NCBI GenBank assembly: GCA_017557785.1
Contig: JAFYYA010000056.1
Coordinates: forward strand, 1 to 64,000
Direction of reading: 5' to 3'
DNA length: 64,000 bases
From: Salinivirgaceae bacterium
GTDB taxonomy: Bacteria; Bacteroidota; Bacteroidia; Bacteroidales; SZUA-534
Of the stretch, positions 1-64,000 are shown piece by piece. Each line of letters starts with the position of its first letter. The stretch's first letter is position 1. The notes below the pieces were generated by a model. That model ran no database searches. It worked only from the letters and a program-made list of their open reading frames with translations, and was not told the origin of the DNA. Both the position numbers and the translations under genes were made by a program.

Positions 1-1
1 A

Positions 2-706
2 AAGCCGACAGTGCCCGCCAAATACGGCGCCAATACGGCCATTCTGTCGGGCGACACAATGCTGGTTGAGGCGTTCAGAATTCTGCATCAGACTAAAAGC
101 GCGAATTTCAGCAAGATAGCCGACCTTTTCACCCGCACGGCGCAAGAAGTCTGCGAGGGGCAAATGTATGATATGGAGTTTGAGACGCGCTCGGATATTA
201 CTGAAAACGAATACATTGAAATGATACGGCTGAAGACATCGGTGCTTATCGGCGCCTGCCTAATGTCGGGTGCGCTTATGGGCGGGGCACAGCCTGCCGA
301 CGCGCAACTAATGTACGATTTCGGTATCAATCTGGGTCTTGCGTTCCAACTGCGCGACGACCTGCTCGACACCTTCGGCAACCCCGAAACCTTCGGCAAG
401 CGCATCGGCGGCGACATTGTGTGCAGCAAGAAAACCTATCTGCTAATCAATGCGTTGAACGCGGCATCGACTCAAGACCGCGCTACAATGAACGACTGGC
501 TGGGGCGCACGGAGTTTGACGAGGAACAGAAAATCGAGGCCATCAAATCAATGTATCTGAAGTACGGCATCGACAAAATGAGTCAGAAAAAAATTGAGGA
601 ATACGATAACGAGGCAACGCAGATTTTGGATAAATTGAGTGCGAAAGGATTCGACGTGAGTCCGCTGCGCGAATTGAGCCAAAAACTGCTGAACCGCGAT
701 AAATAA
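2..706 (+). CDS. Polyprenyl (trans-isoprenyl diphosphate) synthase, 3' part
   Basis: The C-terminal part of a trans-isoprenyl diphosphate synthase, which condenses isopentenyl diphosphate onto an allylic diphosphate to make the precursor of quinone side chains and other prenyl lipids. The frame is open to the window edge and reads KPTVPAKYGANTAILSGD at the left, matching the family's conserved stretch after the first Asp-rich motif; the gene therefore starts outside, and the GTG at 11 is not its start. The second Asp-rich motif is present as QLRDDLLD (about residues 115-122 of the visible part), so the IPP/Mg site is intact. The first DDxxD, which governs chain length, is not visible, so product length cannot be judged. 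It ends 29 bp before atpD on the same strand. The family call is firm; IspA versus IspB type is open. Confidence 0.9.
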   Translation, partial: KPTVPAKYGANTAILSGDTMLVEAFRILHQTKSANFSKIADLFTRTAQEVCEGQMYDMEFETRSDITENEYIEMIRLKTSVLIGACLMSGALMGGAQPADAQLMYDFGINLGLAFQLRDDLLDTFGNPETFGKRIGGDIVCSKKTYLLINALNAASTQDRATMNDWLGRTEFDEEQKIEAIKSMYLKYGIDKMSQKKIEEYDNEATQILDKLSAKGFDVSPLRELSQKLLNRDK

Positions 707-723
707 TAAAGTGTAACTATTAA

Positions 724-2244
<1,521 letters not shown>

Positions 2245-2245
2245 T

Positions 2246-2332
2246 TGTTGACAACAGACAACGGACAACAGACGAAAGACCAATTCTGTGATTGTCTGAT
2301 GTCTGTAGTCTGAAGTCCGAAGTCAAAAAAAA
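2246..2332 (+). repeat. Intergenic word repeat (GTCTG/GTCCGAAGTC family)
   Basis: The whole atpD-atpC spacer is made of short variant words: acaacagac, caacggacaacagac, gtctgatgtctgtagtctg and aagtccgaagtc. The left half (acagac words) and right half (gtctg words) are complementary, so the RNA could fold. The right half recurs before trpA at about 58290-58315, and a degenerate copy lies at 33098-33122. Confidence 0.7.
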
Positions 2333-2338
2333 TAAACT

Positions 2339-2584
2339 ATGATTGCGGAAATAGTAACACCTGACAAGTCGGTTTACAGCGGAAATGTGACGCTGGTGAG
2401 CGTTCCTGGCGTTATGGGTTCGTTTGAGATACTGAACAGTCACGCCCCGATAATATCGGCTTTGGGCAAAGGTCAAATACGTATTGTGGAAGACAACGCC
2501 GACCATAGCGAGCAACTGTTCGACATTGAGGGCGGTATTGTCGAAGTCAAAAACAACAAGATTAATGTGCTGATTGAGAAGTAG
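2339..2584 (+). CDS. atpC: F1 ATP synthase subunit epsilon, short form
   Basis: The epsilon subunit of F1, part of the central stalk. Only 81 residues are encoded, against roughly 130-140 in E. coli. The N-terminal beta-sandwich is complete (IVTPDKSVYSGNVTLVSVPG, then GSFEILNSHAPIISAL and FDIEGGIVEVKNNKINVLIE), while the two-helix C-terminal domain that inhibits ATP hydrolysis in many bacteria is missing. Short epsilon subunits are usual in Bacteroidales, so this is not a truncation. The stop codon is followed by a good intrinsic terminator, which closes the atpDC unit. Confidence 0.93.
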   Translation: MIAEIVTPDKSVYSGNVTLVSVPGVMGSFEILNSHAPIISALGKGQIRIVEDNADHSEQLFDIEGGIVEVKNNKINVLIEK

Positions 2585-2605
2585 GAATCTGGTTGGGGAT
2601 ATAAT

Positions 2606-2648
2606 GAAAGCCGTTTCTGCACTGTGAGTGTGGGAGCGGCTTTTTTTG
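2606..2648 (+). terminator. Intrinsic terminator after atpC
   Basis: The stem AAAGCCG (2607-2613) pairs with CGGCTTT (2637-2643); an inner stem CTGCACT/AGTGTGG and a T run follow. It sits 22 bp after the atpC stop. Confidence 0.85.
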
Positions 2649-2661
2649 TGGGGAGGAAAAC

Positions 2662-2698
2662 AAAACCAGGCTGTCCAAAATTATGAACAGCCTGGTTT
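2662..2698 (-). terminator. Intrinsic terminator of the nitroreductase gene
   Basis: AAACCAGGCTGT (2663-2674) and ACAGCCTGGTTT (2687-2698) form a perfect 12-bp stem. Read on the minus strand it is followed by TTTTGTTTT, so it ends transcription coming from 3339. Confidence 0.85.
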
Positions 2699-2733
2699 AT
2701 TTGCAGAAGTCGGCTAAACCCTAATGGTCAGCA

Positions 2734-3339
2734 TCAGAAGAATTTAACAATGTCGTCAAGGTTTTTGTGCTGCGGCTGACGGGGCTCACCACTGCGGTAA
2801 CCCAACGAGATTACGGCTGTTATGGTCTCGCTTTCAGGAATTCCGAACAGACGGCGCAGAGCATCGGCATCGCGCATACCCATAATCAGAGTGTCGAAAC
2901 CCATTGCGCGGGCCTTCAGAATCAGGTAGCAGTTGGCCAGGCCGTTGTCGTAGGCACCCCATTGGTCGCCCAGTTCGTTGGCTGGATTCTCACGGAAGAA
3001 ACCCGATTTGCCGCGTTCGAAAGTCGAGATAATCAGCACAGGCGCACCTTCAACATTGCGGCGGTTGCCACCGATGTAGTTCTTTACCGAATCGACCATT
3101 GCGGCGCTTTGAGCCACGTAGTATTTGGTGGGCTGTTGGTTTGCCCACGACGGTGCTTCCTGGGCGCTTGTCAGCAATTCACGCACTTCGGCTTCGCTGA
3201 TGGTTTTGGTGGCATCGTAACTACGCACGCTGCGGCGTGTCTTAATCACATCGTCGAACGACACACTGTTCACTTGCCCGCTGTTGTTGCAACCGACCAG
3301 TGCGGCCGCCAATGCAACTGTAAATAAAATCTTACGCAT
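2734..3339 (-). CDS. Nitroreductase-family lipoprotein
   Basis: A flavin-dependent nitroreductase-family oxidoreductase of 201 residues. The start MRKILFTVALAAALVGC is a lipoprotein signal peptide with lipobox LVGC (Cys17), so the protein is probably anchored to a membrane on the periplasmic side; that is unusual, since most of the family is cytoplasmic. The fold's hallmarks are visible: IKTRRSVRSYDATKTIS (FMN-phosphate-binding Arg/Ser residues), APSWANQQPTKYYV, and the C-terminal AVISLGYRSGEPRQP. The gene stands alone, convergent with atpC. The substrate cannot be told from sequence. The family call is firm. Confidence 0.88.
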   Translation of the reverse strand: MRKILFTVALAAALVGCNNSGQVNSVSFDDVIKTRRSVRSYDATKTISEAEVRELLTSAQEAPSWANQQPTKYYVAQSAAMVDSVKNYIGGNRRNVEGAPVLIISTFERGKSGFFRENPANELGDQWGAYDNGLANCYLILKARAMGFDTLIMGMRDADALRRLFGIPESETITAVISLGYRSGEPRQPQHKNLDDIVKFF

Positions 3340-3591
3340 AAAAATCTGATGGACTTCTAGTTAATGACTCAATGCTGCTTTTACCGTTTCTGCGAAGTCC
3401 GAAACAAAACAGGCAAACAACAACGCAGTAAAAATAGTTACAAACTGTGCAAAACTGATTGATTTTGGACGATTTCCGATAGCCGATTGACGATTATTTT
3501 AGGGAAATAGCAGAATTTTGCATCTGACAATTTGTTAACAACCGTTTAAAAAATCCGCACCCTTTCAAAAGCCATTTCGCGTGCGATTGGT

Positions 3592-3599
3592 TAGTTTTG
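3592..3599 (+). promoter_or_regulatory. Bacteroidota -7 box before mutS
   Basis: TAGTTTTG matches TAnnTTTG exactly and lies 21 bp before the ATG at 3621. It argues against the in-frame TTG at 3597, which overlaps the box. No clear -33 element was seen. Confidence 0.6.
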
Positions 3600-3620
3600 C
3601 TTGTTATAAAAATCACTAAA

Positions 3621-6215
3621 ATGGGCAAAGACATTTTCGACACGCCGCTGATGAAGCAGTACAGCCAGATTAAGGCCAAGCACCCCGATGCCATTCTGCT
3701 TTTCCGCGTGGGCGATTTCTACGAGACATATTGCGAAGATGCCGTGAAGGCGGCCAAGATTCTGAACATCACGCTCACCAAGAAGTCGAGTTCGACGCTG
3801 CCCATTGATATGGCTGGATTCCCGTATCACGCCATCGACACCTACCTGCCGAAACTGGTGAGGGCGGGGCAGCGGGTGGCCATCTGCGAACAACTTGAAG
3901 ACCCGAAACTCTGCAAAACACTTGTGAAACGCGGTGTTACTGAATTGGTTACACCTGGCGTATCGACAAATGACAACATACTTGAGAACCGCGAGAACAA
4001 TTTCCTGGCATCGGTTTACGTCGAAAAAAAGATGGCGGGCATTGCGTTTCTCGACATCTCAACTGGCGAGTTTTATGTGGCCGAAGGCAGCGTTGAGTAC
4101 GCTAACAAACTGATACAGAGTTTCCGACCGAAAGAAATCATCTACAAGCGCGGCACCAAGGAGCAGTTTCAGGAACTGTTCGGGATGGGGTTCTACATCT
4201 ACGCCATCGACGAGTGGGTGTTCTCGGAGCAGGCCGCAACCGACCGTCTGCTCAAGCATTTCCAGACGCAGTCGCTCAAAGGGTTCGGCATCGACCGTCA
4301 GATTTTGGGCACAATTGCCGCTGGTTCAATACTTTACTATCTCGACATCACCCAACACTCGCAAATTGGCAACATCACGGGAATCCGCCGCATTGCCGAG
4401 GACGAGTACGTGTGGATTGACCGTTTCACGTTCCGTAACCTTGAGATTTTCAGCCCGTTGAACGAAGACGGCCACAGCCTTATCGACATCATCGACAACA
4501 CGCTGACGCCGATGGGCTCGCGAATGCTGAAACGTTGGGTGTCGCTGCCGCTGAAGAATGTGACGGCCATCAACGAACGTCAGCAGATTGTGACTTATTT
4601 TATTGATAATGTTGATTCTAAACAAACGGTTGAGGGCGAACTGAAGAACGTTGGCGACCTTGAACGACTCATCAGCAAGGTGACGTTCGGGCGCATCAAC
4701 CCGCGCGAGATGCTGGCGCTGAAAAACGCTCTGAAGGCCATCGGGCCTGTGAAAAATGCGTGCGAACAGTCGGGCGTGGCGGCACTTCAGGCTATTGGTG
4801 AGCAGTTAAATCCTTGTGCGTCAATCTGTCAGCGCATCGAAAAAGAGATTCAACTAGACCCGCCTGTGCAGATTGCCAAGGGCGGCGTGATAAACGAAGG
4901 CGTGAGTGCCGAACTCGACGAGTTGCGCCACATCGCCTATTCGGGCAAAGACTATCTGATTGAACTTCAGCAAAAAGAGAGCGAAAGAACAGAGATTCCA
5001 TCGCTCAAAATCAGTTTCAACAACGTGTTCGGCTACTACATTGAGGTGCGCAACACCTACAAAGACCGCGTGCCCGAGGAGTGGATTCGCAAGCAGACGC
5101 TGGTGAGCGCCGAGCGCTACATCACGCCCGAACTGAAGGAGTACGAGGAGAAGATTCTGGGTGCCGAGGAGAAGATTCTGGCGCTCGAGCAGAAGATTTA
5201 CAGCGACCTTGTGTTTGCCGTGTCGGAATTTGTATCGGCTATTCAGTTGGATGCGAGTCTGTTATCGAAAATCGACTGCCTGCTGTCGTTCGCAAGCACG
5301 GCGCAGATTCGAAACTATAGCCGCCCCGATGTTGACGAGAGCCGTACGTTTGAAATCCGCAACGGCCGCCACCCCGTGATTGAGACACAGATGCAGCCTG
5401 GCGAGGAATACGTGGCCAACGATGTCGTGCTGAACGACGACGACCAACAGATTATCATCATCACAGGCCCGAATATGGCGGGAAAATCGGCGCTGCTGCG
5501 GCAGACGGCTTTGATTGTCATTATGGCGCAGATTGGCTCGTACGTGCCTGCGCAGTCGGCGCACATCGGCTTCATCGACCGCATTTTCACCCGCGTGGGC
5601 GCGTCGGACAACATCTCGGTGGGCGAATCGACCTTTATGGTTGAGATGAACGAAGCCGCCAGCATTCTGAACAATATCAGCGAACGCAGCCTTATCCTGC
5701 TCGACGAGTTGGGCCGCGGCACATCAACCTACGACGGCATCAGCATTGCGTGGGCCATTGTGGAGTATATCCACGACCACCCGAAATACAAGGCGAAAAC
5801 GCTGTTTGCCACTCACTATCACGAACTTAACGAAATGGAAAAATCGTTCGAGCGGGTGAAGAACTACAACGTTTCGGTGCGCGAGGTTGAGAAAAAAGTG
5901 CTGTTTTTGAGGAAATTGGTTCCGGGTGGTAGCAACCACAGTTTCGGTATTCACGTGGCTCGAATGGCCGGAATGCCCAAAAGTGTGGTATCGCGTGCCG
6001 AAATTATTCTGCGCGACCTTGAGAAATCGCGCCGCAACACCGAACCCGAAGTCAAAACGCAGAACCAATCGGGTATTCAGTTGAGTTTCTTCCAATTGGA
6101 GGACCCCGTGCTTAAAGATATCCGCGACCAGATAAAAAATCTCGACATCGACAATCTTACGCCTATTGAAGCGTTGAATAAACTGAATGATATTAAGCGG
6201 ATTACGGGGCTTTGA
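3621..6215 (+). CDS. mutS: DNA mismatch repair protein MutS
   Basis: Recognises mismatches and small loops and starts mismatch repair with MutL. At 864 residues it is the usual MutS1 length. The N-terminal mismatch-binding domain has the Phe-x-Glu motif in [10 protein letters not shown]. The C-terminal ABC ATPase shows Walker A GPNMAGKS (about residues 615-622), the signature region [14 protein letters not shown], Walker [16 protein letters not shown] and the H-loop FATHYHEL. The start at 3621 is chosen over the upstream TTG because a -7 promoter box covers the TTG. Downstream come a word repeat and the rhomboid gene. Nothing looks odd in the protein. Confidence 0.97.
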
Positions 6216-6228
6216 TAGGTGGAAGTTT

Positions 6229-6295
6229 TGGTGTTGGGTATTGGGTGTTAGGTAACAACAATTCACCGATTATCCGATTGACCGATTAAACAATG
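6229..6295 (+). repeat. Intergenic word repeats (TTGGGTATTGGG and CCGATT families)
   Basis: The mutS-rhomboid spacer is composed of two phrase families: ggtgttgggtattgggtg (6230-6247) and attcaccgattatccgattg/accgattaaac (6261-6291). The first recurs, in either strand, at 18291-18321, 18363-18380 and 47881-47904; the second at 7197-7222, 18217-18255, 38889-38923 and 54995-55018. Confidence 0.75.
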
Positions 6296-6300
6296 AAAAA

Positions 6301-7188
6301 ATGAACAATCTCTGGTCACAATTCAAACAAAGCAATATGCTCAACAGGTTGATTTACATTAATCTGGCGGTGTTTGTTGTGGTGAAACTTGTCGATATTG
6401 TGATGATGCTGTCGGGTGTTCAGGCGGCCAATCCTGTGGTTGAGTTTTTGGGCGCTTACGCGGGATGGGAAAATCTGATTCGCCATCCGTGGGGCGTGGT
6501 CACCTATATGTTTCTGCATCAGGGATTTCTGCATATTTTGTTCAATCTGCTCTGGCTGTTCTGGTTCGGGCGGATTTTCCTTGAGTATTTTACGGGCCGC
6601 CAACTGCTCAACGTTTACATCTGCGGCGGCATTGCTGGCGCGCTGCTTTACACGCTGGCTTTCAACATTTTCCCCGCTTTCGATGCCACCTATGCGATGG
6701 CCATTGGCGCTTCGGCGGCGGTTTACGCAATTGTTTTAACCACAGCCGTTTATGTGCCCAACTACACCGTTTATCTGATGTTTTTGGGACAGGTGAAAAT
6801 CAAGTGGATAGCCGTTTTCAGTCTTGTCTCTGACCTTGCAATGCTCGACGGCGCCAACGCTGGCGGCCATATTGCCCACATTGGCGGCGCGCTGTTTGGC
6901 ATTTTCTACATCGTCAGTCTGCGCAAAGGAACCGATATCGCTGCGTGGGTTGGGCGCGTAATTGACGCTGTATCAGGAATTTTCAAGCGCAAACAGAAGA
7001 TGAAGGTCTCGTACAAGCGCACCGATGGCGGTTACCGCCGCGCCGAATCGGACTACGACTACAACACGCGTAAACATAACGAACAGAAAGAGATAGACGC
7101 CATTTTGGACAAGATTGCCAAATCGGGCTACAACGGCCTGACCGAAGAAGAGAAGCGAATTCTTTTTCGAAATAGTCAAAACAACTAA
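6301..7188 (+). CDS. Rhomboid-family intramembrane serine protease
   Basis: A polytopic membrane protease that cleaves within transmembrane helices. The catalytic dyad is visible: GASAAVYA with Ser138 and AHIGGALFG with His193; His73, His78 and Asn82 (FLHQGFLHILFNLLWL) give the conserved His/Asn oxyanion region. About six hydrophobic helices span residues 15-205. A basic cytosolic tail follows, ending in a small conserved block KSGYNGLTEEEKRILFRNS (about 273-291) that is frequent at the C-terminus of Bacteroidota rhomboids. The AsmA-like gene starts 43 bp later, so co-transcription is likely. The natural substrate is unknown. Confidence 0.92.
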   Translation: MNNLWSQFKQSNMLNRLIYINLAVFVVVKLVDIVMMLSGVQAANPVVEFLGAYAGWENLIRHPWGVVTYMFLHQGFLHILFNLLWLFWFGRIFLEYFTGRQLLNVYICGGIAGALLYTLAFNIFPAFDATYAMAIGASAAVYAIVLTTAVYVPNYTVYLMFLGQVKIKWIAVFSLVSDLAMLDGANAGGHIAHIGGALFGIFYIVSLRKGTDIAAWVGRVIDAVSGIFKRKQKMKVSYKRTDGGYRRAESDYDYNTRKHNEQKEIDAILDKIAKSGYNGLTEEEKRILFRNSQNN

Positions 7189-7196
7189 TGCCTAAT

Positions 7197-7222
7197 ATCG
7201 ATTGACCGATTAACGATTCACC
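7197..7222 (+). repeat. Intergenic CCGATT-family word repeat
   Basis: The sequence atcgattgaccgatta followed by acgattcacc fills most of the rhomboid-AsmA spacer. It shares words with 6261-6291, 18217-18255, 38889-38923 and 54995-55018. Confidence 0.65.
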
Positions 7223-7231
7223 AAAAACTTT

Positions 7232-9769
7232 ATGCGCAGGATTCTGACACGGATTTTTATTTGGACAGCGATTGTGTTGGTGCTTTTGGTGGGCGCTATT
7301 GTCGGCGGCACCATCCTACTGAAAGACAGGCTGATAAATTACAGCATTCAGGCCATCAACAACGAGTTGAACGCGCCTGTGAACGTGGACGGCATCCATT
7401 TTTCGCTCATCAACACTTTCCCGTATGCGTCGATAGTACTTGACAATGTGACTGTTAAGTCGCCTGCCGAAGGTTTCAGCCACAAGGGGTTTGGCCGCAC
7501 TACAGCCGATACATTGCTGGCTGTCAGGAAGTTATCGCTATCGTTCAACATTCGCAAACTCTTGGACAACGAGTTGGAACTGAACTCGGTGAAGGTGACC
7601 GACGGACAGATTTACATTCTGATTGACAAACGCGGTAACGATAACTTTCACATTATCAAAGAGAAAAAGGCGGCATCGGGCAATTCCGATATGCAAATCA
7701 ATCTTGAGCATTTGGGTCTGAAAGACTGCAAAATACAAATCTGCAACCTTTACAAAGGCAACGGTGCCGAATGGTATATGCCTGATTTTGAAGCGGAAGG
7801 CAAACTCAACAATGGTCAGTTCGAGATTGGGACAAAGGGCTCGGTGGCGCTGCAGTGGATTGTGGCCAACAATATTGAGATTGTGCCGTTGGCGCCCACG
7901 CGCATCAAAATGGACCTTGCAATGAAGAACGACACGCTGCGCATCAATAAGGGCCAACTATCGTCTAAAGGCATTAATATCAGTGTTTTAGGAACTGTTC
8001 TGCTCACCAACGACACCTACGTGGACCTTGCGCTGCACGGCGACAAGATTGAAGTGGCTAACGCGCTGCGTTACTTTACTTTAGCCACTCAAGAGAAGCC
8101 CACCGTGCGCAGTTCGGGACTGGTTGGGTTCGACGCCACCGTCAAAGGCAAGTTCAGCAAGCTCTCGTCGCCGAAGATTGTGGCAAATTTCGGGCTCGAC
8201 AACGCCGACATCAGTTACCCCAAACTCAACCTTGAGTTCAGCAGCGTCAGCCTGAAGGGCGTGTTCAACAACGGGGGCTACGCCAACAGCCCCAAATCGT
8301 TTGTATCAATCAGCGGAATCGACGTCACTTCGGGGCAGAGCCGCTTGACGGGCACCCTGCGAATCGACAATCTGAAACAGCCGCACATCAATGCCAAACT
8401 GAATACCAACGGCAGGCTCGAAGAGTGGAACCACCTGATTTTCAGTAGCCGTCCCGACTGCCTGACTGGTGCAGCCGATGGCTCACTCACCATCAGCGGC
8501 CCAATCGACCTGAACAAAGAGTTCGACCTGAAAGCCTTTCTGCGGCTCAATCCGCGCTGCCAACTCAAACTGCAACAGGCAAGTTACACCAACGGCTCGA
8601 ACATCACTCTCACGGGCGTCGATGGCGCGGCCAAGCTCAATGGTAGCGCACTGACAATCAGTAACACAAGCGGGCGCTTGAGCAACATCCCCGTAACGTT
8701 CAGCGGCAGCATCAGCAATCTGCTGAAGGCCGTGGCCGAACCATACCCAACGATGGATATTCGCGGTACGCTTTCCACTGATGCCTTTGATTATCAGCAG
8801 ATTGAACCATTGTTTGCCAAATCGGATGGCGAGCCGTCGAAGATTACCTACAAGGTTGATTTGATGGCAAGCACCAAAGGGTTCAGTTACAAGCAGTTCC
8901 GCGCCACCAACATTTCGGGGCGGCTGCGCTATGCGGGCGATAATATCGACGTTGACGGCCTGAAATTCAATGCGTTGGACGGCAGCGCCGATGTTCGCGT
9001 GGCCTACCGCAGCGGCAAGCATCGCGATCTGGCTTGTAAAGGTTCGGTTACGAGCATCGATATCAATCAGATGTTCAGCACTTTCGACAATTTCGGGCAG
9101 ACCACCGTCACCAACGAGAACATTGAAGGGCGGCTGAGTTCGAATTTCACGCTGCTGCTGCCGTTTGTAGGCGATTCAGCCGATGTGCGGAATATGGATT
9201 TCGATGGGCGGCTGAAGATTGCCAATGGCCGTCTGCACGGGCTCGAAGCGCTCAACAGCGTGGCCGATTTCACCCGCATCGACGAGTTCCGCGACCTGCG
9301 CTTCTCAACCCTGACCAACGATATGACCATCAGCGGCGGCACCGTCACAATTCCAAAGATGGATGTGGCTTGCAATGCCTGCGATGTTGCTGTTGCTGGA
9401 ACACAGAAGTTCTCGGGCGATTACGAGTATCACATCACGCTGATTTTAAGCGACTTTATGCGCGGCAAGGCCAAACGCTTGCAGCAAACCACGCCTTACG
9501 GCATTGTTGAAGACGATGGCGGCAACCACACATCGCTCTACCTTGTGGCCACCCGCACTGGCGACAAGACAAAGGTAAAATTCGATAAGGTTGAACTTAA
9601 ACAGCAGTTGCGCAATGAGTTACAGCAGCAAAAAAAGGAAGTGAAGCAGATTCTGAAACGCGAGTTCGGTCTGTTCAAGAAGGACACCACCATCAAAACC
9701 GAAGAGAAAAGCACCACCCCGCCGCCCGCATCGGGCTTTGTGATTGAGTGGGATGATGACGACGAGTGA
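7232..9769 (+). CDS. AsmA-family inner-membrane/periplasmic protein
   Basis: An 845-residue protein with a single N-terminal membrane helix (IFIWTAIVLVLLVGAIVGGT, residues 9-28) and a large periplasmic part rich in beta strands. The opening (NELNAPVNVDGIHFSLINTFPYASIVLDNV) matches the AsmA N-terminal module and the end has the AsmA-like C-terminal region. Members of this superfamily form long lipid-transfer-like grooves and affect outer-membrane lipid traffic; that role is inferred here from family membership only. The C-terminus is highly acidic (EWDDDDE). It overlaps an upstream GTG of the kinase frame that follows, and the kinase's real start lies 35 bp after this stop. Confidence 0.85.
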   Translation: MRRILTRIFIWTAIVLVLLVGAIVGGTILLKDRLINYSIQAINNELNAPVNVDGIHFSLINTFPYASIVLDNVTVKSPAEGFSHKGFGRTTADTLLAVRKLSLSFNIRKLLDNELELNSVKVTDGQIYILIDKRGNDNFHIIKEKKAASGNSDMQINLEHLGLKDCKIQICNLYKGNGAEWYMPDFEAEGKLNNGQFEIGTKGSVALQWIVANNIEIVPLAPTRIKMDLAMKNDTLRINKGQLSSKGINISVLGTVLLTNDTYVDLALHGDKIEVANALRYFTLATQEKPTVRSSGLVGFDATVKGKFSKLSSPKIVANFGLDNADISYPKLNLEFSSVSLKGVFNNGGYANSPKSFVSISGIDVTSGQSRLTGTLRIDNLKQPHINAKLNTNGRLEEWNHLIFSSRPDCLTGAADGSLTISGPIDLNKEFDLKAFLRLNPRCQLKLQQASYTNGSNITLTGVDGAAKLNGSALTISNTSGRLSNIPVTFSGSISNLLKAVAEPYPTMDIRGTLSTDAFDYQQIEPLFAKSDGEPSKITYKVDLMASTKGFSYKQFRATNISGRLRYAGDNIDVDGLKFNALDGSADVRVAYRSGKHRDLACKGSVTSIDINQMFSTFDNFGQTTVTNENIEGRLSSNFTLLLPFVGDSADVRNMDFDGRLKIANGRLHGLEALNSVADFTRIDEFRDLRFSTLTNDMTISGGTVTIPKMDVACNACDVAVAGTQKFSGDYEYHITLILSDFMRGKAKRLQQTTPYGIVEDDGGNHTSLYLVATRTGDKTKVKFDKVELKQQLRNELQQQKKEVKQILKREFGLFKKDTTIKTEEKSTTPPPASGFVIEWDDDDE

Positions 9770-9804
9770 TACAATATATCGCACCGCCCAACGTTATATC
9801 TGCT

Positions 9805-10962
9805 ATGAACGCTTATAGAAATAAAATATTCTGGAAGACATTTATCCTTGTCTGTGCGACACTAATTGGCGGAATATCACTCTATTACACCAATGTATTG
9901 GCGCGAAGTATGGCCGACGAAGAGCAGAAGCGAATGCAGATTTGGGCTGAAGCCACGCGCCAGATAATCATCAGCAACAACGAGAATGAGATAACTTTCT
10001 GTCTCGAAATCATCCGCAACAACACGACGATTCCGGTCATCCTGACCGATGATGAAAACAACGTCATCTCAACAATGAATGTTCCGGATTTAATTGACAA
10101 TGATACAGCATATTACCGCGAGCGGCTTGCCGAAATGGCGGCAAACCACGACCCCATTGTCATCAATCTGCCGATGAACCACAAAAACTACATTTACTAC
10201 GACGATTCAACCGTCCTGAAGCAGTTGGCGCATTTCCCGTTCATCCAGATGTCGATAATCGCTATCTTCCTGATGGTGGCCTATTTGGCTTTCAGTTCGT
10301 CGCGTAGAGCAGAGCAGAACAAGGTTTGGATTGGAATGTCGAAGGAAACGGCTCACCAGTTGGGAACGCCCATCTCGTCGCTGATGGCGTGGATTGAAAT
10401 TCTCAAACAAGATGAATCAAATGCTTCGTATGTGGCTGAAATGCAAAAAGATGTTGACCGTCTGCAGATGATTGCCGACCGCTTCTCAAAAATCGGTTCT
10501 CTGCCGACACTTCAGCCTTGCAACCTGTCGGAAGCCATCAACACGGCGGTGGGTTATATGCGTACTCGTGTGTCGGACAATATCACGCTCGATGTGAAAG
10601 ACAACACAGAGCACGATGTTATGGTGAAACTCAATACATCACTCTTCAACTGGGTGATTGAGAATATGATAAAGAATGCCATCGATGCGATGGAAGGGAA
10701 GGGCTGCATCACCATCAAACTGAACGAGACACTGAAATTTGCCGAAATTCTTATAACCGATACCGGCAAGGGTCTTGCCAAGAATCAGTTCAAGGCCATT
10801 TTCGCGCCAGGCTACACCACAAAAGAGCGCGGTTGGGGACTCGGTTTGTCGCTTGTGCAGCGCATCGTGAAAAACTACCACCGCGGCAAAATTATGGTGC
10901 AGTCGTCGGAAATCGGTGTTGGCACCACTTTCAAAATCTTGTTGCCGAAGGTATCGAACTGA
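9805..10962 (+). CDS. Membrane sensor histidine kinase
   Basis: A two-helix membrane sensor kinase of 385 residues. Helix 1 is FILVCATLIGGISLYY near the start and helix 2 lies around residue 155 (MSIIAIFLMVAYLAF); the roughly 100 residues between form a periplasmic sensor with no motif I recognise. The H-box is KETAHQLGTPISSL (His184). The ATPase has the N-box ENMIKNAIDAM, the G1 box ITDTGKG and the G2 box RGWGLGLSL. The ATG at 9805 is preferred to the GTG at 9766 because the latter overlaps the AsmA gene and adds 13 residues unlike a signal. No response regulator is adjacent, so the partner is unknown. Confidence 0.9.
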   Translation: MNAYRNKIFWKTFILVCATLIGGISLYYTNVLARSMADEEQKRMQIWAEATRQIIISNNENEITFCLEIIRNNTTIPVILTDDENNVISTMNVPDLIDNDTAYYRERLAEMAANHDPIVINLPMNHKNYIYYDDSTVLKQLAHFPFIQMSIIAIFLMVAYLAFSSSRRAEQNKVWIGMSKETAHQLGTPISSLMAWIEILKQDESNASYVAEMQKDVDRLQMIADRFSKIGSLPTLQPCNLSEAINTAVGYMRTRVSDNITLDVKDNTEHDVMVKLNTSLFNWVIENMIKNAIDAMEGKGCITIKLNETLKFAEILITDTGKGLAKNQFKAIFAPGYTTKERGWGLGLSLVQRIVKNYHRGKIMVQSSEIGVGTTFKILLPKVSN

Positions 10963-10994
10963 AATACCAACAGATGTTTTGGTTAGAATTCCAT

Positions 10995-11031
10995 AAAAAA
11001 GCCCCGCCGTATCCGGCAGGGCTTTTCTTTT
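10995..11031. terminator. Bidirectional intrinsic terminator
   Basis: AAAAGCCCCGCCG (10997-11009) and CGGCAGGGCTTTT (11014-11026) form a strong stem flanked by A and T runs. It separates the kinase gene from the convergent EF-G2 gene. Confidence 0.88.
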
Positions 11032-11045
11032 TATGAAAGGATTTG

Positions 11046-13205
11046 TTATTCTTCCTCTTTGTGCTCGGCCTCGTAGGCTTTCAGCAATTTGTCCTGAACA
11101 TCGCTCGGCACTTGTGCGTACTCAGCGAATTTCATTGTGTAGGTTGCGCTACCCGATGTGAGTGAACTCAGCGAAGTTGAGTATTTGTTCAACTCGGCCA
11201 GCGGAACGCGTGCCTGCAGTTTCTCGTAACCCGACTCGCTGCTCATACCCATAATCATCGCGCGGCGGCCTTGCAAGTCGCTCATTACGTCGCCCATATA
11301 CTCTGATGGCACAAGAACCTCAACATCGTAAATCGGCTCCATAATCTTCGGACCGGCAGCCTTGAATGCTTGGCTGAAAGCGTTGCGTCCGGCCAGTTTG
11401 AACGAGATTTCGTTCGAGTCAACCGGGTGCATTTTACCATCGTAGATGCAGACGCGGATGTCGCGTGCGTAAGAGCCTGTCAGCGGGCCTTCTTCCATCT
11501 TCTCCATAATACCTTTTTGGATGGCCGGCATAAATCTTGCCTCGATGGCGCCACCTACAATACAGTTGCAGTAGATGAGTTTTCCGCCCCACGGCAGGCT
11601 GATTTCCTCAGTTCCACGAAGGCTGACTGACCAGTCTTTGCCATCGATTTTGTAAGTCGACGGTGCGGGCATTCCCTCGTAGTACGGCTCGATAATCATG
11701 TGCACCTCGCCAAACTGTCCGGCGCCACCTGATTGCTTCTTGTGGCGGTAGTCGGCCTGTGCGGCTTTGGTGATAGTCTCGCGGTACGGAATCTTCGGGT
11801 CGATGAACTGCACCTTCAGACCGTGCAGGTTCTCGAGTTGCCATTTCAGAGAGTTGATGTGGAATTCACCTTGACCGTAAACGATGGTCTGTTTCAACTC
11901 TTTAGAATATTCAACAACAATGCTCGGGTCTTCCTGTGACTTGCGAACGAGCAAATCGCCCAATTTCTCCTCTTCCGAAGCATCAACCGGTTTAATGGCT
12001 GTGCGGAAACGCGGGTCGGGCATTTGAGTTGCCGGATATGTCCAGTCTAAATCCTTGTCGTTCAGCGTATGATTGGTTTTCGTCTCTTTCAGTTTCACCA
12101 TTGCGCCAATATCGCCGGCCACCATTTCGGTGAGTTTCTCGCGGTTCTTGCCAGCAGGCGAGAAGAACTGCGACAGACGCTCTTTGGCATTCTTGTTGGT
12201 GTTCACAAGGTCCATACCCTCGGTGATTTTTCCTGACATTACCTTGAAGTAGAGAACCTCGCCAACGTGCTCCTCGACGGTTGTCTTGAAGATGAAGACT
12301 GAAGTCTTGCCGTTCGGGTCGCACTTAACCTCGTTGCCCTCAGAATTGACGGGTGCGGGCATTTCGGTCGGATTCGGGGCCACATTGCCCACAAACTCCA
12401 TCATACGGCGTATACCCATATCTTTCTTACCTGCAACGCAGAATACGGGGAACATTCCTCGGCTGATGATACCGGCGCGGATACCGGCGCGCATCTGATC
12501 CTCGTCGAGCGAGCCTTCCTCAAAGAATTTCTCCATCAGCGTGTCGTCGTTTTCGGCGGCGGCCTCAATCAGTTTGGCGTTCAGGTCTTTGGCCTTGTCC
12601 ATTTGGTCGGCAGGGATGTCGAGCACTTCCGGAACACCGCCTTCGGGTTTCCAGCGGTACATCTTCATCTTCAGCACGTCAATCATCTCGTTGTAGCCCG
12701 TGCCCGGATTGATTGGGTACTGTACAATGGCCACTTTGTTGCCGTAGAGAGCGTGCAGTTCCTCAATAGTCTTGTCGAAATTGGCCTTTTCGTGGTCCAA
12801 TTGGTTCACGGCAATCAGCATCGATGTGTTCAGACGGTTGCAGTGGCGCGATATTGTCTGCGTTCCCACTTCAACACCCTTCGAAGCGTTGATGACCATA
12901 ATGGCGGCATCAGTCACGGCGAGCGACGATATTACTCCGCCCACAAAGTCGTCCAATCCCGGGGTGTCAATGATATTCAACTTTTTGTTGTTGAACTCAA
13001 CGTGCAGAACTGTTGAATAAACTGAACGCCCTTGCTCGTGCTCGATGGCGTTGTAGTCCGACACTGTGTTTTGACTTTCGATGTCGCCTCGGCGTGATAT
13101 CACTCCGGCCTCAAACATCATTGCTTCGGCCAGAGTGGTTTTCCCGGATCCGGCCGCACCAATTAGCGAGAGATTCTTAATCTCGTTAGGTTGATACACT
13201 TTCAT
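11046..13205 (-). CDS. EF-G paralog (EF-G2 type) with degenerate GTPase centre
   Basis: A 719-residue translation factor with all EF-G domains: G domain (1-280), domain II, then domains III-V (IPYRETITKAAQADYRHKKQSGGAGQFGEV, MEPIYDVEVLVPSEYMGDVMSDLQGRR). The P-loop is GAAGSGKTT (16-24) and the base-recognition motif is NQLD. In switch II the canonical DTPGHVDF reads DTPGLDDF, so the His that activates the water for GTP hydrolysis is Leu84, and switch I also departs from the EF-G pattern. Bacteroides carry such a paralog (EF-G2), reported to support translation without GTP hydrolysis during carbon limitation; I infer this is the ortholog, not the housekeeping FusA. Monocistronic, with a palindrome 38 bp upstream. 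Confidence 0.88.
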   Translation of the reverse strand: MKVYQPNEIKNLSLIGAAGSGKTTLAEAMMFEAGVISRRGDIESQNTVSDYNAIEHEQGRSVYSTVLHVEFNNKKLNIIDTPGLDDFVGGVISSLAVTDAAIMVINASKGVEVGTQTISRHCNRLNTSMLIAVNQLDHEKANFDKTIEELHALYGNKVAIVQYPINPGTGYNEMIDVLKMKMYRWKPEGGVPEVLDIPADQMDKAKDLNAKLIEAAAENDDTLMEKFFEEGSLDEDQMRAGIRAGIISRGMFPVFCVAGKKDMGIRRMMEFVGNVAPNPTEMPAPVNSEGNEVKCDPNGKTSVFIFKTTVEEHVGEVLYFKVMSGKITEGMDLVNTNKNAKERLSQFFSPAGKNREKLTEMVAGDIGAMVKLKETKTNHTLNDKDLDWTYPATQMPDPRFRTAIKPVDASEEEKLGDLLVRKSQEDPSIVVEYSKELKQTIVYGQGEFHINSLKWQLENLHGLKVQFIDPKIPYRETITKAAQADYRHKKQSGGAGQFGEVHMIIEPYYEGMPAPSTYKIDGKDWSVSLRGTEEISLPWGGKLIYCNCIVGGAIEARFMPAIQKGIMEKMEEGPLTGSYARDIRVCIYDGKMHPVDSNEISFKLAGRNAFSQAFKAAGPKIMEPIYDVEVLVPSEYMGDVMSDLQGRRAMIMGMSSESGYEKLQARVPLAELNKYSTSLSSLTSGSATYTMKFAEYAQVPSDVQDKLLKAYEAEHKEEE

Positions 13206-13242
13206 AATAATAGTGGTATATAGTTTAAAAAAAGTACGTGGA

Positions 13243-13257
13243 TTCGTGTATCACGAA
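13243..13257. promoter_or_regulatory. Perfect inverted repeat upstream of the EF-G2 gene
   Basis: TTCGTG-TAT-CACGAA lies 38-52 bp before the EF-G2 start, the usual distance for a regulator site. No binding protein can be named from sequence. Confidence 0.35.
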
Positions 13258-13347
13258 CAAGGCTAAAGTTATAGCAATTTTTTTTGAATTCCGATAGGTT
13301 TTTCAGAGAAAAATACAGTCGGGCTGCGATTTTTTTGTGGGGTGCGG

Positions 13348-14301
13348 TCAAGCCGATGCAGTGCCGGCCATCTTCCACCCCAGCACAATATCTTGCACCT
13401 TGTCGGTGTACTCTTCAACCGTGCGGCATTTTTTGACGGTTTTCAGGGCGCGGTGCGCGTCGTCGAACATTGCCGACCAGTATTCCCAGTAGGTTGTCAT
13501 TTTTTGCAGAAAATGGCCGGCTCCCTGAAGGCGATCGAGTTGCCTTTCGGCGATGGTGCCCACAAAGTTCATCAATTGGTTACGGCGGTTGTAGCCGTTC
13601 AGCGTTTGACCTTTGATTTCGAGCGCCAAGAACGGGTTGCAGAGCAGTCCGCGGCCAATCATCAGGTGCGTTACGGTTGGATTTTTCTCAATCAGAAGGT
13701 GCGCTTGCTCCGCGGTGCGGGTGTCGCCGTTGTAAGCCACCGCGTGCGCCGATTTTGCAACAATATCGGGTAAAACTCCGCTGTCGGCCGCGCCATTATA
13801 CATTTGTTTTCCAATGCGCGGATGCACAATTATCTCTTTAATCGAGTGACGGTTGAGCACGTCAATCACCGGCCAAACCTCGTCGGCCGACACGTAGCCC
13901 AATCGCATCTTCACCGAAAGTGAGAGATGGCTCTGCGCCTCAAACTCGGCCAGAATCCGGTCGATGGTTTCGGGGTGGGGCAGCAGCCCGGCTCCCAACT
14001 GCCGTTTGGCAACCATTGGAAACGGGCAACCCAGATTCCAATTCAGTTCAGTGTAACCCATTGCTGCCACGGCATTGGCCACTTGCAGCATTTCGGTAGC
14101 GCTGTTGGCGAGCACCTGCGGCACAACTTGCAGGCCGTGGTTGTTCTCGGGCGCAATGTCGGCAAGGTGTTTTTTGCGGATTTCGCCGTTCTCAATCCTG
14201 ATAAAGGGTGCGTAATACACATCGATGCCGCCAATCTGATTGATTGCCGACCTGAAAATGGCTTCAGTATAGCCTTGCATCGGTGCCAATGATATTCGCA
14301 T
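13348..14301 (-). CDS. tRNA-dihydrouridine synthase family protein
   Basis: An FMN-dependent enzyme that reduces uridines in the tRNA D-loop. The family start is clear (MRISLAPMQGYTEAIFR) and the catalytic Cys is in LNWNLGCPFPMVAKRQLGAGLL (Cys92), with the substrate/FMN residues in SVKMRLGY, IIVHPRIGKQMYNGAADSG and MIGRGLLCNPFLA. At 317 residues it is the normal length. It is transcribed alone on the minus strand between EF-G2 and the ABC transporter. Which D-loop position it modifies (DusA, B or C type) cannot be decided here, so no symbol is given. Confidence 0.9.
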   Translation of the reverse strand: MRISLAPMQGYTEAIFRSAINQIGGIDVYYAPFIRIENGEIRKKHLADIAPENNHGLQVVPQVLANSATEMLQVANAVAAMGYTELNWNLGCPFPMVAKRQLGAGLLPHPETIDRILAEFEAQSHLSLSVKMRLGYVSADEVWPVIDVLNRHSIKEIIVHPRIGKQMYNGAADSGVLPDIVAKSAHAVAYNGDTRTAEQAHLLIEKNPTVTHLMIGRGLLCNPFLALEIKGQTLNGYNRRNQLMNFVGTIAERQLDRLQGAGHFLQKMTTYWEYWSAMFDDAHRALKTVKKCRTVEEYTDKVQDIVLGWKMAGTASA

Positions 14302-14330
14302 ACGACAAAAATATAATCTTCATTCACATA

Positions 14331-14366
14331 AAAAAACCGAACCTTCCATCGGAAAGTCCGGTTTTA
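14331..14366 (-). terminator. Intrinsic terminator of the ABC transporter gene
   Basis: On the minus strand AAAACCG (14365-14359) pairs with CGGTTTT (14339-14333), with an inner CTTTCC/GGAAGG stem and a following T run. It lies 20 bp after the transporter stop. Confidence 0.8.
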
Positions 14367-14385
14367 TTCCGTTGACAATCAAAAC

Positions 14386-17300
14386 TCAACGCCGTTTCGA
14401 GAGTTTCGTAATCAGCCAGCGCAGACCATCGAACACAAGCAGCACGTAGAGCGCACCGGCCATCAGCCACATAAAGAGAATGTTGAACCAGAACGTGTCA
14501 ATCTGCAGGCTGCCAATCTGCTTGAACGGCGCATAGAAGTGGGCGCGGCCGCAGTGGCTGTCAGGCTCTTTGTAGATGGGATCCGACACTTGGATGAAGT
14601 AGTCGCCCATATCGTGAATTTTCTCAATATCAACACGGTTCAGCACAAAGTTCGACAATGCCTCGTTGGTGTAGTTCTTCTTCAACTCAACAAGAGCCTT
14701 GTTGCCGCCCAACTCTTCGGCCAGGTTGCTGATTTCGCGGTCCAGAACCGAAATGGCCTTGTTCTGCTTCTGCTGATAGAGTTTGGCCGTCTTATCAAGG
14801 AACGATGTCAGGCTTTCCTGCACGTCGTCGTTGTATTTGTCGGGTGTGAGCAGGTCAACGTCATCAAACTGCTGTTTTGGTGTGCGGTCGTTGATTTTTG
14901 TCACTTCGGTATGCAGAAGACCAATAATCTGATTGCGGGTAGCCTCATCGGCCGAAGCCAGTTTGGCAATCTTGTTGTTGAGAGCCGGAACCAGGTACGA
15001 GCCTATGTATGCGGCCTCGCTCTTCTTCTGCTCAATCAGGAAGAAGTTCTTCATATACTCATTGTCGCGGTACTGCTTCACGGCCATTGCCTCGTAGGCC
15101 CAGCGCGATGGCATCAGGTCGCCAATCACGGGCACCACCTCGTATGAACTGATGGCCTTGTTCAGTTTGTCGAATTTCACCATTGTTCCGCTGAAAAGCA
15201 ACTGCGGTACAATCAGGAACGGAATCAGGATGTAGATGGTGACAACCGAATCGAGCGCGGCCGAGATGTTCAGGCCAATCATATTCGAGACGCACGATGC
15301 GGTGAACAGAATCAGCCAGTGAGCCAGCGTCATACCGTGGATTTCCATTATGGTGTTGCCGATGAGCACGAACGAGAGTGTCTGAATGGCCGAAATGACA
15401 AACAGAACGGCAATCTTGCTGTTCAGATAACTGACGTGGCTCAAGTTCAGGAACGATTCGCGTTTCAAAAGTTGCCTGTCGCGGATAATCTCTTCGGCAC
15501 TCACGGTCAAGCCGATGAAGATTGAAACCACAACGCCCATAAACAAGTAGATAGGCAGGTTCTCGTTGCCGCTGAAGACAAAGATGTTCGGGTTTGCACC
15601 CTCGCCGGCGATGTACTTGGTGAAGTAGGCCAGAATGAGTGCCAGCACCGGTGCCTCAAGGAAGTTGATGAGCATATATTGGCGGTTGGCTAACTTCGAC
15701 AGGATGTTGCGCTCGCAGAAGATGCGGAACTGCTTGAACATTCCCGGAATGCTGAAGTTGTTCTTCGGCAAATCCTGCTTTTCGGTGTCGAATTTTATCT
15801 TCGATTTCGAGTGCTCCTCGTACATTTTTGCCCACTCCTCAGGTGTTGTCTTGCGCTTGTGGGTGGTGCGGCCGTACTCGTCAACCACCTTCGACTCCAG
15901 AATCTGAAGCACCTGCTCGGGATTGATGTTGCCACAATGGTAACACTCACTTTCAGTGGCATTTACGTGGTTACTCATTGTCTTGAAGTAAACCACCGAG
16001 TCAACCGGGTTGCCGTAGTAAACAAGGTAGCCGCCCTTGTCCATAATCAGCAGTTTGTCGAACATCTTGAAGATGACCGACGACGGTTGGTGGATGTTGA
16101 CAATCACCAATTTACCTTTCAGCGTCTGCTCCTTCAGAAGGTCCATCACCATTTCCGAGTCCATCGACGAAAGTCCCGAAGTCGGCTCGTCGACAAACAT
16201 CACAAGCGGCTCGCGGATAAGTTCCAAGGCGATGTTCAGACGCTTGCGCTGACCACCACTGATGGTCTTGTTCAGCGGGTTGCCCACCACCAGGTCAGCG
16301 GTGGCTTTCAGGTCAAGGTCTTCCAAAACCTTGTTCACGGCCTCGTTAATCTGCTCCTCGGTGTATTCGCTGAAGCAGAGTTTTGCACTATAGTAAAGGT
16401 TCTGATATACAGTAAGTTCTTCAATCAAAAGGTCATCTTGCGGCACAAAACCGATAACGCCGTTCAGCATCTCTTTTTCGGTGTAGATGTTGTAGCCGTT
16501 AATGAGAATCTCGCCGCTCTGCGGTTGCAGATTGCCGTTGAGCACGTTGAGCAATGTTGATTTTCCAACGCCTGAGCCGCCCATAATGCCGATGAGTTCG
16601 CCGCCCTGCTCGCAGAAGTTGAAGTTGTGCAGACCGTTCTTGCTGCCTTTGAATCTGAACTCAACATCTTTGGCAGTGAACACCACCTTCTCGGCGTTCA
16701 TCGCATTGATGAACTTCGACACAATGTCGCTGTAGTAGATTGAGCCGATGCGCGGGCTGCGGATGGCCGAGCCCTTAGGCAGAACGTATGTGCGGTTGAG
16801 CATAATGCTGTGTCCGTTCAGGTAAAGGTCGGTTTCGCCCACGTAGCGGAACGCGTAAGCATTGATCGAAGGCAGGAACAAAATCAGAATGCGACCGTCC
16901 AACTCTTTGAACTTCATATGTTTGAATTCTGCAAACGGTGCTTCGTTGTTCTTGTCAAGAATAAGAGCGTTCTCTTTATGCGGAATTTCCTCAATCTTCG
17001 GATTGAGCGTGAAGGCGTAGCAGTTGTAGTATTCGTCCTCAGGGATATTGAAGATGTCCGACACGGTTTTCACAAATTCGATTTCCTGCTCGGTGATTTC
17101 CTCGCCGAAACTGATGAACTCAAGCAATTGCAGCAGCACCAGCAGTTTTTGGTCCTGTTTCAACTCGCCGTTGATCTGCTCGCAGATACGCAGCACCTTA
17201 ACAGAGTTGAGCGATGTGCGCTTACGAGTCTGCTGAGCGTCGTCCTTCTTGACGCCGCCGCCGCGTTCCTCAACGTATTTGTCGAACAATTGCAGATACT

Positions 17301-17439
17301 CAGTCACCTGTTCCGAACTGAGCATCATCTTCAGGTAAGACTCAACAATAGAGCGCGATTTCTCGTTCACTCCCTCTTTGTTAGCAGTGGCAATGATGGC
17401 AAACAATTGCATCAAAGCCTTCAAAATGGATTCACTCAT
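14386..17439 (-). CDS. ABC transporter, fused ATPase-permease with N-terminal extension
   Basis: A 1017-residue half-transporter with ABCG-like order (ATPase before membrane domain). Residues 1-150 are helical and resemble a TerB-type domain; residues 180-240 look like a small FHA-like beta domain (YLNGHSIMLNRTYVLPKGSAIRSPRIG). The ATPase has Walker A GGSGVGKS (287-294), signature ISGGQRKR (393-400) and Walker B MFVDEPTSGLSSMDS. Helices between about 590 and 800 form an ABC-2 permease; a soluble insert of about 150 residues and a last helix follow. It lies directly downstream of the pigment cluster in the same direction, but has a 107-bp gap and its own terminator, so export of the cluster product is only a possibility. 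Confidence 0.87.
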   Translation of the reverse strand: MSESILKALMQLFAIIATANKEGVNEKSRSIVESYLKMMLSSEQVTEYLQLFDKYVEERGGGVKKDDAQQTRKRTSLNSVKVLRICEQINGELKQDQKLLVLLQLLEFISFGEEITEQEIEFVKTVSDIFNIPEDEYYNCYAFTLNPKIEEIPHKENALILDKNNEAPFAEFKHMKFKELDGRILILFLPSINAYAFRYVGETDLYLNGHSIMLNRTYVLPKGSAIRSPRIGSIYYSDIVSKFINAMNAEKVVFTAKDVEFRFKGSKNGLHNFNFCEQGGELIGIMGGSGVGKSTLLNVLNGNLQPQSGEILINGYNIYTEKEMLNGVIGFVPQDDLLIEELTVYQNLYYSAKLCFSEYTEEQINEAVNKVLEDLDLKATADLVVGNPLNKTISGGQRKRLNIALELIREPLVMFVDEPTSGLSSMDSEMVMDLLKEQTLKGKLVIVNIHQPSSVIFKMFDKLLIMDKGGYLVYYGNPVDSVVYFKTMSNHVNATESECYHCGNINPEQVLQILESKVVDEYGRTTHKRKTTPEEWAKMYEEHSKSKIKFDTEKQDLPKNNFSIPGMFKQFRIFCERNILSKLANRQYMLINFLEAPVLALILAYFTKYIAGEGANPNIFVFSGNENLPIYLFMGVVVSIFIGLTVSAEEIIRDRQLLKRESFLNLSHVSYLNSKIAVLFVISAIQTLSFVLIGNTIMEIHGMTLAHWLILFTASCVSNMIGLNISAALDSVVTIYILIPFLIVPQLLFSGTMVKFDKLNKAISSYEVVPVIGDLMPSRWAYEAMAVKQYRDNEYMKNFFLIEQKKSEAAYIGSYLVPALNNKIAKLASADEATRNQIIGLLHTEVTKINDRTPKQQFDDVDLLTPDKYNDDVQESLTSFLDKTAKLYQQKQNKAISVLDREISNLAEELGGNKALVELKKNYTNEALSNFVLNRVDIEKIHDMGDYFIQVSDPIYKEPDSHCGRAHFYAPFKQIGSLQIDTFWFNILFMWLMAGALYVLLVFDGLRWLITKLSKRR

Positions 17440-17546
17440 AGAATAAGCCTAATAAACATTGTAAAAAAACAAAAAAAATCGATTGGCGCAAAATAAAATG
17501 CAGCGGGTCTGACTGGTGTTTTTATTGATGTTTGTGGGCTTAGAGC

Positions 17547-18212
17547 CTATGCTTGGAAGCAATTGCCAATCTCATACCCCTTCTCCTTCACCGCCTCAAT
17601 CACCATTTGCAGCCGTTCGGCGCTTTGGGGAAGGCGGTCGTGAAGAAGGATGATGGCGCCAGGGCGCAGTTGGCGGCTGATGCGGCGCGCTATTTTGGCG
17701 TTGTTGGCACCGTTGGTGTCATAGGTGCGGATTGTCCAGCCTATGGTTTTGAGATTCAGGCGTTTGACGGCCTTGCCGATGGTTGGGTTTGTAACGCCAA
17801 ATGGTGGACGGAAGAGCGTTGGCGCCGTGCCTGTTGCCTGCTCTATGGCCTGTTGGCATTGGCGGATGTCGGCAAGCATACGGTTGCGGCTGAAAAGCGG
17901 AAAACTGTTTGCGTGGCTAAAACTGTGGATTCCAATCTGATGACCTTCGTCAGCCATACGCTTGAGCAGTGCCTCGTTGTCAGCAATGCGGCTGCCGATG
18001 CAGAAGAACGTGGCCGTGGCGTTGTTGCGCTTCAGCACGTCGAGCACTTGGGGTGTCTGCTCTGCGTCGGGGCCGTCGTCAAATGTCAGATAGACAACAT
18101 TTTCGGTAGTCTTGACGCGGCACAAGGCACGCACATACACCTGCGATTTTATGCTGTACGAAGCGTAAAACAAGAACGCCAGAATGGCGGCGATGGCAAG
18201 TGCGATAATCAT
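17547..18212 (-). CDS. Polysaccharide deacetylase (NodB domain), membrane-anchored
   Basis: A 221-residue NodB-type metal-dependent deacetylase. An N-terminal helix (MIIALAIAAILAFLFYASYS) anchors it with the enzyme outside the cytoplasm. Catalytic motifs are complete: TFDDGPD (Asp45/Asp46), HSFSH (His96, His100), RPPFG and the C-terminal ILLHD. It is the last gene of the minus-strand ketosynthase cluster, separated from it by a 200-bp array of word repeats. Deacetylases of this family occur in Bacteroidota aryl-polyene/flexirubin clusters, which is why I group it there; its substrate is not known. Confidence 0.88.
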   Translation of the reverse strand: MIIALAIAAILAFLFYASYSIKSQVYVRALCRVKTTENVVYLTFDDGPDAEQTPQVLDVLKRNNATATFFCIGSRIADNEALLKRMADEGHQIGIHSFSHANSFPLFSRNRMLADIRQCQQAIEQATGTAPTLFRPPFGVTNPTIGKAVKRLNLKTIGWTIRTYDTNGANNAKIARRISRQLRPGAIILLHDRLPQSAERLQMVIEAVKEKGYEIGNCFQA

Positions 18213-18216
18213 TGTT

Positions 18217-18418
18217 TTATTGGTGAATCGGTGAACTGTTTAATCGGTGAATTGTTTAAAGTTTAGAAGTTTAATATGTTAAAAACGTTACCAACACCTA
18301 ACACCCAATACCCAACACCTAATTTCATTGTTAATTATTCATTGTTAATTGTTTACGTTTTCCACCTAATACCCAACACCAAAAACCCTAACTACTAATT
18401 CCTAAATCCTAACTACTA
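18217..18418. repeat. Composite array of four intergenic word families
   Basis: About 200 bp consist of short phrases and nothing else: gtgaatcggtgaactg and ttaatcggtgaattg (18220-18255); gtttagaagttta (18260-18273); caacacctaacacccaatac (18292-18311) and again cacctaatacccaacacc (18363-18380); attgttaattattcattgtt (18327-18346); and ccctaactactaattcctaa (18386-18405). The last phrase runs into the stop codon of the ketosynthase-like gene. All families recur elsewhere in the window. Confidence 0.8.
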
Positions 18419-19321
18419 CCCCCTACCTAACAAAATCAGCGAATGGCTTATATGTTGGTAATCGCTTATTATCAGTGTGTTATAGGCTGTAGAGTTGTTT
18501 ATTGCAAAATCCAAAGCCCGTGCCGATAGTGTCGGGTAGTCGCATGTTTTGAACTGTAATGGCTCGTTTTTCAGCGGCAATTGGTTGGCAATGTTGTCAG
18601 CGGTTGCGGCGTTGCAGTTGGCCACAATGCATAAATCGTCTGCACTTATACCGTTACGTTTTACCATTTCGGTAATCCATTCAACTGTTTCATCATCGGA
18701 CATACTGCCAGTGCGAGTGTCAATGTCGAGTACGGCCGGTTGGCCGTTGCCTGAAGTGGCGGCATTCAGAACGAAGAAGTTGGCGCCTTCGCCCAACTCA
18801 TATTCGCGCGTCATTCCAAGGCGGTGCTGAATGTCGGCCGACGAAGTGGTAATCTCGTCAATCGCGCCAAGCAGAACATTCTTTTTGCCCTCGTTCACCT
18901 GCATTGCGGCGTCAATCAGCGCACTCTCGAAACTCAATCCGCGGTGGGCGTAAGTAACATTGTATGAGTGAATTCCGCGCAACAGTGCAATCTGTCCGCC
19001 AATGGTGTTGAAGGTGGACTGAATGAACGGCGTGGGGTTCAGAAGCCGCTCGCTGTTGGCCACAATCGACTCGATAAACTTTTCAGTATCAGCCAGACAG
19101 CCGAATCCAGTGGCCGTGATAATGGCGTCGATGCTTTCGGGTGCCAGTCCTTCAATGCACTTCAAACCGCAGGCCACGCCCATTTTCACAATTCGGCTCA
19201 TACGGCGGCGCAGTGCGGGATCGGCAATAATTTCCTTGTAATCGAGCACAGCCTCAACGCCGTCCATAACGAGTTGGTCGTTAGCAATTTGGCAGGTTCG
19301 TGTGATGTAGACAGGTTTCAT
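18416..19321 (-). CDS. Ketosynthase-like protein without active-site Cys (chain-length-factor type)
   Basis: A 301-residue thiolase-fold protein resembling the short beta-ketoacyl-synthase-like family seen in aryl-polyene clusters. Where condensing enzymes have the nucleophile motif (TACSSG), this one reads YAHRGLSFESAL, and the two catalytic His motifs are missing, so it cannot condense by itself. An acyl chain-length-factor or scaffold role, paired with the active ketosynthase encoded upstream (19404-20588), is the likeliest reading. The start at 19321 sits directly after a copy of the 125-bp repeat, which thus forms the 5' leader; the 3' end runs into the word array. Confidence 0.75.
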   Translation of the reverse strand: MKPVYITRTCQIANDQLVMDGVEAVLDYKEIIADPALRRRMSRIVKMGVACGLKCIEGLAPESIDAIITATGFGCLADTEKFIESIVANSERLLNPTPFIQSTFNTIGGQIALLRGIHSYNVTYAHRGLSFESALIDAAMQVNEGKKNVLLGAIDEITTSSADIQHRLGMTREYELGEGANFFVLNAATSGNGQPAVLDIDTRTGSMSDDETVEWITEMVKRNGISADDLCIVANCNAATADNIANQLPLKNEPLQFKTCDYPTLSARALDFAINNSTAYNTLIISDYQHISHSLILLGRG

Positions 19322-19329
19322 TTTGCTTC

Positions 19330-19397
19330 TGCGTTTTCCATCAGCGCTTGCGCTGCTTTGTATTTAATTGTTTTTCAGTGTTATTCGTGGTTAAAAT
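19330..19397 (-). repeat. 125-bp family repeat, degenerate partial copy 1
   Basis: The minus strand reads TTAACCACGAATAACACTGA and then the hairpin AGCGCAAGCGCT. The same order of elements (ACCACGGAAA words, then GGCGC-n2-GCGCC) is found at 20912-21036 and 21062-21186. It fills the 82-bp gap between two ketosynthase-type genes. Confidence 0.65.
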
Positions 19398-19403
19398 TTT
19401 GTG

Positions 19404-20588
19404 TCAGTCGGCCCGTGAAAACACCAGCGACGTATCGTTTCCGCCGAACCCGAAGGCGTTCGACAGCACGTTGCGCACGCGGCGTCCTTCGGCAAATTCG
19501 GTTTCAGGCGCAAGCCCGATGGCCTCGTCAGCCGACTTAAAGTTAAGGTTCGGATAAACGTATCCATTTTTCACTGACAGAGCCGAATATACAGCCTCAA
19601 TGCCTTCCGATGCGCCCAGCGTGTGACCGATGAATGCCTTGACCGAACTGAACGGCGGCACGCGGTCGCCGAAAATGCGGCGTATGGCTGTGGCTTCCGA
19701 AAGGTCGTTGTTGGGTGTGGCAGTGCCGTGAACGTTGATATAATCAATATCAGACGGTTGCAGACCCGCCACCGCCATTGCTGCGCTCATTGAGCCGAAA
19801 GCACCATTGCCTTCGGGCGAGCAGCCCGTCTGGTGGTAGGCGTCGTTGGCGTTGGCATAACCTGTTAGCAGACAGTAAGGTGTGTGTGTGGCGTCCTCCG
19901 CGCGTTGCATAACAATGTAGCCTGCGCCCTCGCCAAGGTTGAGCCCTGCGCGAGTAGCGTCGAACGGGCGGCAGTGGTCTTTGTCGAGAATCATTAGCGA
20001 GCCGAATCCGTTCAGCGTGAACTTGCAGAGCGCGTCGGTGCCGCCAGCCACAACAGCGTCAAGCATATTGTGCTGTAGCATTCTCGCGCCAAGCATAATG
20101 GCGTTGCCCGCCGACGAGCAGGCCGTGCTGATGGTGGTTACAAAACCGCTGATTCCCAGTTGGTTGGCTATAAACTCGGTGCTTGCGCCGCAGTCGTGCT
20201 GACTCACCATTCGCAAGCGTCCGCGGTTGTGGTCGGTGCGGAAATCGTTGTAAAACACCTCGCTCAAATCCATTCCGCCCACCGATGTCGACGAGATGAA
20301 GCCCACACGCTTTTTGCTGACGTCGATGCCAGCGTCGGCCACAGCCTCACGCGCGGCCATAAGCCCCAGCAGAACGGTGCGCGAATAGGTGCGTTCTGCG
20401 TTGAGATTCAGACGTTTGGCAAGTTCAGCGTTCGTCGCTTTCACTTCCGATACGGGCACGTCGAGCGTGGTTTGGAAAAACCGTGGTTTCCCCATTCCGT
20501 GCCGCCCCGTGCGCAACGACTCAATGTTTTCACTCACACCAAAGCCGATGCCCGACACCGCGCCGAGCCCCGTAACCGCAATCCGCAT
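19404..20588 (-). CDS. Beta-ketoacyl-ACP synthase
   Basis: A 394-residue FabF-like condensing enzyme with the full Cys-His-His triad: STACSSAG (Cys157), NVHGTATPNND (His287) and FIGHTLGAS (His322). It elongates a carrier-bound acyl chain by a malonyl-derived unit. It follows the carrier-protein gene without a gap (ACP stop 20589, start 20588) and precedes the Cys-less partner, the arrangement expected for a KS plus chain-length-factor pair in an aryl-polyene-type system. Length and motifs are normal. Confidence 0.93.
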   Translation of the reverse strand: MRIAVTGLGAVSGIGFGVSENIESLRTGRHGMGKPRFFQTTLDVPVSEVKATNAELAKRLNLNAERTYSRTVLLGLMAAREAVADAGIDVSKKRVGFISSTSVGGMDLSEVFYNDFRTDHNRGRLRMVSQHDCGASTEFIANQLGISGFVTTISTACSSAGNAIMLGARMLQHNMLDAVVAGGTDALCKFTLNGFGSLMILDKDHCRPFDATRAGLNLGEGAGYIVMQRAEDATHTPYCLLTGYANANDAYHQTGCSPEGNGAFGSMSAAMAVAGLQPSDIDYINVHGTATPNNDLSEATAIRRIFGDRVPPFSSVKAFIGHTLGASEGIEAVYSALSVKNGYVYPNLNFKSADEAIGLAPETEFAEGRRVRNVLSNAFGFGGNDTSLVFSRAD

Positions 20589-20849
20589 TTATTTTTTCTG
20601 ATTGGCGGTGATGTATTCGGCCAGCGTTTTCACCGAGTAGAAAATCTCTTTTCCCTGTGCGGGATTCTCGATTTTGATGCCGTAGTTGCGCTCCAGAATC
20701 AGGATAATCTCCAGTGCGTCAATCGAATCCAAGCCCAGACCACCGTCGCCGAAAAGCGGTGCTTCAGCGTCGATGTCGGCGGGGGTAACCTCCTCAAGAT
20801 TCAGTTCAGCAATCAGTTCGCCTTTAAGTTTTTCAATCAATTCTTCCAT
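20589..20849 (-). CDS. Acyl carrier protein (cluster ACP 1)
   Basis: An 86-residue carrier protein. The phosphopantetheine attachment site is Ser42 in GLGLDSIDALEIILILE, and the acidic helix II typical of ACPs follows. It is coupled directly to the ketosynthase gene (adjacent stop and start), which points to a dedicated carrier for this pathway and not the housekeeping AcpP. A TAnnTTTG box lies 37 bp upstream, so a transcript may start here. Confidence 0.93.
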   Translation of the reverse strand: MEELIEKLKGELIAELNLEEVTPADIDAEAPLFGDGGLGLDSIDALEIILILERNYGIKIENPAQGKEIFYSVKTLAEYITANQKK

Positions 20850-20885
20850 TGTTCCTGTGTATTATATTGAATTATAAATAGTTAT

Positions 20886-20893
20886 CAAACTTA
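20886..20893 (-). promoter_or_regulatory. Putative -7 box before cluster ACP 1
   Basis: TAAGTTTG on the minus strand matches TAnnTTTG and is 36 bp from the ACP start. No -33 element at the standard spacing was seen. Confidence 0.45.
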
Positions 20894-20911
20894 TACTTCT
20901 TCCTAATAGTT

Positions 20912-21036
20912 TCGTTGGCAATTTATTCATTTTTAGCGCTTTCGCGATATCAGCCCTCAAAAATCCGTGTTTTCCGTCGGCGCCTGCGCCGCTTTTAAGC
21001 ATTATTTTCCGTGATTTCAGTGTTTTCCGTGGTTAA
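20912..21036 (-). repeat. 125-bp family repeat, copy 2
   Basis: On the minus strand the order is: TTTAACCACGGAAAACAC words; hairpin GGCGCAGGCGCC; GACGGAAAACACGGA; hairpin CGC-GAAA-GCG (a GNRA-type tetraloop); then GCTAAAAATGAATAAATTGC. It lies entirely between the ACP gene and the ketosynthase fusion gene. Confidence 0.8.
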
Positions 21037-21061
21037 AAAAAATCCGTCGTTCAAAAATCTC

Positions 21062-21186
21062 CGTTGTCAATTCATTCAATTTTAGCGCTTTCGCGATATT
21101 AGTTCTCATTTTCCGTGCCCTCCGTCGGCGCTTGCGCCGCTTTTCTTGCACTTTTTTCCGTGTTTTCTGTGCTTTCCGTGGTTAAA
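21062..21186 (-). repeat. 125-bp family repeat, copy 3, overlapping coding sequence
   Basis: It has the same order of elements as copy 2, offset by 150 bp. Its left part (minus-strand reading, 21186-21099) is translated as the C-terminal tail of the ketosynthase fusion protein; the stop codon lies inside the repeat. Confidence 0.82.
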
Positions 21187-23009
21187 GAAGTTGCCCTCGG
21201 TTTAGTCGCTCTGCGCCGTGGCTTGCGCGGTTTCTCAACTTCCGCAGCCTCCGCCGTTTCTGTCGTATCGCCTTTATCTCCTTTAAAACCAGTATTTTCC
21301 AACAAATTGAGATTCACCCTGTAGCGCGAGCCAATCAGTTCGAGCCAGCCCGTGATGCAGTAGCGCAGATTCTGACGCTCCATTGCCTTCTCAATATATT
21401 TCATTGTCACCTCGCTCTCGTGCCCCTCGCGGATGAAGAAGGTGTTTTCGCCCTTGATTTTGTAGCGGATGCAGATTTCGCCCACCACCACGTTCGGCAG
21501 CGTGTAGACGAACACCGACGGGCTTGCCATTGCGTCGCCCTGCTCGCTGATGATGCGCTCGTGGTCAAGGTCGGTGTCGAGCGAGCCCACGGCATTCATA
21601 ACAATTATGCCCATTTCTTCGGGCTTAAACTCCACATTGTTAAGCAGATAGCCAGCGGCCACATAGCCCAGTTTGCAGAGATTGTCCATTTTGTAGAACT
21701 TCAGATTCTCGTCGCCGAGTTTCTTGAACGCCTCGCGGATGAACGTTCCGTATTCGGTTGATTTCGAAGAGAATACAATCCGCTTGCCGACTTTAATCTG
21801 CGAGTTGAAAACCGAAATCGACCGTATGCTCCGCAACTGTGCGGGCTGCGTTTCGAGTTCGGGTTTGGCGTATTGCGGCAGCGACAGCACAATGGCAGCG
21901 TTGCAGCCCCCGAATCCCGACGCGGTTTTCACGCAGTGGCGCATTTTCCTGATTCTCTGATGCTCGGCCGAAACCTTGAGCGGCATTGGCGTGCCAGGCT
22001 TCTCGTAACCGAATGTGCCAAAGACAGTTCCCATTCGCAGTTCGTGGGCGCAGACAATTGTCTCGATGATGCCCGACGCGCCCAGCGTGTGGCCGAAATA
22101 CGGCTTCAGGCTTTGCACGGGGCAGTTTTGCAGTTCGGCCAGCGTCACGGCTTTCGACTCCATTTCGTCGTTGTAGACGGTGGCCGTGCCGTGGGTGTTC
22201 ACAAAACTGATGTCGGCGGGCTCCACGCCAGCCTCGCGCATTGCCCCGCGAATGGCCAGGTTCAGTTCGTAGCCCGTGCGCGACGGGCCCGATATGTGGT
22301 TGGCGTCGTTGCTGATGGCGCCTCCAGCCAGCAGAATGCCGTTCTCGTCGTAGTTTGGCGACAGCAGCACGGCACCCGCGCCCTCGCCAAGGTTCAGTCC
22401 GTCGCGGCGCGCGTCGAACGGCACGCAGCGTTTGGCGCTCAACGATTTGAACGATTTAAACCCGCTCGTGATGAAGTGGGTGAGCACGTCGCAGCCCGCC
22501 ACAATCACGCTCTCGTACACGCCAGCCTCAATGAGCCGCTTGCCCACAATCAGTGCCGAAAGACCTGATATGCAGGCGTTTGACACGATAATCGGACGGT
22601 TGGCCGCGCCAAAATAGCGCCCGATGCGGTCCGATGTCTTCCAGAGCGACACGCGCCCGTCCTGCGACTCCGCGGTGTGGTCAATCAGCACCGAGTTTCC
22701 TTTTGTGGTTGAAATGACAATGCCTACCGTCTTGTCTTCCAAATCGATATGCGTTTGGTCCAGAATGTCGGTGATGGCCATTATCACCAGCCGCTCAAAT
22801 TTAGTGTATTGCGATTCCAGGTCGAGAATCTTCGACTCAAGCCTGATAGAGTGGTCGTGAAACTCCGACATTACAATCGGTGTGTCCGACACGTCGGAAG
22901 TGGTGTGATTCGTGAGCCCGCTACGGTACGAGCAGAGCGCCGCAAGGTTCTCCTGCGTGCCGAATCCTATCGGCGTTACAATCGAGTCGGCGTTTATGTA
23001 AATTTTCAT
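21099..23009 (-). CDS. Ketosynthase fused to a second, Cys-less ketosynthase-like domain
   Basis: Residues 1-395 are a complete condensing enzyme: NACISG (Cys146), NTHGTATVYND (His273) and YFGHTLGAS (His307). Residues 410-590 form a second thiolase-like segment (VFNSQIKVGKRIVFSSK...PSVFVYTLPNVVVGEICIRYKIKG) without active-site residues, similar to the stand-alone Cys-less gene at 18416, so KS and partner domain are fused here. A Lys/Arg-rich linker (EVEKPRKPRRRATKPRATS) leads into a final low-complexity tail of ST-E-N-T-E repeats encoded by copy 3 of the 125-bp repeat. I use the ATG at 23009 (MKIYINADSIVTPIGFG), where homology begins; an upstream in-frame ATG at 23063 overlaps the thioesterase gene. 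Confidence 0.88.
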   Translation of the reverse strand: MKIYINADSIVTPIGFGTQENLAALCSYRSGLTNHTTSDVSDTPIVMSEFHDHSIRLESKILDLESQYTKFERLVIMAITDILDQTHIDLEDKTVGIVISTTKGNSVLIDHTAESQDGRVSLWKTSDRIGRYFGAANRPIIVSNACISGLSALIVGKRLIEAGVYESVIVAGCDVLTHFITSGFKSFKSLSAKRCVPFDARRDGLNLGEGAGAVLLSPNYDENGILLAGGAISNDANHISGPSRTGYELNLAIRGAMREAGVEPADISFVNTHGTATVYNDEMESKAVTLAELQNCPVQSLKPYFGHTLGASGIIETIVCAHELRMGTVFGTFGYEKPGTPMPLKVSAEHQRIRKMRHCVKTASGFGGCNAAIVLSLPQYAKPELETQPAQLRSIRSISVFNSQIKVGKRIVFSSKSTEYGTFIREAFKKLGDENLKFYKMDNLCKLGYVAAGYLLNNVEFKPEEMGIIVMNAVGSLDTDLDHERIISEQGDAMASPSVFVYTLPNVVVGEICIRYKIKGENTFFIREGHESEVTMKYIEKAMERQNLRYCITGWLELIGSRYRVNLNLLENTGFKGDKGDTTETAEAAEVEKPRKPRRRATKPRATSLTTESTENTEKSARKAAQAPTEGTENEN

Positions 23010-23035
23010 TTCTGATGTTTGCTTTTGGCTGTAGG

Positions 23036-23494
23036 TCAATCTTTTATCCAACGTTTCTGCCAATCGGCGTAGAAAGGCGGGTTGTTCAGTTCAAGTTCGC
23101 GCGTTTGGGCGTTCACAAACACCTGAACCGAACTGCCCGTGGCGGCCACCGTGTTGTCCGACGCGCGGTAGATGGTGTAGTCGAACATAATCTTCGCCGC
23201 CGCCGTGCGGATGTATCGCGTCTCAATGATGGCCTCCTCGCCAAACGTGAGCGACTGCTTGTATTGGCAGTTCAACTCGACCATTGGCGCCAGAAAGCCG
23301 CTGTTGAAGATGTCCATATATTTCAGGCCGTCGTAGTGCTTGCCGAACGACTCGCGCCCGTCCTCAAAGTAGCGGATGTACTCGCCGTGCCACACCACCT
23401 GCATTGCGTCAACTTCGCTGAACCTTATGGTGATGGTCTTGCGGTCGGTGAGAACGGCTTCGCGTATTTTGTTTTTCGTCTTCATTATCAACAA
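23036..23494 (-). CDS. Acyl-CoA/ACP thioesterase (hotdog, YbgC/4-hydroxybenzoyl-CoA type)
   Basis: A 152-residue single-hotdog protein. The signature RFSEVDAMQVVWHGEYIRYFEDGRE carries the acidic catalytic residue (Asp in EVDAMQVVWHG) of the 4-hydroxybenzoyl-CoA thioesterase class. It probably releases or edits carrier-bound acyl chains in the pathway. It lies 6 bp after the dehydratase-like gene and 26 bp before the ketosynthase fusion, all on the minus strand, so they form one transcription unit. Confidence 0.88.
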   Translation of the reverse strand: MLIMKTKNKIREAVLTDRKTITIRFSEVDAMQVVWHGEYIRYFEDGRESFGKHYDGLKYMDIFNSGFLAPMVELNCQYKQSLTFGEEAIIETRYIRTAAAKIMFDYTIYRASDNTVAATGSSVQVFVNAQTRELELNNPPFYADWQKRWIKD

Positions 23495-23500
23495 TTTCCT

Positions 23501-23932
23501 TTAGTCGATTTTAAGAAAAATTTTCATTCGGCACTCGGCCACTGTTCCGTCGTTGTCTTCGGTCTTCGCCGATATGAGCGACAGTCCGCCCATTTCCTGC
23601 AGCACGCTGATTTCGGTCCGCATTTGGCTGCCCACCTTCGGCAAATGGCTGATTGTCAGTTTATCAACCGACCCGATGAAGCCCAGCGGCACCTGCTCGC
23701 CGCGCTGCGTGAAAATGTAGCCCACGCGGGCCGCCGCCGATTGCGCAATGTGCTCCACAATGCCAGGCTCGCGCAGCCGTCCGCCCTTGCAGAAGATGTT
23801 GCCGTCGGCCACCGTCAATCCTGACCGCGACACCCCGTCCTCAATGCCGTAGAAGGCGTCCACCATAACCATTGGCGGGCGCTGCGGGATGAGCGTCAGT
23901 ATCTGTGCGTCCTTAAGCATCGGTTCGGTCAT
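23501..23932 (-). CDS. Hotdog 3-hydroxyacyl-ACP dehydratase-like protein
   Basis: A 143-residue FabZ/ApeP-type hotdog protein. The region that is LPHRxPM(L/V)xVD in active dehydratases reads IPQRPPMVMVDAF, so the catalytic His is Gln19; the acidic partner position is probably Glu in PGIVEHIAQSAAARVGY. In an aryl-polyene pathway this enzyme class makes the conjugated double bonds. Whether the Gln form is typical of the subfamily or marks a loss of activity is unclear. It is the first gene after a well-formed promoter and so heads the second transcription unit of the cluster. Confidence 0.78.
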   Translation of the reverse strand: MTEPMLKDAQILTLIPQRPPMVMVDAFYGIEDGVSRSGLTVADGNIFCKGGRLREPGIVEHIAQSAAARVGYIFTQRGEQVPLGFIGSVDKLTISHLPKVGSQMRTEISVLQEMGGLSLISAKTEDNDGTVAECRMKIFLKID

Positions 23933-23960
23933 AATGCCGTTTAATTCTGATTTTAACGCG

Positions 23961-23991
23961 CAAAAATATTCGCTTTAGGGATTTAATTCAA
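23961..23991 (-). promoter_or_regulatory. Promoter inside the pigment cluster
   Basis: On the minus strand TTG (23991-23989), a 20-bp spacer and TATTTTTG (23968-23961) match the Bacteroidota consensus TTTG-N19-21-TAnnTTTG. It lies 29 bp before the dehydratase-like gene. Confidence 0.7.
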
Positions 23992-24047
23992 GTTGACTAC
24001 CTGATAAATTCTTAAATCAACATTCACGCATTCTGTTATTCAATACT

Positions 24048-25136
24048 TCAGCCCTTCAACTTGCACTCCACAATGGTGTGTCCCAGGCCTACGCCGTCGT
24101 GCATTGTGGTCACTTGCAGGCCTGCAGCCTCGATGCAACGCGTCATATCGTCGGAATGGTACATCTTGCTGTTCCCGTTGGCCATTGCGGTGAAGTAAAC
24201 GCTTGTCATAGTCAGGTCGAAGGCGGCAGTCTCGAAACGTTGGCGGTCCCAGAACGTCTCCATAATGAAGACGGTGCTCTCCTTCGTCATCGAGCGTGCG
24301 GCGCGTGTCAGGATGCTAGTCACTTCGGCCTCCGAGAAGCAGTCAAGGAACTGACTCATCCAGATGGCATCGAATCCTGTTGGGAACGGTACCGCAGGGT
24401 CGAGCAGGTTGGCTCCGTGACCGTGAATGCGGTCGGCGCCGTCGAGCCCGGCGGTCTGCTTTTTCATCATCTCAATCTGTTGCGGAAGGTCCATAATGGT
24501 CACATTCACATCCTTGTCGAACGTGACGCACTGTGTAGCCCAGCGGCCGGTGTTGCCGCCAACGTCGAGCAGCGTGCGCGGATGGTTGGCGAAGACGATT
24601 TTCAAGGCTTCGGCAAACGAGTTGTCGCTGTAGAAATGGTCGAATCCGAACCAACTCTTCTGCACCTCGGGCGGCAATTGCGACAGTCCCTCGTAAATGG
24701 TCGGCCACTGACCGAACACCTTCAAACCTTCGGGCTTGCCGTTCAAGAGAGACTCTTCTAATTTGAACAAGCCCAAATAGTTGACATCGTGGTTAAAGTT
24801 CAGATTGGCGTTCACCATTGTGTCGTTGATAAGGAACCAACCGGCTTTGGTAATCTGATAGCGCTCGTTGGCGAAATATACGGTGCCGATTGAGAGCGAT
24901 GCCTCGAGCAGCACCTGTGCGGCATATTCCGACAAGTGGCATTTGTCGGCTATCTCAGTTTGTGTCAGGCCGTTTTTGCTGTCGGCAATGGCCTTCAAAA
25001 TTCCGAATTTAATCATCAGGCGCGAGACCTGAAAAACCACCGGCGCACCGGCAATGAAATGTGCCAAACGCTGCGCCTCAAGAGCCGATTGGTGCTCTTT
25101 GGTGTATTGCTTTTCGAGTGATGGGAATAGTTTCAT
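24048..25136 (-). CDS. SAM-dependent O-methyltransferase
   Basis: A 362-residue methyltransferase of the plant COMT/hydroxyneurosporene type: an N-terminal winged-helix dimerisation domain (APVVFQVSRLMIKFGILKAIADSKNGLTQTEIADKC) and a C-terminal Rossmann domain with SAM motif DVGGNTG (191-197). It could methylate the aryl head group; some aryl polyenes and flexirubins carry ring methyl or methoxy groups. In transcription order it follows the acyltransferase gene but is separated from it by the four-helix-bundle gene and its repeat arrays. The gap of 115 bp before the next gene contains that gene's promoter. Confidence 0.88.
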   Translation of the reverse strand: MKLFPSLEKQYTKEHQSALEAQRLAHFIAGAPVVFQVSRLMIKFGILKAIADSKNGLTQTEIADKCHLSEYAAQVLLEASLSIGTVYFANERYQITKAGWFLINDTMVNANLNFNHDVNYLGLFKLEESLLNGKPEGLKVFGQWPTIYEGLSQLPPEVQKSWFGFDHFYSDNSFAEALKIVFANHPRTLLDVGGNTGRWATQCVTFDKDVNVTIMDLPQQIEMMKKQTAGLDGADRIHGHGANLLDPAVPFPTGFDAIWMSQFLDCFSEAEVTSILTRAARSMTKESTVFIMETFWDRQRFETAAFDLTMTSVYFTAMANGNSKMYHSDDMTRCIEAAGLQVTTMHDGVGLGHTIVECKLKG

Positions 25137-25149
25137 AGTTTTATTTTTG

Positions 25150-25200
25150 AACGATAACTATTAACGATGACGATAATCATAACTGTAACGATAACAAATA
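25150..25200 (-). repeat. ATCGTT word array, left arm
   Basis: The plus strand has repeated ACGATAA/ACGATGACGATAA words. Read on the minus strand they are TTATCGTT words, that is, an inverted copy of the array at 25680-25730 on the other side of the four-helix-bundle gene. Confidence 0.75.
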
Positions 25201-25290
25201 ATTGTATATCGGTGATAATGCATTATTTATGATACAAAACTGAATATTATTTATGACAATTAAAAGTGCAACATAGTATGTGGGTTTCTT

Positions 25291-25659
25291 TTACTTTTCA
25301 TATTTAATAGACCCTATAAGTGCTGATATTTGTTTTTCGATTGATTGAATAGTTGCATTTAGTTCTTCTAGCAACTCTTTGGTTATATAATTGACATTGA
25401 ATGAAATGATAAGTTGTGTTTCTAATTCATATGCTGAACCTAACGCAATCTCAAGAAAGCGGGTAAAATCATTCGAAGACGACCTTGAACAACCTTCGGC
25501 AATATTTGATGCTATGGAAACCGCAGCCCGTTGCATTTGAGAACACAAACCGCGTCTCTCATCAAGTGGCATTCCGCTTGTTATTTCATATACCTTTGTA
25601 GAAAAAGCAATGGCATCTTTCCAAACGGGGTACTCCCTAAAATTCCTTGAATTTCCCAT
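25291..25659 (-). CDS. Four-helix-bundle protein (23S rRNA intervening-sequence/S23-like)
   Basis: A 122-residue all-helical protein with the family hallmarks PVWKDAIAFSTKVYEIT, DERRGLCSQMQRAAVSIASNIAEG, DFTRFLEIALGSAYELETQL and a final helix IEKQISALIG. Related proteins are encoded within 23S rRNA intervening sequences (Leptospira, Coxiella) and are close to the Avd accessory protein of diversity-generating retroelements; most copies are intergenic singletons of unknown function. Here it splits the pigment cluster between acyltransferase and methyltransferase genes, has lower GC than both, and is bracketed by inverted arrays of TTATCGTT words. I infer that it arrived as a small cassette and has no role in pigment synthesis. 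Confidence 0.9.
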   Translation of the reverse strand: MGNSRNFREYPVWKDAIAFSTKVYEITSGMPLDERRGLCSQMQRAAVSIASNIAEGCSRSSSNDFTRFLEIALGSAYELETQLIISFNVNYITKELLEELNATIQSIEKQISALIGSIKYEK

Positions 25660-25679
25660 TTCAAATAATTGGTTTAGTG

Positions 25680-25730
25680 GTTATCGTTTAAAGTTATCGT
25701 TTAAAGTTATCGTTATTTGTCATTGTCATC
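25680..25730 (+). repeat. GTTATCGTTTAAA tandem array, right arm
   Basis: A 13-bp unit GTTATCGTTTAAA starts at 25680 and 25693, followed by GTTATCGTTA at 25706 and the variants cattgtc and atcgtt. The array reaches the acyltransferase stop codon (complement of 25726-25728), which itself lies in an AACGATGAC word. Confidence 0.82.
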
Positions 25731-26610
25731 GTTTCCAGAAATCATAATAATTAAACCACTGCTCGGGGTATTCCTTCAGAATCTTCTCAAAATTAGCCAC
25801 ATACTGCTCCAGAAGGGCTTGCTCGGGTTTGCGGTCGCGGGTGCGGGGCACGGGCTGCGCAATGGTGAACCGATAGTGGTAGGTCATCGGTTTCTCGCGC
25901 ATTGCGAAGTAGAACACCACAGGCACCTTCAGCCGCGACGCCAGCAGGAACGGCCCCGACGGAAAATCGGCATCGCGGCCCATAAACGTTGCTGTCAGCA
26001 GTTTGTCGGCGTTCACGTAGCGGTCGCCTTGGAAGCAGACGTACTCGTGGCGGTTCAGGGCTTCGGTAATTTGGAAGACGTGCGTCAGCGTGTCGTTGTT
26101 CACGGGAATGACCTTGTAGTCGTGGCCAGTTGAGTTCTTCTCCAGCATCTCCTTGATTTTCTGATATTCAGCATCGTACATCACAATATTGATATTCTTG
26201 CCGTAATCGCCGAAGAATGGCGCGCCAATCTCCCAGTTGCCAATGTGGCCGCCCATCATTATCACGCCCTGCTGCGAGTTCAGCACATTGAGAAACTCCT
26301 GATAATTTTCAAATTTGAAGTGGTATTTGTCGGTCATTCCGCTGCCAATGGCAATCTTGTCAATCAGCGTCTGACCCAATCGGTAATAATTGCGGAAAAG
26401 CAGACCGACGGATTTCAATCGGCTCAATTTCAGTATTTTGCGGGCATAGCGCCACGTGCACGCGGTGGCCTTTGGGGCAAAAGGAATGAAATAGACAACA
26501 ACAAAGGCCAGAAAAACGTAGGCCGCGCGGACGCCTATGTATTGTATCAGTTTGATAAAGAAGAAGTAACCGAAACTTCCGCCTCGCGTTTTTCCCTTCC
26601 AGTCGGCCAT
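25726..26610 (-). CDS. LpxL/HtrB-like lipid acyltransferase
   Basis: A 294-residue membrane-associated acyltransferase of the lipid A late-acyltransferase superfamily. The catalytic motif is GGHIGNWE (His122, Glu127), with the downstream blocks YVCFQGDRYVNADKLLTATFMGRDADFPSGPFLLASRLKVPVV; an N-terminal hydrophobic stretch lies at about 28-46. Such enzymes occur in aryl-polyene and flexirubin clusters, where they esterify the polyene acid to a lipid or alkyl-resorcinol head. It is tightly packed with ACP 2 (9 bp), supporting a direct carrier-to-acceptor transfer. Confidence 0.88.
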   Translation of the reverse strand: MADWKGKTRGGSFGYFFFIKLIQYIGVRAAYVFLAFVVVYFIPFAPKATACTWRYARKILKLSRLKSVGLLFRNYYRLGQTLIDKIAIGSGMTDKYHFKFENYQEFLNVLNSQQGVIMMGGHIGNWEIGAPFFGDYGKNINIVMYDAEYQKIKEMLEKNSTGHDYKVIPVNNDTLTHVFQITEALNRHEYVCFQGDRYVNADKLLTATFMGRDADFPSGPFLLASRLKVPVVFYFAMREKPMTYHYRFTIAQPVPRTRDRKPEQALLEQYVANFEKILKEYPEQWFNYYDFWKR

Positions 26611-26619
26611 TGGCGGTGG

Positions 26620-26865
26620 TTATTTTGTCGTGCGCTCAATCACAAGGTTGTAGAAATCTTGGAAAGTGCGGATTTTGGCGAAATCCTCGCCTGTGACGTT
26701 AAATCCGAAGTTCTGCTCCACCAGAACCACAACATCCACAAGGTCAAGGCTGTCGAGTTCCAGCGTTTCCATCAGCGGCGCGTCGGGTTTGATAACATTA
26801 ATGTCAACCTCAAACTCTTCGGCCAGAGTCTCGTTGATTTTTGCGATTATTTCTTCGTTGGTCAT
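26620..26865 (-). CDS. Acyl carrier protein (cluster ACP 2)
   Basis: An 81-residue carrier protein with the phosphopantetheine Ser39 in LELDSLDLVDVVVLVE. It is translationally close to both neighbours: 2 bp after the ketosynthase stop and 9 bp before the acyltransferase. It differs clearly from ACP 1, so the cluster has two dedicated carriers, one near the ammonia-lyase/acyltransferase module and one in the KS pair module. Confidence 0.93.
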   Translation of the reverse strand: MTNEEIIAKINETLAEEFEVDINVIKPDAPLMETLELDSLDLVDVVVLVEQNFGFNVTGEDFAKIRTFQDFYNLVIERTTK

Positions 26866-26867
26866 AA

Positions 26868-28091
26868 CTATTTGAATTTCTTAATTATAAGTGTTGAGTT
26901 TGTGCCTCCAAACCCGAAAGAATTCGTCAAAAATAAATCAAATTCTGTATCTATCCGCGTTTTGGGGATATTTAATTGGCACGAAGCCTCATCGGGTTCT
27001 TCAAAGTTGATATTCGGCGCAATGAAGCTGTTGTTCATCATCAGCGTCGAGTAAATGACCTCGCTTGCGCCAGCCATCCACATCTCGTGGCCCGTCATCG
27101 ACTTGGTTGAAGCCACGTAGGGGCGGCTTGCGCCGAACACCTCGGCAATGGCGCGGGCCTCGTTCAGGTCGCCTGCGGGGGTTGAAGTGGCGTGGGCGTT
27201 GATATACGGAATGTCGGCGGCTGCAAGTCCCGCGCTGTCGAGAGCGCGCTGCAGCGAGCGTTTGGGCCCTTCGACGTTCGGCACCGACAGGTGGTCGCCG
27301 TTCGACGAGAATCCGTAGCCGATAATCTCGGCCACAATGGGCGCTCCGCGTTTTACGGCCGACTCGTAGCTCTCAACCACCACGCTTGCCGCGCCACCGC
27401 TTGGCACCAGTCCGTCGCGACGGCGGTCGAACGGTTTCGAAGCCTTGGTTGGGTCGGCTTCCTGTGTCGAGAAGGCGCTCAAGCCGTCGAAACTGCCTGT
27501 GGCGTAGGGGTTGACCTCTTGCGCGCCTCCGCAGAGAACAATATCTTGAAGCCCTTGTTTGATAAGCAGATAGGCAATGCCAATGGCGTGCGAACTGCTT
27601 GCGCAGGCGCCTGCAATGGTGAAGTTGATTCCGCGCAGTTTGAATATCACCGAAAGGTTCATCGAAACCGTCGAAGTGAGCGATTGGAACACCGATTCGG
27701 CGCCCACCAGCACGGTGTTTTTCTTTTGGCGAACGGTATCAATGGCGGTAATTATCGGTGCCGCACTTGTGTCGTTGCCGAAAAGTATGCCCACTTCGTT
27801 GGCGGCCAAAAAATCGGCATCGATACGCGCATTGCGGAAGGCCTCAAGCGACGAAACATAGGCATATTCGCCTTGTTCAGCAAGTCCGCGGCGGCTGCGG
27901 CGGTCGAGCAGCTCCTTCATATTGGGGCGCTCAATAATGCCTGTGAGCGACGATTGGAAGCCCAGTCCCTTGCGCTCGGGGTCAATTCCAATGCCCGACC
28001 GCCCGTTGTAGAGCGATTGGCGCACCTCGTCAAGGTTCTTGCCAATGCAAGAGTAAATGCCCATTCCTGTTATTACAACTCTGCGTTCCAT
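26868..28091 (-). CDS. Beta-ketoacyl-ACP synthase (FabB/FabF-like)
   Basis: A 407-residue condensing enzyme with a full triad: GACASSSHA (Cys163), NAHATSTPAGD (His300) and TGHEMWMAGAS (His335). It begins MERRVVITGMGIYSCIG as usual for the family. It is the second gene of the ammonia-lyase unit (4 bp after its stop) and is followed by ACP 2, so it may perform the first condensation onto the aryl starter. Nothing unusual in length. Confidence 0.93.
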   Translation of the reverse strand: MERRVVITGMGIYSCIGKNLDEVRQSLYNGRSGIGIDPERKGLGFQSSLTGIIERPNMKELLDRRSRRGLAEQGEYAYVSSLEAFRNARIDADFLAANEVGILFGNDTSAAPIITAIDTVRQKKNTVLVGAESVFQSLTSTVSMNLSVIFKLRGINFTIAGACASSSHAIGIAYLLIKQGLQDIVLCGGAQEVNPYATGSFDGLSAFSTQEADPTKASKPFDRRRDGLVPSGGAASVVVESYESAVKRGAPIVAEIIGYGFSSNGDHLSVPNVEGPKRSLQRALDSAGLAAADIPYINAHATSTPAGDLNEARAIAEVFGASRPYVASTKSMTGHEMWMAGASEVIYSTLMMNNSFIAPNINFEEPDEASCQLNIPKTRIDTEFDLFLTNSFGFGGTNSTLIIKKFK

Positions 28092-28095
28092 CGGG

Positions 28096-29628
28096 CTAAA
28101 AATCGATTTTTTTGGTTTTCAGATAGTTTTCCACCCTTTCAATGTCTTTGTACAGCGGGCTGTCGACGGTTGAGAAGGCGGGGAAAATGGCTCGCACCTC
28201 ATCGTAAACGGCGCGTGTGGCGGGGCTCATCTTGTCTTGAATCTTCAGAATATCAACAGCTTGAGCCAGCGACATCATCATTATGGCCATCACTTGGAAT
28301 GAGTTCTCGATAATGTGCTTTGCAATGAGCGCCGAGTTGGTGCCCATACTCACAATGTCTTGATTATCATTGTTGTTAGGTATGCTGTGCACATACATCG
28401 GGTTCGAGAGTGTCTGACACTCGGCGGTGGTGGAAGTGGCGGTGAACTGTGCGGCCTGCATTCCGTAGTTCAGACCCAAAACGCCCATATTGACAAACGG
28501 CGGCAGAATGCCGTTGATTCGGTCGTGGTAAAGGTAGTTGAGCTGCCGCTCGGTGAGCATTGTGAGCTTGGTGACGCCGATTTTCAGCTTGTCCATCTCG
28601 TACGAAATGTAGTCGCCGTGGAAGTTTCCGCCGTGGAACACGTTTTGGTTTTCGGGGTCGATAATCGGATTGTCGCAGGCCGAATTGACTTCGTTAATCA
28701 GCACTTTTTCAGCGTTTTCCATCTCGTCGAAAATCGGTCCCAGAATCTGCGGAATGCAGCGCAGCGAGTAGTAGGGCTGCACCTTGTGGCCGAAGGTAGC
28801 CTCGGTGTGTTTTTGATTGTAGAGCTCGGCCTCGCGTTTGAGCATACACTTGCTGCCCGCGCTTATTTTACGCATCAGACGGGCAATCTCGCGCTGTCCG
28901 CGGTGGCGTTTGGTGGCGTTCAGCTCGGCCGACATCAGGTCGTCGTATGAAGCGGCCACCTCGTTCATCATCACCGACGCCACAAGCGACCAGCGAAGCA
29001 GTTTCTTGGCGTAAATCAGGTTGACAACGCCAATGCCCGTCATCACCGACGTGCCGTTGGTAACTGACAGTCCCTCACGCAGATAAATCTTGAATGGCTC
29101 GAGTCCGTTTTCTTTCATCACTTCGGCTGTGGGGCGCAGTTGGCCTTTGTAGAAAACATCGCCTTCGCCAATGAGCGTGAGCGCAATGTGGGCAAGCTGC
29201 ACAAGGTCGCCGCTGGCGCCAACGCTGCCGTGCTCGGGAATGTAGGGGATAATGCCGCGGTTTATGAACTCAACAATGAGCCGCACCAGCTCGGTGTGAA
29301 CGCCTGAGTTGCCCTGCAGAAAGGTGTAGAGCCGCGCAATCATTGCCGACTTCACATACACCTCGGGCAGCGGCTGCCCAGCACCCGTTGAGTGGCTGCG
29401 TATAATATTGTATTGCAAATCGATAAGCGACTGGTCATCGACTCTGTATTGAGCCATCGGGCCGAAGCCAGTGTTTATGCCGTAAATGATTTTGTCTTTC
29501 GAGAAATCCTTCAGAAACTGAAAACTGCGGTCAACAGTTTTCAAATCATCATCGGAAAGTGTAAGTTTCTTGTTTTCAAACAGAATGCCGTAAAGCGTTT
29601 CTAAATCTATTTCTTGTTTTGAAGCCAT
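28096..29628 (-). CDS. Aromatic amino acid ammonia-lyase (probably tyrosine)
   Basis: A 510-residue member of the HAL/PAL/TAL family. The MIO cofactor triad Ala-Ser-Gly is at 138-140 in GSVGASGDLVQLAH, the catalytic Tyr in YGINTGFG, and the substrate-selectivity pair is Ser-His in IRSHSTGAG (His79). HAL also carries a His at this place, so sequence alone does not settle the substrate. Context does: it leads an operon of ketosynthase, ACP and acyltransferase genes, as the tyrosine ammonia-lyases of flexirubin and aryl-polyene clusters do, supplying 4-coumarate as starter. No hut genes are nearby. A -7 box lies 36 bp upstream. Confidence 0.87.
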   Translation of the reverse strand: MASKQEIDLETLYGILFENKKLTLSDDDLKTVDRSFQFLKDFSKDKIIYGINTGFGPMAQYRVDDQSLIDLQYNIIRSHSTGAGQPLPEVYVKSAMIARLYTFLQGNSGVHTELVRLIVEFINRGIIPYIPEHGSVGASGDLVQLAHIALTLIGEGDVFYKGQLRPTAEVMKENGLEPFKIYLREGLSVTNGTSVMTGIGVVNLIYAKKLLRWSLVASVMMNEVAASYDDLMSAELNATKRHRGQREIARLMRKISAGSKCMLKREAELYNQKHTEATFGHKVQPYYSLRCIPQILGPIFDEMENAEKVLINEVNSACDNPIIDPENQNVFHGGNFHGDYISYEMDKLKIGVTKLTMLTERQLNYLYHDRINGILPPFVNMGVLGLNYGMQAAQFTATSTTAECQTLSNPMYVHSIPNNNDNQDIVSMGTNSALIAKHIIENSFQVMAIMMMSLAQAVDILKIQDKMSPATRAVYDEVRAIFPAFSTVDSPLYKDIERVENYLKTKKIDF

Positions 29629-29663
29629 AATGCTTGTGCAGCCGATTTTTATTTTTTGAACCG

Positions 29664-29671
29664 CAAATATA
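29664..29671 (-). promoter_or_regulatory. -7 box of the ammonia-lyase operon
   Basis: TATATTTG on the minus strand, an exact TAnnTTTG match, lies 36 bp before the ammonia-lyase start. The nearest TTG upstream is 24 bp away, a little wide. Confidence 0.6.
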
Positions 29672-29869
29672 GGGTTTTAATCTTTTAATAGATACCAATA
29701 AAAAATATTAGGTAAAGTAGATAGGCAATTATATCCGAATCATATAAATCTTTTTCCATAAGAAGTTTGATTTTGTAAAAATGCGTATTCTTGCAAAGTG
29801 CATTTTTGTGTTTTATGATATAGTTACAATAGTATTGCACAATTTATTAAATGGTTTAAAATGAATATT

Positions 29870-31642
29870 ATGAGAAAAGTTTTTTTGCTTACCTTGTCGG
29901 TTGCGGTTTGCTTCGCGGCTTGTAAGAAGGACGAAGAGAAGCCATCGCCAGATGGTCCTGATACACCTTCAACCGATACTACGCCGGCTGTTGATTCAAC
30001 GCGGTTTGATCCAAATAGTTACCGTTTCTTAAAGACGTATGTTGACCGTTCGGTCCATCCTGATTTTAAATTCAGTGGTGCGCTTGATGTGAATGAATTC
30101 CACAACAACACAAATGGTGTGCGCGACACTGTAACCGCCCACTTCGATGAGATTGTGGCAGGCAACGCTATGAAGTACGGCTCGGTGGTTGGCGGTAGCG
30201 GACAGATGAATTTCACGAATGTGAAGCGTTTTGTTGAAGATGCCAGAAAAGCAGGGCTTTCCATCTACGGCCACACACTTGCCTGGCATTCGCAGCAGCA
30301 ACCGGGATATTTGTTGGGTTTGATGGCTGATCGTGAAGTGAATGTCCCTGACAGTGAGAAGGTTGATGTCGAAGATTTGAGCCAGAATTATAAAGGATTG
30401 AAGTCATTTAATTATTGGCATAGCGAATTCTCCGATTTCAATTATACGATTACAACAGAAGCTGATGGTTTGCATATCAAGAATAATGCGGTTGCAGCCA
30501 ATTTTTGGGACGTTCAGTATCAAATTGCAGGCAGCTTGCCTGTAAAGACAGGTGGATCTTATGATTTCACCATCCGGGCAAAAGCGTCTGCACCTACTGA
30601 TATAACTGTTGCCGTTGGCGGATGGTCAAATAATAACAATCTCAAAATCAGCATTTCCAATGATTGGGCGGACATTAATTTTCACATTGACAATATAAAA
30701 GAAGGTGGTGGGCATGTTTTGTTGCAATCGGGGAATTTTGTTGGCGATATTTTTATTGAAAGCCTGAAAATCACACACAAAGGCAGCGACAAAACCATCG
30801 CCCTTACTGCCGAGCAAAAGCGCGATACTCTTGTCTGGGCCATGGATCGTTGGATTGCCGGTATGATGGAAGCCACCGATGGCTACGTGAAGGCCTGGGA
30901 TGTTGTGAACGAAGCTCTTTCTGGCGGCGGCAATGATGGTAGTGGCAATTATGTTCTGCAAAACTACGAGAACAACAATATTTCTGATCCCAGCAATGTG
31001 TCATCAGGTACGTTCTACTGGCAGGCCTTTATGGGTGACCTTGAGTATGTGCGCACTGCTGTTGCAAGCGCCCGCAAGCACTTCAAAGGCAATGCCGACG
31101 AGTTGAAGCTTTTTGTGAACGACTATAACCTTGAATCGGATTGGGATGACAACAAAAAGGTAAAGAGCCTTGTGGCATGGATTAAGAAATGGGAAGCTGA
31201 CGGTGTGACAAAAATCGATGGCATCGGGACACAGATGCACATCAGTTGTTTTGAAAACGCCAATATTCAGAGAAACATTGAAAATCATATTGTCAAAATG
31301 TTTGAGATTATGGCAGCAAGCGGCAAGCTCTGTCGCATCTCAGAACTCGATATGGGCTATGTGCGTGGTAGCCAGCGTTGGGGCGGAACATCGCTCAAAA
31401 CATCGCAGCTGACTGAAGCCGAGCATCAGAAAATGGCCGATTTTTATGAGTTTATTGTCAGAAAATATTTTGAGATAATTCCTGTTGAGCAGCAATATGG
31501 TATCTGCCAATGGTGCCTGACCGATGCCCCGTCAAATTCGGGGTGGCGAGGTGGTGAGCCCGTCGGTATCTGGACAGAGAAATTCAAAGCCCGTAAAGCC
31601 GCCTATATTGGTTTTGCCAAGGGGCTTGCTAGTGAGGAATAG
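29870..31642 (+). CDS. GH10 endo-xylanase lipoprotein with inserted carbohydrate-binding module
   Basis: A surface-type endo-1,4-beta-xylanase. MRKVFLLTLSVAVCFAAC is a lipoprotein signal; the following KKDEEK resembles the charged export signal that sends Bacteroidota lipoproteins to the cell surface. The GH10 barrel is in two parts: residues 40-155 (NAMKYGSV, GHTLAWHSQ) and 305-590, with acid/base Glu348 in WDVVNEAL and nucleophile Glu492 in RISELDM. The roughly 150 residues between them are beta-rich (YWHSEFSDFNYTITTEADG...) and look like a CBM4-type module, an arrangement known from Prevotella xylanases. The ATG at 29861 is possible too. No SusC/SusD or other glycosidase is nearby, so it is not in a PUL here. 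Confidence 0.92.
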   Translation: MRKVFLLTLSVAVCFAACKKDEEKPSPDGPDTPSTDTTPAVDSTRFDPNSYRFLKTYVDRSVHPDFKFSGALDVNEFHNNTNGVRDTVTAHFDEIVAGNAMKYGSVVGGSGQMNFTNVKRFVEDARKAGLSIYGHTLAWHSQQQPGYLLGLMADREVNVPDSEKVDVEDLSQNYKGLKSFNYWHSEFSDFNYTITTEADGLHIKNNAVAANFWDVQYQIAGSLPVKTGGSYDFTIRAKASAPTDITVAVGGWSNNNNLKISISNDWADINFHIDNIKEGGGHVLLQSGNFVGDIFIESLKITHKGSDKTIALTAEQKRDTLVWAMDRWIAGMMEATDGYVKAWDVVNEALSGGGNDGSGNYVLQNYENNNISDPSNVSSGTFYWQAFMGDLEYVRTAVASARKHFKGNADELKLFVNDYNLESDWDDNKKVKSLVAWIKKWEADGVTKIDGIGTQMHISCFENANIQRNIENHIVKMFEIMAASGKLCRISELDMGYVRGSQRWGGTSLKTSQLTEAEHQKMADFYEFIVRKYFEIIPVEQQYGICQWCLTDAPSNSGWRGGEPVGIWTEKFKARKAAYIGFAKGLASEE

Positions 31643-31666
31643 TTTGAAAACAAACTCGGTATTTAT

Positions 31667-31698
31667 AAACAAAGGGGGCATTTGCCCCCTTGTTTTTT
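31667..31698. terminator. Bidirectional intrinsic terminator
   Basis: ACAAAGGGGGCA and TGCCCCCTTGT form a strong stem with a 2-nt loop, flanked by A and T runs. It separates the xylanase gene from the convergent mrp gene. Confidence 0.88.
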
Positions 31699-31714
31699 AG
31701 TTACAAATAGGTTT

Positions 31715-32809
31715 TTATTTCTTCTTCACTTCAACCTTGCGGGTTGCGGCTAGGTTGCTGTTGCGGTAATCAACCGCAGCAATCACGCTGTCGGCCAAAG
31801 AGTGGAAATATCCGCCCACAATGCTGCCGCGGTCCATGGCGGCAGGCATACCATTGTCGCCGCTTTCGCAGACGCTTTGTACAATCGGTATTTGTCCAAG
31901 GAAATTTACACCTTCCTTCTCAGCCAGGCGCTTGCAACCGCCGTTACCGAAAATGAAATATTTGTTCTCTGGCAGTTCGGCGGGGGTAAACCAGGCCATA
32001 TTCTCAACCAGCCCCAAAACAGGCACATTTATTTTATCGTTGCGGAACATGTTCATGCCCTTCAAAGCGTCGGCTAGAGCCACTTCCTGCGGCGTGCTGA
32101 CGATGATGGCGCCCGTAAGAGCAAGCATTTGGATGATGGCCAGATGGATGTCGCCAGTTCCCGGTGGCATATCAATGAGCAGATAGTCGAGTTCGCTCCA
32201 GTCGGCTTCCATTATCATCTGCTTGAGAGCGCTTGTGGCCATCGGGCCGCGCCATACAAGAGCATCCTTGGCATTCACAAAAAAACCGATTGACAGCAAA
32301 CGGACACCGTATTTCTCTATTGGCACAATCATCTGCTCTTCGTTGGCCATCGGACGGGCATCGTGCAAATCGAACATAAGCGGGATTGAAGGCCCGTAGA
32401 TATCGGCATCGACAAGGCCTACTTTTGCGCCTTGCTGCGCCAAAGCCACCGCCAGATTGACGGCCACCGTCGATTTTCCGACACCGCCCTTGCCCGAAGC
32501 CACGGCAATGATATTTTTCACCTTGCGCAGGCCATTGGGCTCATCGGCTTCGGTTTCGGGTTTGGCCTGCACGCGGATGTTGCCGCGCACGTTCACGCCC
32601 GGAAACGCAGCTTCGAGCGCATCAACACAGTTCTGTTTCAGCAGGGCGATGTTGGTGCTTTCCTTCTTGCCGATTAGCAGGGCAAAACTGACGTTTGCCC
32701 CGTCAATTTCGAGTCCTTGAACCATTCCCAGCTGGATTATGTCTCGTTTGAGTTCGGGGTGGACAACCGTCCGCAGCACCCCGAACACTTGTGCAGGTGT
32801 GATTTCCAT
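31715..32809 (-). CDS. mrp: Mrp/ApbC family Fe-S cluster carrier ATPase
   Basis: A 364-residue P-loop ATPase that binds and transfers Fe-S clusters to apoproteins. An N-terminal MIP18-type domain (residues 1-85) precedes the deviant Walker A GKGGVGKST (106-114), DADIYGPSIP and DMPPGTGD. The C-terminal CxxC that bridges the cluster in E. coli Mrp and Nbp35 (CPHC) is absent: the matching region reads ENMAWFTPAELPENKYFIFG. This is common in Bacteroidota orthologs as far as I know, and implies a different way to hold the cluster. Single gene, with a TATATTTG box 20 bp upstream. Confidence 0.9.
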   Translation of the reverse strand: MEITPAQVFGVLRTVVHPELKRDIIQLGMVQGLEIDGANVSFALLIGKKESTNIALLKQNCVDALEAAFPGVNVRGNIRVQAKPETEADEPNGLRKVKNIIAVASGKGGVGKSTVAVNLAVALAQQGAKVGLVDADIYGPSIPLMFDLHDARPMANEEQMIVPIEKYGVRLLSIGFFVNAKDALVWRGPMATSALKQMIMEADWSELDYLLIDMPPGTGDIHLAIIQMLALTGAIIVSTPQEVALADALKGMNMFRNDKINVPVLGLVENMAWFTPAELPENKYFIFGNGGCKRLAEKEGVNFLGQIPIVQSVCESGDNGMPAAMDRGSIVGGYFHSLADSVIAAVDYRNSNLAATRKVEVKKK

Positions 32810-32828
32810 ATTGATTTTTCTAATGCTG

Positions 32829-32836
32829 CAAATATA
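32829..32836 (-). promoter_or_regulatory. -7 box of mrp
   Basis: TATATTTG on the minus strand, an exact TAnnTTTG match, ends 20 bp before the mrp start. Confidence 0.6.
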
Positions 32837-32882
32837 GTCAGAAGTTTGCTACGGGCTTTTTTTAATGTTTTTTTTCAAACAT

Positions 32883-32912
32883 TTTGGCGATTAAGATTTT
32901 TTTGTACTTTTG
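32883..32912 (+). promoter_or_regulatory. Promoter of tRNA-Phe
   Basis: TTTG (32883-32886), an 18-bp spacer and TACTTTTG (32905-32912) form a well-matched Bacteroidota promoter, 20 bp before the mature tRNA 5' end. Confidence 0.75.
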
Positions 32913-32932
32913 CACCGCTCTTAAGCAAATGG

Positions 32933-33005
32933 GGTGCCATAGCTCAGTTGGTAGAGCAAAGGACTGAAAATCCTTGTGTCCCTGGTTCGATTCCCGGTGG
33001 CACCA
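32933..33005 (+). tRNA. tRNA-Phe (GAA)
   Basis: A 73-nt cloverleaf: acceptor GGTGCCA/TGGCACC, D-arm with AGCTCAGTTGGTAGAGC, anticodon loop CTGAAAA with anticodon GAA, and T-arm with GGTTCGATTCC. The discriminator is A33005. The CCA end is not encoded (CGC follows). Confidence 0.97.
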
Positions 33006-33010
33006 CGCAG

Positions 33011-33047
33011 AAAAGAGAGTTCGGTTTTTACCGGATTCTCTTTTTTT
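33011..33047 (+). terminator. Terminator of tRNA-Phe
   Basis: AGAGAGTTCGG and CCGGATTCTCT pair around a short loop and are followed by seven T residues, directly after the tRNA. Confidence 0.85.
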
Positions 33048-33132
33048 GTTTGCGATTCGATAATAAAACTGACCGATTCACGACCCATGTTTTTAGTCTG
33101 AAGCCAGTAGTCCGAAATTCAACAACTCGACT

Positions 33133-33140
33133 ATATTTGT
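33133..33140 (+). promoter_or_regulatory. -7 box of the TPR-histidine kinase gene
   Basis: TATATTTG lies 19 bp before the ATG at 33160. No -33 element at the standard spacing was found; a degenerate GTCTG word repeat occupies that region. Confidence 0.55.
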
Positions 33141-33159
33141 ACCATAAATTTATTGAGTT

Positions 33160-35406
33160 ATGAAAAAATTACGATTGTTGATTCTGGTATTGTGCGTTAC
33201 GTTGACAGCAGGTGCCACAGATCATCAAAAAACAGCCGCCATGTCTGATGCCGCTGCCAAACCCGATGCCGACAGCCTTTTGCGTTTAGGACGCAAGTTT
33301 GTCCGCACCAATCCTGACACAGCCATAATAGTGTTCAACGACGCCATACAACTCACTGACAGTAATAGCTTGACTCGCGCAGCCATCTATCGTCAGATGT
33401 CTAACGCATATTCTTTCAAAGAAGATTTCTTACAAGCAGTGGACATTAATACTCGTGCCATCAGCATTCGCAACCAAAACTCGATGGATTCCGCCAATAT
33501 GGCCGAGATGGCAGTGTTGTACTATAACAACGCAATCAACTATCAGAACAGCAGTAACTATCTGGCAGCCATCCGCTCGGTTGAACAAGCCTTTCCTTTG
33601 TTTGAAAAAACTGAAAACGATTATTTTCTATCAATCGCTTACGATCTCGCTGCAACGCTTTGCCAAAAAGTAGGTAGTACATACCTTGCTCAAAGGTACG
33701 CATTGAATGAATTGGCTTTATGTGAGAAAATGGGCGATACAATTGGAATATCATATACTTATGACCTATTAGCCGCAATTTGTGAAACCACGGGGCAGTT
33801 CAGCCAACAACTTATTTGGCAGAAGAAATCACTTGAGTTGCGTATAATGATGGATGATATTGTCCGTGTTGCGCAGTCGTACAATAATATAGGTAATACG
33901 TATGTAAATGAAGCACAAGGAATACTTGTCAATAGTCCGAGTGGCATCAATGTTAACCCAAAAGGGTATAATGAAAATCAAAAGAGGGCTAATCAAAAAT
34001 CTGATACGGCACTAATGTATTTGAAAGAAGCGCTTCGTCTCAAAATGGGGTTTAATGAAGCTCAGGCACGGCAAACAGAGTTCACGGTTTCAGAAACATT
34101 TGAAACAAAGAAATATTGGCGTCAAAATCTATTGGTTGGCACTTTAAACAATATAGCATTAGCTTACAATGGAATAAATGCCGATTCATGTGCATTTTAT
34201 GGATGGAAAGCGGCAGAATACTATAAATTACTGCATGACGACTATGGTTACGTATCGGCATTAATTACCATATGTGATGGTGGTGGAAAAAAGGGGCTAA
34301 GAGGTCGTTCTCAAAAAGATATGATTGAAGAGATTATCAGGATATCAGACAAAAACGCTAATGCTTCATTTGTACACCTTAAACAGATAGCTTATACGAA
34401 ATTGGCAATAATATATTATGATAATGGTGATTATAAAAACGCTTATTTGTTTTATAGAGAGTCGTTTAGACTGAAAGACTCTCTGACTAATGAATCAAGC
34501 ATCCGTGAGTTGGCGCTGATGGAATCCCGTTACGAGTTTGACAAGCAGCATACGACCGACTCTATTAACCATTATCATGAGACTCTGCGAATTGAAACAG
34601 AGCATCAGAACGAACTGCTGCGGAATAAGGTCCATACTCGTGTAATGCTAAGCATTGCAATTCTGTTCATACTCATCGGTGTCATCATGTTCTTTTTCTA
34701 CAAGACTACCAAAGAGAACGAAGAGAACAAACTGCGCAACAAGGCTCTCGAAACCGAGCGCTCGCTGCTGCGTACTCAGATGAACCCGCACTTTATTTTC
34801 AACGCTCTCAACTCGGTGCAGAGTTTCATTGTGAGCAACAACGCACAAGACGCCGTACGGTTCCTGTCGAAGTTCGCCAAACTTATGCGCATGATTCTGA
34901 ACAACTCAATGGTGCAGTCAGTTACGCTGAGCAACGAGATGCAGTCGCTTGGTCTCTATCTCGACCTTGAGCGGGCACGGTTTGGCAACAAGTTCGATTA
35001 TAAAATCGACATCGATGACAGCGTGGAAGAAGACCTTGTGAGCGTACCGCCAATGCTGGTTCAGCCGTTCATTGAGAATGCCATCATCCATGGCTTGATG
35101 CACAAGACTACTGATGACGGACTCATCACCATCAAAATAAATGAAAATGACGAAAACAGCCTTATCTGTCAGATAACCGACAATGGCGTTGGGCGCAAGG
35201 CCGCTGCCGAACTTGAAAAGAATAACGAGCGCAAGCACAAGTCGGTGGGAATGCAACTCACCCGCGACCGTCTGCGCGACTTGAACAGTGAAGCCAACGC
35301 CCAAATGTCTTGCACCATCACCGACCTTGAAGACGAAGCCGGCAACGCTCTTGGCACACAGGTTACAATTATTATCCCGATAGTAGGAGAGTCAAATGAG
35401 GCTTGA
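33160..35406 (+). CDS. TPR sensor histidine kinase, LytS type
   Basis: A 748-residue sensor kinase. After a signal peptide (MKKLRLLILVLCVTLTAGA) come some 470 residues of TPR-like helical pairs facing the periplasm (AAIYRQMSNAYSFKEDFLQAV, AVLYYNNAINYQNSSNYLAAI and so on), a coiled segment, one membrane helix (VMLSIAILFILIGVIMFFFY, about 495-514) and a cytosolic LytS-family kinase: QMNPHFIFNALNSVQSFI (His about 542) and ATPase motifs PFIENAIIHGL and DNGVGR. The LytTR regulator gene follows 90 bp downstream, so this is a complete two-component system. The ligand sensed by the TPR part is unknown. Confidence 0.92.
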   Translation: MKKLRLLILVLCVTLTAGATDHQKTAAMSDAAAKPDADSLLRLGRKFVRTNPDTAIIVFNDAIQLTDSNSLTRAAIYRQMSNAYSFKEDFLQAVDINTRAISIRNQNSMDSANMAEMAVLYYNNAINYQNSSNYLAAIRSVEQAFPLFEKTENDYFLSIAYDLAATLCQKVGSTYLAQRYALNELALCEKMGDTIGISYTYDLLAAICETTGQFSQQLIWQKKSLELRIMMDDIVRVAQSYNNIGNTYVNEAQGILVNSPSGINVNPKGYNENQKRANQKSDTALMYLKEALRLKMGFNEAQARQTEFTVSETFETKKYWRQNLLVGTLNNIALAYNGINADSCAFYGWKAAEYYKLLHDDYGYVSALITICDGGGKKGLRGRSQKDMIEEIIRISDKNANASFVHLKQIAYTKLAIIYYDNGDYKNAYLFYRESFRLKDSLTNESSIRELALMESRYEFDKQHTTDSINHYHETLRIETEHQNELLRNKVHTRVMLSIAILFILIGVIMFFFYKTTKENEENKLRNKALETERSLLRTQMNPHFIFNALNSVQSFIVSNNAQDAVRFLSKFAKLMRMILNNSMVQSVTLSNEMQSLGLYLDLERARFGNKFDYKIDIDDSVEEDLVSVPPMLVQPFIENAIIHGLMHKTTDDGLITIKINENDENSLICQITDNGVGRKAAAELEKNNERKHKSVGMQLTRDRLRDLNSEANAQMSCTITDLEDEAGNALGTQVTIIIPIVGESNEA

Positions 35407-35496
35407 TAAGTTGAGAGTCGGTGGTTGAGAAAAGTTGAAATCGCTTATTGTTTTTCAACCAAATCATTATATTTACAAAATCAAAAATACTGGATT

Positions 35497-36249
35497 ATGA
35501 AAGTTGTGATTATTGATGATGAAATTAACGGGCGCGAAACTGTTAGGCAGTATTTGTCGTTCTACTGCGATGATGTTGAAGTGATCGGTGAAGCCAATTC
35601 GGTTGAGAGCGGTGTTGAACTGCTCAGCAAACAGACGCCCGACATTGTTTTTCTCGACATACAGATGCAGGACGGAACCGGATTCAACCTGCTCGAGAAA
35701 TTACCGCAGCGTAATTTCAAAGTCATCTTCGTAACAGCTTATGACCAATATGCGCTCAAGGCCATCAAGTTCAGTGCGGCCGACTACATTCTGAAACCTG
35801 TTGACCCTGACGAGTTTGTTGATGCAGTGCAAAGGGTGCAGGCAGAACTCGCCGCACAGCAAAATAAACAGACAAAAGACAACCGTCTGGACGAGTTGCT
35901 GACCATTTCAAAAAAGAACGATTTCACAAAGGTCGGATTGCCGACATCGGAAGGAATACAGTTTGTCAAGGTTGACGACATTGTGCGTTGTGAAGCGGAC
36001 GGTCCCTATACACAAGTTTTCATGAGCACAGGCGAGCGGATCATGGTCTCAAAAAATCTTAAAATCTATGAAGATTTGTTCGCTGGCAACAATTTCCTGC
36101 GCATCCACAAGTCTCATCTGATAAATACTAGTTACATAGACAAATACATGAACACGGGTGGTGACGGCGGCAGTGTTGCCATGGCCGATGGTTCTGTGGT
36201 TGAAGTTTCGCGCCGCAAAAAGGACGAACTGTTGTCAATGCTCAAATAA
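35497..36249 (+). CDS. LytTR-family response regulator
   Basis: A 250-residue response regulator, partner of the kinase just upstream. The receiver domain (residues 1-120) has acidic residues DDE near the start, phospho-acceptor Asp in IVFLDIQMQDG and Lys in ILKPVDPDEF. A linker rich in Gln/Ala leads to a LytTR DNA-binding domain (about 150-248: VGLPTSEGIQFVKVDDIVRCEADGPYTQVF, LRIHKSHLINTSYI). The ATG at 35497 is chosen because the receiver fold starts there; the upstream in-frame ATG adds 24 residues with no match. A terminator follows. Confidence 0.93.
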   Translation: MKVVIIDDEINGRETVRQYLSFYCDDVEVIGEANSVESGVELLSKQTPDIVFLDIQMQDGTGFNLLEKLPQRNFKVIFVTAYDQYALKAIKFSAADYILKPVDPDEFVDAVQRVQAELAAQQNKQTKDNRLDELLTISKKNDFTKVGLPTSEGIQFVKVDDIVRCEADGPYTQVFMSTGERIMVSKNLKIYEDLFAGNNFLRIHKSHLINTSYIDKYMNTGGDGGSVAMADGSVVEVSRRKKDELLSMLK

Positions 36250-36293
36250 TGAGACTGTGCTTAATCACAGGTTTTCAACTAAAAACACATATA

Positions 36294-36320
36294 AAAAAAG
36301 CGGACAATCGTCCGCTTTTT
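36294..36320 (+). terminator. Intrinsic terminator after the response regulator
   Basis: AAAAAGCGGAC and GTCCGCTTTTT form a perfect stem with a 4-nt loop. It could also act on the converging DUF2807 transcript. Confidence 0.85.
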
Positions 36321-36364
36321 CCATTTTTAGTAAGCAACTAATAGTATATGAAGAAAAAAGCATT

Positions 36365-37063
36365 TTACAGTCTTGATATTGAGCCGCCCGAGCCCGACTC
36401 AACATTCACCATATTAGGTTGTCCAGAATATCTGATGCGGGCACCGCTATGAGCTTTGGCTTCAAGTTGCGAACCTGCGTTGACTGTCATGCCTGCGCCA
36501 CTCGACGCTTCGGCTGTAACATTGGCAACTTGTAATTTATCGGCAGTGATGCTTGCACCACTCGATGCGTCATAATTGGCGCTTCCGGCCGTACCAATAA
36601 TTTTAACGCTGGCACCGCTGCTCGATTCGGCAGTTACCGACTGCGCTTCAACCATTGTGTTAATCCTTGCACCCGACGATGCGCTGAATTTCAGTTCGTT
36701 GCCTTTGATGGTGTCGGTGATGACAGTTGCGCCCGATGATGCTTTTATCTGGTTCACAGCACATGCCGATACGACTACTTCAATATGCCGCGGCGATTTA
36801 ATGTTGGCCTTTCTGTCCCAACGGATAATCAGCGTTCCATTCTTTACTTCGGTAACAATTCTGTCGATGATGTCGTCAGGTGCAGTCACTGTCACGCTGT
36901 CGGAAAAGCCCGCCACAACGTTCACCTTGATGCCTTGGCCGGCATCGATGCCCGTGTACTTGTCGATGTGGCGCACGCTAGTCACATCTTCTGCATTTAA
37001 ACCCGATATGTTGGTGCAGGCAATCAGTGCCGAACCAATCATTGCAAACAAAAATTTTTTCAT
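36365..37063 (-). CDS. DUF2807 (head GIN domain) lipoprotein
   Basis: A 232-residue protein with lipoprotein signal MKKFLFAMIGSALIAC (Cys16) and a repetitive beta-helix-like body. Short alternating strands with recurrent S-S-G-A motifs (ASSGATVITD, ASSGARINTM, SSSGASVKI, ASSGASITA, ASSGAGMTV) are characteristic of the DUF2807 'putative auto-transporter adhesin, head GIN' family. Function is unknown; an outer-surface location is inferred from the signal. It converges on the LytTR gene and stands alone. Confidence 0.88.
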   Translation of the reverse strand: MKKFLFAMIGSALIACTNISGLNAEDVTSVRHIDKYTGIDAGQGIKVNVVAGFSDSVTVTAPDDIIDRIVTEVKNGTLIIRWDRKANIKSPRHIEVVVSACAVNQIKASSGATVITDTIKGNELKFSASSGARINTMVEAQSVTAESSSGASVKIIGTAGSANYDASSGASITADKLQVANVTAEASSGAGMTVNAGSQLEAKAHSGARIRYSGQPNMVNVESGSGGSISRL

Positions 37064-37170
37064 ATTCAGTCAGTTTTAAAAAATACAATCTAATGACGCG
37101 GCAAAAGCCGAAACGTTGCACTTTTGTGTAAAATTTTTTCAAGTAGCCACTCGGCCGGCCAACTTCGTGA

Positions 37171-37178
37171 TATATTTG
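37171..37178 (+). promoter_or_regulatory. -7 box of the GSCFA gene
   Basis: TATATTTG lies 15 bp before ATGATG (37194), which supports a start there and not at the upstream in-frame ATG (37116). The mRNA leader would be very short. Confidence 0.6.
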
Positions 37179-37193
37179 TGTTTAAAACAGACG

Positions 37194-38183
37194 ATGATGG
37201 ATTTCAGAACTCAAGTCGATGCAAAGTCCGATTTCACGATTGGATATTCTGACAGAATGATGCTGATGGGCTCGTGCTTTGCCGAGAATATCGGACAGAA
37301 GATGAAGCAGGCGCGACTGAATGTTGTGGTCAATCCGTTCGGCATTTTGTTCAATCCCGAGTCGATTGCCATTGCAATTGAGCAGGCGCTGGCAGGCTCG
37401 CCAGTTACCGACACCGATGTGTTCCAGCACAACGGACTTTGGTCGGGGTTCGGGTTTCACGGCAGTTTCTCGTCGACCGACAAAGTAGAAGCCTTGCGCA
37501 AGATGAACAGCGGCGTTAATGAAGCCCATAACCAAACCAAGGGGCTGACACGGCTCATACTAACCTTTGGCACAGCGTATATTTACCGCAATGTTGCCGA
37601 TGGCCGCGTGGTGGCCAACTGCCACAAACTGCCAGCCGCCAATTTCGTGCGCGAGATGCTTACCGTTGAGCAGATGGCCAGCCGCTATTCGGCGCTGATT
37701 GAGCGTCTGACGAGTCTCAACCCTGATTTGCAGATTGTTTTCACGGTGAGCCCCGTGCGTCACCTTCGCGACGGCGCGCACCAGAACCAGTTGAGCAAGG
37801 CCACCCTGCTGCTGGCTGTCAATCAACTTGTTGAATGGCACACCAACGCACACTATTTCCCATCGTACGAGTTACTGCTGGACGACCTTCGCGATTACCG
37901 CTTCTACGATACAGATATGTGCCATCCGTCGGCTATGGCCGTCGATTACATTTGGCAGGCAATGCGCGACAACTGCATCAGTCAATCCGACAACGCTTTG
38001 ATTGACAGTGTAATGAGGTTTGTGACTGCCGCCAACCATCGTCCGCTGAACCCCGATACTGATGAGTTTAGGCAGTTTGTTAGAAATCAATCGGAAGCCG
38101 TGGCTGAATTTACCGCCAAACATCCCGAAATCGATTTAAGTGCTGAGATTGAGCACTGGAAAGAATTGGCGCGAGAAAAGTGA
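37194..38183 (+). CDS. GSCFA-domain protein
   Basis: A 329-residue SGNH/GDSL-like hydrolase-fold protein named for its first block, here LMGSCFAENIGQKM. Further family blocks are NPFGILFNPESIA, LILTFGTAYIY, VFTVSPVRHLRDG and HPSAMAVDYIW with the conserved Asp/His pair at the end. The Ser in GSCF is the expected nucleophile. No signal peptide is present, so it is probably cytoplasmic. The biochemical role is not established in the family as far as I know. It converges with the DUF2461 gene, 16 bp apart. The start is set by the -7 box upstream. Confidence 0.87.
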   Translation: MMDFRTQVDAKSDFTIGYSDRMMLMGSCFAENIGQKMKQARLNVVVNPFGILFNPESIAIAIEQALAGSPVTDTDVFQHNGLWSGFGFHGSFSSTDKVEALRKMNSGVNEAHNQTKGLTRLILTFGTAYIYRNVADGRVVANCHKLPAANFVREMLTVEQMASRYSALIERLTSLNPDLQIVFTVSPVRHLRDGAHQNQLSKATLLLAVNQLVEWHTNAHYFPSYELLLDDLRDYRFYDTDMCHPSAMAVDYIWQAMRDNCISQSDNALIDSVMRFVTAANHRPLNPDTDEFRQFVRNQSEAVAEFTAKHPEIDLSAEIEHWKELAREK

Positions 38184-38199
38184 AATAGTTAACCTTCAA

Positions 38200-38883
38200 T
38201 CACAGCAACCCCGCATCTTCAATTATTGAATCGAGCAGCCGGCACATTGGGTGCAGAGTGCGGTGAACGCTGGCGATGTGGCTGTATAGGTCGGGACTGG
38301 CAACCTGCTCGTCGGTGAGCGTGTTGGTAACGATATAATGCTTGTACTTAAGCAAATCGGCGTATTTGAAATCGGCATCGAAGCCGGTTGGCACTTTTTT
38401 CAGTTTCTGATAGTCCCATAATCCACCGAAATAGCGCTTAAATTCCTTTGTTTCAATGATTTCAACCAGGTCTTCGGGCACTGAGTAAAGCTCGTTTCTG
38501 ACGGCTTTCAGAATGTTTTTGTCTTCAATCCAAAGCCCGCCACCGCACATCGACAGGTTGTTTGGCTCGAGTTGGACGTAGAATCCGCACCACTCGCTGT
38601 TCTTTCCGCCTGGCGCGATGTTGGCCGAAAAGTGCGTCTTGTAAGGCGTTTTGTCGAACGAAAAGCGCAGGTCGCGATAGATGCGGTAGATGCAGTCTTT
38701 TGCCGTCAGTCCGGCAAACTTGGGCTCGGTATCCGACAGTATTTCAATCACATCAGTAATCAGTTGACTGAAATCGGCCTGCGCAGCCTTGAACCAGTCG
38801 CGGTTTTGATCGAACCACGGCTTGTTGTTGTTCTGCTGCAAAGCGGCCAGAAACGGCATTATATTGTTGGCGGGGTTTATCAT
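38200..38883 (-). CDS. DUF2461 family protein
   Basis: A 227-residue protein with typical DUF2461 blocks: FLAALQQNNNKPWFDQNRDWFKAA, IYRIYRDLRFSFDKTPYKTHFSANI and GFYVQLEPNNLSMCGGGLW. No function is known for the family. I start it at ATG 38883 (MINPANNIMPFLAAL), where homology begins; the upstream in-frame ATG at 38967 would overlap the MFS gene and translate a CCGATT word repeat (the segment TVHRLSDSPIKQY). Confidence 0.85.
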   Translation of the reverse strand: MINPANNIMPFLAALQQNNNKPWFDQNRDWFKAAQADFSQLITDVIEILSDTEPKFAGLTAKDCIYRIYRDLRFSFDKTPYKTHFSANIAPGGKNSEWCGFYVQLEPNNLSMCGGGLWIEDKNILKAVRNELYSVPEDLVEIIETKEFKRYFGGLWDYQKLKKVPTGFDADFKYADLLKYKHYIVTNTLTDEQVASPDLYSHIASVHRTLHPMCRLLDSIIEDAGLL

Positions 38884-38888
38884 TTGAT

Positions 38889-38923
38889 ATTGTTTAATCG
38901 GTGAATCGGATAATCGGTGAACT
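38889..38923 (-). repeat. Intergenic CCGATT-family word repeat
   Basis: tgtttaatcggtgaatcgg and ataatcggtgaactg fill the gap between the MFS and DUF2461 genes. The phrases match those at 18220-18255 almost word for word. Confidence 0.75.
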
Positions 38924-38941
38924 GTCCTGCAGTCTTGCTTT

Positions 38942-40198
38942 TCATTCCGATTGATTAGCCGCAGCATCGCCTGCCAGTCGTTCCGCCGACCGCGCGTACC
39001 AAATCATATAGATGTAGAGCGGAATCATTATGAAAAGTGCAGCCTTCACGCCGAAATAGTCGGCCACGGCACCCATCGCTACGGTGATGATTCCACCGCC
39101 AGCTATCGCGGTGAGCATCAGGCTTGTAGCCTTATTCGTGAGATAATCGAGCCCGCGTGTGGCAAGGCCGAAAATGTTGCCCCACATCACCGACTGGCAC
39201 AATCCCGACGCAATGAGCGCCACAATGGCCACAGGCCCGTGGAAGAGCAATCCGAAGGCCACAAGCACAATTCCCGCGGCAGCGTATGCCGAAAGAGCAA
39301 CCTTATCAGTAACGCGCTTCATCACAAAAATGCCAGTGAACCGCCCTGCGAGCATCGCCAAGAAATAGAACGTTATGAATGTGGCCGCCCGCGACTCGTC
39401 AACACCCAGAATGCTGCTGTTGGTGGCGTACTGCACCATAAAACTCGGAATGGCAATTTCAATGCCTTCGTAGATGAAGATTGCCAGCACGCCGTAGCGC
39501 AAGTGGCGGTGTTGCCACGCTTTCGCGATGGTTCCGCGGTCGTCGGTTTGGTGCGTGATGACGGGCAGTTTTATCAGACTGATAATGATGAGCAGAACCA
39601 GAAACGCCGCGCCAATCGACAGGTAAGGCATCTGCAGCGACTGCGCCAGAGCCGAGCGTTGAGCGTCGCTCACGGGCAGAGTGTTGTCGGGGATAATCTG
39701 ACTGATGGTGCCCAGAAACAGTGCCGTGCCAACCAGCGGCGCAATCATTCGGGCGGTGCTGCTTGCCGTGCCCACAATGTTCATCCGCATTGCGGTGGTG
39801 CGGTGCGGCCCAATCTCAACAACATACGGATTGACAGCCACTTGCAGCAGCGTTATGCCCAGTGCCAGCACAAACGTGGCGGTCAAGAAGAAGGGGTAAC
39901 TCACCATCAGTGCGGCCGGATAGTAAAGAAATCCGCCCAGAGCACAAATCATCAGCCCAATGAGCATTCCGCGCTTGTAGCCGAACCGCTCGGTTATGGC
40001 CGACGACGGAATTGAGCCCACGCCGTAAGCCCCGTACCAGACCATATTGATGAACATCGCCTGCGCGTTGGTCAGGCTGAAAAGAGTCTGCATATACGGA
40101 ATCAGGATGTTGTTCATTGTGGTCACAAACCCGAACGAGAAGAACATAAACGTCAGGGTGCTCATTCCGGTGATGCTGGTGCGTTCTGAAGTTTTCAT
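38942..40198 (-). CDS. MFS sugar transporter, FucP-like
   Basis: A 418-residue, 12-helix major facilitator protein. The start (LTFMFFSFGFVTTMNNILIPYMQTLF) and the block FVLALGITLLQVAVNPYVVEIGP with RMNIVGTASSTARMIAPLVG are those of the FucP/GluP-like sugar:proton symporters of Bacteroidota. The exact sugar is not clear (fucose, glucose/galactose or N-acetylglucosamine are all taken by relatives). It is likely monocistronic; its promoter overlaps the terminator of typA. Confidence 0.88.
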   Translation of the reverse strand: MKTSERTSITGMSTLTFMFFSFGFVTTMNNILIPYMQTLFSLTNAQAMFINMVWYGAYGVGSIPSSAITERFGYKRGMLIGLMICALGGFLYYPAALMVSYPFFLTATFVLALGITLLQVAVNPYVVEIGPHRTTAMRMNIVGTASSTARMIAPLVGTALFLGTISQIIPDNTLPVSDAQRSALAQSLQMPYLSIGAAFLVLLIIISLIKLPVITHQTDDRGTIAKAWQHRHLRYGVLAIFIYEGIEIAIPSFMVQYATNSSILGVDESRAATFITFYFLAMLAGRFTGIFVMKRVTDKVALSAYAAAGIVLVAFGLLFHGPVAIVALIASGLCQSVMWGNIFGLATRGLDYLTNKATSLMLTAIAGGGIITVAMGAVADYFGVKAALFIMIPLYIYMIWYARSAERLAGDAAANQSE

Positions 40199-40221
40199 TT
40201 TTTGCGGTATTAAACTTTACG

Positions 40222-40252
40222 CAAACATAAATAAAAACGGCCCGTTACAAAA
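40222..40252 (-). promoter_or_regulatory. Promoter of the MFS gene, embedded in the typA terminator
   Basis: On the minus strand TTTTG (40252-40248), an 18-bp spacer and TATGTTTG (40229-40222). The -33 element is the loop of the upstream terminator. Confidence 0.65.
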
Positions 40253-40265
40253 GCAACGAGCCGTT
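40230..40265 (-). terminator. Intrinsic terminator of typA
   Basis: On the minus strand AACGGCTCGTT (40265-40255) pairs with AACGGGCCGTT (40246-40236), followed by TTTATTTA. It is 22 bp after the typA stop. Confidence 0.8.
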
Positions 40266-40287
40266 ATTATTATAAGGTGCGCTAAAC

Positions 40288-42102
40288 TTACGCATTCATG
40301 CTCATCTCACGCATATTAGCGCGTTTGCGTTCAGTCTCGTCGAGCAGAATCTTGCGCAGACGCATCGAGTGCGGCGTAATCTCCACATATTCATCCTTTT
40401 GGATGTACTCGAGAGCCTCTTCGAGCGAGAATTTCACCGGTGGTGCAATGCTCACCTTCTCGTCAGAGCCCGAAGCACGCATATTGGTGAGTTTCTTTGT
40501 TTTAGTCACGTTTATCACGATGTCGCCCGGGCGGGTGCTCTCACCAATAACCTGACCGGCATAAACTTCTTCCATAGGTTCGATGAAGAACTTACCGCGG
40601 TCTTGTAACTTATTGAGTGCGTATGCGATGCTGGTTCCGCTTTCCATCACAATCAGCGAGCCGTTGATGCGTTTCTCAATCTCGCCCTTGTAAGGCTCAA
40701 AGTCGATGAAGCGGTGCGCAATCACAGCCTCGCCCGCGGTAGCGGTCATCATATTGCTCGACAGGCCGATGATACCGCGCGATGGGATTTTGAAATCCAA
40801 ATGCACGCGGTCGCCCTTGCGGTCCATATTCAGCAGTTCGCCCTTACGGCGTGTTACCATCTCAATGGCCTTGCCCGAGCAGTCTTCCGGCAGGTCGATG
40901 GTGAGTTCCTCAACAGGCTCACATTTTTCGCCATCAATTTCCTTTATAATAACTTGTGGCTGACCAACTTGCAGTTCGTAGCCCTCGCGGCGCATTGTCT
41001 CAATCAGAATCGACAAGTGAAGCACGCCGCGGCCGTAAACGGTGAACGCATCGGCCGAGTCTGTCGGCTCAACGCGCAGCGCCAGGTTCTTTTCGAGTTC
41101 TTTCTCAAGACGATCTTTCAGGTGGCGCGATGTCACGAATTTGCCGTCCTTGCCAAAGAATGGTGAGTTGTTGATCGTGAACAACATACTCATTGTCGGC
41201 TCGTCAACTGCGATTGGCGGCAGAGCGTCCGGATTCTCATTGTCGGCAATGGTGTCGCCGATTTCGAATCCCTCAATGCCCATCACGGCGCAGATGTCAC
41301 CGGCCTCAACTTGGTCAACCTTCGCCTTGCCCATTCCCTCGAACACGTAAAGTTCCTTCACGCGCGATTTCACAATCGAGCCGTCGCGTTTGCAAAGGCT
41401 GATTTGCTCGCCCGAGTGGATGGTGCCCCTGTGGACGCGGCCCACGGCAATTCGGCCCACGTACGACGAGTAGTCGAGCGATGTGATGAGCATCTGCAGC
41501 GAGCCTTCCTCAGCGTGCGGTTCGGGGATATATTTCAAGATGGCCTCAAGCAGCGGCAGCATGTCGGTCGACGGCTTTTTTAGGTCGTCGGTCATCCAGC
41601 CGTTCTTTGCCGAGCCGTAGATAACCGGAAAATCCAGTTGGTCCTCGTTGGCGTCGAGTTGGAACATCAGTTCGAAAACCTGCTCGCAAACCTCGTCGGG
41701 GCGGCAGTTCTGCTTGTCAACCTTGTTGATGACAACAATTGGTTTCAAGCCGATTTGCAGGGCTTTCTGAAGCACGAAACGTGTCTGCGGCATCGGGCCT
41801 TCAAAGGCGTCAACCAAAAGCAGAACGCCGTCGGCCATATTCAGTACGCGCTCAACCTCGCCACCAAAATCGGAGTGCCCCGGAGTGTCGATGATGTTGA
41901 TTTTCACACCCTTGTAAACCATCGAAACGTTTTTCGACAGGATGGTTATGCCGCGTTCGCGCTCAAGGTCGTTGTTGTCGAGAAAGAGTTCGCCGGCCGC
42001 GTGTTCCTTAAACTGTTTGGTTTGCAGAAGGATTTTGTCGACCAGTGTAGTCTTGCCGTGGTCGACGTGCGCGATGATTGCAATGTTTCTGATTTGCTTC
42101 AT
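40288..42102 (-). CDS. typA: Ribosome-associated GTPase TypA/BipA
   Basis: A 604-residue translational GTPase that binds the ribosome and helps 50S assembly and stress adaptation. The G domain is intact: [24 protein letters not shown] and NKVDK; then come beta-barrel, EF-G-like domain V ([25 protein letters not shown]) and the BipA-specific C-terminal domain ([19 protein letters not shown]). In contrast to the EF-G2 gene in this window, the catalytic His in DTPGHSDF is kept. The start at 42102 ([16 protein letters not shown]) matches the family and is 25 bp from a TACTTTTG box. Confidence 0.97.
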
Positions 42103-42126
42103 TTTTAGCCCCTTTTTTTGAAGGTG

Positions 42127-42134
42127 CAAAAGTA
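42127..42134 (-). promoter_or_regulatory. -7 box of typA
   Basis: TACTTTTG on the minus strand, exact TAnnTTTG, 25 bp before the typA start. Confidence 0.6.
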
Positions 42135-42373
42135 GTATTTTTTACTTGATTGCGAACCAATTCCAAAAAAGATAAGGTAATTATTTTGATGTCAAACGTT
42201 TGCGAATAAGATTCGGTGTGCGAATAGCAATTAAAAATCATTAATTGATGGCCATTCGCACAATACGAAGTGAACTGCTGAAGATTATACTAGAAAAGAA
42301 TCTCACCAAACTGCCAGGTGCGGGAATGTTGTTTTTTGGCGTGTTTCATGCATTTCTGCCGGCAATAGACAAA

Positions 42374-42405
42374 AAAAAGATGCCAATCAAAAGACGGCAT
42401 CTTTT
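42374..42405 (-). terminator. Second terminator downstream of the HU gene
   Basis: AAAAGATGCC and GGCATCTTTT (10-bp perfect stem) followed on the minus strand by a T run. It lies in tandem with 42444-42470. Confidence 0.75.
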
Positions 42406-42443
42406 ACCTGCTTTTGTCAGGCAGGCAGTTGAAAGTCAGCAAA

Positions 42444-42470
42444 TAAAAAAGCCCCCAACAGGGGGCTCTT
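42444..42470 (-). terminator. Terminator of the HU gene
   Basis: AGCCCCCT and AGGGGGCT around a short loop, followed on the minus strand by TTTTTTATTT, 3 bp after the HU stop. Confidence 0.85.
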
Positions 42471-42472
42471 TA

Positions 42473-42745
42473 TTAGTTTACTTTGTCGGCCAAAGCCTTG
42501 CCTGCTTTGAACTTAGCAACTTTCTTTGCTGCAATCTGGAGTTTGGCACCAGTACGCGGGTTCTTACCAGTACGTGCTGAACGCTGGCTAACTGCGAATG
42601 TTCCGAAACCAACCAATTGTACGCTGTCGCCCTTACCAAGTGCGTCAGCAACTGCTGCGGTGAAAGCATTCAATGCTTTTTCTGAATCGGCTTTAGTCAA
42701 GCCCGATTTTCCTGCCATTGCGGCAACTAGTTCTTGTTTGTTCAT
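42473..42745 (-). CDS. DNA-binding protein HU
   Basis: A 90-residue histone-like DNA-bending protein. It has the HU/IHF layout: two N-terminal helices (MNKQELVAAMAGKSGLTKADSEKALNAF is split across them), the beta saddle VQLVGFGTFAVSQRSARTG and the arm motif KNPRTG, ending in FKAGKALADKV. It acts on the nucleoid. Strong expression is suggested by a promoter close to consensus and two tandem terminators. Bacteroidota often encode several HU paralogs; which one this is cannot be told. Confidence 0.95.
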   Translation of the reverse strand: MNKQELVAAMAGKSGLTKADSEKALNAFTAAVADALGKGDSVQLVGFGTFAVSQRSARTGKNPRTGAKLQIAAKKVAKFKAGKALADKVN

Positions 42746-42796
42746 TACCGAAAAATTTTAAGGTTCTATAAAAATGAATTGTTGCTTAAAGCATTG

Positions 42797-42828
42797 TAAA
42801 TATAGGGAAATTCTGCAATTGTGTGCAA
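42797..42828 (-). promoter_or_regulatory. Promoter of the HU gene
   Basis: On the minus strand TTG (42828-42826), a 21-bp spacer and TATATTTA (42804-42797), one base from TAnnTTTG; 51 bp leader. Confidence 0.55.
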
Positions 42829-43090
42829 TCCCCAAGCGATAATTTGTTGTTTTTTTTAAAAAAATCGACAATTGGCCGTTTTTTGGCCGATTTTCTCGTT
42901 TTTTGACGGCAAAAAGGCCGATTTATGGCAGAAATAGGCGCTTTCGGGCGATAAAAACCGCCGTCAAGCAGCGAATCACGAAGTTTTTTTTCCATTCCAA
43001 CGGATTTTTTCTCTCAAAAATCGGGTCGCTGCGGCGAAAAAATGCGTGTTGGACGCGAAAAAATGCGTGTTAGATGCGTAAAAATGCACG
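42829..43090. other. Low-complexity non-coding stretch before HU
   Basis: The gap of about 345 bp between the HU and radical SAM genes holds the HU promoter, T/A runs, near-repeated words (ggccgttttttggccgat, ttttttgacggcaaaaaggc) and, at its right end, three 21-bp tandem repeats. No gene or RNA was recognised. Confidence 0.6.
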
Positions 43091-43096
43091 TCAGCC
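43034..43096 (+). repeat. Three tandem 21-bp repeats
   Basis: Units at 43034-43054, 43055-43075 and 43076-43096 share gcg(a/t)aaaaatgc(g/a)(t/c)gt. Copies 1 and 2 differ at two or three positions; copy 3 is more divergent and covers the stop codon of the radical SAM gene. One minus-strand frame through them reads HFFASNT repeats but shows no sign of being a gene. Confidence 0.75.
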
Positions 43097-44089
43097 GACA
43101 CAATTTTTGCAGATGCCGATGCTGTTTGTGCTGTTCCAAACCTGCTCTCGCAGATGGTCGACTTCGGGGGCGTGCCAGATATTTGCCGCATTGGTGGTGT
43201 TGATGTTGCCCAAGCAAAACTGGCAGTTTTTGTCGTAGCAGCAGAGCGGAACATCGCCATTGGCCGCCACAACTATTGTGCTGCGCAGGCGGAAGCAGTT
43301 GGCGCTGAATTGCCGTTTTGTGTTGATTGAGCCGTCAGCATTCACGCGATAGCGGCTGTATTTCGGGTTTTGGGGTAGCATTTCGGCGGCGTTGGCTTGA
43401 TTTTCAATCTGCGCCGTCTTCAGCACCAGGCGGTCGGCGCCCCACTGGCGGGCAAGGTGCTTTATCTGGCCTGTTTGGTGCTCGTTGTGACGGAACACAA
43501 TGAACTGCACTTCAATCAGCGGATTGTGGCGGTTCTGTGCTTTGCGCGCTTCAACCAAGTTGGCAATTCCGCTGACAGCCTTTTGCAGCGAACCACCCAC
43601 GCGGTATCGCTCATACACTTCCTGCGTGGTGCCATCAACAGAGATTATCAGTCTGTCGAGACCGCTGGCCACGAGATTGTTGCAAAGTTCGGGTGTGAGC
43701 GTCTGTCCGTTGGTCGACATTGTAGTGAAAATGCGGCGGCTGTGAGCCGTTGCAATCATCTGGCAAAGTTCGGGATTAAGCGTTGGCTCGCCCTGAAGGA
43801 AAAACTGGCAGTTGACAAGCCATGGCGCAAGAGGTTGAAGAGCGTTGTCGAATGTGGCAAGGTCCATCAGTTGGCCGGGGCGCTGCAGACGACCGCTGCC
43901 AAGCGTGCATTCGGGGCAGCGCAGGTTGCATACCGATGCCGGCTCAACCGACAGCGATTCGGGCCAGGTGCGCACCCGCCGAATCCGCGCAAGCGAGCAA
44001 ATCCGCATCCGTGCAGAATTGACCACGCGGCGCATAGTAAATGTCCGCAGCAGCCTTATGGCCATCAGTATTTCTGCCCCGACAGCCAT
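43091..44089 (-). CDS. Radical SAM/SPASM-domain protein
   Basis: A 332-residue radical SAM enzyme. The 4Fe-4S motif CNLRCPEC (Cys54, Cys58, Cys61) is followed by FLQGEPTLNPEL, STNGQ and IISVDG. The C-terminal part has a SPASM/Twitch-type Cys set (FRLRSTIVVAANGDVPLCCYD, NCQFCLGN, ICKNC) for auxiliary clusters. This group includes peptide-modifying and sulfatase-maturing enzymes, but no substrate peptide or sulfatase is encoded next to it, so the substrate is unknown. The first 45 residues are Arg-rich and poorly conserved in appearance; the true start could be Met9 or Met19. Confidence 0.88.
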   Translation of the reverse strand: MAVGAEILMAIRLLRTFTMRRVVNSARMRICSLARIRRVRTWPESLSVEPASVCNLRCPECTLGSGRLQRPGQLMDLATFDNALQPLAPWLVNCQFFLQGEPTLNPELCQMIATAHSRRIFTTMSTNGQTLTPELCNNLVASGLDRLIISVDGTTQEVYERYRVGGSLQKAVSGIANLVEARKAQNRHNPLIEVQFIVFRHNEHQTGQIKHLARQWGADRLVLKTAQIENQANAAEMLPQNPKYSRYRVNADGSINTKRQFSANCFRLRSTIVVAANGDVPLCCYDKNCQFCLGNINTTNAANIWHAPEVDHLREQVWNSTNSIGICKNCVG

Positions 44090-44199
44090 CGCTATATATT
44101 ATATGGTATGTTTTTACGCATTACAACGGCTAAATTAGCGATTTGTTGAATTGGTTAATTGGCGAATTGAAAGATAAAGGCTTACGGATAAAAACCAAT

Positions 44200-44233
44200 T
44201 TTGGCATTTTAAAATCATTTTTTTATAAATTTG
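44200..44233 (+). promoter_or_regulatory. Promoter of the TPR-SpoIIE gene
   Basis: TTTG (44200-44203), a 22-bp spacer and TAAATTTG (44226-44233), an exact -7 match. Transcription would start near 44240, ruling out the TTG at 44235. Confidence 0.6.
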
Positions 44234-44279
44234 TTTGTCAATCGAATTGCGTATGAGCAATTTTTGCACAAACAAAATA

Positions 44280-46658
44280 ATGCATAATCCGTCAACAAAG
44301 TGTTTTTTTGCTTTGCTAACGGTTATGCTTTTGTTCGAATTGCCACCGCAAATGGCTAATTGTCAAGACGAAGGCCCGGACACCATGCTGTTTTCCGAGC
44401 CGGAGCATTTCGATTTCAGCAAGCCCGTTGTCATTATAAAGCACGAGCCCGATATTGAGAAGGCAAAGAAATTTTGTGAGATGGCCGCCGCTTCCGACAA
44501 CATCGACACCATAATGAAGTATGCGGTGCTCTCGCTGGAGTACTGCCGGCCAACCGATTCGGCCCTGCTCTCATCTGATTATTACGAACTTGGCTACGCC
44601 TATTATATAAAGGACGATGCGCGCGACGCGTTGGATTACACATTCAAGGCCATTCACGTGTATGGCGACTCTGTAAAAAACAAATATGTGGCGCAGGCCT
44701 GTCTTGGTGTGGGACTTTGCTACGAGGATTTGAATGTTCCTGATAGTATCTTCTATTATTTCAACCAGGCACTCAATATTTACATCACGCTGCAAGATAC
44801 GGCGGGCGTCTGCCAGACATACAAAGACATTGGCGATGTGTACACAAACATGAAGATGTTTTCGAATGCCGAAGAAGCCTACCGTAAGGCCTTGTTTTAT
44901 TCGTCTCTCTCGAACGACACTCTGGATATGGCCACATACTATCGGTGCATTGGCCAGCTGCTATCGAAAAAATCGGACACTTTAGTCAACAGCGCTATTG
45001 AAAATCTGAAAAAATCAATCTCTTTGTTTGAGTCGAAAGAGACTGATAATGAGAATTATATAACCATAAAGCATTGGACATACACCGACATTGCACGCAC
45101 CTACATCAAGTTGGCGAACAAGACAGGCAACCGGGCTTACGCCGACAGTTGCTTTATGTATATCAGCAAGGTGGGCGATTACAATCTGAAAGTTGGCGAT
45201 CCCTTCAGTTACCTTCTCGACCGCTACACCTACACCGATTATCTTGTGTTTTTCCACAGGTACGACGATGCTCTGGCCAACTTGCTGAAACTGCGGAAGT
45301 ATTTCGACGACGACACCCCCGCCGCCGACCGGAAAACCTATCACAGGCGGCTTTACGAAGTCTATCTGCTTCTTGAAGATTACAAAAACGCTCTGGCCAA
45401 CTACGAAAAATACGATGAATACAAGTCGGAGCAGGTGAATGAGAGCACTCTTAACTCGATAAAGAACGCCGAGGTGGAGCGTACGCGGATGATTGAGGCG
45501 CTGAAACGCGAGAACGAGGAGAAACTTCACGCCGCCGAACGCCGCCGGATGCGCATTGTCAACATCGCGCTAATTGGTGGCTTGGGATTGTTCCTGCTGC
45601 TGATATTCTACATTGCCAGAATGCTGCGTATCAAGCATAAAGCCCACGCTGTGGTTTCGGAGAAAAATGCCCTTCTGGCGGAGCAGAACAAACTTTTGGC
45701 CGACCAGGCTGAAGAAATTCGCGCACAAAATGATGAGATTCAGGCACAAAACGACGAGATAAGGGAGCAAAACGAGGAAATCCAGGCGCAGAACGATTTG
45801 TTAGTCGAACAGAAGGCAGAGATATTGGCGCAAGCCCAGACCATCAAAGAACAGAGCGAGGAGATACACGACAGCATCAACTATGCCCGCCGCATCCAGC
45901 GCTCGCTGCTAACACCGTCGAAAACCATCGCGCGCATCTTCCCCGATTATTTTGTGCTCTACAAACCGCGTAATGTGGTCAGCGGCGATTACTACTGGGT
46001 GGGCCAGTTTGGCGACAACAAAGTGAGCATTGTGGCCGACTGCACAGGCCATGGCGTGCCGGGCGGATTTCTGAGCGTGTTGGGAATGGCCAATCTGAAT
46101 TACATTGTTTGTCAGGAAGTTACCCCCGACATGATTCTGAACCACTTGCGCGAGGCCATCATCACAAATCTGCGCCAGCGTTCCGATGTCCACACCGCTC
46201 TTCACGACGCTGAGCACCCATCAGCACAAGTGGACTTGAACGACCGCAGCCGCGATGGTATGGACGTGGCGGTTTACATTGTCAACGAGAAGTTGATGAA
46301 ACTTTCATACGCAGGTGCCAACAATCCGCTTGTGCTCATCCGTGACAGCGAAGTCCAAGTGCTCAAAGCCGACCGAATGCCCGTCGGAATCCACGAGTGC
46401 CTCGACCCGTTCCAATGCACCACCATCGATATTCGGCATGGTGACTGCCTCTACACCTTCTCTGATGGTTTCCAGGACCAGTTCGGAGTTGAAACAGGCA
46501 AGAAATTTATGAGCAAGCGCCTCCGCGAATTGCTGCTCGAAATCCATCAACAGCCAATGGCCGAACAGAAAAAGATTCTGAACGTTGTTTACGAGGAATG
46601 GCGCGGCCCTGCCAGCAACCAAACCGACGACGTGGTGATTATGGGTGTGAGAATTTAG
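44280..46658 (+). CDS. TPR-containing SpoIIE-type serine phosphatase
   Basis: A 792-residue signalling protein. Order: signal peptide (CFFALLTVMLLFELPPQMANC), periplasmic TPR-like helices (about 30-410), a membrane helix (IALIGGLGLFLLLIFYIARML, about 429-449), a coiled coil of repeated EEIRAQNDEIQAQND heptads (455-525), DSINYARRIQRSLL and a PP2C-like SpoIIE domain (about 540-790) with metal-binding residues in VVSGDYYW, VADCTGHGVPGG and FSDGFQDQFG. It would dephosphorylate a Ser/Thr-phosphorylated partner such as an anti-sigma-factor antagonist; none is encoded nearby. Start 44253 (MSNFCTNKIM) is an alternative. The layout parallels the TPR-LytS kinase at 33160, with a different output domain. 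Confidence 0.88.
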   Translation: MHNPSTKCFFALLTVMLLFELPPQMANCQDEGPDTMLFSEPEHFDFSKPVVIIKHEPDIEKAKKFCEMAAASDNIDTIMKYAVLSLEYCRPTDSALLSSDYYELGYAYYIKDDARDALDYTFKAIHVYGDSVKNKYVAQACLGVGLCYEDLNVPDSIFYYFNQALNIYITLQDTAGVCQTYKDIGDVYTNMKMFSNAEEAYRKALFYSSLSNDTLDMATYYRCIGQLLSKKSDTLVNSAIENLKKSISLFESKETDNENYITIKHWTYTDIARTYIKLANKTGNRAYADSCFMYISKVGDYNLKVGDPFSYLLDRYTYTDYLVFFHRYDDALANLLKLRKYFDDDTPAADRKTYHRRLYEVYLLLEDYKNALANYEKYDEYKSEQVNESTLNSIKNAEVERTRMIEALKRENEEKLHAAERRRMRIVNIALIGGLGLFLLLIFYIARMLRIKHKAHAVVSEKNALLAEQNKLLADQAEEIRAQNDEIQAQNDEIREQNEEIQAQNDLLVEQKAEILAQAQTIKEQSEEIHDSINYARRIQRSLLTPSKTIARIFPDYFVLYKPRNVVSGDYYWVGQFGDNKVSIVADCTGHGVPGGFLSVLGMANLNYIVCQEVTPDMILNHLREAIITNLRQRSDVHTALHDAEHPSAQVDLNDRSRDGMDVAVYIVNEKLMKLSYAGANNPLVLIRDSEVQVLKADRMPVGIHECLDPFQCTTIDIRHGDCLYTFSDGFQDQFGVETGKKFMSKRLRELLLEIHQQPMAEQKKILNVVYEEWRGPASNQTDDVVIMGVRI

Positions 46659-46690
46659 CCATCAATCCCGGGCAATAAAACCACTACGGA

Positions 46691-47833
46691 TTAACGCCTT
46701 ACAAGTCGCACCAGCGAAGCCGCTACGAGCGGATAGAAACACAGGTTGAAACTCTGCGGGAGCAGAAAGCCCAGAATCATTATGCAGTTTCCTGCCAACA
46801 AAATGATTCGCAGCCATTTGTGCCACGGTTTCTCGGTGCGCCCGATGGTGAAAATGTAAACCAAAAAGAGCGGCGAAGCCCACAGCATGTTCAGGTTGCC
46901 GACGGTGGCGCCGTGGTCGGTGGCGAACCAAAGCAGCGTTATCAAAAGCCCCAGCAGGCCGATAATTCCAAAATAGATGCGGTCGAAAATCACAAGCGCC
47001 GTGGCCGACAAGCGGAATGTCATTATGATTACGGCAATCAGCAGCAGGCTGAAAATCAGCATTGGCGACAAGTACCACGGCGTGCGGCCGTAGACGATTG
47101 TCGGCTCGACAATGGTGCGAGTTTGAGAGATCAAAGGCAGTGTGTCTATTTGACATTCAGCAAGATAATTGTGTAGTTTGTTGGGGATGAACGACTGCTG
47201 GCGGGTGGTGGCGCGGCGGTCGGTGATGGAACCCAACACAAGGTCGATACCAGCCTTTGTCCATTGGCTGCCGGCAAGATATGGATGGATGCAGTCGCGC
47301 ATGGTCGGTAGCGGTGCGGTGTCTGCGCCGTTGTAGGTGAGCGAGTCGCCAAACGCACGGTAGAACATATCGAGCACCCGTGTGGCGCAGTTGTCGAAGA
47401 AGAAATCGTACTGATAATCGCAATTTTCCGGCAAGCAGTTCTCGCTGAGAAGATTGAAAAGGTGCTGCCGCTGCTCAAGCGTCAGGTTCAGTCGTTGCGC
47501 CACCACCTGCCGCCCACGCCGCTCGTACGAATAGACGAACTGGCTGAACGGTTCCGAGGTGAGTTGGTAGAGCAGTTTGCCGGCGCAGAATTTCAGGTAG
47601 AAATGCGGCGTGTTGAAACTGAAAGTGCCATAGTTGAACACCTGGTCGATGCCACGGCGATGGTCGAAAACACCGATGGCCGTGTGGCCGAACTGCGAGT
47701 AGAGTTGGTTGCCCGGCGCACAAGTGTAAACTTCAATGTACGACCGCTCGCCGAGTTGCGGCGCTTCATATTCCGACGCCTGCACTGCAATGGCAAACAG
47801 GCTGATGAATAGTATGATGAGCGATTTCTTCAT
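46691..47833 (-). CDS. DUF4105 membrane protein
   Basis: A 380-residue protein. A cleavable signal (MKKSLIILFISLFAIAVQA) precedes a periplasmic DUF4105 domain with conserved YTCAPGNQLYSQFGHTAIG, FNYGTFSF and DYQYDFFFDNCATRVLDMF; the Cys/His/Asn pattern resembles NlpC/P60-type cysteine peptidase folds, but this is a suggestion only. Four or five membrane helices fill the C-terminal third (MLIFSLLLIAVIIMTFRL onward). The family is widespread in Bacteroidota and has no settled function. It is convergent with the SpoIIE gene. Confidence 0.85.
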   Translation of the reverse strand: MKKSLIILFISLFAIAVQASEYEAPQLGERSYIEVYTCAPGNQLYSQFGHTAIGVFDHRRGIDQVFNYGTFSFNTPHFYLKFCAGKLLYQLTSEPFSQFVYSYERRGRQVVAQRLNLTLEQRQHLFNLLSENCLPENCDYQYDFFFDNCATRVLDMFYRAFGDSLTYNGADTAPLPTMRDCIHPYLAGSQWTKAGIDLVLGSITDRRATTRQQSFIPNKLHNYLAECQIDTLPLISQTRTIVEPTIVYGRTPWYLSPMLIFSLLLIAVIIMTFRLSATALVIFDRIYFGIIGLLGLLITLLWFATDHGATVGNLNMLWASPLFLVYIFTIGRTEKPWHKWLRIILLAGNCIMILGFLLPQSFNLCFYPLVAASLVRLVRR

Positions 47834-47877
47834 AAAATCCTTTATTGTGTAAAGGTATTCGTTTTTTAATTAGTTGT

Positions 47878-47904
47878 TTTTGGGTATTGGGTGTTAGGTG
47901 TTGG
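47878..47904 (+). repeat. Intergenic TTGGGTATTGGG word repeat
   Basis: ttgggtattgggtg/ttaggtgttgg lies in the gap between the DUF4105 and Nudix genes. The phrase matches 6230-6253 and, inverted, 18291-18321 and 18363-18380. Confidence 0.7.
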
Positions 47905-47914
47905 TTTTGTTCAC

Positions 47915-48538
47915 TTATGCCTTTTTATCTCTTAATTGCTTCACTACTTCCGGAATCGACGAGAAACTGTTTTCGAGCAGAGTGTCAATGTTTTCGGGCT
48001 TGACCCACACGGCTTCGGTGATATCTTCGTCGGTTTGGGGCTTGAGCGTTAGCGGTCCGTTGTAGCTCATCAGATACCAATCGGTTGATTTCAGAATGGG
48101 CAGGCTCTCAATATAATATGTGTGCCAAGTGGTGCAGATGAGCCGTTCAATCTGCATTCCGCTGATGCCGCACTCTTCTTCAACTTCGCGTAAGCCGCCG
48201 TCCTGGCTCGACTCGCCCGGCTCGATGTGACCTTTCGGAATGTCCCACAAGCCTTTTCGGCGGATGAAAAGGTAATCGCCATCGGTGTTGACAACCAAGC
48301 CGCCTGCGGCACGACGGACTTCGAACCATCGGCAGAAATCGGCCCAACCGCGCTCTACATCGGAGCAAACCACTCGCACGTGATGCCCCTTACGCTTTGC
48401 GAGATAATCGAAAATTAACTGTTTAAAATCTTCACTGTCAGCGAGTTCGTATAAAATATCGGTTTTGCGGTGCAAATCGGCCTTATTAGTGAAAACAATC
48501 ACATTCCCGAAAAGGAAAACTTTGTACTTTTGAGCCAT
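47915..48538 (-). CDS. Nudix hydrolase
   Basis: A 207-residue protein whose C-terminal two thirds form a Nudix domain. The box is complete: GHIEPGESSQDGGLREVEEECGI (about 103-125), meeting Gx5Ex7REUxEExGU; a pyrophosphate bond in a nucleoside-diphosphate derivative is the likely target. The N-terminal 70 residues (KYKVFLFGNVIVFTNKADLHRKTDILY) are a separate small segment. Its start codon is only 1 bp from that of pyrE on the opposite strand, and the pyrE promoter lies inside its first codons. The substrate is not predictable. Confidence 0.9.
   Translation of the reverse strand: MAQKYKVFLFGNVIVFTNKADLHRKTDILYELADSEDFKQLIFDYLAKRKGHHVRVVCSDVERGWADFCRWFEVRRAAGGLVVNTDGDYLFIRRKGLWDIPKGHIEPGESSQDGGLREVEEECGISGMQIERLICTTWHTYYIESLPILKSTDWYLMSYNGPLTLKPQTDEDITEAVWVKPENIDTLLENSFSSIPEVVKQLRDKKA
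48525..48532 (+). promoter_or_regulatory. -7 box of pyrE inside the Nudix gene
   Basis: TACTTTTG, exact TAnnTTTG, 7 bp before the pyrE ATG at 48540. The predicted transcription start is at or next to the ATG. Confidence 0.6.
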
Positions 48539-48539
48539 T

Positions 48540-49181
48540 ATGGAAACGATAAATCAAATTCAACAAAAAGTTGCTTCTTATTTGTTGCAAATAAAAGCAA
48601 TTAAACTGTCGCCGTCAAGCCCGTTCACGTGGGCTTCGGGACTGAAATCGCCAATCTATTGCGATAACCGCGCCACGTTGTCGTACCCCGAGGTGCGCGC
48701 GTATATCCGCGATTCGTTTGTAACGCTCATCCGTCAGAAATACCCTGAGGCTGAGGTGATTGCTGGTGTTGCCACAGGTGCCATCGCTCACGGCGTGCTG
48801 GTGGCCGAGGCTATGGGGCTGCCGTTTGTGTACGTCCGCAGTGATGCCAAGACTCACGGAATGTGCAACCGCGTTGAGGGCAATCTGCAGGCTGGTCAGA
48901 AGGTTGTGGTTGTTGAGGATTTGGTGTCGACAGGTGGAAGCAGTCTGGCTGCCGTTGAGGCTCTGCGTGCGGCTGGCGCCGATGTCCTGGGCCTTTACGC
49001 CATCTTCACATACGGTTTCAAACGCGCCGTTGATGCTTTTGCCGGTGCCAACTGCAATCTCGACACTCTGAGCAACTACGACGCTCTGCTTGAGCATGCT
49101 CTCGAAATCGGCTATATTGCTGACGACCAACTTGCCGCACTGAAAAAATGGCGGCACGCACCGGAAGAGTGGGGCGTTTAA
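48540..49181 (+). CDS. pyrE: Orotate phosphoribosyltransferase
   Basis: Converts orotate and PRPP to orotidine 5'-monophosphate in de novo pyrimidine synthesis. Key parts are FTWASGLKSPIYCDNR at the N-terminus (orotate binding), the flexible-loop Lys in RSDAKTHGMCNRVEG, and the PRPP motif VVVVEDLVSTGGSS (about 118-131). Length (213) is normal. It is divergent from the Nudix gene with a 1-bp gap, so its mRNA is probably nearly leaderless. After the stop comes a palindromic repeat and the relic of a T9SS sorting domain. Confidence 0.96.
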   Translation: METINQIQQKVASYLLQIKAIKLSPSSPFTWASGLKSPIYCDNRATLSYPEVRAYIRDSFVTLIRQKYPEAEVIAGVATGAIAHGVLVAEAMGLPFVYVRSDAKTHGMCNRVEGNLQAGQKVVVVEDLVSTGGSSLAAVEALRAAGADVLGLYAIFTYGFKRAVDAFAGANCNLDTLSNYDALLEHALEIGYIADDQLAALKKWRHAPEEWGV

Positions 49182-49189
49182 TGCGATTC

Positions 49190-49217
49190 GTAGATGCGTA
49201 ATGCATTGCGTCTCTAC
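49190..49217. repeat. GTAGAGACG palindromic repeat, copy A (degenerate)
   Basis: GTAGATGCGTAATGC and ATTGCGTCTCTAC form an imperfect palindrome of the same family as 51797-51824, 51909-51936 and 51971-51995. It lies in the relic described at 49206-49263. Confidence 0.75.
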
Positions 49218-49263
49218 AGATATCCGCGTCAATCCCGCCAAACGTGTGATGGTGAATGAATAA
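49206..49263 (+). pseudogene. Relic of a T9SS C-terminal sorting domain
   Basis: In one frame this short stretch reads HCVSTDIRVNPAKRVMVNE and a stop. The end of the LRR protein downstream is PCVRAEM...VAKRVMVND. The match includes the nucleotides aaacgtgtgatggtgaa, identical in both places, and the palindromic repeat lies upstream in the same reading frame in both. I read it as the last codons of a lost or deleted cargo gene; no open frame continues upstream into a protein. Confidence 0.7.
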
Positions 49264-49359
49264 AATTCAGATTTAATCCGCTCTGCAGTGCGCAGAGCGG
49301 ATTAATTTATTGAGCAACAAATATTTTTCGCAATTAATAACACTAAATTTTTTAAAGCA

Positions 49360-51903
49360 ATGAAAAAAACATTTGCAATCCTTTTCGCCATAATGCTTGC
49401 CGGGCAGGTGTGGGCAGCATCCACAACTTTTGAAGTTGGTGGTTTGAAGTATACAGTTACTGATGAGACCAATCATTATGTTTCAGTTGGTAAAGGAACT
49501 TCTCAACCATCCGGCGCATTGCAAATATTAGAAACAGTTACGTATCCGGAAACTGATGGAGTAAAATATACCGTTACAAGCATTGCCGTTGAAGGATTCT
49601 ATTTTTGCGGTAGAATAACATCAATAACCATTCCCAATTCGGTTACAAGCATCGGCAAATCGGCATTCCATACTTGCAATGACCTGACATCAGTAACCAT
49701 TCCCAATTCGGTTACAACCATTGCCAGCTCCGCATTCTATTCTTGTAGAAACCTGAAATCAGTAACTATTCCCGAATCAGTTAAAACAATTGAATCCAGT
49801 GCGTTTGGCAATTGTGGAAATTTGACTTCAATAACCATTCCTGATGGAGTTACTACTATTGGAGATGCTGCGTTTGGTGGATGCACAAAACTGCAAAAAG
49901 TATCTATTGGAAATTCTGTTACAAGAATTGGCAAGAACGCATTTGCTCATACAGGCTTGCGCTCTATAACCCTTCCAAGTTCTATCACAAGTATGGGTGA
50001 AAATGTGTTTGATTTTAGCGTGCTGTCAGAATTAAAATATAATACCAACGCCATAAACCGCAAAGTCATTTCCGGAATACTAACACTTAATTATGTCACC
50101 ATTGGCGATAATGTTACAAGCATTGAAGATAGCTTGTTTTTTGGTAATAGTAGCCTGTTGTCTGTTAATATCGGTAGTTCGGTTGAAAGAATAGGTAAAG
50201 ATGCGTTTTTGGGTTGTAATACCATCCGTGAAATTAATGTTTCTGATGATAATACTAATTACTCATCAGAAAATGGAATAGTGTTCAATAAAGATAAGAC
50301 AACTATTATATGCTATCCAAAATATAAAGATGAAACATCCTACACCATTCCCAATTCAGTTACAAGCATTGGCGACTGTGCGTTCCGGGAATGTAACAGA
50401 CTGACATCAATAACCATTCCTAGTTCAGTTAAAAGCATTGGTGAATATGCGTTCAGCGCTTGCAGTAGATTGAAATCTGTAATCATTCCCAATTCAGTTA
50501 AAATCATTGATAATTATGTGTTTAAAAACTGTAGTGGGCTTACATTCATGGTCTATGAAGGGAAAACTGCGCCTTTAATAGGGACAAGTGTTTTTGAGGG
50601 TGTTGACAGCTCAATTAAAGTATGTGTACCTGAAGAATATGGTTCATCTTCATTTGGCGGATTAGGTATATATAAAGGACATAATAAAGTGACTGACCAG
50701 GCTGTTCCGGCCACCTGCACAGAATCGGGATTAACTGAAGGCTTGCATTGCTCTAATTGTGGTAAAGTGCTGGTTGCTCAGGAAGTAATCCCCGCATTGC
50801 AACACAACTATGGTACCCCAACTTACGACTGGAATGCGAACAATGCATCATGCACTGCCACAAAGGTTTGTGCAAATGACAGTGAACACGTTATTTCTGA
50901 GACAGTTGATGCAACATCTGCTGTAACCGTTGTGGCCACCTGCGAAGAAACCGGCACAAGAACTTTCACGGCAAATTTTACCGAGGAAGGTTTTGTAACC
51001 CAGCAGACAACAGAAGTCATTGCCGCCACAGGCCATAACTACAATGTACCAACTTACAATTGGAGCAATGGCCACTCAGCCTGCACTGCCACAAAGGTAT
51101 GCACGAATAATAACACTCACATTATTACCGAGACAGCTGTTTCGGCAGTAGTTATGACGGCAACTTGCGAAGAAGCCGGCACAAAAACTTTTACGGCGAA
51201 TTTTACCAAGGAAGGTTTTGAAACCCAGCAAGTAATAGAAAACATTGCTGCCTTAGGTCATGATTGGAGCGAATGGCAGACAACTGTTGCCTCAACCTGC
51301 TCAACTCAAGGCACACAGGTACGCACCTGCAGCCGCAATGCCGAGCACACTGAGAGTCAAAGCCTGCCGTTGGATGCCAACAATCATGAGGACGTGGTTA
51401 CCGATGATGCTGTGGCAGCCACAACAACATCGACAGGCCTTACCGAAGGCTCGCACTGCTCAGCCTGCCATACAACAATTGTCGCTCAAACCGAAATCCC
51501 TGCATTGGGTGAGCAAGGCGGTGAAAACCAAGGTGGAAATAACGAAGGCGGCAACAACCAAGGTGGTGAGAACCAAGGAGGAAATAATGAAGGAGGAAAT
51601 AACCAAGGCGGTGAAAACCAAGGTGGCAATAATGAAGGTGGTAACAACCAAGGCGGCGAGAACAACAATCCCGGCACCGCTGTTGATGATGTCATTGCGG
51701 AGACCGTCAGCATCTACACCATCGATGGAAACACCATTGTGGTTGAGAATGCTACCGAGGAAATCCGCATCTACGATGCCATGGGACGTCTGATCTGTAG
51801 GGACGCAACGCCTTGCGTCCGCGCAGAAATGAATGTTAATGTTTCCGGCATCTACATTGTCAGGGTTGGCAACGTGGCCAAACGTGTGATGGTGAACGAT
51901 TAA
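49360..51903 (+). CDS. BspA-like leucine-rich-repeat protein with T9SS sorting domain
   Basis: A secreted surface protein of 847 residues. Signal peptide MKKTFAILFAIMLAGQVWA; then about 13 LRR_5-type repeats of 23 residues (SITIPNSVTSIGKSAFHTC and variants, about 60-430); then three Cys-bearing repeats of about 60 residues (ATCEETGTRTFTANFTEEGF type); then a low-complexity linker of GGENQ/GGNNE pentads (about 720-768); last, a type IX sorting domain (EEIRIYDAMGRL...SGIYIVRVGNVAKRVMVND). BspA-like proteins bind host or fibre surfaces in other species. The sorting domain holds an in-frame palindromic repeat encoding ICRDATPCVRAEM. A terminator-like copy of that repeat follows. Confidence 0.9.
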   Translation: MKKTFAILFAIMLAGQVWAASTTFEVGGLKYTVTDETNHYVSVGKGTSQPSGALQILETVTYPETDGVKYTVTSIAVEGFYFCGRITSITIPNSVTSIGKSAFHTCNDLTSVTIPNSVTTIASSAFYSCRNLKSVTIPESVKTIESSAFGNCGNLTSITIPDGVTTIGDAAFGGCTKLQKVSIGNSVTRIGKNAFAHTGLRSITLPSSITSMGENVFDFSVLSELKYNTNAINRKVISGILTLNYVTIGDNVTSIEDSLFFGNSSLLSVNIGSSVERIGKDAFLGCNTIREINVSDDNTNYSSENGIVFNKDKTTIICYPKYKDETSYTIPNSVTSIGDCAFRECNRLTSITIPSSVKSIGEYAFSACSRLKSVIIPNSVKIIDNYVFKNCSGLTFMVYEGKTAPLIGTSVFEGVDSSIKVCVPEEYGSSSFGGLGIYKGHNKVTDQAVPATCTESGLTEGLHCSNCGKVLVAQEVIPALQHNYGTPTYDWNANNASCTATKVCANDSEHVISETVDATSAVTVVATCEETGTRTFTANFTEEGFVTQQTTEVIAATGHNYNVPTYNWSNGHSACTATKVCTNNNTHIITETAVSAVVMTATCEEAGTKTFTANFTKEGFETQQVIENIAALGHDWSEWQTTVASTCSTQGTQVRTCSRNAEHTESQSLPLDANNHEDVVTDDAVAATTTSTGLTEGSHCSACHTTIVAQTEIPALGEQGGENQGGNNEGGNNQGGENQGGNNEGGNNQGGENQGGNNEGGNNQGGENNNPGTAVDDVIAETVSIYTIDGNTIVVENATEEIRIYDAMGRLICRDATPCVRAEMNVNVSGIYIVRVGNVAKRVMVND
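51518..51663 (+). repeat. 45-bp tandem repeat coding the Gly/Asn linker
   Basis: Three 15-residue units made of GG-E/N-N-Q/E pentads, plus part of a fourth, are encoded in tandem with silent differences between copies. Such tracts change length easily by slippage. Confidence 0.8.
51797..51824. repeat. GTAGAGACG palindromic repeat, copy B, inside the T9SS domain
   Basis: GTAGGGACGCAACGCC followed by TTGCGTCCGCGC; the arms GGACGCAA (51801-51808) and TTGCGTCC (51813-51820) pair perfectly. It is in frame within the LRR gene. Confidence 0.8.
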
Positions 51904-51908
51904 TACCG

Positions 51909-51936
51909 GTAGAGACGTGCCATGGCGCGTCTCTAC
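51909..51936. repeat. GTAGAGACG palindromic repeat, copy C
   Basis: Arms GTAGAGACG and CGTCTCTAC around the core GCCATGGC, starting 6 bp after the LRR stop codon. Confidence 0.82.
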
Positions 51937-51970
51937 AAATTCGGTTATAATCGGTTAGAAACAATATTTT

Positions 51971-52001
51971 AGAGACGGTGCTCGGCGCCGTCTCTTTTTT
52001 A
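51971..52001 (+). terminator. Palindromic repeat copy D, acting as terminator
   Basis: AGAGACGG (51971-51978) and CCGTCTCT (51988-51995) pair and are followed by TTTTTT. A member of the GTAGAGACG family seems to serve as the LRR gene's intrinsic terminator. Confidence 0.75.
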
Positions 52002-52038
52002 TTTCTCATCGGTCATCGAAAAAAATCGAAAAAAAATA

Positions 52039-52068
52039 TTGCGGATTCAAAACTTTTATCGATTTTTG
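52039..52068 (+). promoter_or_regulatory. Promoter of the trp operon
   Basis: TTG (52039-52041), a 19-bp spacer and GATTTTTG (52061-52068), one base from TAnnTTTG. Transcription would start near 52075, about 13 bp before the leader peptide ATG. Confidence 0.6.
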
Positions 52069-52087
52069 GCGCGCTAAAAAAGCAAGA

Positions 52088-52150
52088 ATGAATACATTGT
52101 TCGGACATAGCTATTGGTGGTGGCGCTCTCAGATTTCAATTTGTGAGTGA
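52088..52150 (+). CDS. trpL: trp operon leader peptide
   Basis: A 20-codon frame, MNTLFGHSYWWWRSQISICE, with three consecutive Trp codons at 52115-52123. It begins just after the predicted transcription start and ends at a TGA (52148-52150) that overlaps the second arm of the attenuator hairpin. Three TGG codons in a 20-residue frame upstream of trp genes are very unlikely by chance. Ribosome stalling at these codons when charged tRNA-Trp is scarce would read tryptophan supply. The frame is too short for ordinary gene calling. Confidence 0.85.
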   Translation: MNTLFGHSYWWWRSQISICE

Positions 52151-52219
52151 TAAACCTGTTATGTTCAATCAAGTAATAACGAATTTTAGCCCGTTGCACT
52201 CACGCGACGGGCTTTTTTT
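52124..52219 (+). promoter_or_regulatory. trp attenuator (alternative hairpins and terminator)
   Basis: Segment 1 (CGCTCTCA, 52124-52131, right after the Trp codons) can pair with segment 2 (TGTGAGTG, 52142-52149). Segment 2 (GTGAGTG) can instead pair with segment 3 (CACTCAC, 52197-52203), which lies in the loop and stem edge of the terminator hairpin AGCCCGTTGC/GCGACGGGCT (52188-52197, 52204-52213) with its T run 52213-52219. The two states exclude each other, as in enterobacterial trp attenuation: stalling at Trp codons frees segment 2; a ribosome at the stop codon covers it. Confidence 0.8.
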
Positions 52220-52245
52220 ATGTCAATTTTTAATAAGAAAACAAT

Positions 52246-53433
52246 ATGAAGTACAATGTCGATGAAAACGGTTACTACGGAGAGTTCGGCGGCGCTTACG
52301 TGCCCGAGATTCTCTACCGCAACGTTAAAGATTTGAAGGCCAACTATCTGAAGATTATGGGCGAGCCCGATTTTCAGAAGGAACTAAACCAACTGCTGCA
52401 CGACTATGTGGGCCGTCCCACGCCGCTCTATCAGGCCAAGCGGCTGTCGGAGGCGGTGGGCGCCAAGGTCTATCTGAAGCGCGAGGACCTGTGCCACACG
52501 GGTGCGCACAAACTCAACAACGCTCTGGGGCAGATTCTGCTGGCGCGGCGGATGGGCAAGACGCGCATTGTGGCCGAGACGGGCGCTGGTCAGCACGGAG
52601 TGGCAACAGCCACCGTCTGCGCGCTGATGAATATGGAGTGCGTGGTTTATATGGGCGAGACCGACGTCAAGCGGCAGTTTCTCAACGTGCAGCGAATGAA
52701 GATGTTAGGTGCGAAGGTTGTTCCCGTGATGTCGGGCAACCGCACGCTGAAAGACGCCACCAACGAGGCCATTCGCGACTGGTGCTGCAATCCGCGCGAC
52801 ACCTTCTACATTATCGGCTCGGTGGTGGGCCCCGACCCATACCCCGATATGGTTGCCCGCTTCCAATCGGTTATCAGTGAGGAGATTAAGCGCCAACTGA
52901 AGGAGCAGGAAGGCCGCGAGAACCCCGATTATCTGGTTGCCTGCGTGGGCGGCGGAAGCAATGCGGCTGGAACGTTCTACCACTATCTCGACGCCGACAA
53001 CGTGAAACTCATTGCCGCCGAGGCTGCTGGTCTGGGCGTTGACACCGACAAGAGCGCCGCCACCATTCACCTGGGGCGCGTGGGTGTGCTGCACGGCAGC
53101 AAGTCGCTGGTGATGCAGACCGACGACGGCCAAATCATTGAGCCATACTCAATTTCGGCTGGTCTCGACTACCCTGGCATTGGCCCGATGCACGCCCACC
53201 TGGCACGCTGCGGACGCTCGCAGGTGCTGGCCGTCACCGACCAACAGGCAATGGACGCCGCACTGCAACTCACTCGTCTTGAGGGAATTATCCCCGCCAT
53301 TGAGAGCGCGCACGCACTGGCCGCATTGAGCCAAGTCAAATTCAAGCCTACCGATGTGGTGGTGCTCACCGTGTCGGGACGCGGCGACAAGGATATGAAC
53401 ACATTCTCGACTTATTTCGAAGGAAAAATCTAA
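52246..53433 (+). CDS. trpB: Tryptophan synthase beta chain
   Basis: Joins indole with serine to give tryptophan, using PLP. The start [22 protein letters not shown] is characteristic of TrpB1; the PLP Lys is in [13 protein letters not shown], the catalytic Glu in [10 protein letters not shown], and the phosphate loop GGGSNAAG is intact. It is the first structural gene of the operon, 26 bp after the attenuator's T run. Having trpB at the front, far from trpA at the end, is the usual order in Bacteroides relatives. Confidence 0.98.
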
Positions 53434-53452
53434 AAATCAAATATTTACAATT

Positions 53453-54847
53453 ATGTACAACTACAAAATCAACTATCGTACAATGCTGGGTGACCTTCAC
53501 ACGCCTGTGAGCACCTATATGAAACTTCGCGACCTGTACTCACAGAGCGCGCTGATGGAAAGTTCTGATTATCACGGAAGTGAGAACAACCGCTCATTCA
53601 TTGCCATTGGACCGATGGCAAGCGTGCAGGTGAGCCACGGCAAGGCCATTATGACCTTCCCCGACCAAAAGCGCTCGGAGCACGAAATCGGCGGTCAGTA
53701 TCGTGTGGATTCGGCTATAAATGAATTTCTTAGCCAATTCAAAATTGAGGGCGACTACCGCCAATACTGCGGACTCTACGGCTACACCACGTTCAACGCC
53801 GTGCGCTATTTTGAGGGCATTGCCGTGAAGGACAGCACCGCCGACCGCAACGACGCGCCCGATATGTATTACATTCTGTATAAGTACGTTATCGTGTTCA
53901 ATGACTTCCGCCACGAGATGCTGCTCATTGAACTTCTGGCCGACGGCGAAGAGAGCCAACTCGACCGCATTGAGTCGAAAATCAGCGGCGGACACATTGC
54001 CGAGTACGATTTCAGCCGCGTGGGCGACACCACAAGCACGCTCACCGACGACGAGCACAAGGCCAATATCCGCAAGGGTATCGCGCACTGCCTTCGCGGC
54101 GATGTGTTTCAGATTGTGCTTTCGCGACGCTTTGTGCAGAAGTTCAAAGGCGACGATTTCAAACTCTATCGCGCCCTGCGCAGCATTAACCCGTCGCCCT
54201 ATCTGTTCTATTTCGATTTCGGCGGATACCGCATTCTGGGCTCGTCGCCCGAGACTCACTGCCGCATAAGCGACGGCCGCGCCTACATTGACCCCATTGC
54301 GGGAACAACCCGCCGCACGGGCAATCCGAAGGAGGACGAGGAACTGGCGTCGGCGCTGCTGGCCAACCCCAAGGAGAACGCCGAGCACGTGATGCTTGTC
54401 GACCTGGCCCGCAACGACCTGAGCCGCAATTGCTCGGGCGTGAAGGTCGATTTCTACAAGGAGACGCAGTACTACAGCCACGTTATCCACCTTGTGAGCC
54501 GCGTGAGCGGAACGCTGAAACCCGCCGCCGACCCCGTCCTCACGTTTATCGACACTTTCCCCGCAGGAACGCTGAGCGGCGCGCCGAAAGTGCGTGCAAT
54601 GCAGTTAATCAGCGAGATAGAGCCGCACAACCGCGGCGCTTACGGCGGCTGCATTGGCACAATCGGTCTCGACGGCTCGCTCAATCAGGCAATCACAATC
54701 CGCACCTTTGTGAGCCGCAACAACGAACTGTGGTTCCAAGCGGGCGGCGGCATTGTGGCCCAATCGTCGGAAGAAGGCGAACTTCAGGAAGTCAACAACA
54801 AGTTGGGCGCACTGAAAAAAGCCATTGAGATGGCGGAGAAACTGTAA
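53453..54847 (+). CDS. trpE: Anthranilate synthase component I
   Basis: Makes anthranilate from chorismate with ammonia supplied by TrpG. The N-terminal tryptophan feedback site is present as LMESSDYHGSENNRS (the LLES element), so the enzyme should be inhibited by Trp. Catalytic regions are VLSRRF, RINPSPYLFYFDFGG-like RSINPSPYLFYFDF, GSSPETHCR, IAGTTRRTG, DLARNDLSR, SGAPKVRAM and GGCIGTIGLDG. At 464 residues it is the normal short bacterial form. 19 bp follow trpB. Confidence 0.97.
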   Translation: MYNYKINYRTMLGDLHTPVSTYMKLRDLYSQSALMESSDYHGSENNRSFIAIGPMASVQVSHGKAIMTFPDQKRSEHEIGGQYRVDSAINEFLSQFKIEGDYRQYCGLYGYTTFNAVRYFEGIAVKDSTADRNDAPDMYYILYKYVIVFNDFRHEMLLIELLADGEESQLDRIESKISGGHIAEYDFSRVGDTTSTLTDDEHKANIRKGIAHCLRGDVFQIVLSRRFVQKFKGDDFKLYRALRSINPSPYLFYFDFGGYRILGSSPETHCRISDGRAYIDPIAGTTRRTGNPKEDEELASALLANPKENAEHVMLVDLARNDLSRNCSGVKVDFYKETQYYSHVIHLVSRVSGTLKPAADPVLTFIDTFPAGTLSGAPKVRAMQLISEIEPHNRGAYGGCIGTIGLDGSLNQAITIRTFVSRNNELWFQAGGGIVAQSSEEGELQEVNNKLGALKKAIEMAEKL

Positions 54848-55027
54848 GTCATAAGTGATAGTTAGGAATTAGGATTTAGAAATTAGGATTGAAAAGAGAA
54901 AGTTTAGAAGTTAAGAGGTTTAGAAGTTGAGAATGGTTAGTTGTCTAAACAGCGAAGCGACTCACCTTCTAAACAGCGAAGCGACTCAACATTCAATTCA
55001 CCAGTTAACCGATTAAACATTAAAACA
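54848..55027. repeat. Word-repeat insertion between trpE and trpG
   Basis: The 180-bp spacer is wholly made of phrases: ttaggaattaggatttag (54862-54879), gtttagaagttaagaggttt (54902-54921), a 21-bp direct repeat TCTAAACAGCGAAGCGACTC+A at 54944-54964 and 54968-54988, and attcaccagttaaccgatta (54996-55015). An in-frame upstream ATG for trpG (54941) would translate the direct repeat as repeated SKQRSDS and is unlikely to be the start. Confidence 0.8.
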
Positions 55028-55591
55028 ATGAAAGTTACAATTATAGACAATTACGATTCGTTCACCTACAACCTTTGCCAGATGATTGAGGAGGCGGGTG
55101 CCGATGTTACGGTTGTGCGAAACGACCAGTTTGAAATGAGCCAACTTGCTGATGCTGACAAGATTGTGCTGTCGCCAGGACCAGGCATTCCGTCGGAGGC
55201 GGGGCTGCTCACCGAAGTTATCAGAACCTACGCCGACAAAAAGCCGATTTTGGGCGTTTGCCTTGGCCACCAGGCCATTGGCGAGGTGTTCGGCTGCCAG
55301 TTGCGCAACCTGAGCAATGTTTTCCACGGCGTTCAGTCGCCCGTCGACATTGTTGCCGACGACTATCTTTTCAGCGGCCTGCCAAAGCAACTCATTGTTG
55401 GGCGTTATCACTCGTGGGTGATTGATAACGAGGGCTTTGCGTCCGACCTTGTGATTACCGCCAAGAGCAAGGAAGGCAACATTATGGCCGTGCGCCACAA
55501 GGAGTTCGATGTGCACGGAATCCAGTTCCACCCCGAGTCGGTGCTCACACCAGGCGGGCGGAGAATTATCGAAAACTTTATAAACCATTAA
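55028..55591 (+). CDS. trpG: Anthranilate synthase component II (glutamine amidotransferase)
   Basis: Releases ammonia from glutamine for TrpE. Class I amidotransferase triad: Cys in LGVCLGHQAIGEVFG and His-x-Glu in GIQFHPESVLTPGG. The oxyanion region LSPGPGIPSEAG is present. The family start MKVTIIDNYDSFTYNLCQ fixes the ATG at 55028. 187 residues. It follows trpE after a 180-bp spacer filled by repeats, an unusually long gap inside the operon. Confidence 0.97.
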   Translation: MKVTIIDNYDSFTYNLCQMIEEAGADVTVVRNDQFEMSQLADADKIVLSPGPGIPSEAGLLTEVIRTYADKKPILGVCLGHQAIGEVFGCQLRNLSNVFHGVQSPVDIVADDYLFSGLPKQLIVGRYHSWVIDNEGFASDLVITAKSKEGNIMAVRHKEFDVHGIQFHPESVLTPGGRRIIENFINH

Positions 55592-55604
55592 AAATCAACC
55601 GAAA

Positions 55605-56600
55605 ATGAAAGCGATATTAGAGAAATTGTTCAATCACGAGGTACTGACCCGTGGCGAGGCTAAAGAGTTGTTAATCAACATATCACAAGAAAAATACAAA
55701 GACAGCCAGATTGCCGCTCTGCTCACCGTTTACCGAATGCGCGACATTACCGTCGACGAGATTGTGGGCTACCGCGAGGCACTGATGCAGAGCCAGAACC
55801 CGTTGGATTTCAGCGCGTTCAAGCCTATCGACATTGTGGGAACGGGCGGCGACGGCAAAAACACGTTCAACATTTCAACCTGCTCGTGCTTTGTGGTTGC
55901 GGGCGCGGGCTACAAGGTGGCCAAACACGGCAACTATGGCGCAACGTCGGTCTGCGGAGCCAGCAATGTGATTGAACTTCACGGAGTTAAGTTCACTTCC
56001 GACCACTCGCAACTCACGCGCTCAATTGAGGAGTGCGGAATGGCCTATATGCACGCGCCCTTCTTCACACCTGCAATGATGGCCGTTGGCCCCGTGCGTA
56101 AAAGTCTGCAATTCAAGACGATATTCAACCTTTTGGGACCGCTCGTCAATCCGTGCCGCCCGCAAAATCAACTTCTCGGTACCGCCGACCTGACTCAAAT
56201 GCGTCTCTATACCAATGTATATCAGACACTTGACATTAACTACGGCGTGGTGAACAGCCTTGACGGCTACGATGAGATTTCGCTCACAGGCGATTTCAAG
56301 GTGGCCACCAACTCAACCGAAAAAATCTATACACCAGAGAGTTACAACTTCAAGCGTGTGCAGATGAACGAAATTTTCGGCGGTCAGACGGCCGAGGAGG
56401 CAAAAGCAATTTTCGACAACGTGCTGATGGACAAAGCCACAGAGGCACAGAAGAATGTGGTGATTGCCAACGCAGGATTCGCCATTCACATTATCAATCA
56501 GCAGAAGAGCGTTGAGGATTGTATGGCCGAGGCCCGCGAGTCGATTGAGAGCGGCCGCGCACTTGCTACGCTGAAGAAATTCGTCGAGTTAAATTCTTGA
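55605..56600 (+). CDS. trpD: Anthranilate phosphoribosyltransferase
   Basis: Transfers phosphoribose from PRPP to anthranilate. The signature region is complete: DIVGTGGDGKNTFNIST (PRPP glycine loop), KHGNYGATSVCGASNVIE (anthranilate site; most orthologs have KHGNRAVSS...GSADVLE) and FNLLGPLVNPCRP. 331 residues, standard length. It starts 13 bp after trpG. Confidence 0.96.
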   Translation: MKAILEKLFNHEVLTRGEAKELLINISQEKYKDSQIAALLTVYRMRDITVDEIVGYREALMQSQNPLDFSAFKPIDIVGTGGDGKNTFNISTCSCFVVAGAGYKVAKHGNYGATSVCGASNVIELHGVKFTSDHSQLTRSIEECGMAYMHAPFFTPAMMAVGPVRKSLQFKTIFNLLGPLVNPCRPQNQLLGTADLTQMRLYTNVYQTLDINYGVVNSLDGYDEISLTGDFKVATNSTEKIYTPESYNFKRVQMNEIFGGQTAEEAKAIFDNVLMDKATEAQKNVVIANAGFAIHIINQQKSVEDCMAEARESIESGRALATLKKFVELNS

Positions 56601-56616
56601 AATTAAATTCATTATC

Positions 56617-56683
56617 TCTAACCAAACGAACCCAAATAAAACCAAAAAATGAATTGGGGTTAGTTTGGATAAGTTTGGTTAGA
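56617..56683. repeat. Inverted repeat between trpD and trpC
   Basis: TCTAACCAAAC (56617-56627) and GTTTGGTTAGA (56673-56683) are perfect 11-bp arms. Between them lie further partly complementary words (gaacccaaataaaacc, ggggttagtttgg). No T run follows, so it is not an intrinsic terminator. Confidence 0.75.
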
Positions 56684-56694
56684 AATAAATTATA

Positions 56695-57498
56695 ATGGTG
56701 AAAATGAATATTCTCGATACAATCGTCGCCAATAAGCGCATTGAAGTTGAAGGTCTGAAACAGACGGTGGCAACCAGTGTTTGGGAGTCGGCCGAAGGGT
56801 TCGCACGCAAGTGCACTTCGTTGAAAAACAGCCTTTTGCAATCGCCCACGGGCATTATTGCGGAGTTCAAGCGCCGCTCACCGTCGAAGGGCGACATTAA
56901 CGCCACGGCGGTGCCCGATGTGGTTGTGCCAGGCTACGCAAAGGCGGGAGCCAGCGGCGTGTCGATTTTGCAAGACGCGAAGTTCTTTGGCGGCGGCTCG
57001 CAGGATATGATTGCCGCCCGTCCGCTCACCAATATTCCGCTGTTATACAAGGAGTTCGTGATTGACGAGTACCAACTTTTGATGGCCAAAGGCTGCGGCG
57101 CCGACGCGGTGCTGCTCATTGCCGCCGTTCTGCCGCCCGACGCGTGTCGCCGCCTTGCGCGCGAGGCTCACCGCTTGGGCCTTGAGACACTGCTCGAACT
57201 GCACTCGCCCGACGAGACCGACCGTATTGGTGCCGACATTGATATGGTGGGAATCAACAACCGCAACCTGAAAACCTTCGAGGTTGATATTGAGGCTTCT
57301 ATCAGGCTCTGCCACAGCATTCCCGACGAGTTTGTGAAGGTGTCGGAGAGCGGACTTTCGCGCCCCGAAACCGTTGTGGCGCTGCGCCGCGAGGGTTTCC
57401 GCGGATTCCTGATGGGCGAGAATTTTATGAAGACCGCCAATCCGCCACAGGCACTCGAGAATTTCATCCGTGAGGTGAAGAATTTTGAACATATTTAG
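56695..57498 (+). CDS. trpC: Indole-3-glycerol-phosphate synthase
   Basis: Closes the indole ring from CdRP. TIM-barrel motifs are IIAEFKRRSPSKGDI (catalytic Glu and Lys), FVIDEYQLLMAKGCGADAVLLIAAVL, ETLLELHSPDE, GINNRNLKTFEVD and VSESGLSRPE. 267 residues, monofunctional and separate from trpF. The start may be Met1 or the Met at 56704. A long inverted repeat lies in the 94-bp gap before it. Confidence 0.96.
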   Translation: MVKMNILDTIVANKRIEVEGLKQTVATSVWESAEGFARKCTSLKNSLLQSPTGIIAEFKRRSPSKGDINATAVPDVVVPGYAKAGASGVSILQDAKFFGGGSQDMIAARPLTNIPLLYKEFVIDEYQLLMAKGCGADAVLLIAAVLPPDACRRLAREAHRLGLETLLELHSPDETDRIGADIDMVGINNRNLKTFEVDIEASIRLCHSIPDEFVKVSESGLSRPETVVALRREGFRGFLMGENFMKTANPPQALENFIREVKNFEHI

Positions 57499-57524
57499 AT
57501 TTATTTAATCCGCTGATAAGCAAT

Positions 57525-58166
57525 ATGTTGATAAAAGTCTGTGGAATGCGCGATTCGGCGAATATCGATTCAGTTCGCCGCCTGAACCCCGATATGATTG
57601 GGCTGATTTTCTACGCCCGCTCGCCGAGGTTTGTGGGCACTGAGCCGCTGCCGCACCTGACCGCCAGTTTCGCACCTGCGCTCAAAGTGGGAGTATTTGT
57701 AAATGAGACGGTTGCGGCCGTTGCCGACATTGCCGCGCGGTTCAATATGAACGCTGCGCAACTGCACGGAAGCGAGAGCCCTGCGGAGTGCGCCGCCTTG
57801 CGTCAGACAGGGCTGAAGGTTATCAAGGCGTTTGGCATTTCGTCGGCTGCCGATTTTGCGCAATGCGCTTCATATTCAGGCTGTTGCGACCTGTTTTTGT
57901 TCGACACGCGCACGGCGGGCTATGGTGGCGCGGGCGTCAAGTTCGATTGGAGCATTTTGGCTGAATACAAGCAAGATACGCCATTTCTGCTGAGCGGCGG
58001 AATCTCTGCCGACGATGCCGCCAACATTCGCTCAATCAGCCACCCGCAGTTGGCAGGAATCGACCTGAACAGCCGCTTCGAAACCGCACCAGCACTGAAA
58101 GACATTGAAAAACTTAAACAATTTATTAAGCAAATAAGAACAAATGGACAACAGAGTAATGTATAA
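57525..58166 (+). CDS. trpF: Phosphoribosylanthranilate isomerase
   Basis: Isomerises phosphoribosylanthranilate to CdRP. It has the catalytic Cys in IKVCGMRD (Cys6 region), the block MIGLIFYARSPRFVG, VGVFVN, QLHGSESP, the catalytic Asp in LFLFDTRTAGYGGAGVKFDWS, and LSGGISADDAANI. 213 residues, usual length. 26 bp after trpC. Confidence 0.95.
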   Translation: MLIKVCGMRDSANIDSVRRLNPDMIGLIFYARSPRFVGTEPLPHLTASFAPALKVGVFVNETVAAVADIAARFNMNAAQLHGSESPAECAALRQTGLKVIKAFGISSAADFAQCASYSGCCDLFLFDTRTAGYGGAGVKFDWSILAEYKQDTPFLLSGGISADDAANIRSISHPQLAGIDLNSRFETAPALKDIEKLKQFIKQIRTNGQQSNV

Positions 58167-58335
58167 AGAGTAAAGAGTAATGTGTAAAGAGTAAAGACAC
58201 CACAAAAACACCTTACTCATTAAACTTTACACAAAACTAGACAACAGACAAAACTGCGGCTCAAATTCGTCCGTAGTCTGATGTCCGAAGTCAAAAAACT
58301 TAACATTCAACACTAAACATTTAACATTTAATAAT
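58167..58335. repeat. Word-repeat insertion between trpF and trpA
   Basis: About 170 bp of phrases: gtataaagagtaaagagtaa and tgtgtaaagagtaaag (58161-58196), gacaacagacaaaactg (58239-58255), gtccgtagtctgatgtccga (58270-58289) and aacattcaacactaaacatt with taacatttaat (58302-58332). The third phrase matches the atpD-atpC spacer. Confidence 0.78.
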
Positions 58336-59109
58336 ATGGACAGAATAGCAAAATTATTTTCGGAGAAGAAAAACAACATTTTATCGGTTTACTTCACCGC
58401 AGGCTTCCCGACGAAGGACAGCACCGTTAAGGTCATTAAAAGCCTGACTGCGGCGGGTGTCGATATGATTGAGATTGGCGTGCCGTTCTCTGACCCGATG
58501 GCTGACGGCCCTGTAATTCAGCACAGCAGCCAGCGTGCTCTTGACAACGGAATGACGCAGGCATTGCTTTTCGAACAATTGAAAGACATCCGCAAAGTGA
58601 CTGATATTCCGCTGATTATGATGGGTTACCTAAACACCGCAATGCAGTTCGGGTTCGAAAACTACTGCCGCAAGGCCGCCGAGGTTGGCGTCGACGGATT
58701 CATTATCCCCGACATTCCGCTTGAGGAGTACGAGTCGCACTACAAGCCGATTGCCGAGCGCTACGGCCTGAAATTCGTGCTGCTCGTAACCCCCGAAACC
58801 GACGAGGAGCGTGTCCGCCGTATCGACGACATTAGCACAGGCTTCGTCTATTTGGTTTCGTCGGCTTCGACAACAGGCGCGCAGAAGAGTTTCAACGACG
58901 AGAAACAGGCCTACTTCAAACGAATTGCCGCTATGGGCCTGAAAAACCACACTTTGGTGGGCTTCGGTGTATCCAACAAAGCCACCTTCGATGCGGCCTG
59001 CCAATACTCGAGCGGCGCCATTGTGGGTAGCGCCTTCGTCAAGGCACTCGAGGCCGAGCCAACAGTGGATAAGGCAGTTGCACGGTTGGTGGAGGATTTG
59101 AAGAGTTGA
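58336..59109 (+). CDS. trpA: Tryptophan synthase alpha chain
   Basis: Cleaves indole-3-glycerol phosphate and channels indole to TrpB. Catalytic residues lie in MIEIGVPFSDPMADGPVIQ (Glu and Asp) and YLVSSASTTGAQ; the phosphate site is GFGVSNKATF and GAIVGSAFVKAL. 257 residues. It is the last gene of the operon, 169 bp after trpF; no clear intrinsic terminator follows. Confidence 0.97.
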   Translation: MDRIAKLFSEKKNNILSVYFTAGFPTKDSTVKVIKSLTAAGVDMIEIGVPFSDPMADGPVIQHSSQRALDNGMTQALLFEQLKDIRKVTDIPLIMMGYLNTAMQFGFENYCRKAAEVGVDGFIIPDIPLEEYESHYKPIAERYGLKFVLLVTPETDEERVRRIDDISTGFVYLVSSASTTGAQKSFNDEKQAYFKRIAAMGLKNHTLVGFGVSNKATFDAACQYSSGAIVGSAFVKALEAEPTVDKAVARLVEDLKS

Positions 59110-59148
59110 GATGCCGCATCTTGTGTCCCAGCCTTGTTCTTAACTTTC

Positions 59149-59180
59149 ATTGTGAAAAAAAGAAAGATAATTTTCACAAT
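59149..59180. promoter_or_regulatory. Inverted repeat upstream of the DUF4468 gene
   Basis: ATTGTGAAAA (59149-59158) and TTTTCACAAT (59171-59180) are perfect 10-bp arms with a 12-nt loop. It ends 3 bp before the -33 element of the next promoter, so an operator is possible; no T run follows. Confidence 0.5.
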
Positions 59181-59183
59181 AGA

Positions 59184-59215
59184 TTGTGGAATTTGAAGTT
59201 CGTCAGTTATATTTG
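59184..59215 (+). promoter_or_regulatory. Promoter of the DUF4468 gene
   Basis: TTG (59184-59186), 21-bp spacer and TATATTTG (59208-59215), an exact -7 match. Confidence 0.7.
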
Positions 59216-59273
59216 TGCATATTAACCATTGCGCATGAGCGTGATATTTTTTAACACATTAAAGCAACTCGAA

Positions 59274-59918
59274 ATGAAAGTAAAACATCTTTTTTTAGGG
59301 CTTTTGATGCTGAACACGTTAGGTGCGTCGGCCCAAATTCTGACAGCCGATTCGTTCGCTAAATACGACATCGACAAGTATGACGGCAAACCCGACCACA
59401 AGCATCAGTATGTTGAGGCAGCCACCAAACTGAAACCCAAATTCGAACTCGACAAAAACGACCAACTCTCGTACAGTGCTGTGATTGAGTGCGCAGGCAT
59501 GGACAAAGACAAAATTTACGATAACATAAGCGGTTGGTTCACAAAGGCTTTTGGCGATAAAAACTCGTCAATCAAAACTAACGACAAAGAGTCGGGCGCA
59601 CTGGTTGCAAACACCACGTTGAAAAGCATCGTAACCTTCCCGCACCAGATTGTGAGTGTGAATCTGATTGTTAAAATCAACATCAAAGACGGCAAGGTAC
59701 GTATGGTTGAGACCATCAAAGATTACGTCATCAATGCCGGAACACCTTGGACATCGAAAAAGTGCTATCCGTTCTACGACGAGCCCGATGCTCTGCGCAA
59801 GAAGATTGGCTCAAGCGCCTATGTCGCAAGTTGCGTTTTTGCCGAAATAGTTGAAAAACAACTTAATGAAGCAGCAAAACCGAAAGCACCGGTCAACGAT
59901 AACGACGACGATTGGTAG
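59274..59918 (+). CDS. DUF4468-domain secreted protein
   Basis: A 214-residue exported protein. MKVKHLFLGLLMLNTLGASAQ is a signal peptide. Residues 60-160 match the DUF4468 family with its TBP-like fold (YSAVIECAGMDKDKIYDNISGWFTKAFGD, VNLIVKINIKDGKVRMVETIKDYVI). The C-terminus is acidic (DNDDDW). Function unknown. The ATG at 59274 is chosen because the signal peptide starts there and the promoter lies 59 bp upstream. A terminator follows. Confidence 0.85.
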   Translation: MKVKHLFLGLLMLNTLGASAQILTADSFAKYDIDKYDGKPDHKHQYVEAATKLKPKFELDKNDQLSYSAVIECAGMDKDKIYDNISGWFTKAFGDKNSSIKTNDKESGALVANTTLKSIVTFPHQIVSVNLIVKINIKDGKVRMVETIKDYVINAGTPWTSKKCYPFYDEPDALRKKIGSSAYVASCVFAEIVEKQLNEAAKPKAPVNDNDDDW

Positions 59919-59942
59919 ATCGGCGGCAACGTTTAAAACAAC

Positions 59943-59974
59943 AAAGCGGTGGCAGTTCTGTCATCGCTTTTTTT
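59943..59974 (+). terminator. Intrinsic terminator after the DUF4468 gene
   Basis: AAAGCGGTGGCA and TGTCATCGCTTT form a near-perfect stem followed by a T run. Confidence 0.8.
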
Positions 59975-60022
59975 ATTTGGTAACAAGGGAAAATGCCAAA
60001 GCAAAAGTGGGCAGTCTTGGCT

Positions 60023-60949
60023 TTATTCATTTATTCCAAACCATCTGCGTACCGTTTGGCGGTCGGCATCAAGTTGTGCGCGCAGTTCGTCGATGCTGGC
60101 AAACTGCCGCTCGTCGCGTATTTTGTCGATGAAATAAACACTGACAGTCTGGCCGTATAGGTCGCCATTGAAGTTGAGAAGGTGTGCTTCAATTGTGGGT
60201 TTGCCGTCGCCAATGGTTGGTCTGACACCAATGTTCAGCATGCCAACATACTCGCTGTCCGAAACAATGGCTTTAATGGCGTAAGCGCCATTGCCAGGCA
60301 CAAACTTGCAAGGGTCGGGTTCGAGATTGGCTGTCGGGAATCCCATGCCAGTACCTATGTGGTTGCCGCTGACAACTTTCCCTGTGAGGCAGTATGGTCG
60401 TCCGAGCAGTTGGTTTGCTTCAATAACCTTGCCGTCTGAAAGCAGGGCACGGATGGCGGTAGAACTGATTGGCGCCGCATCGGATGACAGCATCGAGAGT
60501 TGCCGCACCTTGAATCCTAGTTGTTGCGACAGCGCTTCAACTTCGGCAAAATGTCCGCGTCCGTTACGGCCCACCTTATTGTCGTACCCCACAAACAACG
60601 TGTCGATGTGCAGTTTATCAACCAGACAGTCGGTTACAAACCGGTCGTATTCCATCTGCGAAAACTCTTTGGTGAATGGCAGAGTAATGAGCCAGTCGAT
60701 GCCGGTTTCGGCCAGCAGTTGGCTTTTCTCATCGATGGTTGACAGAAGTGCGGGCTTGCTACCGGGATTGAGAACTGCTGACGGATGCGGCCAGAAAGTC
60801 AGAACAACGCTACTGCCGCCCGTCTGCCGCGCGTAGTCGGTGAGTTGGCGGAGCACTTCACGGTGGCCGCGGTGCACACCGTCGAACGACCCGATGGTGA
60901 CAACAGGCTTGCTGATGTTCAGGTTCTCTATGCTGTTACTTGTCTGCAC
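60023..60949 (-). CDS. ribF: Bifunctional riboflavin kinase/FAD synthetase
   Basis: Phosphorylates riboflavin to FMN and adenylates FMN to FAD. The N-terminal nucleotidyltransferase has VVTIGSFDGVHRGHREVL (HxGH-like) and GYDNKVGRNGRGH; the C-terminal kinase has GFPTANLEPDPCKFVPGNGAYAI and NIGVRPTIGDGKPTIEAHLLNF. Start: a consensus promoter (TTG, 19 bp, TAATTTTG at 61023-60994) overlaps the first in-frame ATG at 61006, so that ATG would precede the transcription start. I therefore prefer the GTG at 60949 (or TTG at 60955), 14 residues before the conserved block; the ATG remains an alternative. Confidence 0.93.
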   Translation of the reverse strand: MQTSNSIENLNISKPVVTIGSFDGVHRGHREVLRQLTDYARQTGGSSVVLTFWPHPSAVLNPGSKPALLSTIDEKSQLLAETGIDWLITLPFTKEFSQMEYDRFVTDCLVDKLHIDTLFVGYDNKVGRNGRGHFAEVEALSQQLGFKVRQLSMLSSDAAPISSTAIRALLSDGKVIEANQLLGRPYCLTGKVVSGNHIGTGMGFPTANLEPDPCKFVPGNGAYAIKAIVSDSEYVGMLNIGVRPTIGDGKPTIEAHLLNFNGDLYGQTVSVYFIDKIRDERQFASIDELRAQLDADRQTVRRWFGINE

Positions 60950-60993
60950 TTGCAAAAATGAATGTCTTGCGCGTTTTTCACGCAATTTTCGTG

Positions 60994-61023
60994 CAAAATT
61001 ACCCATCGGATGGATTTTGTCAA
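60994..61023 (-). promoter_or_regulatory. Promoter of ribF
   Basis: On the minus strand TTG (61023-61021), exactly 19 bp, and TAATTTTG (61001-60994). A full match to the Bacteroidota consensus. Confidence 0.7.
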
Positions 61024-61202
61024 CAATAATCAACTTTTTGTATACAATATATTGTGTTACAATTCGTTGTATAGCAAGCCAACGCGGCAGTGAAACGATT
61101 GTCAGACAATCCGGCCGGAAACTCGGCTTATGGCTGCTTGTCAAAAAAATGGTTACGTTTGCCGCATATTTTGTGTCGTTTATTAAACTAAACAAAATTT
61201 AA

Positions 61203-61210
61203 TATCTTTG
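61203..61210 (+). promoter_or_regulatory. -7 box of the cyclase-HD gene
   Basis: TATCTTTG, exact TAnnTTTG, 64 bp before the TTG start at 61275. Confidence 0.5.
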
Positions 61211-61274
61211 GTTCGGTTTGGTAAACCGATAAATTTATAACTTGAAACGCTTTTAGGCAGTAAATTAGAGACAA

Positions 61275-63140
61275 TTGGCAACGAAAAATAATACCGGCAT
61301 CAACATCATAATGTGCATGGCACTCTCGGCAGGAATGATACTGTCCGCGTGGAGCGCCAAAGCCCAGGCAGCACGGAATGGGACACTCGACGTAAGCGTG
61401 GCTGTTGAGGAAAAGGTGTTGCTGTCGCCTGACAAGGATTCGGACAGCGAAAAAGTTGAGTACAATCTTACAGAACACACGGGCACAAAAAGAATAACAA
61501 TATCGGTTTCACCCGATGATGTTACACGCCTTATGCTCAGCGAGTTCTGCTTCGACGGAACAGGCCAGGAGCCCATCTGGTCAACAAAATCGTCGGCAAC
61601 GTTCACTCTCACATCACGCAAAACTGTGGTTGTGGTTAAGGCCCGCAGTGATGGCGACCTTTTTTATCAGACAACCGTCAAACTCACCGACGGCCGCTCG
61701 TACGGATTTATCGATTTTGTGATTGCCATACTGATTGCCATTGCCGCCGTTTGCGCCATCTACTTCTGGAGCCGGCTGAAGATACTGCGCACCACACTAT
61801 CGCTTGAGCACGAGATTACCGACCGCACAAACGAACTTCAGGCGCAAAAGATGAAGTATGAGGAACTTGCGGCCAACTATATGCCAAAGGAAGAGTTCGA
61901 AAAACTCAAAGAGAAATCGAAAGACAAAGAGAAGGCCACCCGCTACAAGATGGTTACTGTGCTCTTCTCAGACGTTCACGGATTCTCGAACATCTCAAAA
62001 ACCGAAAACGCCGAGCAACTGATTGACGACCTTGACCGCTTCTTCTTCCATTTCGACGAGGTGGTGAAGAAGTTCCATATCGAGAAAATCAAATCAATAG
62101 GCGATATATATATGTGCGCCGGCGGTATACCGCAGAAGAACCACACCAACCCAATTGAGGTGGTGCTGGCCGCTTTCGAGATGTATCAGTATATGCAGAC
62201 CATGAAATTGCAATATGGCAATGAGCAAGGATGGAATCTGCGAATCGGCATACATACGGGCCCTGTATTCTGCAATAACACCGGCAACAAAAAGAAACTC
62301 GAAATCTGGGGCGACACCGTCAACATTGCAAGCCGTATGGAGGCATCGGGCCAGATTAACAAGGTGAACATCACCGGAATGACCTACGAACTTGTAAAAG
62401 AGTACTTTGTCTGCCAATATTGGGGCAAGATGCCTGTCAAATACAAGGGCGAGATTGACATGTACCTGATTGAAGGCTTCCGTCCGCACCTGTCGGAAGG
62501 CGGCTTGGGCGTTAAGCCGAACCAGGCTTTCCAAACACGACTTGGCATTGTCCGCTTCGACGACATTGAAGAGTTTGTGCTGAATATGCTCGAAGAGAAA
62601 CTGCCGAAGAATCTCTACTATCACAACCTGAAACACACCATCGATGTGACCACACAGGTTGAGATTATCGGCCGCCACGAAGGCATATCGGACGAAGAGA
62701 TGCTGTTGCTGAAGACAGCCGCACTCTTCCACGACACCGGTTTCACCCGCACCTACAAAGACCACGAGGAGGCAGGAGTTGAAATAGCACGCGAGTATCT
62801 GCCTAAATACGATTACACCCCCGAGCAGATTGACTTCATTTGCAATCTGATTATGAAGACCAAACTGCCGCCGAAGCCGGTTACACTGCTCGAACAGATA
62901 ATTTGTGACGCCGATTTGGACTATCTGGGCCGCGCCGATTTCATTCCTGTGTCAGGAAATCTCTACCGCGAGTTGCGCGAACGGGGTGCAATTGAAGACG
63001 ACATTGACAAGTGGAACTTAATGCAAATCAAGTTTATAGAGGGGCATCAGTACTTTACCAATTCGGCAAAACAGATGCGCGATGTAAACAAAAACAATCA
63101 ATTAGAGGCAATAAGGCGTTTAGTTGAAAAAAATAATTAA
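61275..63140 (+). CDS. Membrane class III adenylate cyclase fused to an HD phosphohydrolase
   Basis: A 621-residue protein. Order: signal/anchor (IIMCMALSAGMILSAWSAKAQA), a periplasmic beta domain (about 35-145), a membrane helix (IDFVIAILIAIAAVCAIYFW, about 151-170), a coiled coil, a class III cyclase domain (about 225-410) and an HD domain (about 425-600). Cyclase residues are intact: metal Asp in VLFSDVHGFS and SIGDIYM, adenine-selecting Lys in KIKSIGD, and transition-state Asn/Arg in WGDTVNIASRM. The HD set is YYHNLKHTIDV, ALFHDTGF, DHEEAGV and DADLDYLG. It could both make and degrade a cyclic nucleotide. The start is TTG 61275; ATG 61311 is an alternative. The Usp gene follows after 29 bp. 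Confidence 0.88.
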   Translation: MATKNNTGINIIMCMALSAGMILSAWSAKAQAARNGTLDVSVAVEEKVLLSPDKDSDSEKVEYNLTEHTGTKRITISVSPDDVTRLMLSEFCFDGTGQEPIWSTKSSATFTLTSRKTVVVVKARSDGDLFYQTTVKLTDGRSYGFIDFVIAILIAIAAVCAIYFWSRLKILRTTLSLEHEITDRTNELQAQKMKYEELAANYMPKEEFEKLKEKSKDKEKATRYKMVTVLFSDVHGFSNISKTENAEQLIDDLDRFFFHFDEVVKKFHIEKIKSIGDIYMCAGGIPQKNHTNPIEVVLAAFEMYQYMQTMKLQYGNEQGWNLRIGIHTGPVFCNNTGNKKKLEIWGDTVNIASRMEASGQINKVNITGMTYELVKEYFVCQYWGKMPVKYKGEIDMYLIEGFRPHLSEGGLGVKPNQAFQTRLGIVRFDDIEEFVLNMLEEKLPKNLYYHNLKHTIDVTTQVEIIGRHEGISDEEMLLLKTAALFHDTGFTRTYKDHEEAGVEIAREYLPKYDYTPEQIDFICNLIMKTKLPPKPVTLLEQIICDADLDYLGRADFIPVSGNLYRELRERGAIEDDIDKWNLMQIKFIEGHQYFTNSAKQMRDVNKNNQLEAIRRLVEKNN

Positions 63141-63169
63141 TTTTGTAAATTATTCAATAGATTATTGAT

Positions 63170-64000
63170 ATGGCTAAGACGAGAAAAGACGTGATTGTGA
63201 TACCTTGGGACTATACCGAGACTTGCGAGATAGCCCTGCAGCACGCTATACTGCTTGCTAACGAGGTAGACAACCAAATTATGCTGGTGCGATTCCTTAA
63301 AGCCCCGGGATTGTTCGGCAAGGCTGCCAAACAGGCTGAGTACGAAAGTGAAAAGGTGAAAATCAAAGAAGCGGCCAATCAAATGGTGGAAAAATACCAC
63401 CTTAATCCGCAGTCCATTTTCATCGATGTGGAAATAGGCACCAAAAGCAAAGTGGTTGACGGATTGGTGAAAGACGCCAACGCCAATCTGGTAATTACCG
63501 GCAAAACCTACAAACTGACCGAGAAGGAAACTCTCGGCATCAAGGAAATCACTGATATGCTGTCAGTAATCGACATCCCGTTCATTGTGACAGCAGTGGC
63601 ACCGGTCCACGATTACTACAAGGAAATTGTGGTTCCGCTTGACCATGACAAGAAGATGAAAGAGACGCTGCAGTGGGTTGTCTATCTGTCGAAATACTAC
63701 AACTGCAACATCAACATCATCAAACCTTATATCGATGACGAGTATCAGAAGAAGGATATGGCAAACAATATCTACTTCACCAAGAAACTGCTCGACAAGA
63801 AGGACATCATTTACGGTATAAAGACCGCAAAAAGAGGTAAGGTGTTTGAAGATGAGATTCTTCGGTTTAGCCAGAACATCGATTCCGACCTTGTGGTTAT
63901 CATCATCAACAAATACAAGAAGATGGTGAAAGAGAATCCGAACTATCAGGAAACCATTCCGTTCCTTGTAATCAACCGCAACAGTGAGGTTGTGAAGTAC
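63170..64000 (+). CDS. Universal stress protein-like, tandem Usp domains (3' end outside)
   Basis: The frame opens at ATG 63170 and stays open for 277 codons to the window edge. It starts MAKTRKDVIVIPWDYTETCEIALQHA, the UspA-type first strand and helix, with VEIGTKSKVVDGLVKDANANLVITGK as the later part of domain one. A second Usp-like domain begins near residue 160 (YKEIVVPLDHDKKMKETLQWVVYL) and continues to SDLVVIIINKYKK. The ATP-binding Gly motif (GxxGxxxxS) is not evident in the visible part. It lies 29 bp after the cyclase-HD gene and is probably in the same operon, so it may respond to the same nucleotide signal. Confidence 0.82.
   Translation, partial: MAKTRKDVIVIPWDYTETCEIALQHAILLANEVDNQIMLVRFLKAPGLFGKAAKQAEYESEKVKIKEAANQMVEKYHLNPQSIFIDVEIGTKSKVVDGLVKDANANLVITGKTYKLTEKETLGIKEITDMLSVIDIPFIVTAVAPVHDYYKEIVVPLDHDKKMKETLQWVVYLSKYYNCNINIIKPYIDDEYQKKDMANNIYFTKKLLDKKDIIYGIKTAKRGKVFEDEILRFSQNIDSDLVVIIINKYKKMVKENPNYQETIPFLVINRNSEVVKY

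Follow-up and report, generated by a model that had tools for sequence, protein, structure and literature searches.

The RF01692 family, "Bacteroid-trp" (Bacteroidete tryptophan peptide leader RNA), was reported by Weinberg et al. in 2010 and appears in Table 1 of PMC2864571, and a passage of PMC6414381 likens the RF01692 leader to that of E. coli and places it in F. psychrophilum. The element studied here lies at 52088-52219 of the window, by which we mean the whole 64,000-nucleotide stretch that was analyzed. The original prediction had presented such attenuators as best known from Proteobacteria and Actinobacteria and this one as deserving description; newness for the phylum is not supported, since RF01692 has described the element in Bacteroides and kin since 2010, and its cutoff was passed at the same place by 7 of 20 relatives tried (20 loci from a first set of 80). 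The window aligns with every one of the RF01692-accepted loci L035, L055, L054, L058, L024, L018, and L040 in A1, an alignment of 44 of our 65 distinct leaders. The window itself scored 20.5 bits against RF01692, under the gathering cutoff of 49, and 24.4 bits against RF00513 (Trp_leader), under the gathering cutoff of 41. Judged by its sequence, the window copy is a divergent member of the RF01692 lineage that the Rfam model misses. Other Rfam near-matches on the window (trpB RF04312 at 26.4 of 59 bits, RsaF, anti-hemB, and others) were below their cutoffs and look terminator-driven.

From sequence and folding models, we consider it very probable that the element controls trpBEGDCFA by sensing charged tRNA-Trp, as a transcription attenuator of the ribosome-mediated kind, and that it belongs to the RF01692 lineage with an antiterminator register shifted relative to that of E. 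coli. In silico, it has the features of the attenuator class, namely, an ORF with a run of Trp codons, a terminator before the first gene, and an antiterminator pairing mutually exclusive with that terminator.

Leader, promoter, and operon

The features of the locus, with the basis of each assignment, are as follows.

52039-52068 (+): putative Bacteroidota-type promoter, with a −33-like TTG (52039-52041), 19 nt, and a −7-like GATTTTTG (52061-52068; xAnnTTTG)
52088-52150 (+): leader peptide ORF MNTLFGHSYWWWRSQISICE, ATG at 52088, 20 codons, stop TGA at 52148-52150 (sequence)
52103-52111 (+): 5′ strand of an outer helix enclosing the Trp codons, partner 52158-52166 (MFE folding)
52115-52123 (+): three regulatory Trp codons, codons 10-12 (sequence)
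52124-52134 (+): segment 1, the codons after WWW (MFE folding; the 1:2 helix covaries)
52142-52149 (+): segment 2, the candidate antiterminator strand UGUGAGUG, with segment 1 or the terminator loop as partner (duplex with 52197-52204; covariation in 44 leaders)
52188-52213 (+): intrinsic terminator hairpin, 10 pairs, with the 6-nt loop ACUCAC at 52198-52203 (folding, terminator scan)
52213-52219 (+): terminator U run (sequence, terminator scan)
52246-53433 (+): trpB, first structural gene (TIGR00263, 586.6 bits, above cutoff)
53453-54847 (+): trpE ORF (best NCBIfam family name, under cutoff)
ORF ending at 55591 (+): trpG (NCBIfam curated cutoff passed)
55605-56600 (+): trpD (NCBIfam curated cutoff passed)
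about 56700-57498 (+): trpC (best NCBIfam family name, under cutoff)
57525-58166 (+): trpF (best NCBIfam family name, under cutoff)
58336-59109 (+): trpA (NCBIfam curated cutoff passed)

Most of the predicted anatomy was borne out. The 20-codon leader with its three consecutive Trp codons and the 10-bp terminator stem followed by a T run are present as listed, and the segment 1:2 pairing folds as a helix (52124-52128/52145-52149 plus 52130-52134/52139-52143 by MFE folding) that covaries in relatives. The stop codon overlaps segment 2, which covers the final two sense codons and the TG of TGA. The predicted 2:3 pairing survives as an alternative pairing with another target: UGUGAGUG (52142-52149) pairs with CACUCACG (52197-52204), that is, with the terminator loop and not with the 5′ arm. 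Relative to chance, the fold was unusual for the terminator alone (z −6.8) and for the whole leader (z −3.8), and was not unusual for the 71-nt 1:2 part alone (z −0.4). Twenty-six nucleotides separate the U run from the start of trpB. Bacteroidota make little use of Shine-Dalgarno initiation.

The predicted promoter ahead of the leader also stands, as one of probable Bacteroidota type: no sigma-70 site showed up ahead of the leader when 51900-52300 was scanned, and 52039-52068 loosely matches TTG/TAnnTTTG, which we take to be the Bacteroidota promoter consensus. The motif TTG-N18-22-TAnnTTTG precedes the leader in 40 of 66 distinct upstream regions, with 0.2 expected from mononucleotide shuffles; the window lies outside these 40, the T of the TA being missing there and likewise in the congeners printed alongside it. 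Comparison of window positions 52020-52087 with L002, L003, L004, L089, and L098 revealed two kinds of promoter region among congeners; their distribution does not track that of the leader alleles, a hint that recombination has taken place immediately 5′ of the leader.

Downstream of trpB, the trpE-to-trpA block occupies 53453-59109 (+). The predicted position of the leader ahead of trpBEGDCFA agrees with NCBIfam, which supports the order trpB-E-G-D-C-F-A with TrpB, TrpG, TrpD, and TrpA above cutoffs and TrpE, TrpC, and TrpF as best names below them. Upstream of the operon, an 847-aa ORF (49360-51903) contains low-complexity GG(E/N)NQGGNNE-like repeats at 51500-51670.

Conservation and further sites

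Ninety-seven loci with a TrpB start were collected, comprising the 80 first-set relatives, three window copies (WIN, L001, and L087), nine congener loci, and five RF01692-derived loci (L082-L086), the last of which were brought in by RF01692 itself and are not a fair sample. A Trp leader and a terminator were found before trpB in 58 of the 80 first-set loci and in 72 of the 97 overall, 65 of these 72 being distinct. Reading of the upstream regions accounted for the 25 loci without the element as follows: trpB lies inside the operon in 19, two are at contig edges (L030 and L057), two were missed by the filter (L007, with a leader and hairpin and a weak T run, and L061, with a WW leader and a non-ATG start), and two (L046 and L052) have no attenuator despite trpB being first. 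The element is thus present in 60 of the 62 first-set loci that have trpB first and the upstream region in hand. The alignment of related trpB upstream regions that the original prediction had proposed as a check turned out in its favor, with the TGG run and covarying stems both kept. The TGG columns of A1 are invariant or nearly so, save in a clade with two Trp codons. The 1:2 helix and terminator are paired in 93.0% of 831 cells of A1, with both-side changes in 14 of 19 pairs, and none of 500 shuffles equaled A1 on any of five measures; 9 of the 10 terminator pairs have changed on both sides in relatives.

Two covariance models, whose E-values are rough, were built from these leaders. The hold-out model R2, made from 39 leaders with the window and its four closest leaders (L002, L003, L004, and L089) left out, recovered the window leader with 71 bits (E 7.3e-16), ahead of three other matches in 64 kb; the next (10888-11032, 19.7 bits) reads as a gene end plus a terminator hairpin and was rejected. 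R1, built from all 44 leaders, matched 175 of 295 order genomes at E 0.001, where RF01692 gave 26 at the same threshold and 15 over its cutoff (both under stricter filters that lose weak matches), as well as 123 of 395 phylum genomes and 19 of 20 family genomes; these R1 tallies contain weak matches, some perhaps plain terminators, and the filtering of the order and phylum searches lost others. Weak R1 matches (28-35 bits) were accepted as attenuators only where a Trp leader could be seen, and L207 had no acceptable leader. In Flavobacteriaceae, small WW-like ORFs before trpB ("LFKWWHWVR") were also set aside, because trpB is internal in these operons and the region holds the end of trpF, of which the ORFs appear to be an out-of-frame reading.

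The element also occurs before other genes. Among the best-scoring R1 matches in the phylum, 25 genomes of the same class and other orders (L149-L173) carry it before trpE, and congeners with a rearranged trp operon (L179, L181, and L183) carry it before trpD. In these three congeners, the rearranged operon holds trpB internally (L179, L181, and L183 with L094-L096). A second Trp attenuator is found in the window's own genome at L192:3483-3613 (−), equivalent to G000:C89:61982-62112, with a leader MVNNLNSKQWWWRQSEI and a terminator; 40 nt past that terminator begins a gene for a TrpB-like PLP enzyme, TrpB2 (TIGR01415, NF009057). The TrpB2 attenuator is shared by congeners L205 and L206, and L201, L203, and L204 have other Trp leaders before TrpB2. 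Furthermore, at least six relatives carry two Trp attenuators in series, before trpE in L193-L197 and before trpB in L198; in each series, both copies possess a leader and a terminator of their own and both match R1. The window has a single attenuator before trpB. His-codon runs in the window's own genome were tried as his attenuators and discarded, since 58 matches against 10 in a reversed control are too many. That genome abounds in runs of four His codons, several of them clustered at C146:18271-18411.

Antiterminator register and switching

To describe the register, we give each leader:terminator duplex as the number of paired bases on the 5′ arm/loop/3′ arm of the terminator. The same kind of search placed the strongest duplex on the 5′ arm in all six E. 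coli attenuators (trp 5/0/0, thr 9/1/0, leu 6/0/0, his 5/3/0, phe 7/1/0, and ilv 8/0/0); the window does not follow this E. coli-type rule, its best duplex being 1/6/1. The claimed part-by-part match to the enterobacterial system therefore holds for the switching logic, leader, 1:2 hairpin, and terminator, and fails for the antiterminator register. By sequence, the RNA pairing of the on-state appears to be built differently from that of the textbook E. coli attenuator.

The relatives show the same tendency. More bases pair on the 3′ arm than on the 5′ arm in 56 of the 65 distinct leaders, with 5 the reverse and 4 equal (the window and three congeners); in 52 of 58 further distinct leaders, with 6 the reverse (from 74 loci, L186 having been dropped for want of a terminator); and in 16 of 18 TrpB2 or tandem sites, with 2 the reverse (two of the 18 recur among the 58 leaders, and L205 and L206 are alike), the tallied best duplexes including some that sit off segment 2 or are A/U runs (e.g., L021, L028, L127, L185, and L189). 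A stricter count, requiring at least two loop and at least two 3′-arm bases in the best duplex, retained 50 of the 65 and 47 of the 58. In the tandem of L196, the first attenuator has a 5′-arm antiterminator and the second a loop/3′-arm one.

In A1, the pairing of segment 2 with the loop and 3′ arm is formed in 91.6% of 347 cells, against 17.0-44.3% for slid versions and a mean of 88.0% after shuffling, so that much of this figure is plain conservation. Both-side changes affect 5 of the 8 pairs, a count attained by 7 of 500 shuffles, and total 14 cells versus 3.3 in shuffles, none of which attained that total; the covariation score was reached by none of the 500, the number of further pair types by 96. 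One loop pair (columns 71:153) is G-C in 35 of the 44 leaders and A-U in 8, with one gap and no broken pair. Along the leader, pairing is strongest at Trp+24 to +27. Across the 65 leaders, pairing of each leader with its own terminator exceeded all 5,000 permutations when the 3′ arm was included (16.95; permutation mean 14.2, maximum 15.49) and for the loop only (8.07; maximum 7.99), while 34 of 5,000 permutations attained the own 5′-arm value. Because related leaders are not independent, these shuffle and permutation controls are not probabilities.

The most serious alternative is the classical E. coli geometry, in which segment 2 acts through the 5′ arm and its complementarity to the loop is incidental. 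E. coli trp shares the logic and anatomy, and R1 gives its leader a score of 28.6 bits; a few leaders in each set (5 of 65, 6 of 58, and 2 of 18) do favor the 5′ arm; and weaker 3′-arm duplexes exist in E. coli leu, his, phe, and ilv (in leu, 16.5 against 18 for a 5′-arm duplex that uses almost the same strand), which makes the distinction there one of degree. However, the 5′ arm takes just one of the window's eight paired bases, most of the distinct leaders fall on the other side even under the strict count, 16 of the 18 TrpB2 or tandem sites favor the 3′ arm, and the loop itself covaries with segment 2, all of which makes the classical geometry unlikely.

Segment 2 and the loop might instead form a kissing or pseudoknot contact that stabilizes or pauses the finished terminator and does not prevent it. 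On paper, loop pairing is compatible with a partly closed hairpin, and the loop is highly conserved. The 6-nt loop is, however, fully paired with no linker, so that by H-type pseudoknot geometry a 10-bp stem and a 6- to 8-bp loop duplex should be unable to coexist, and the duplex includes 3′-arm bases in most relatives examined; we regard this contact as very unlikely. A constitutive terminator beside a chance small ORF with a TGG run, trp being controlled elsewhere by a repressor, a T-box, or TRAP, deserves next to no credence: intergenic terminators are common, but the hold-out model finds the window, the WWW, stop position, and pairings are kept across the order and recur before trpE in other orders of the class, and searches for TrpR (PF01371), T-box (RF00230), and TRAP (PF02081) gave no match in 11 genus genomes and did give matches in control genomes.

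The attenuator with a loop-capturing antiterminator would work as follows. When tryptophan is plentiful, the ribosome would pass WWW, reach the stop, and mask segment 2, so that the terminator folds and a short RNA results; were the ribosome released, the 1:2 helix would stay paired, again giving the short RNA. When tryptophan is scarce, the ribosome would stall at 52115-52123 and mask segment 1. The freed segment 2 could then grab the loop once it is transcribed and before the 3′ arm is complete, and the captured hairpin would stay open while the polymerase crosses the U run. Stalling, timing, and termination in vivo are steps that we infer.

Equilibrium folding of growing transcripts, a method that cannot represent pseudoknots, gave results compatible with this scheme. 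With the window RNA free from Trp+20 (ribosome stalled), 6.9 of the 8 antiterminator pairs formed when only the loop had been made and persisted until 6 nt of the 3′ arm were present; with the ribosome at the stop or absent, no antiterminator pair formed and the terminator folded. In L002, L058, L024, and L077, the loop alone yielded 0.2-4.4 pairs, most of the duplex forming only once 2-6 nt of the 3′ arm had been added. The 8-pair window antiterminator is worth −10.5 kcal/mol versus −18.4 kcal/mol for the terminator, and segment 2 is additionally held by its pairing with segment 1. Once the whole hairpin has been transcribed, the terminator prevails in every state of the window and the four relatives folded, even with segment 2 free, and the on-state must therefore be kinetic. 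The on-state of the E. coli attenuator is kinetic too.

Taken together, these results make it likely that a loop-and-3′-arm antiterminator is used across the Bacteroidota. Segment 2 would nearly duplicate a portion of the terminator 5′ arm, capturing first the loop and then the emerging 3′ arm, with no E. coli-like sequestration of the 5′ arm. This register would survive sequence turnover and serve, before trpB, trpE, trpD, and TrpB2, as one Trp regulon, sometimes in tandem.

Comparison with known systems

Textbook attenuation logic thus appears to serve much of the Bacteroidota, including a genus in which no TrpR, T-box, or TRAP was found, and attenuation can apparently be wired with another antiterminator register, acting before the second arm of the terminator is complete. 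The register offers a clean and testable difference in cotranscriptional folding. Moreover, a model broader than RF01692 should annotate many trp leaders that are now missed and points to TrpB2 as a second regulated gene. Among the matches listed in our literature search, no title or abstract opening concerned a loop/3′-arm antiterminator in a leader-peptide attenuator, and within those titles and openings the register, the second TrpB2 site in the genus, and the tandem Trp arrays look new. Work by Vitreschak from 2004 reportedly mentions Bacteroidetes.

RF01692 shares with the window element the place before trpB, the Trp leader, the 1:2 hairpin, and a comparable outer helix; its model goes no further than the beginning of the terminator 5′ arm and so includes no terminator and no pairing of segment 2 with the loop. 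RF00513 and E. coli trpL have in common with it a Trp-codon leader, a 1:2 hairpin, a U-run terminator, and the switching logic, whereas E. coli trpL has two Trp codons and a 5/0/0 duplex and the window has three Trp codons, a 1/6/1 duplex, and an operon headed by trpB. The E. coli trp leader (L117:566-686, −) scored 28.6 bits with the Bacteroidota model R1, so the two share features of both sequence and structure, by ancestry or by convergence.

The actinobacterial trp attenuators treated in PMC1262725 resemble the present ones in their double or triple UGG leaders and in having terminator and antiterminator hairpins, and differ in the conserved gGCC-rGCy-GGCC triple described there; the same text places C. 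diphtheriae attenuators before trpB1EDGC and trpB2A, a parallel to the two sites found here. The C. glutamicum ilvBNC attenuator, as PMC11857589 presents it, likewise has overlapping terminator and antiterminator hairpins, said to allow fast switching without full melting, but its shared bases are 77 and 79, versus the terminator-only bases 110-112, which we read as a 5′-arm register. Tandem arrangement has a counterpart in Salmonella mgtCBR, for which PMC3641672 reports two leader ORFs within one leader RNA; there, the two respond to separate signals, ATP and proline, whereas the tandem relatives described here carry Trp codons in both leaders.
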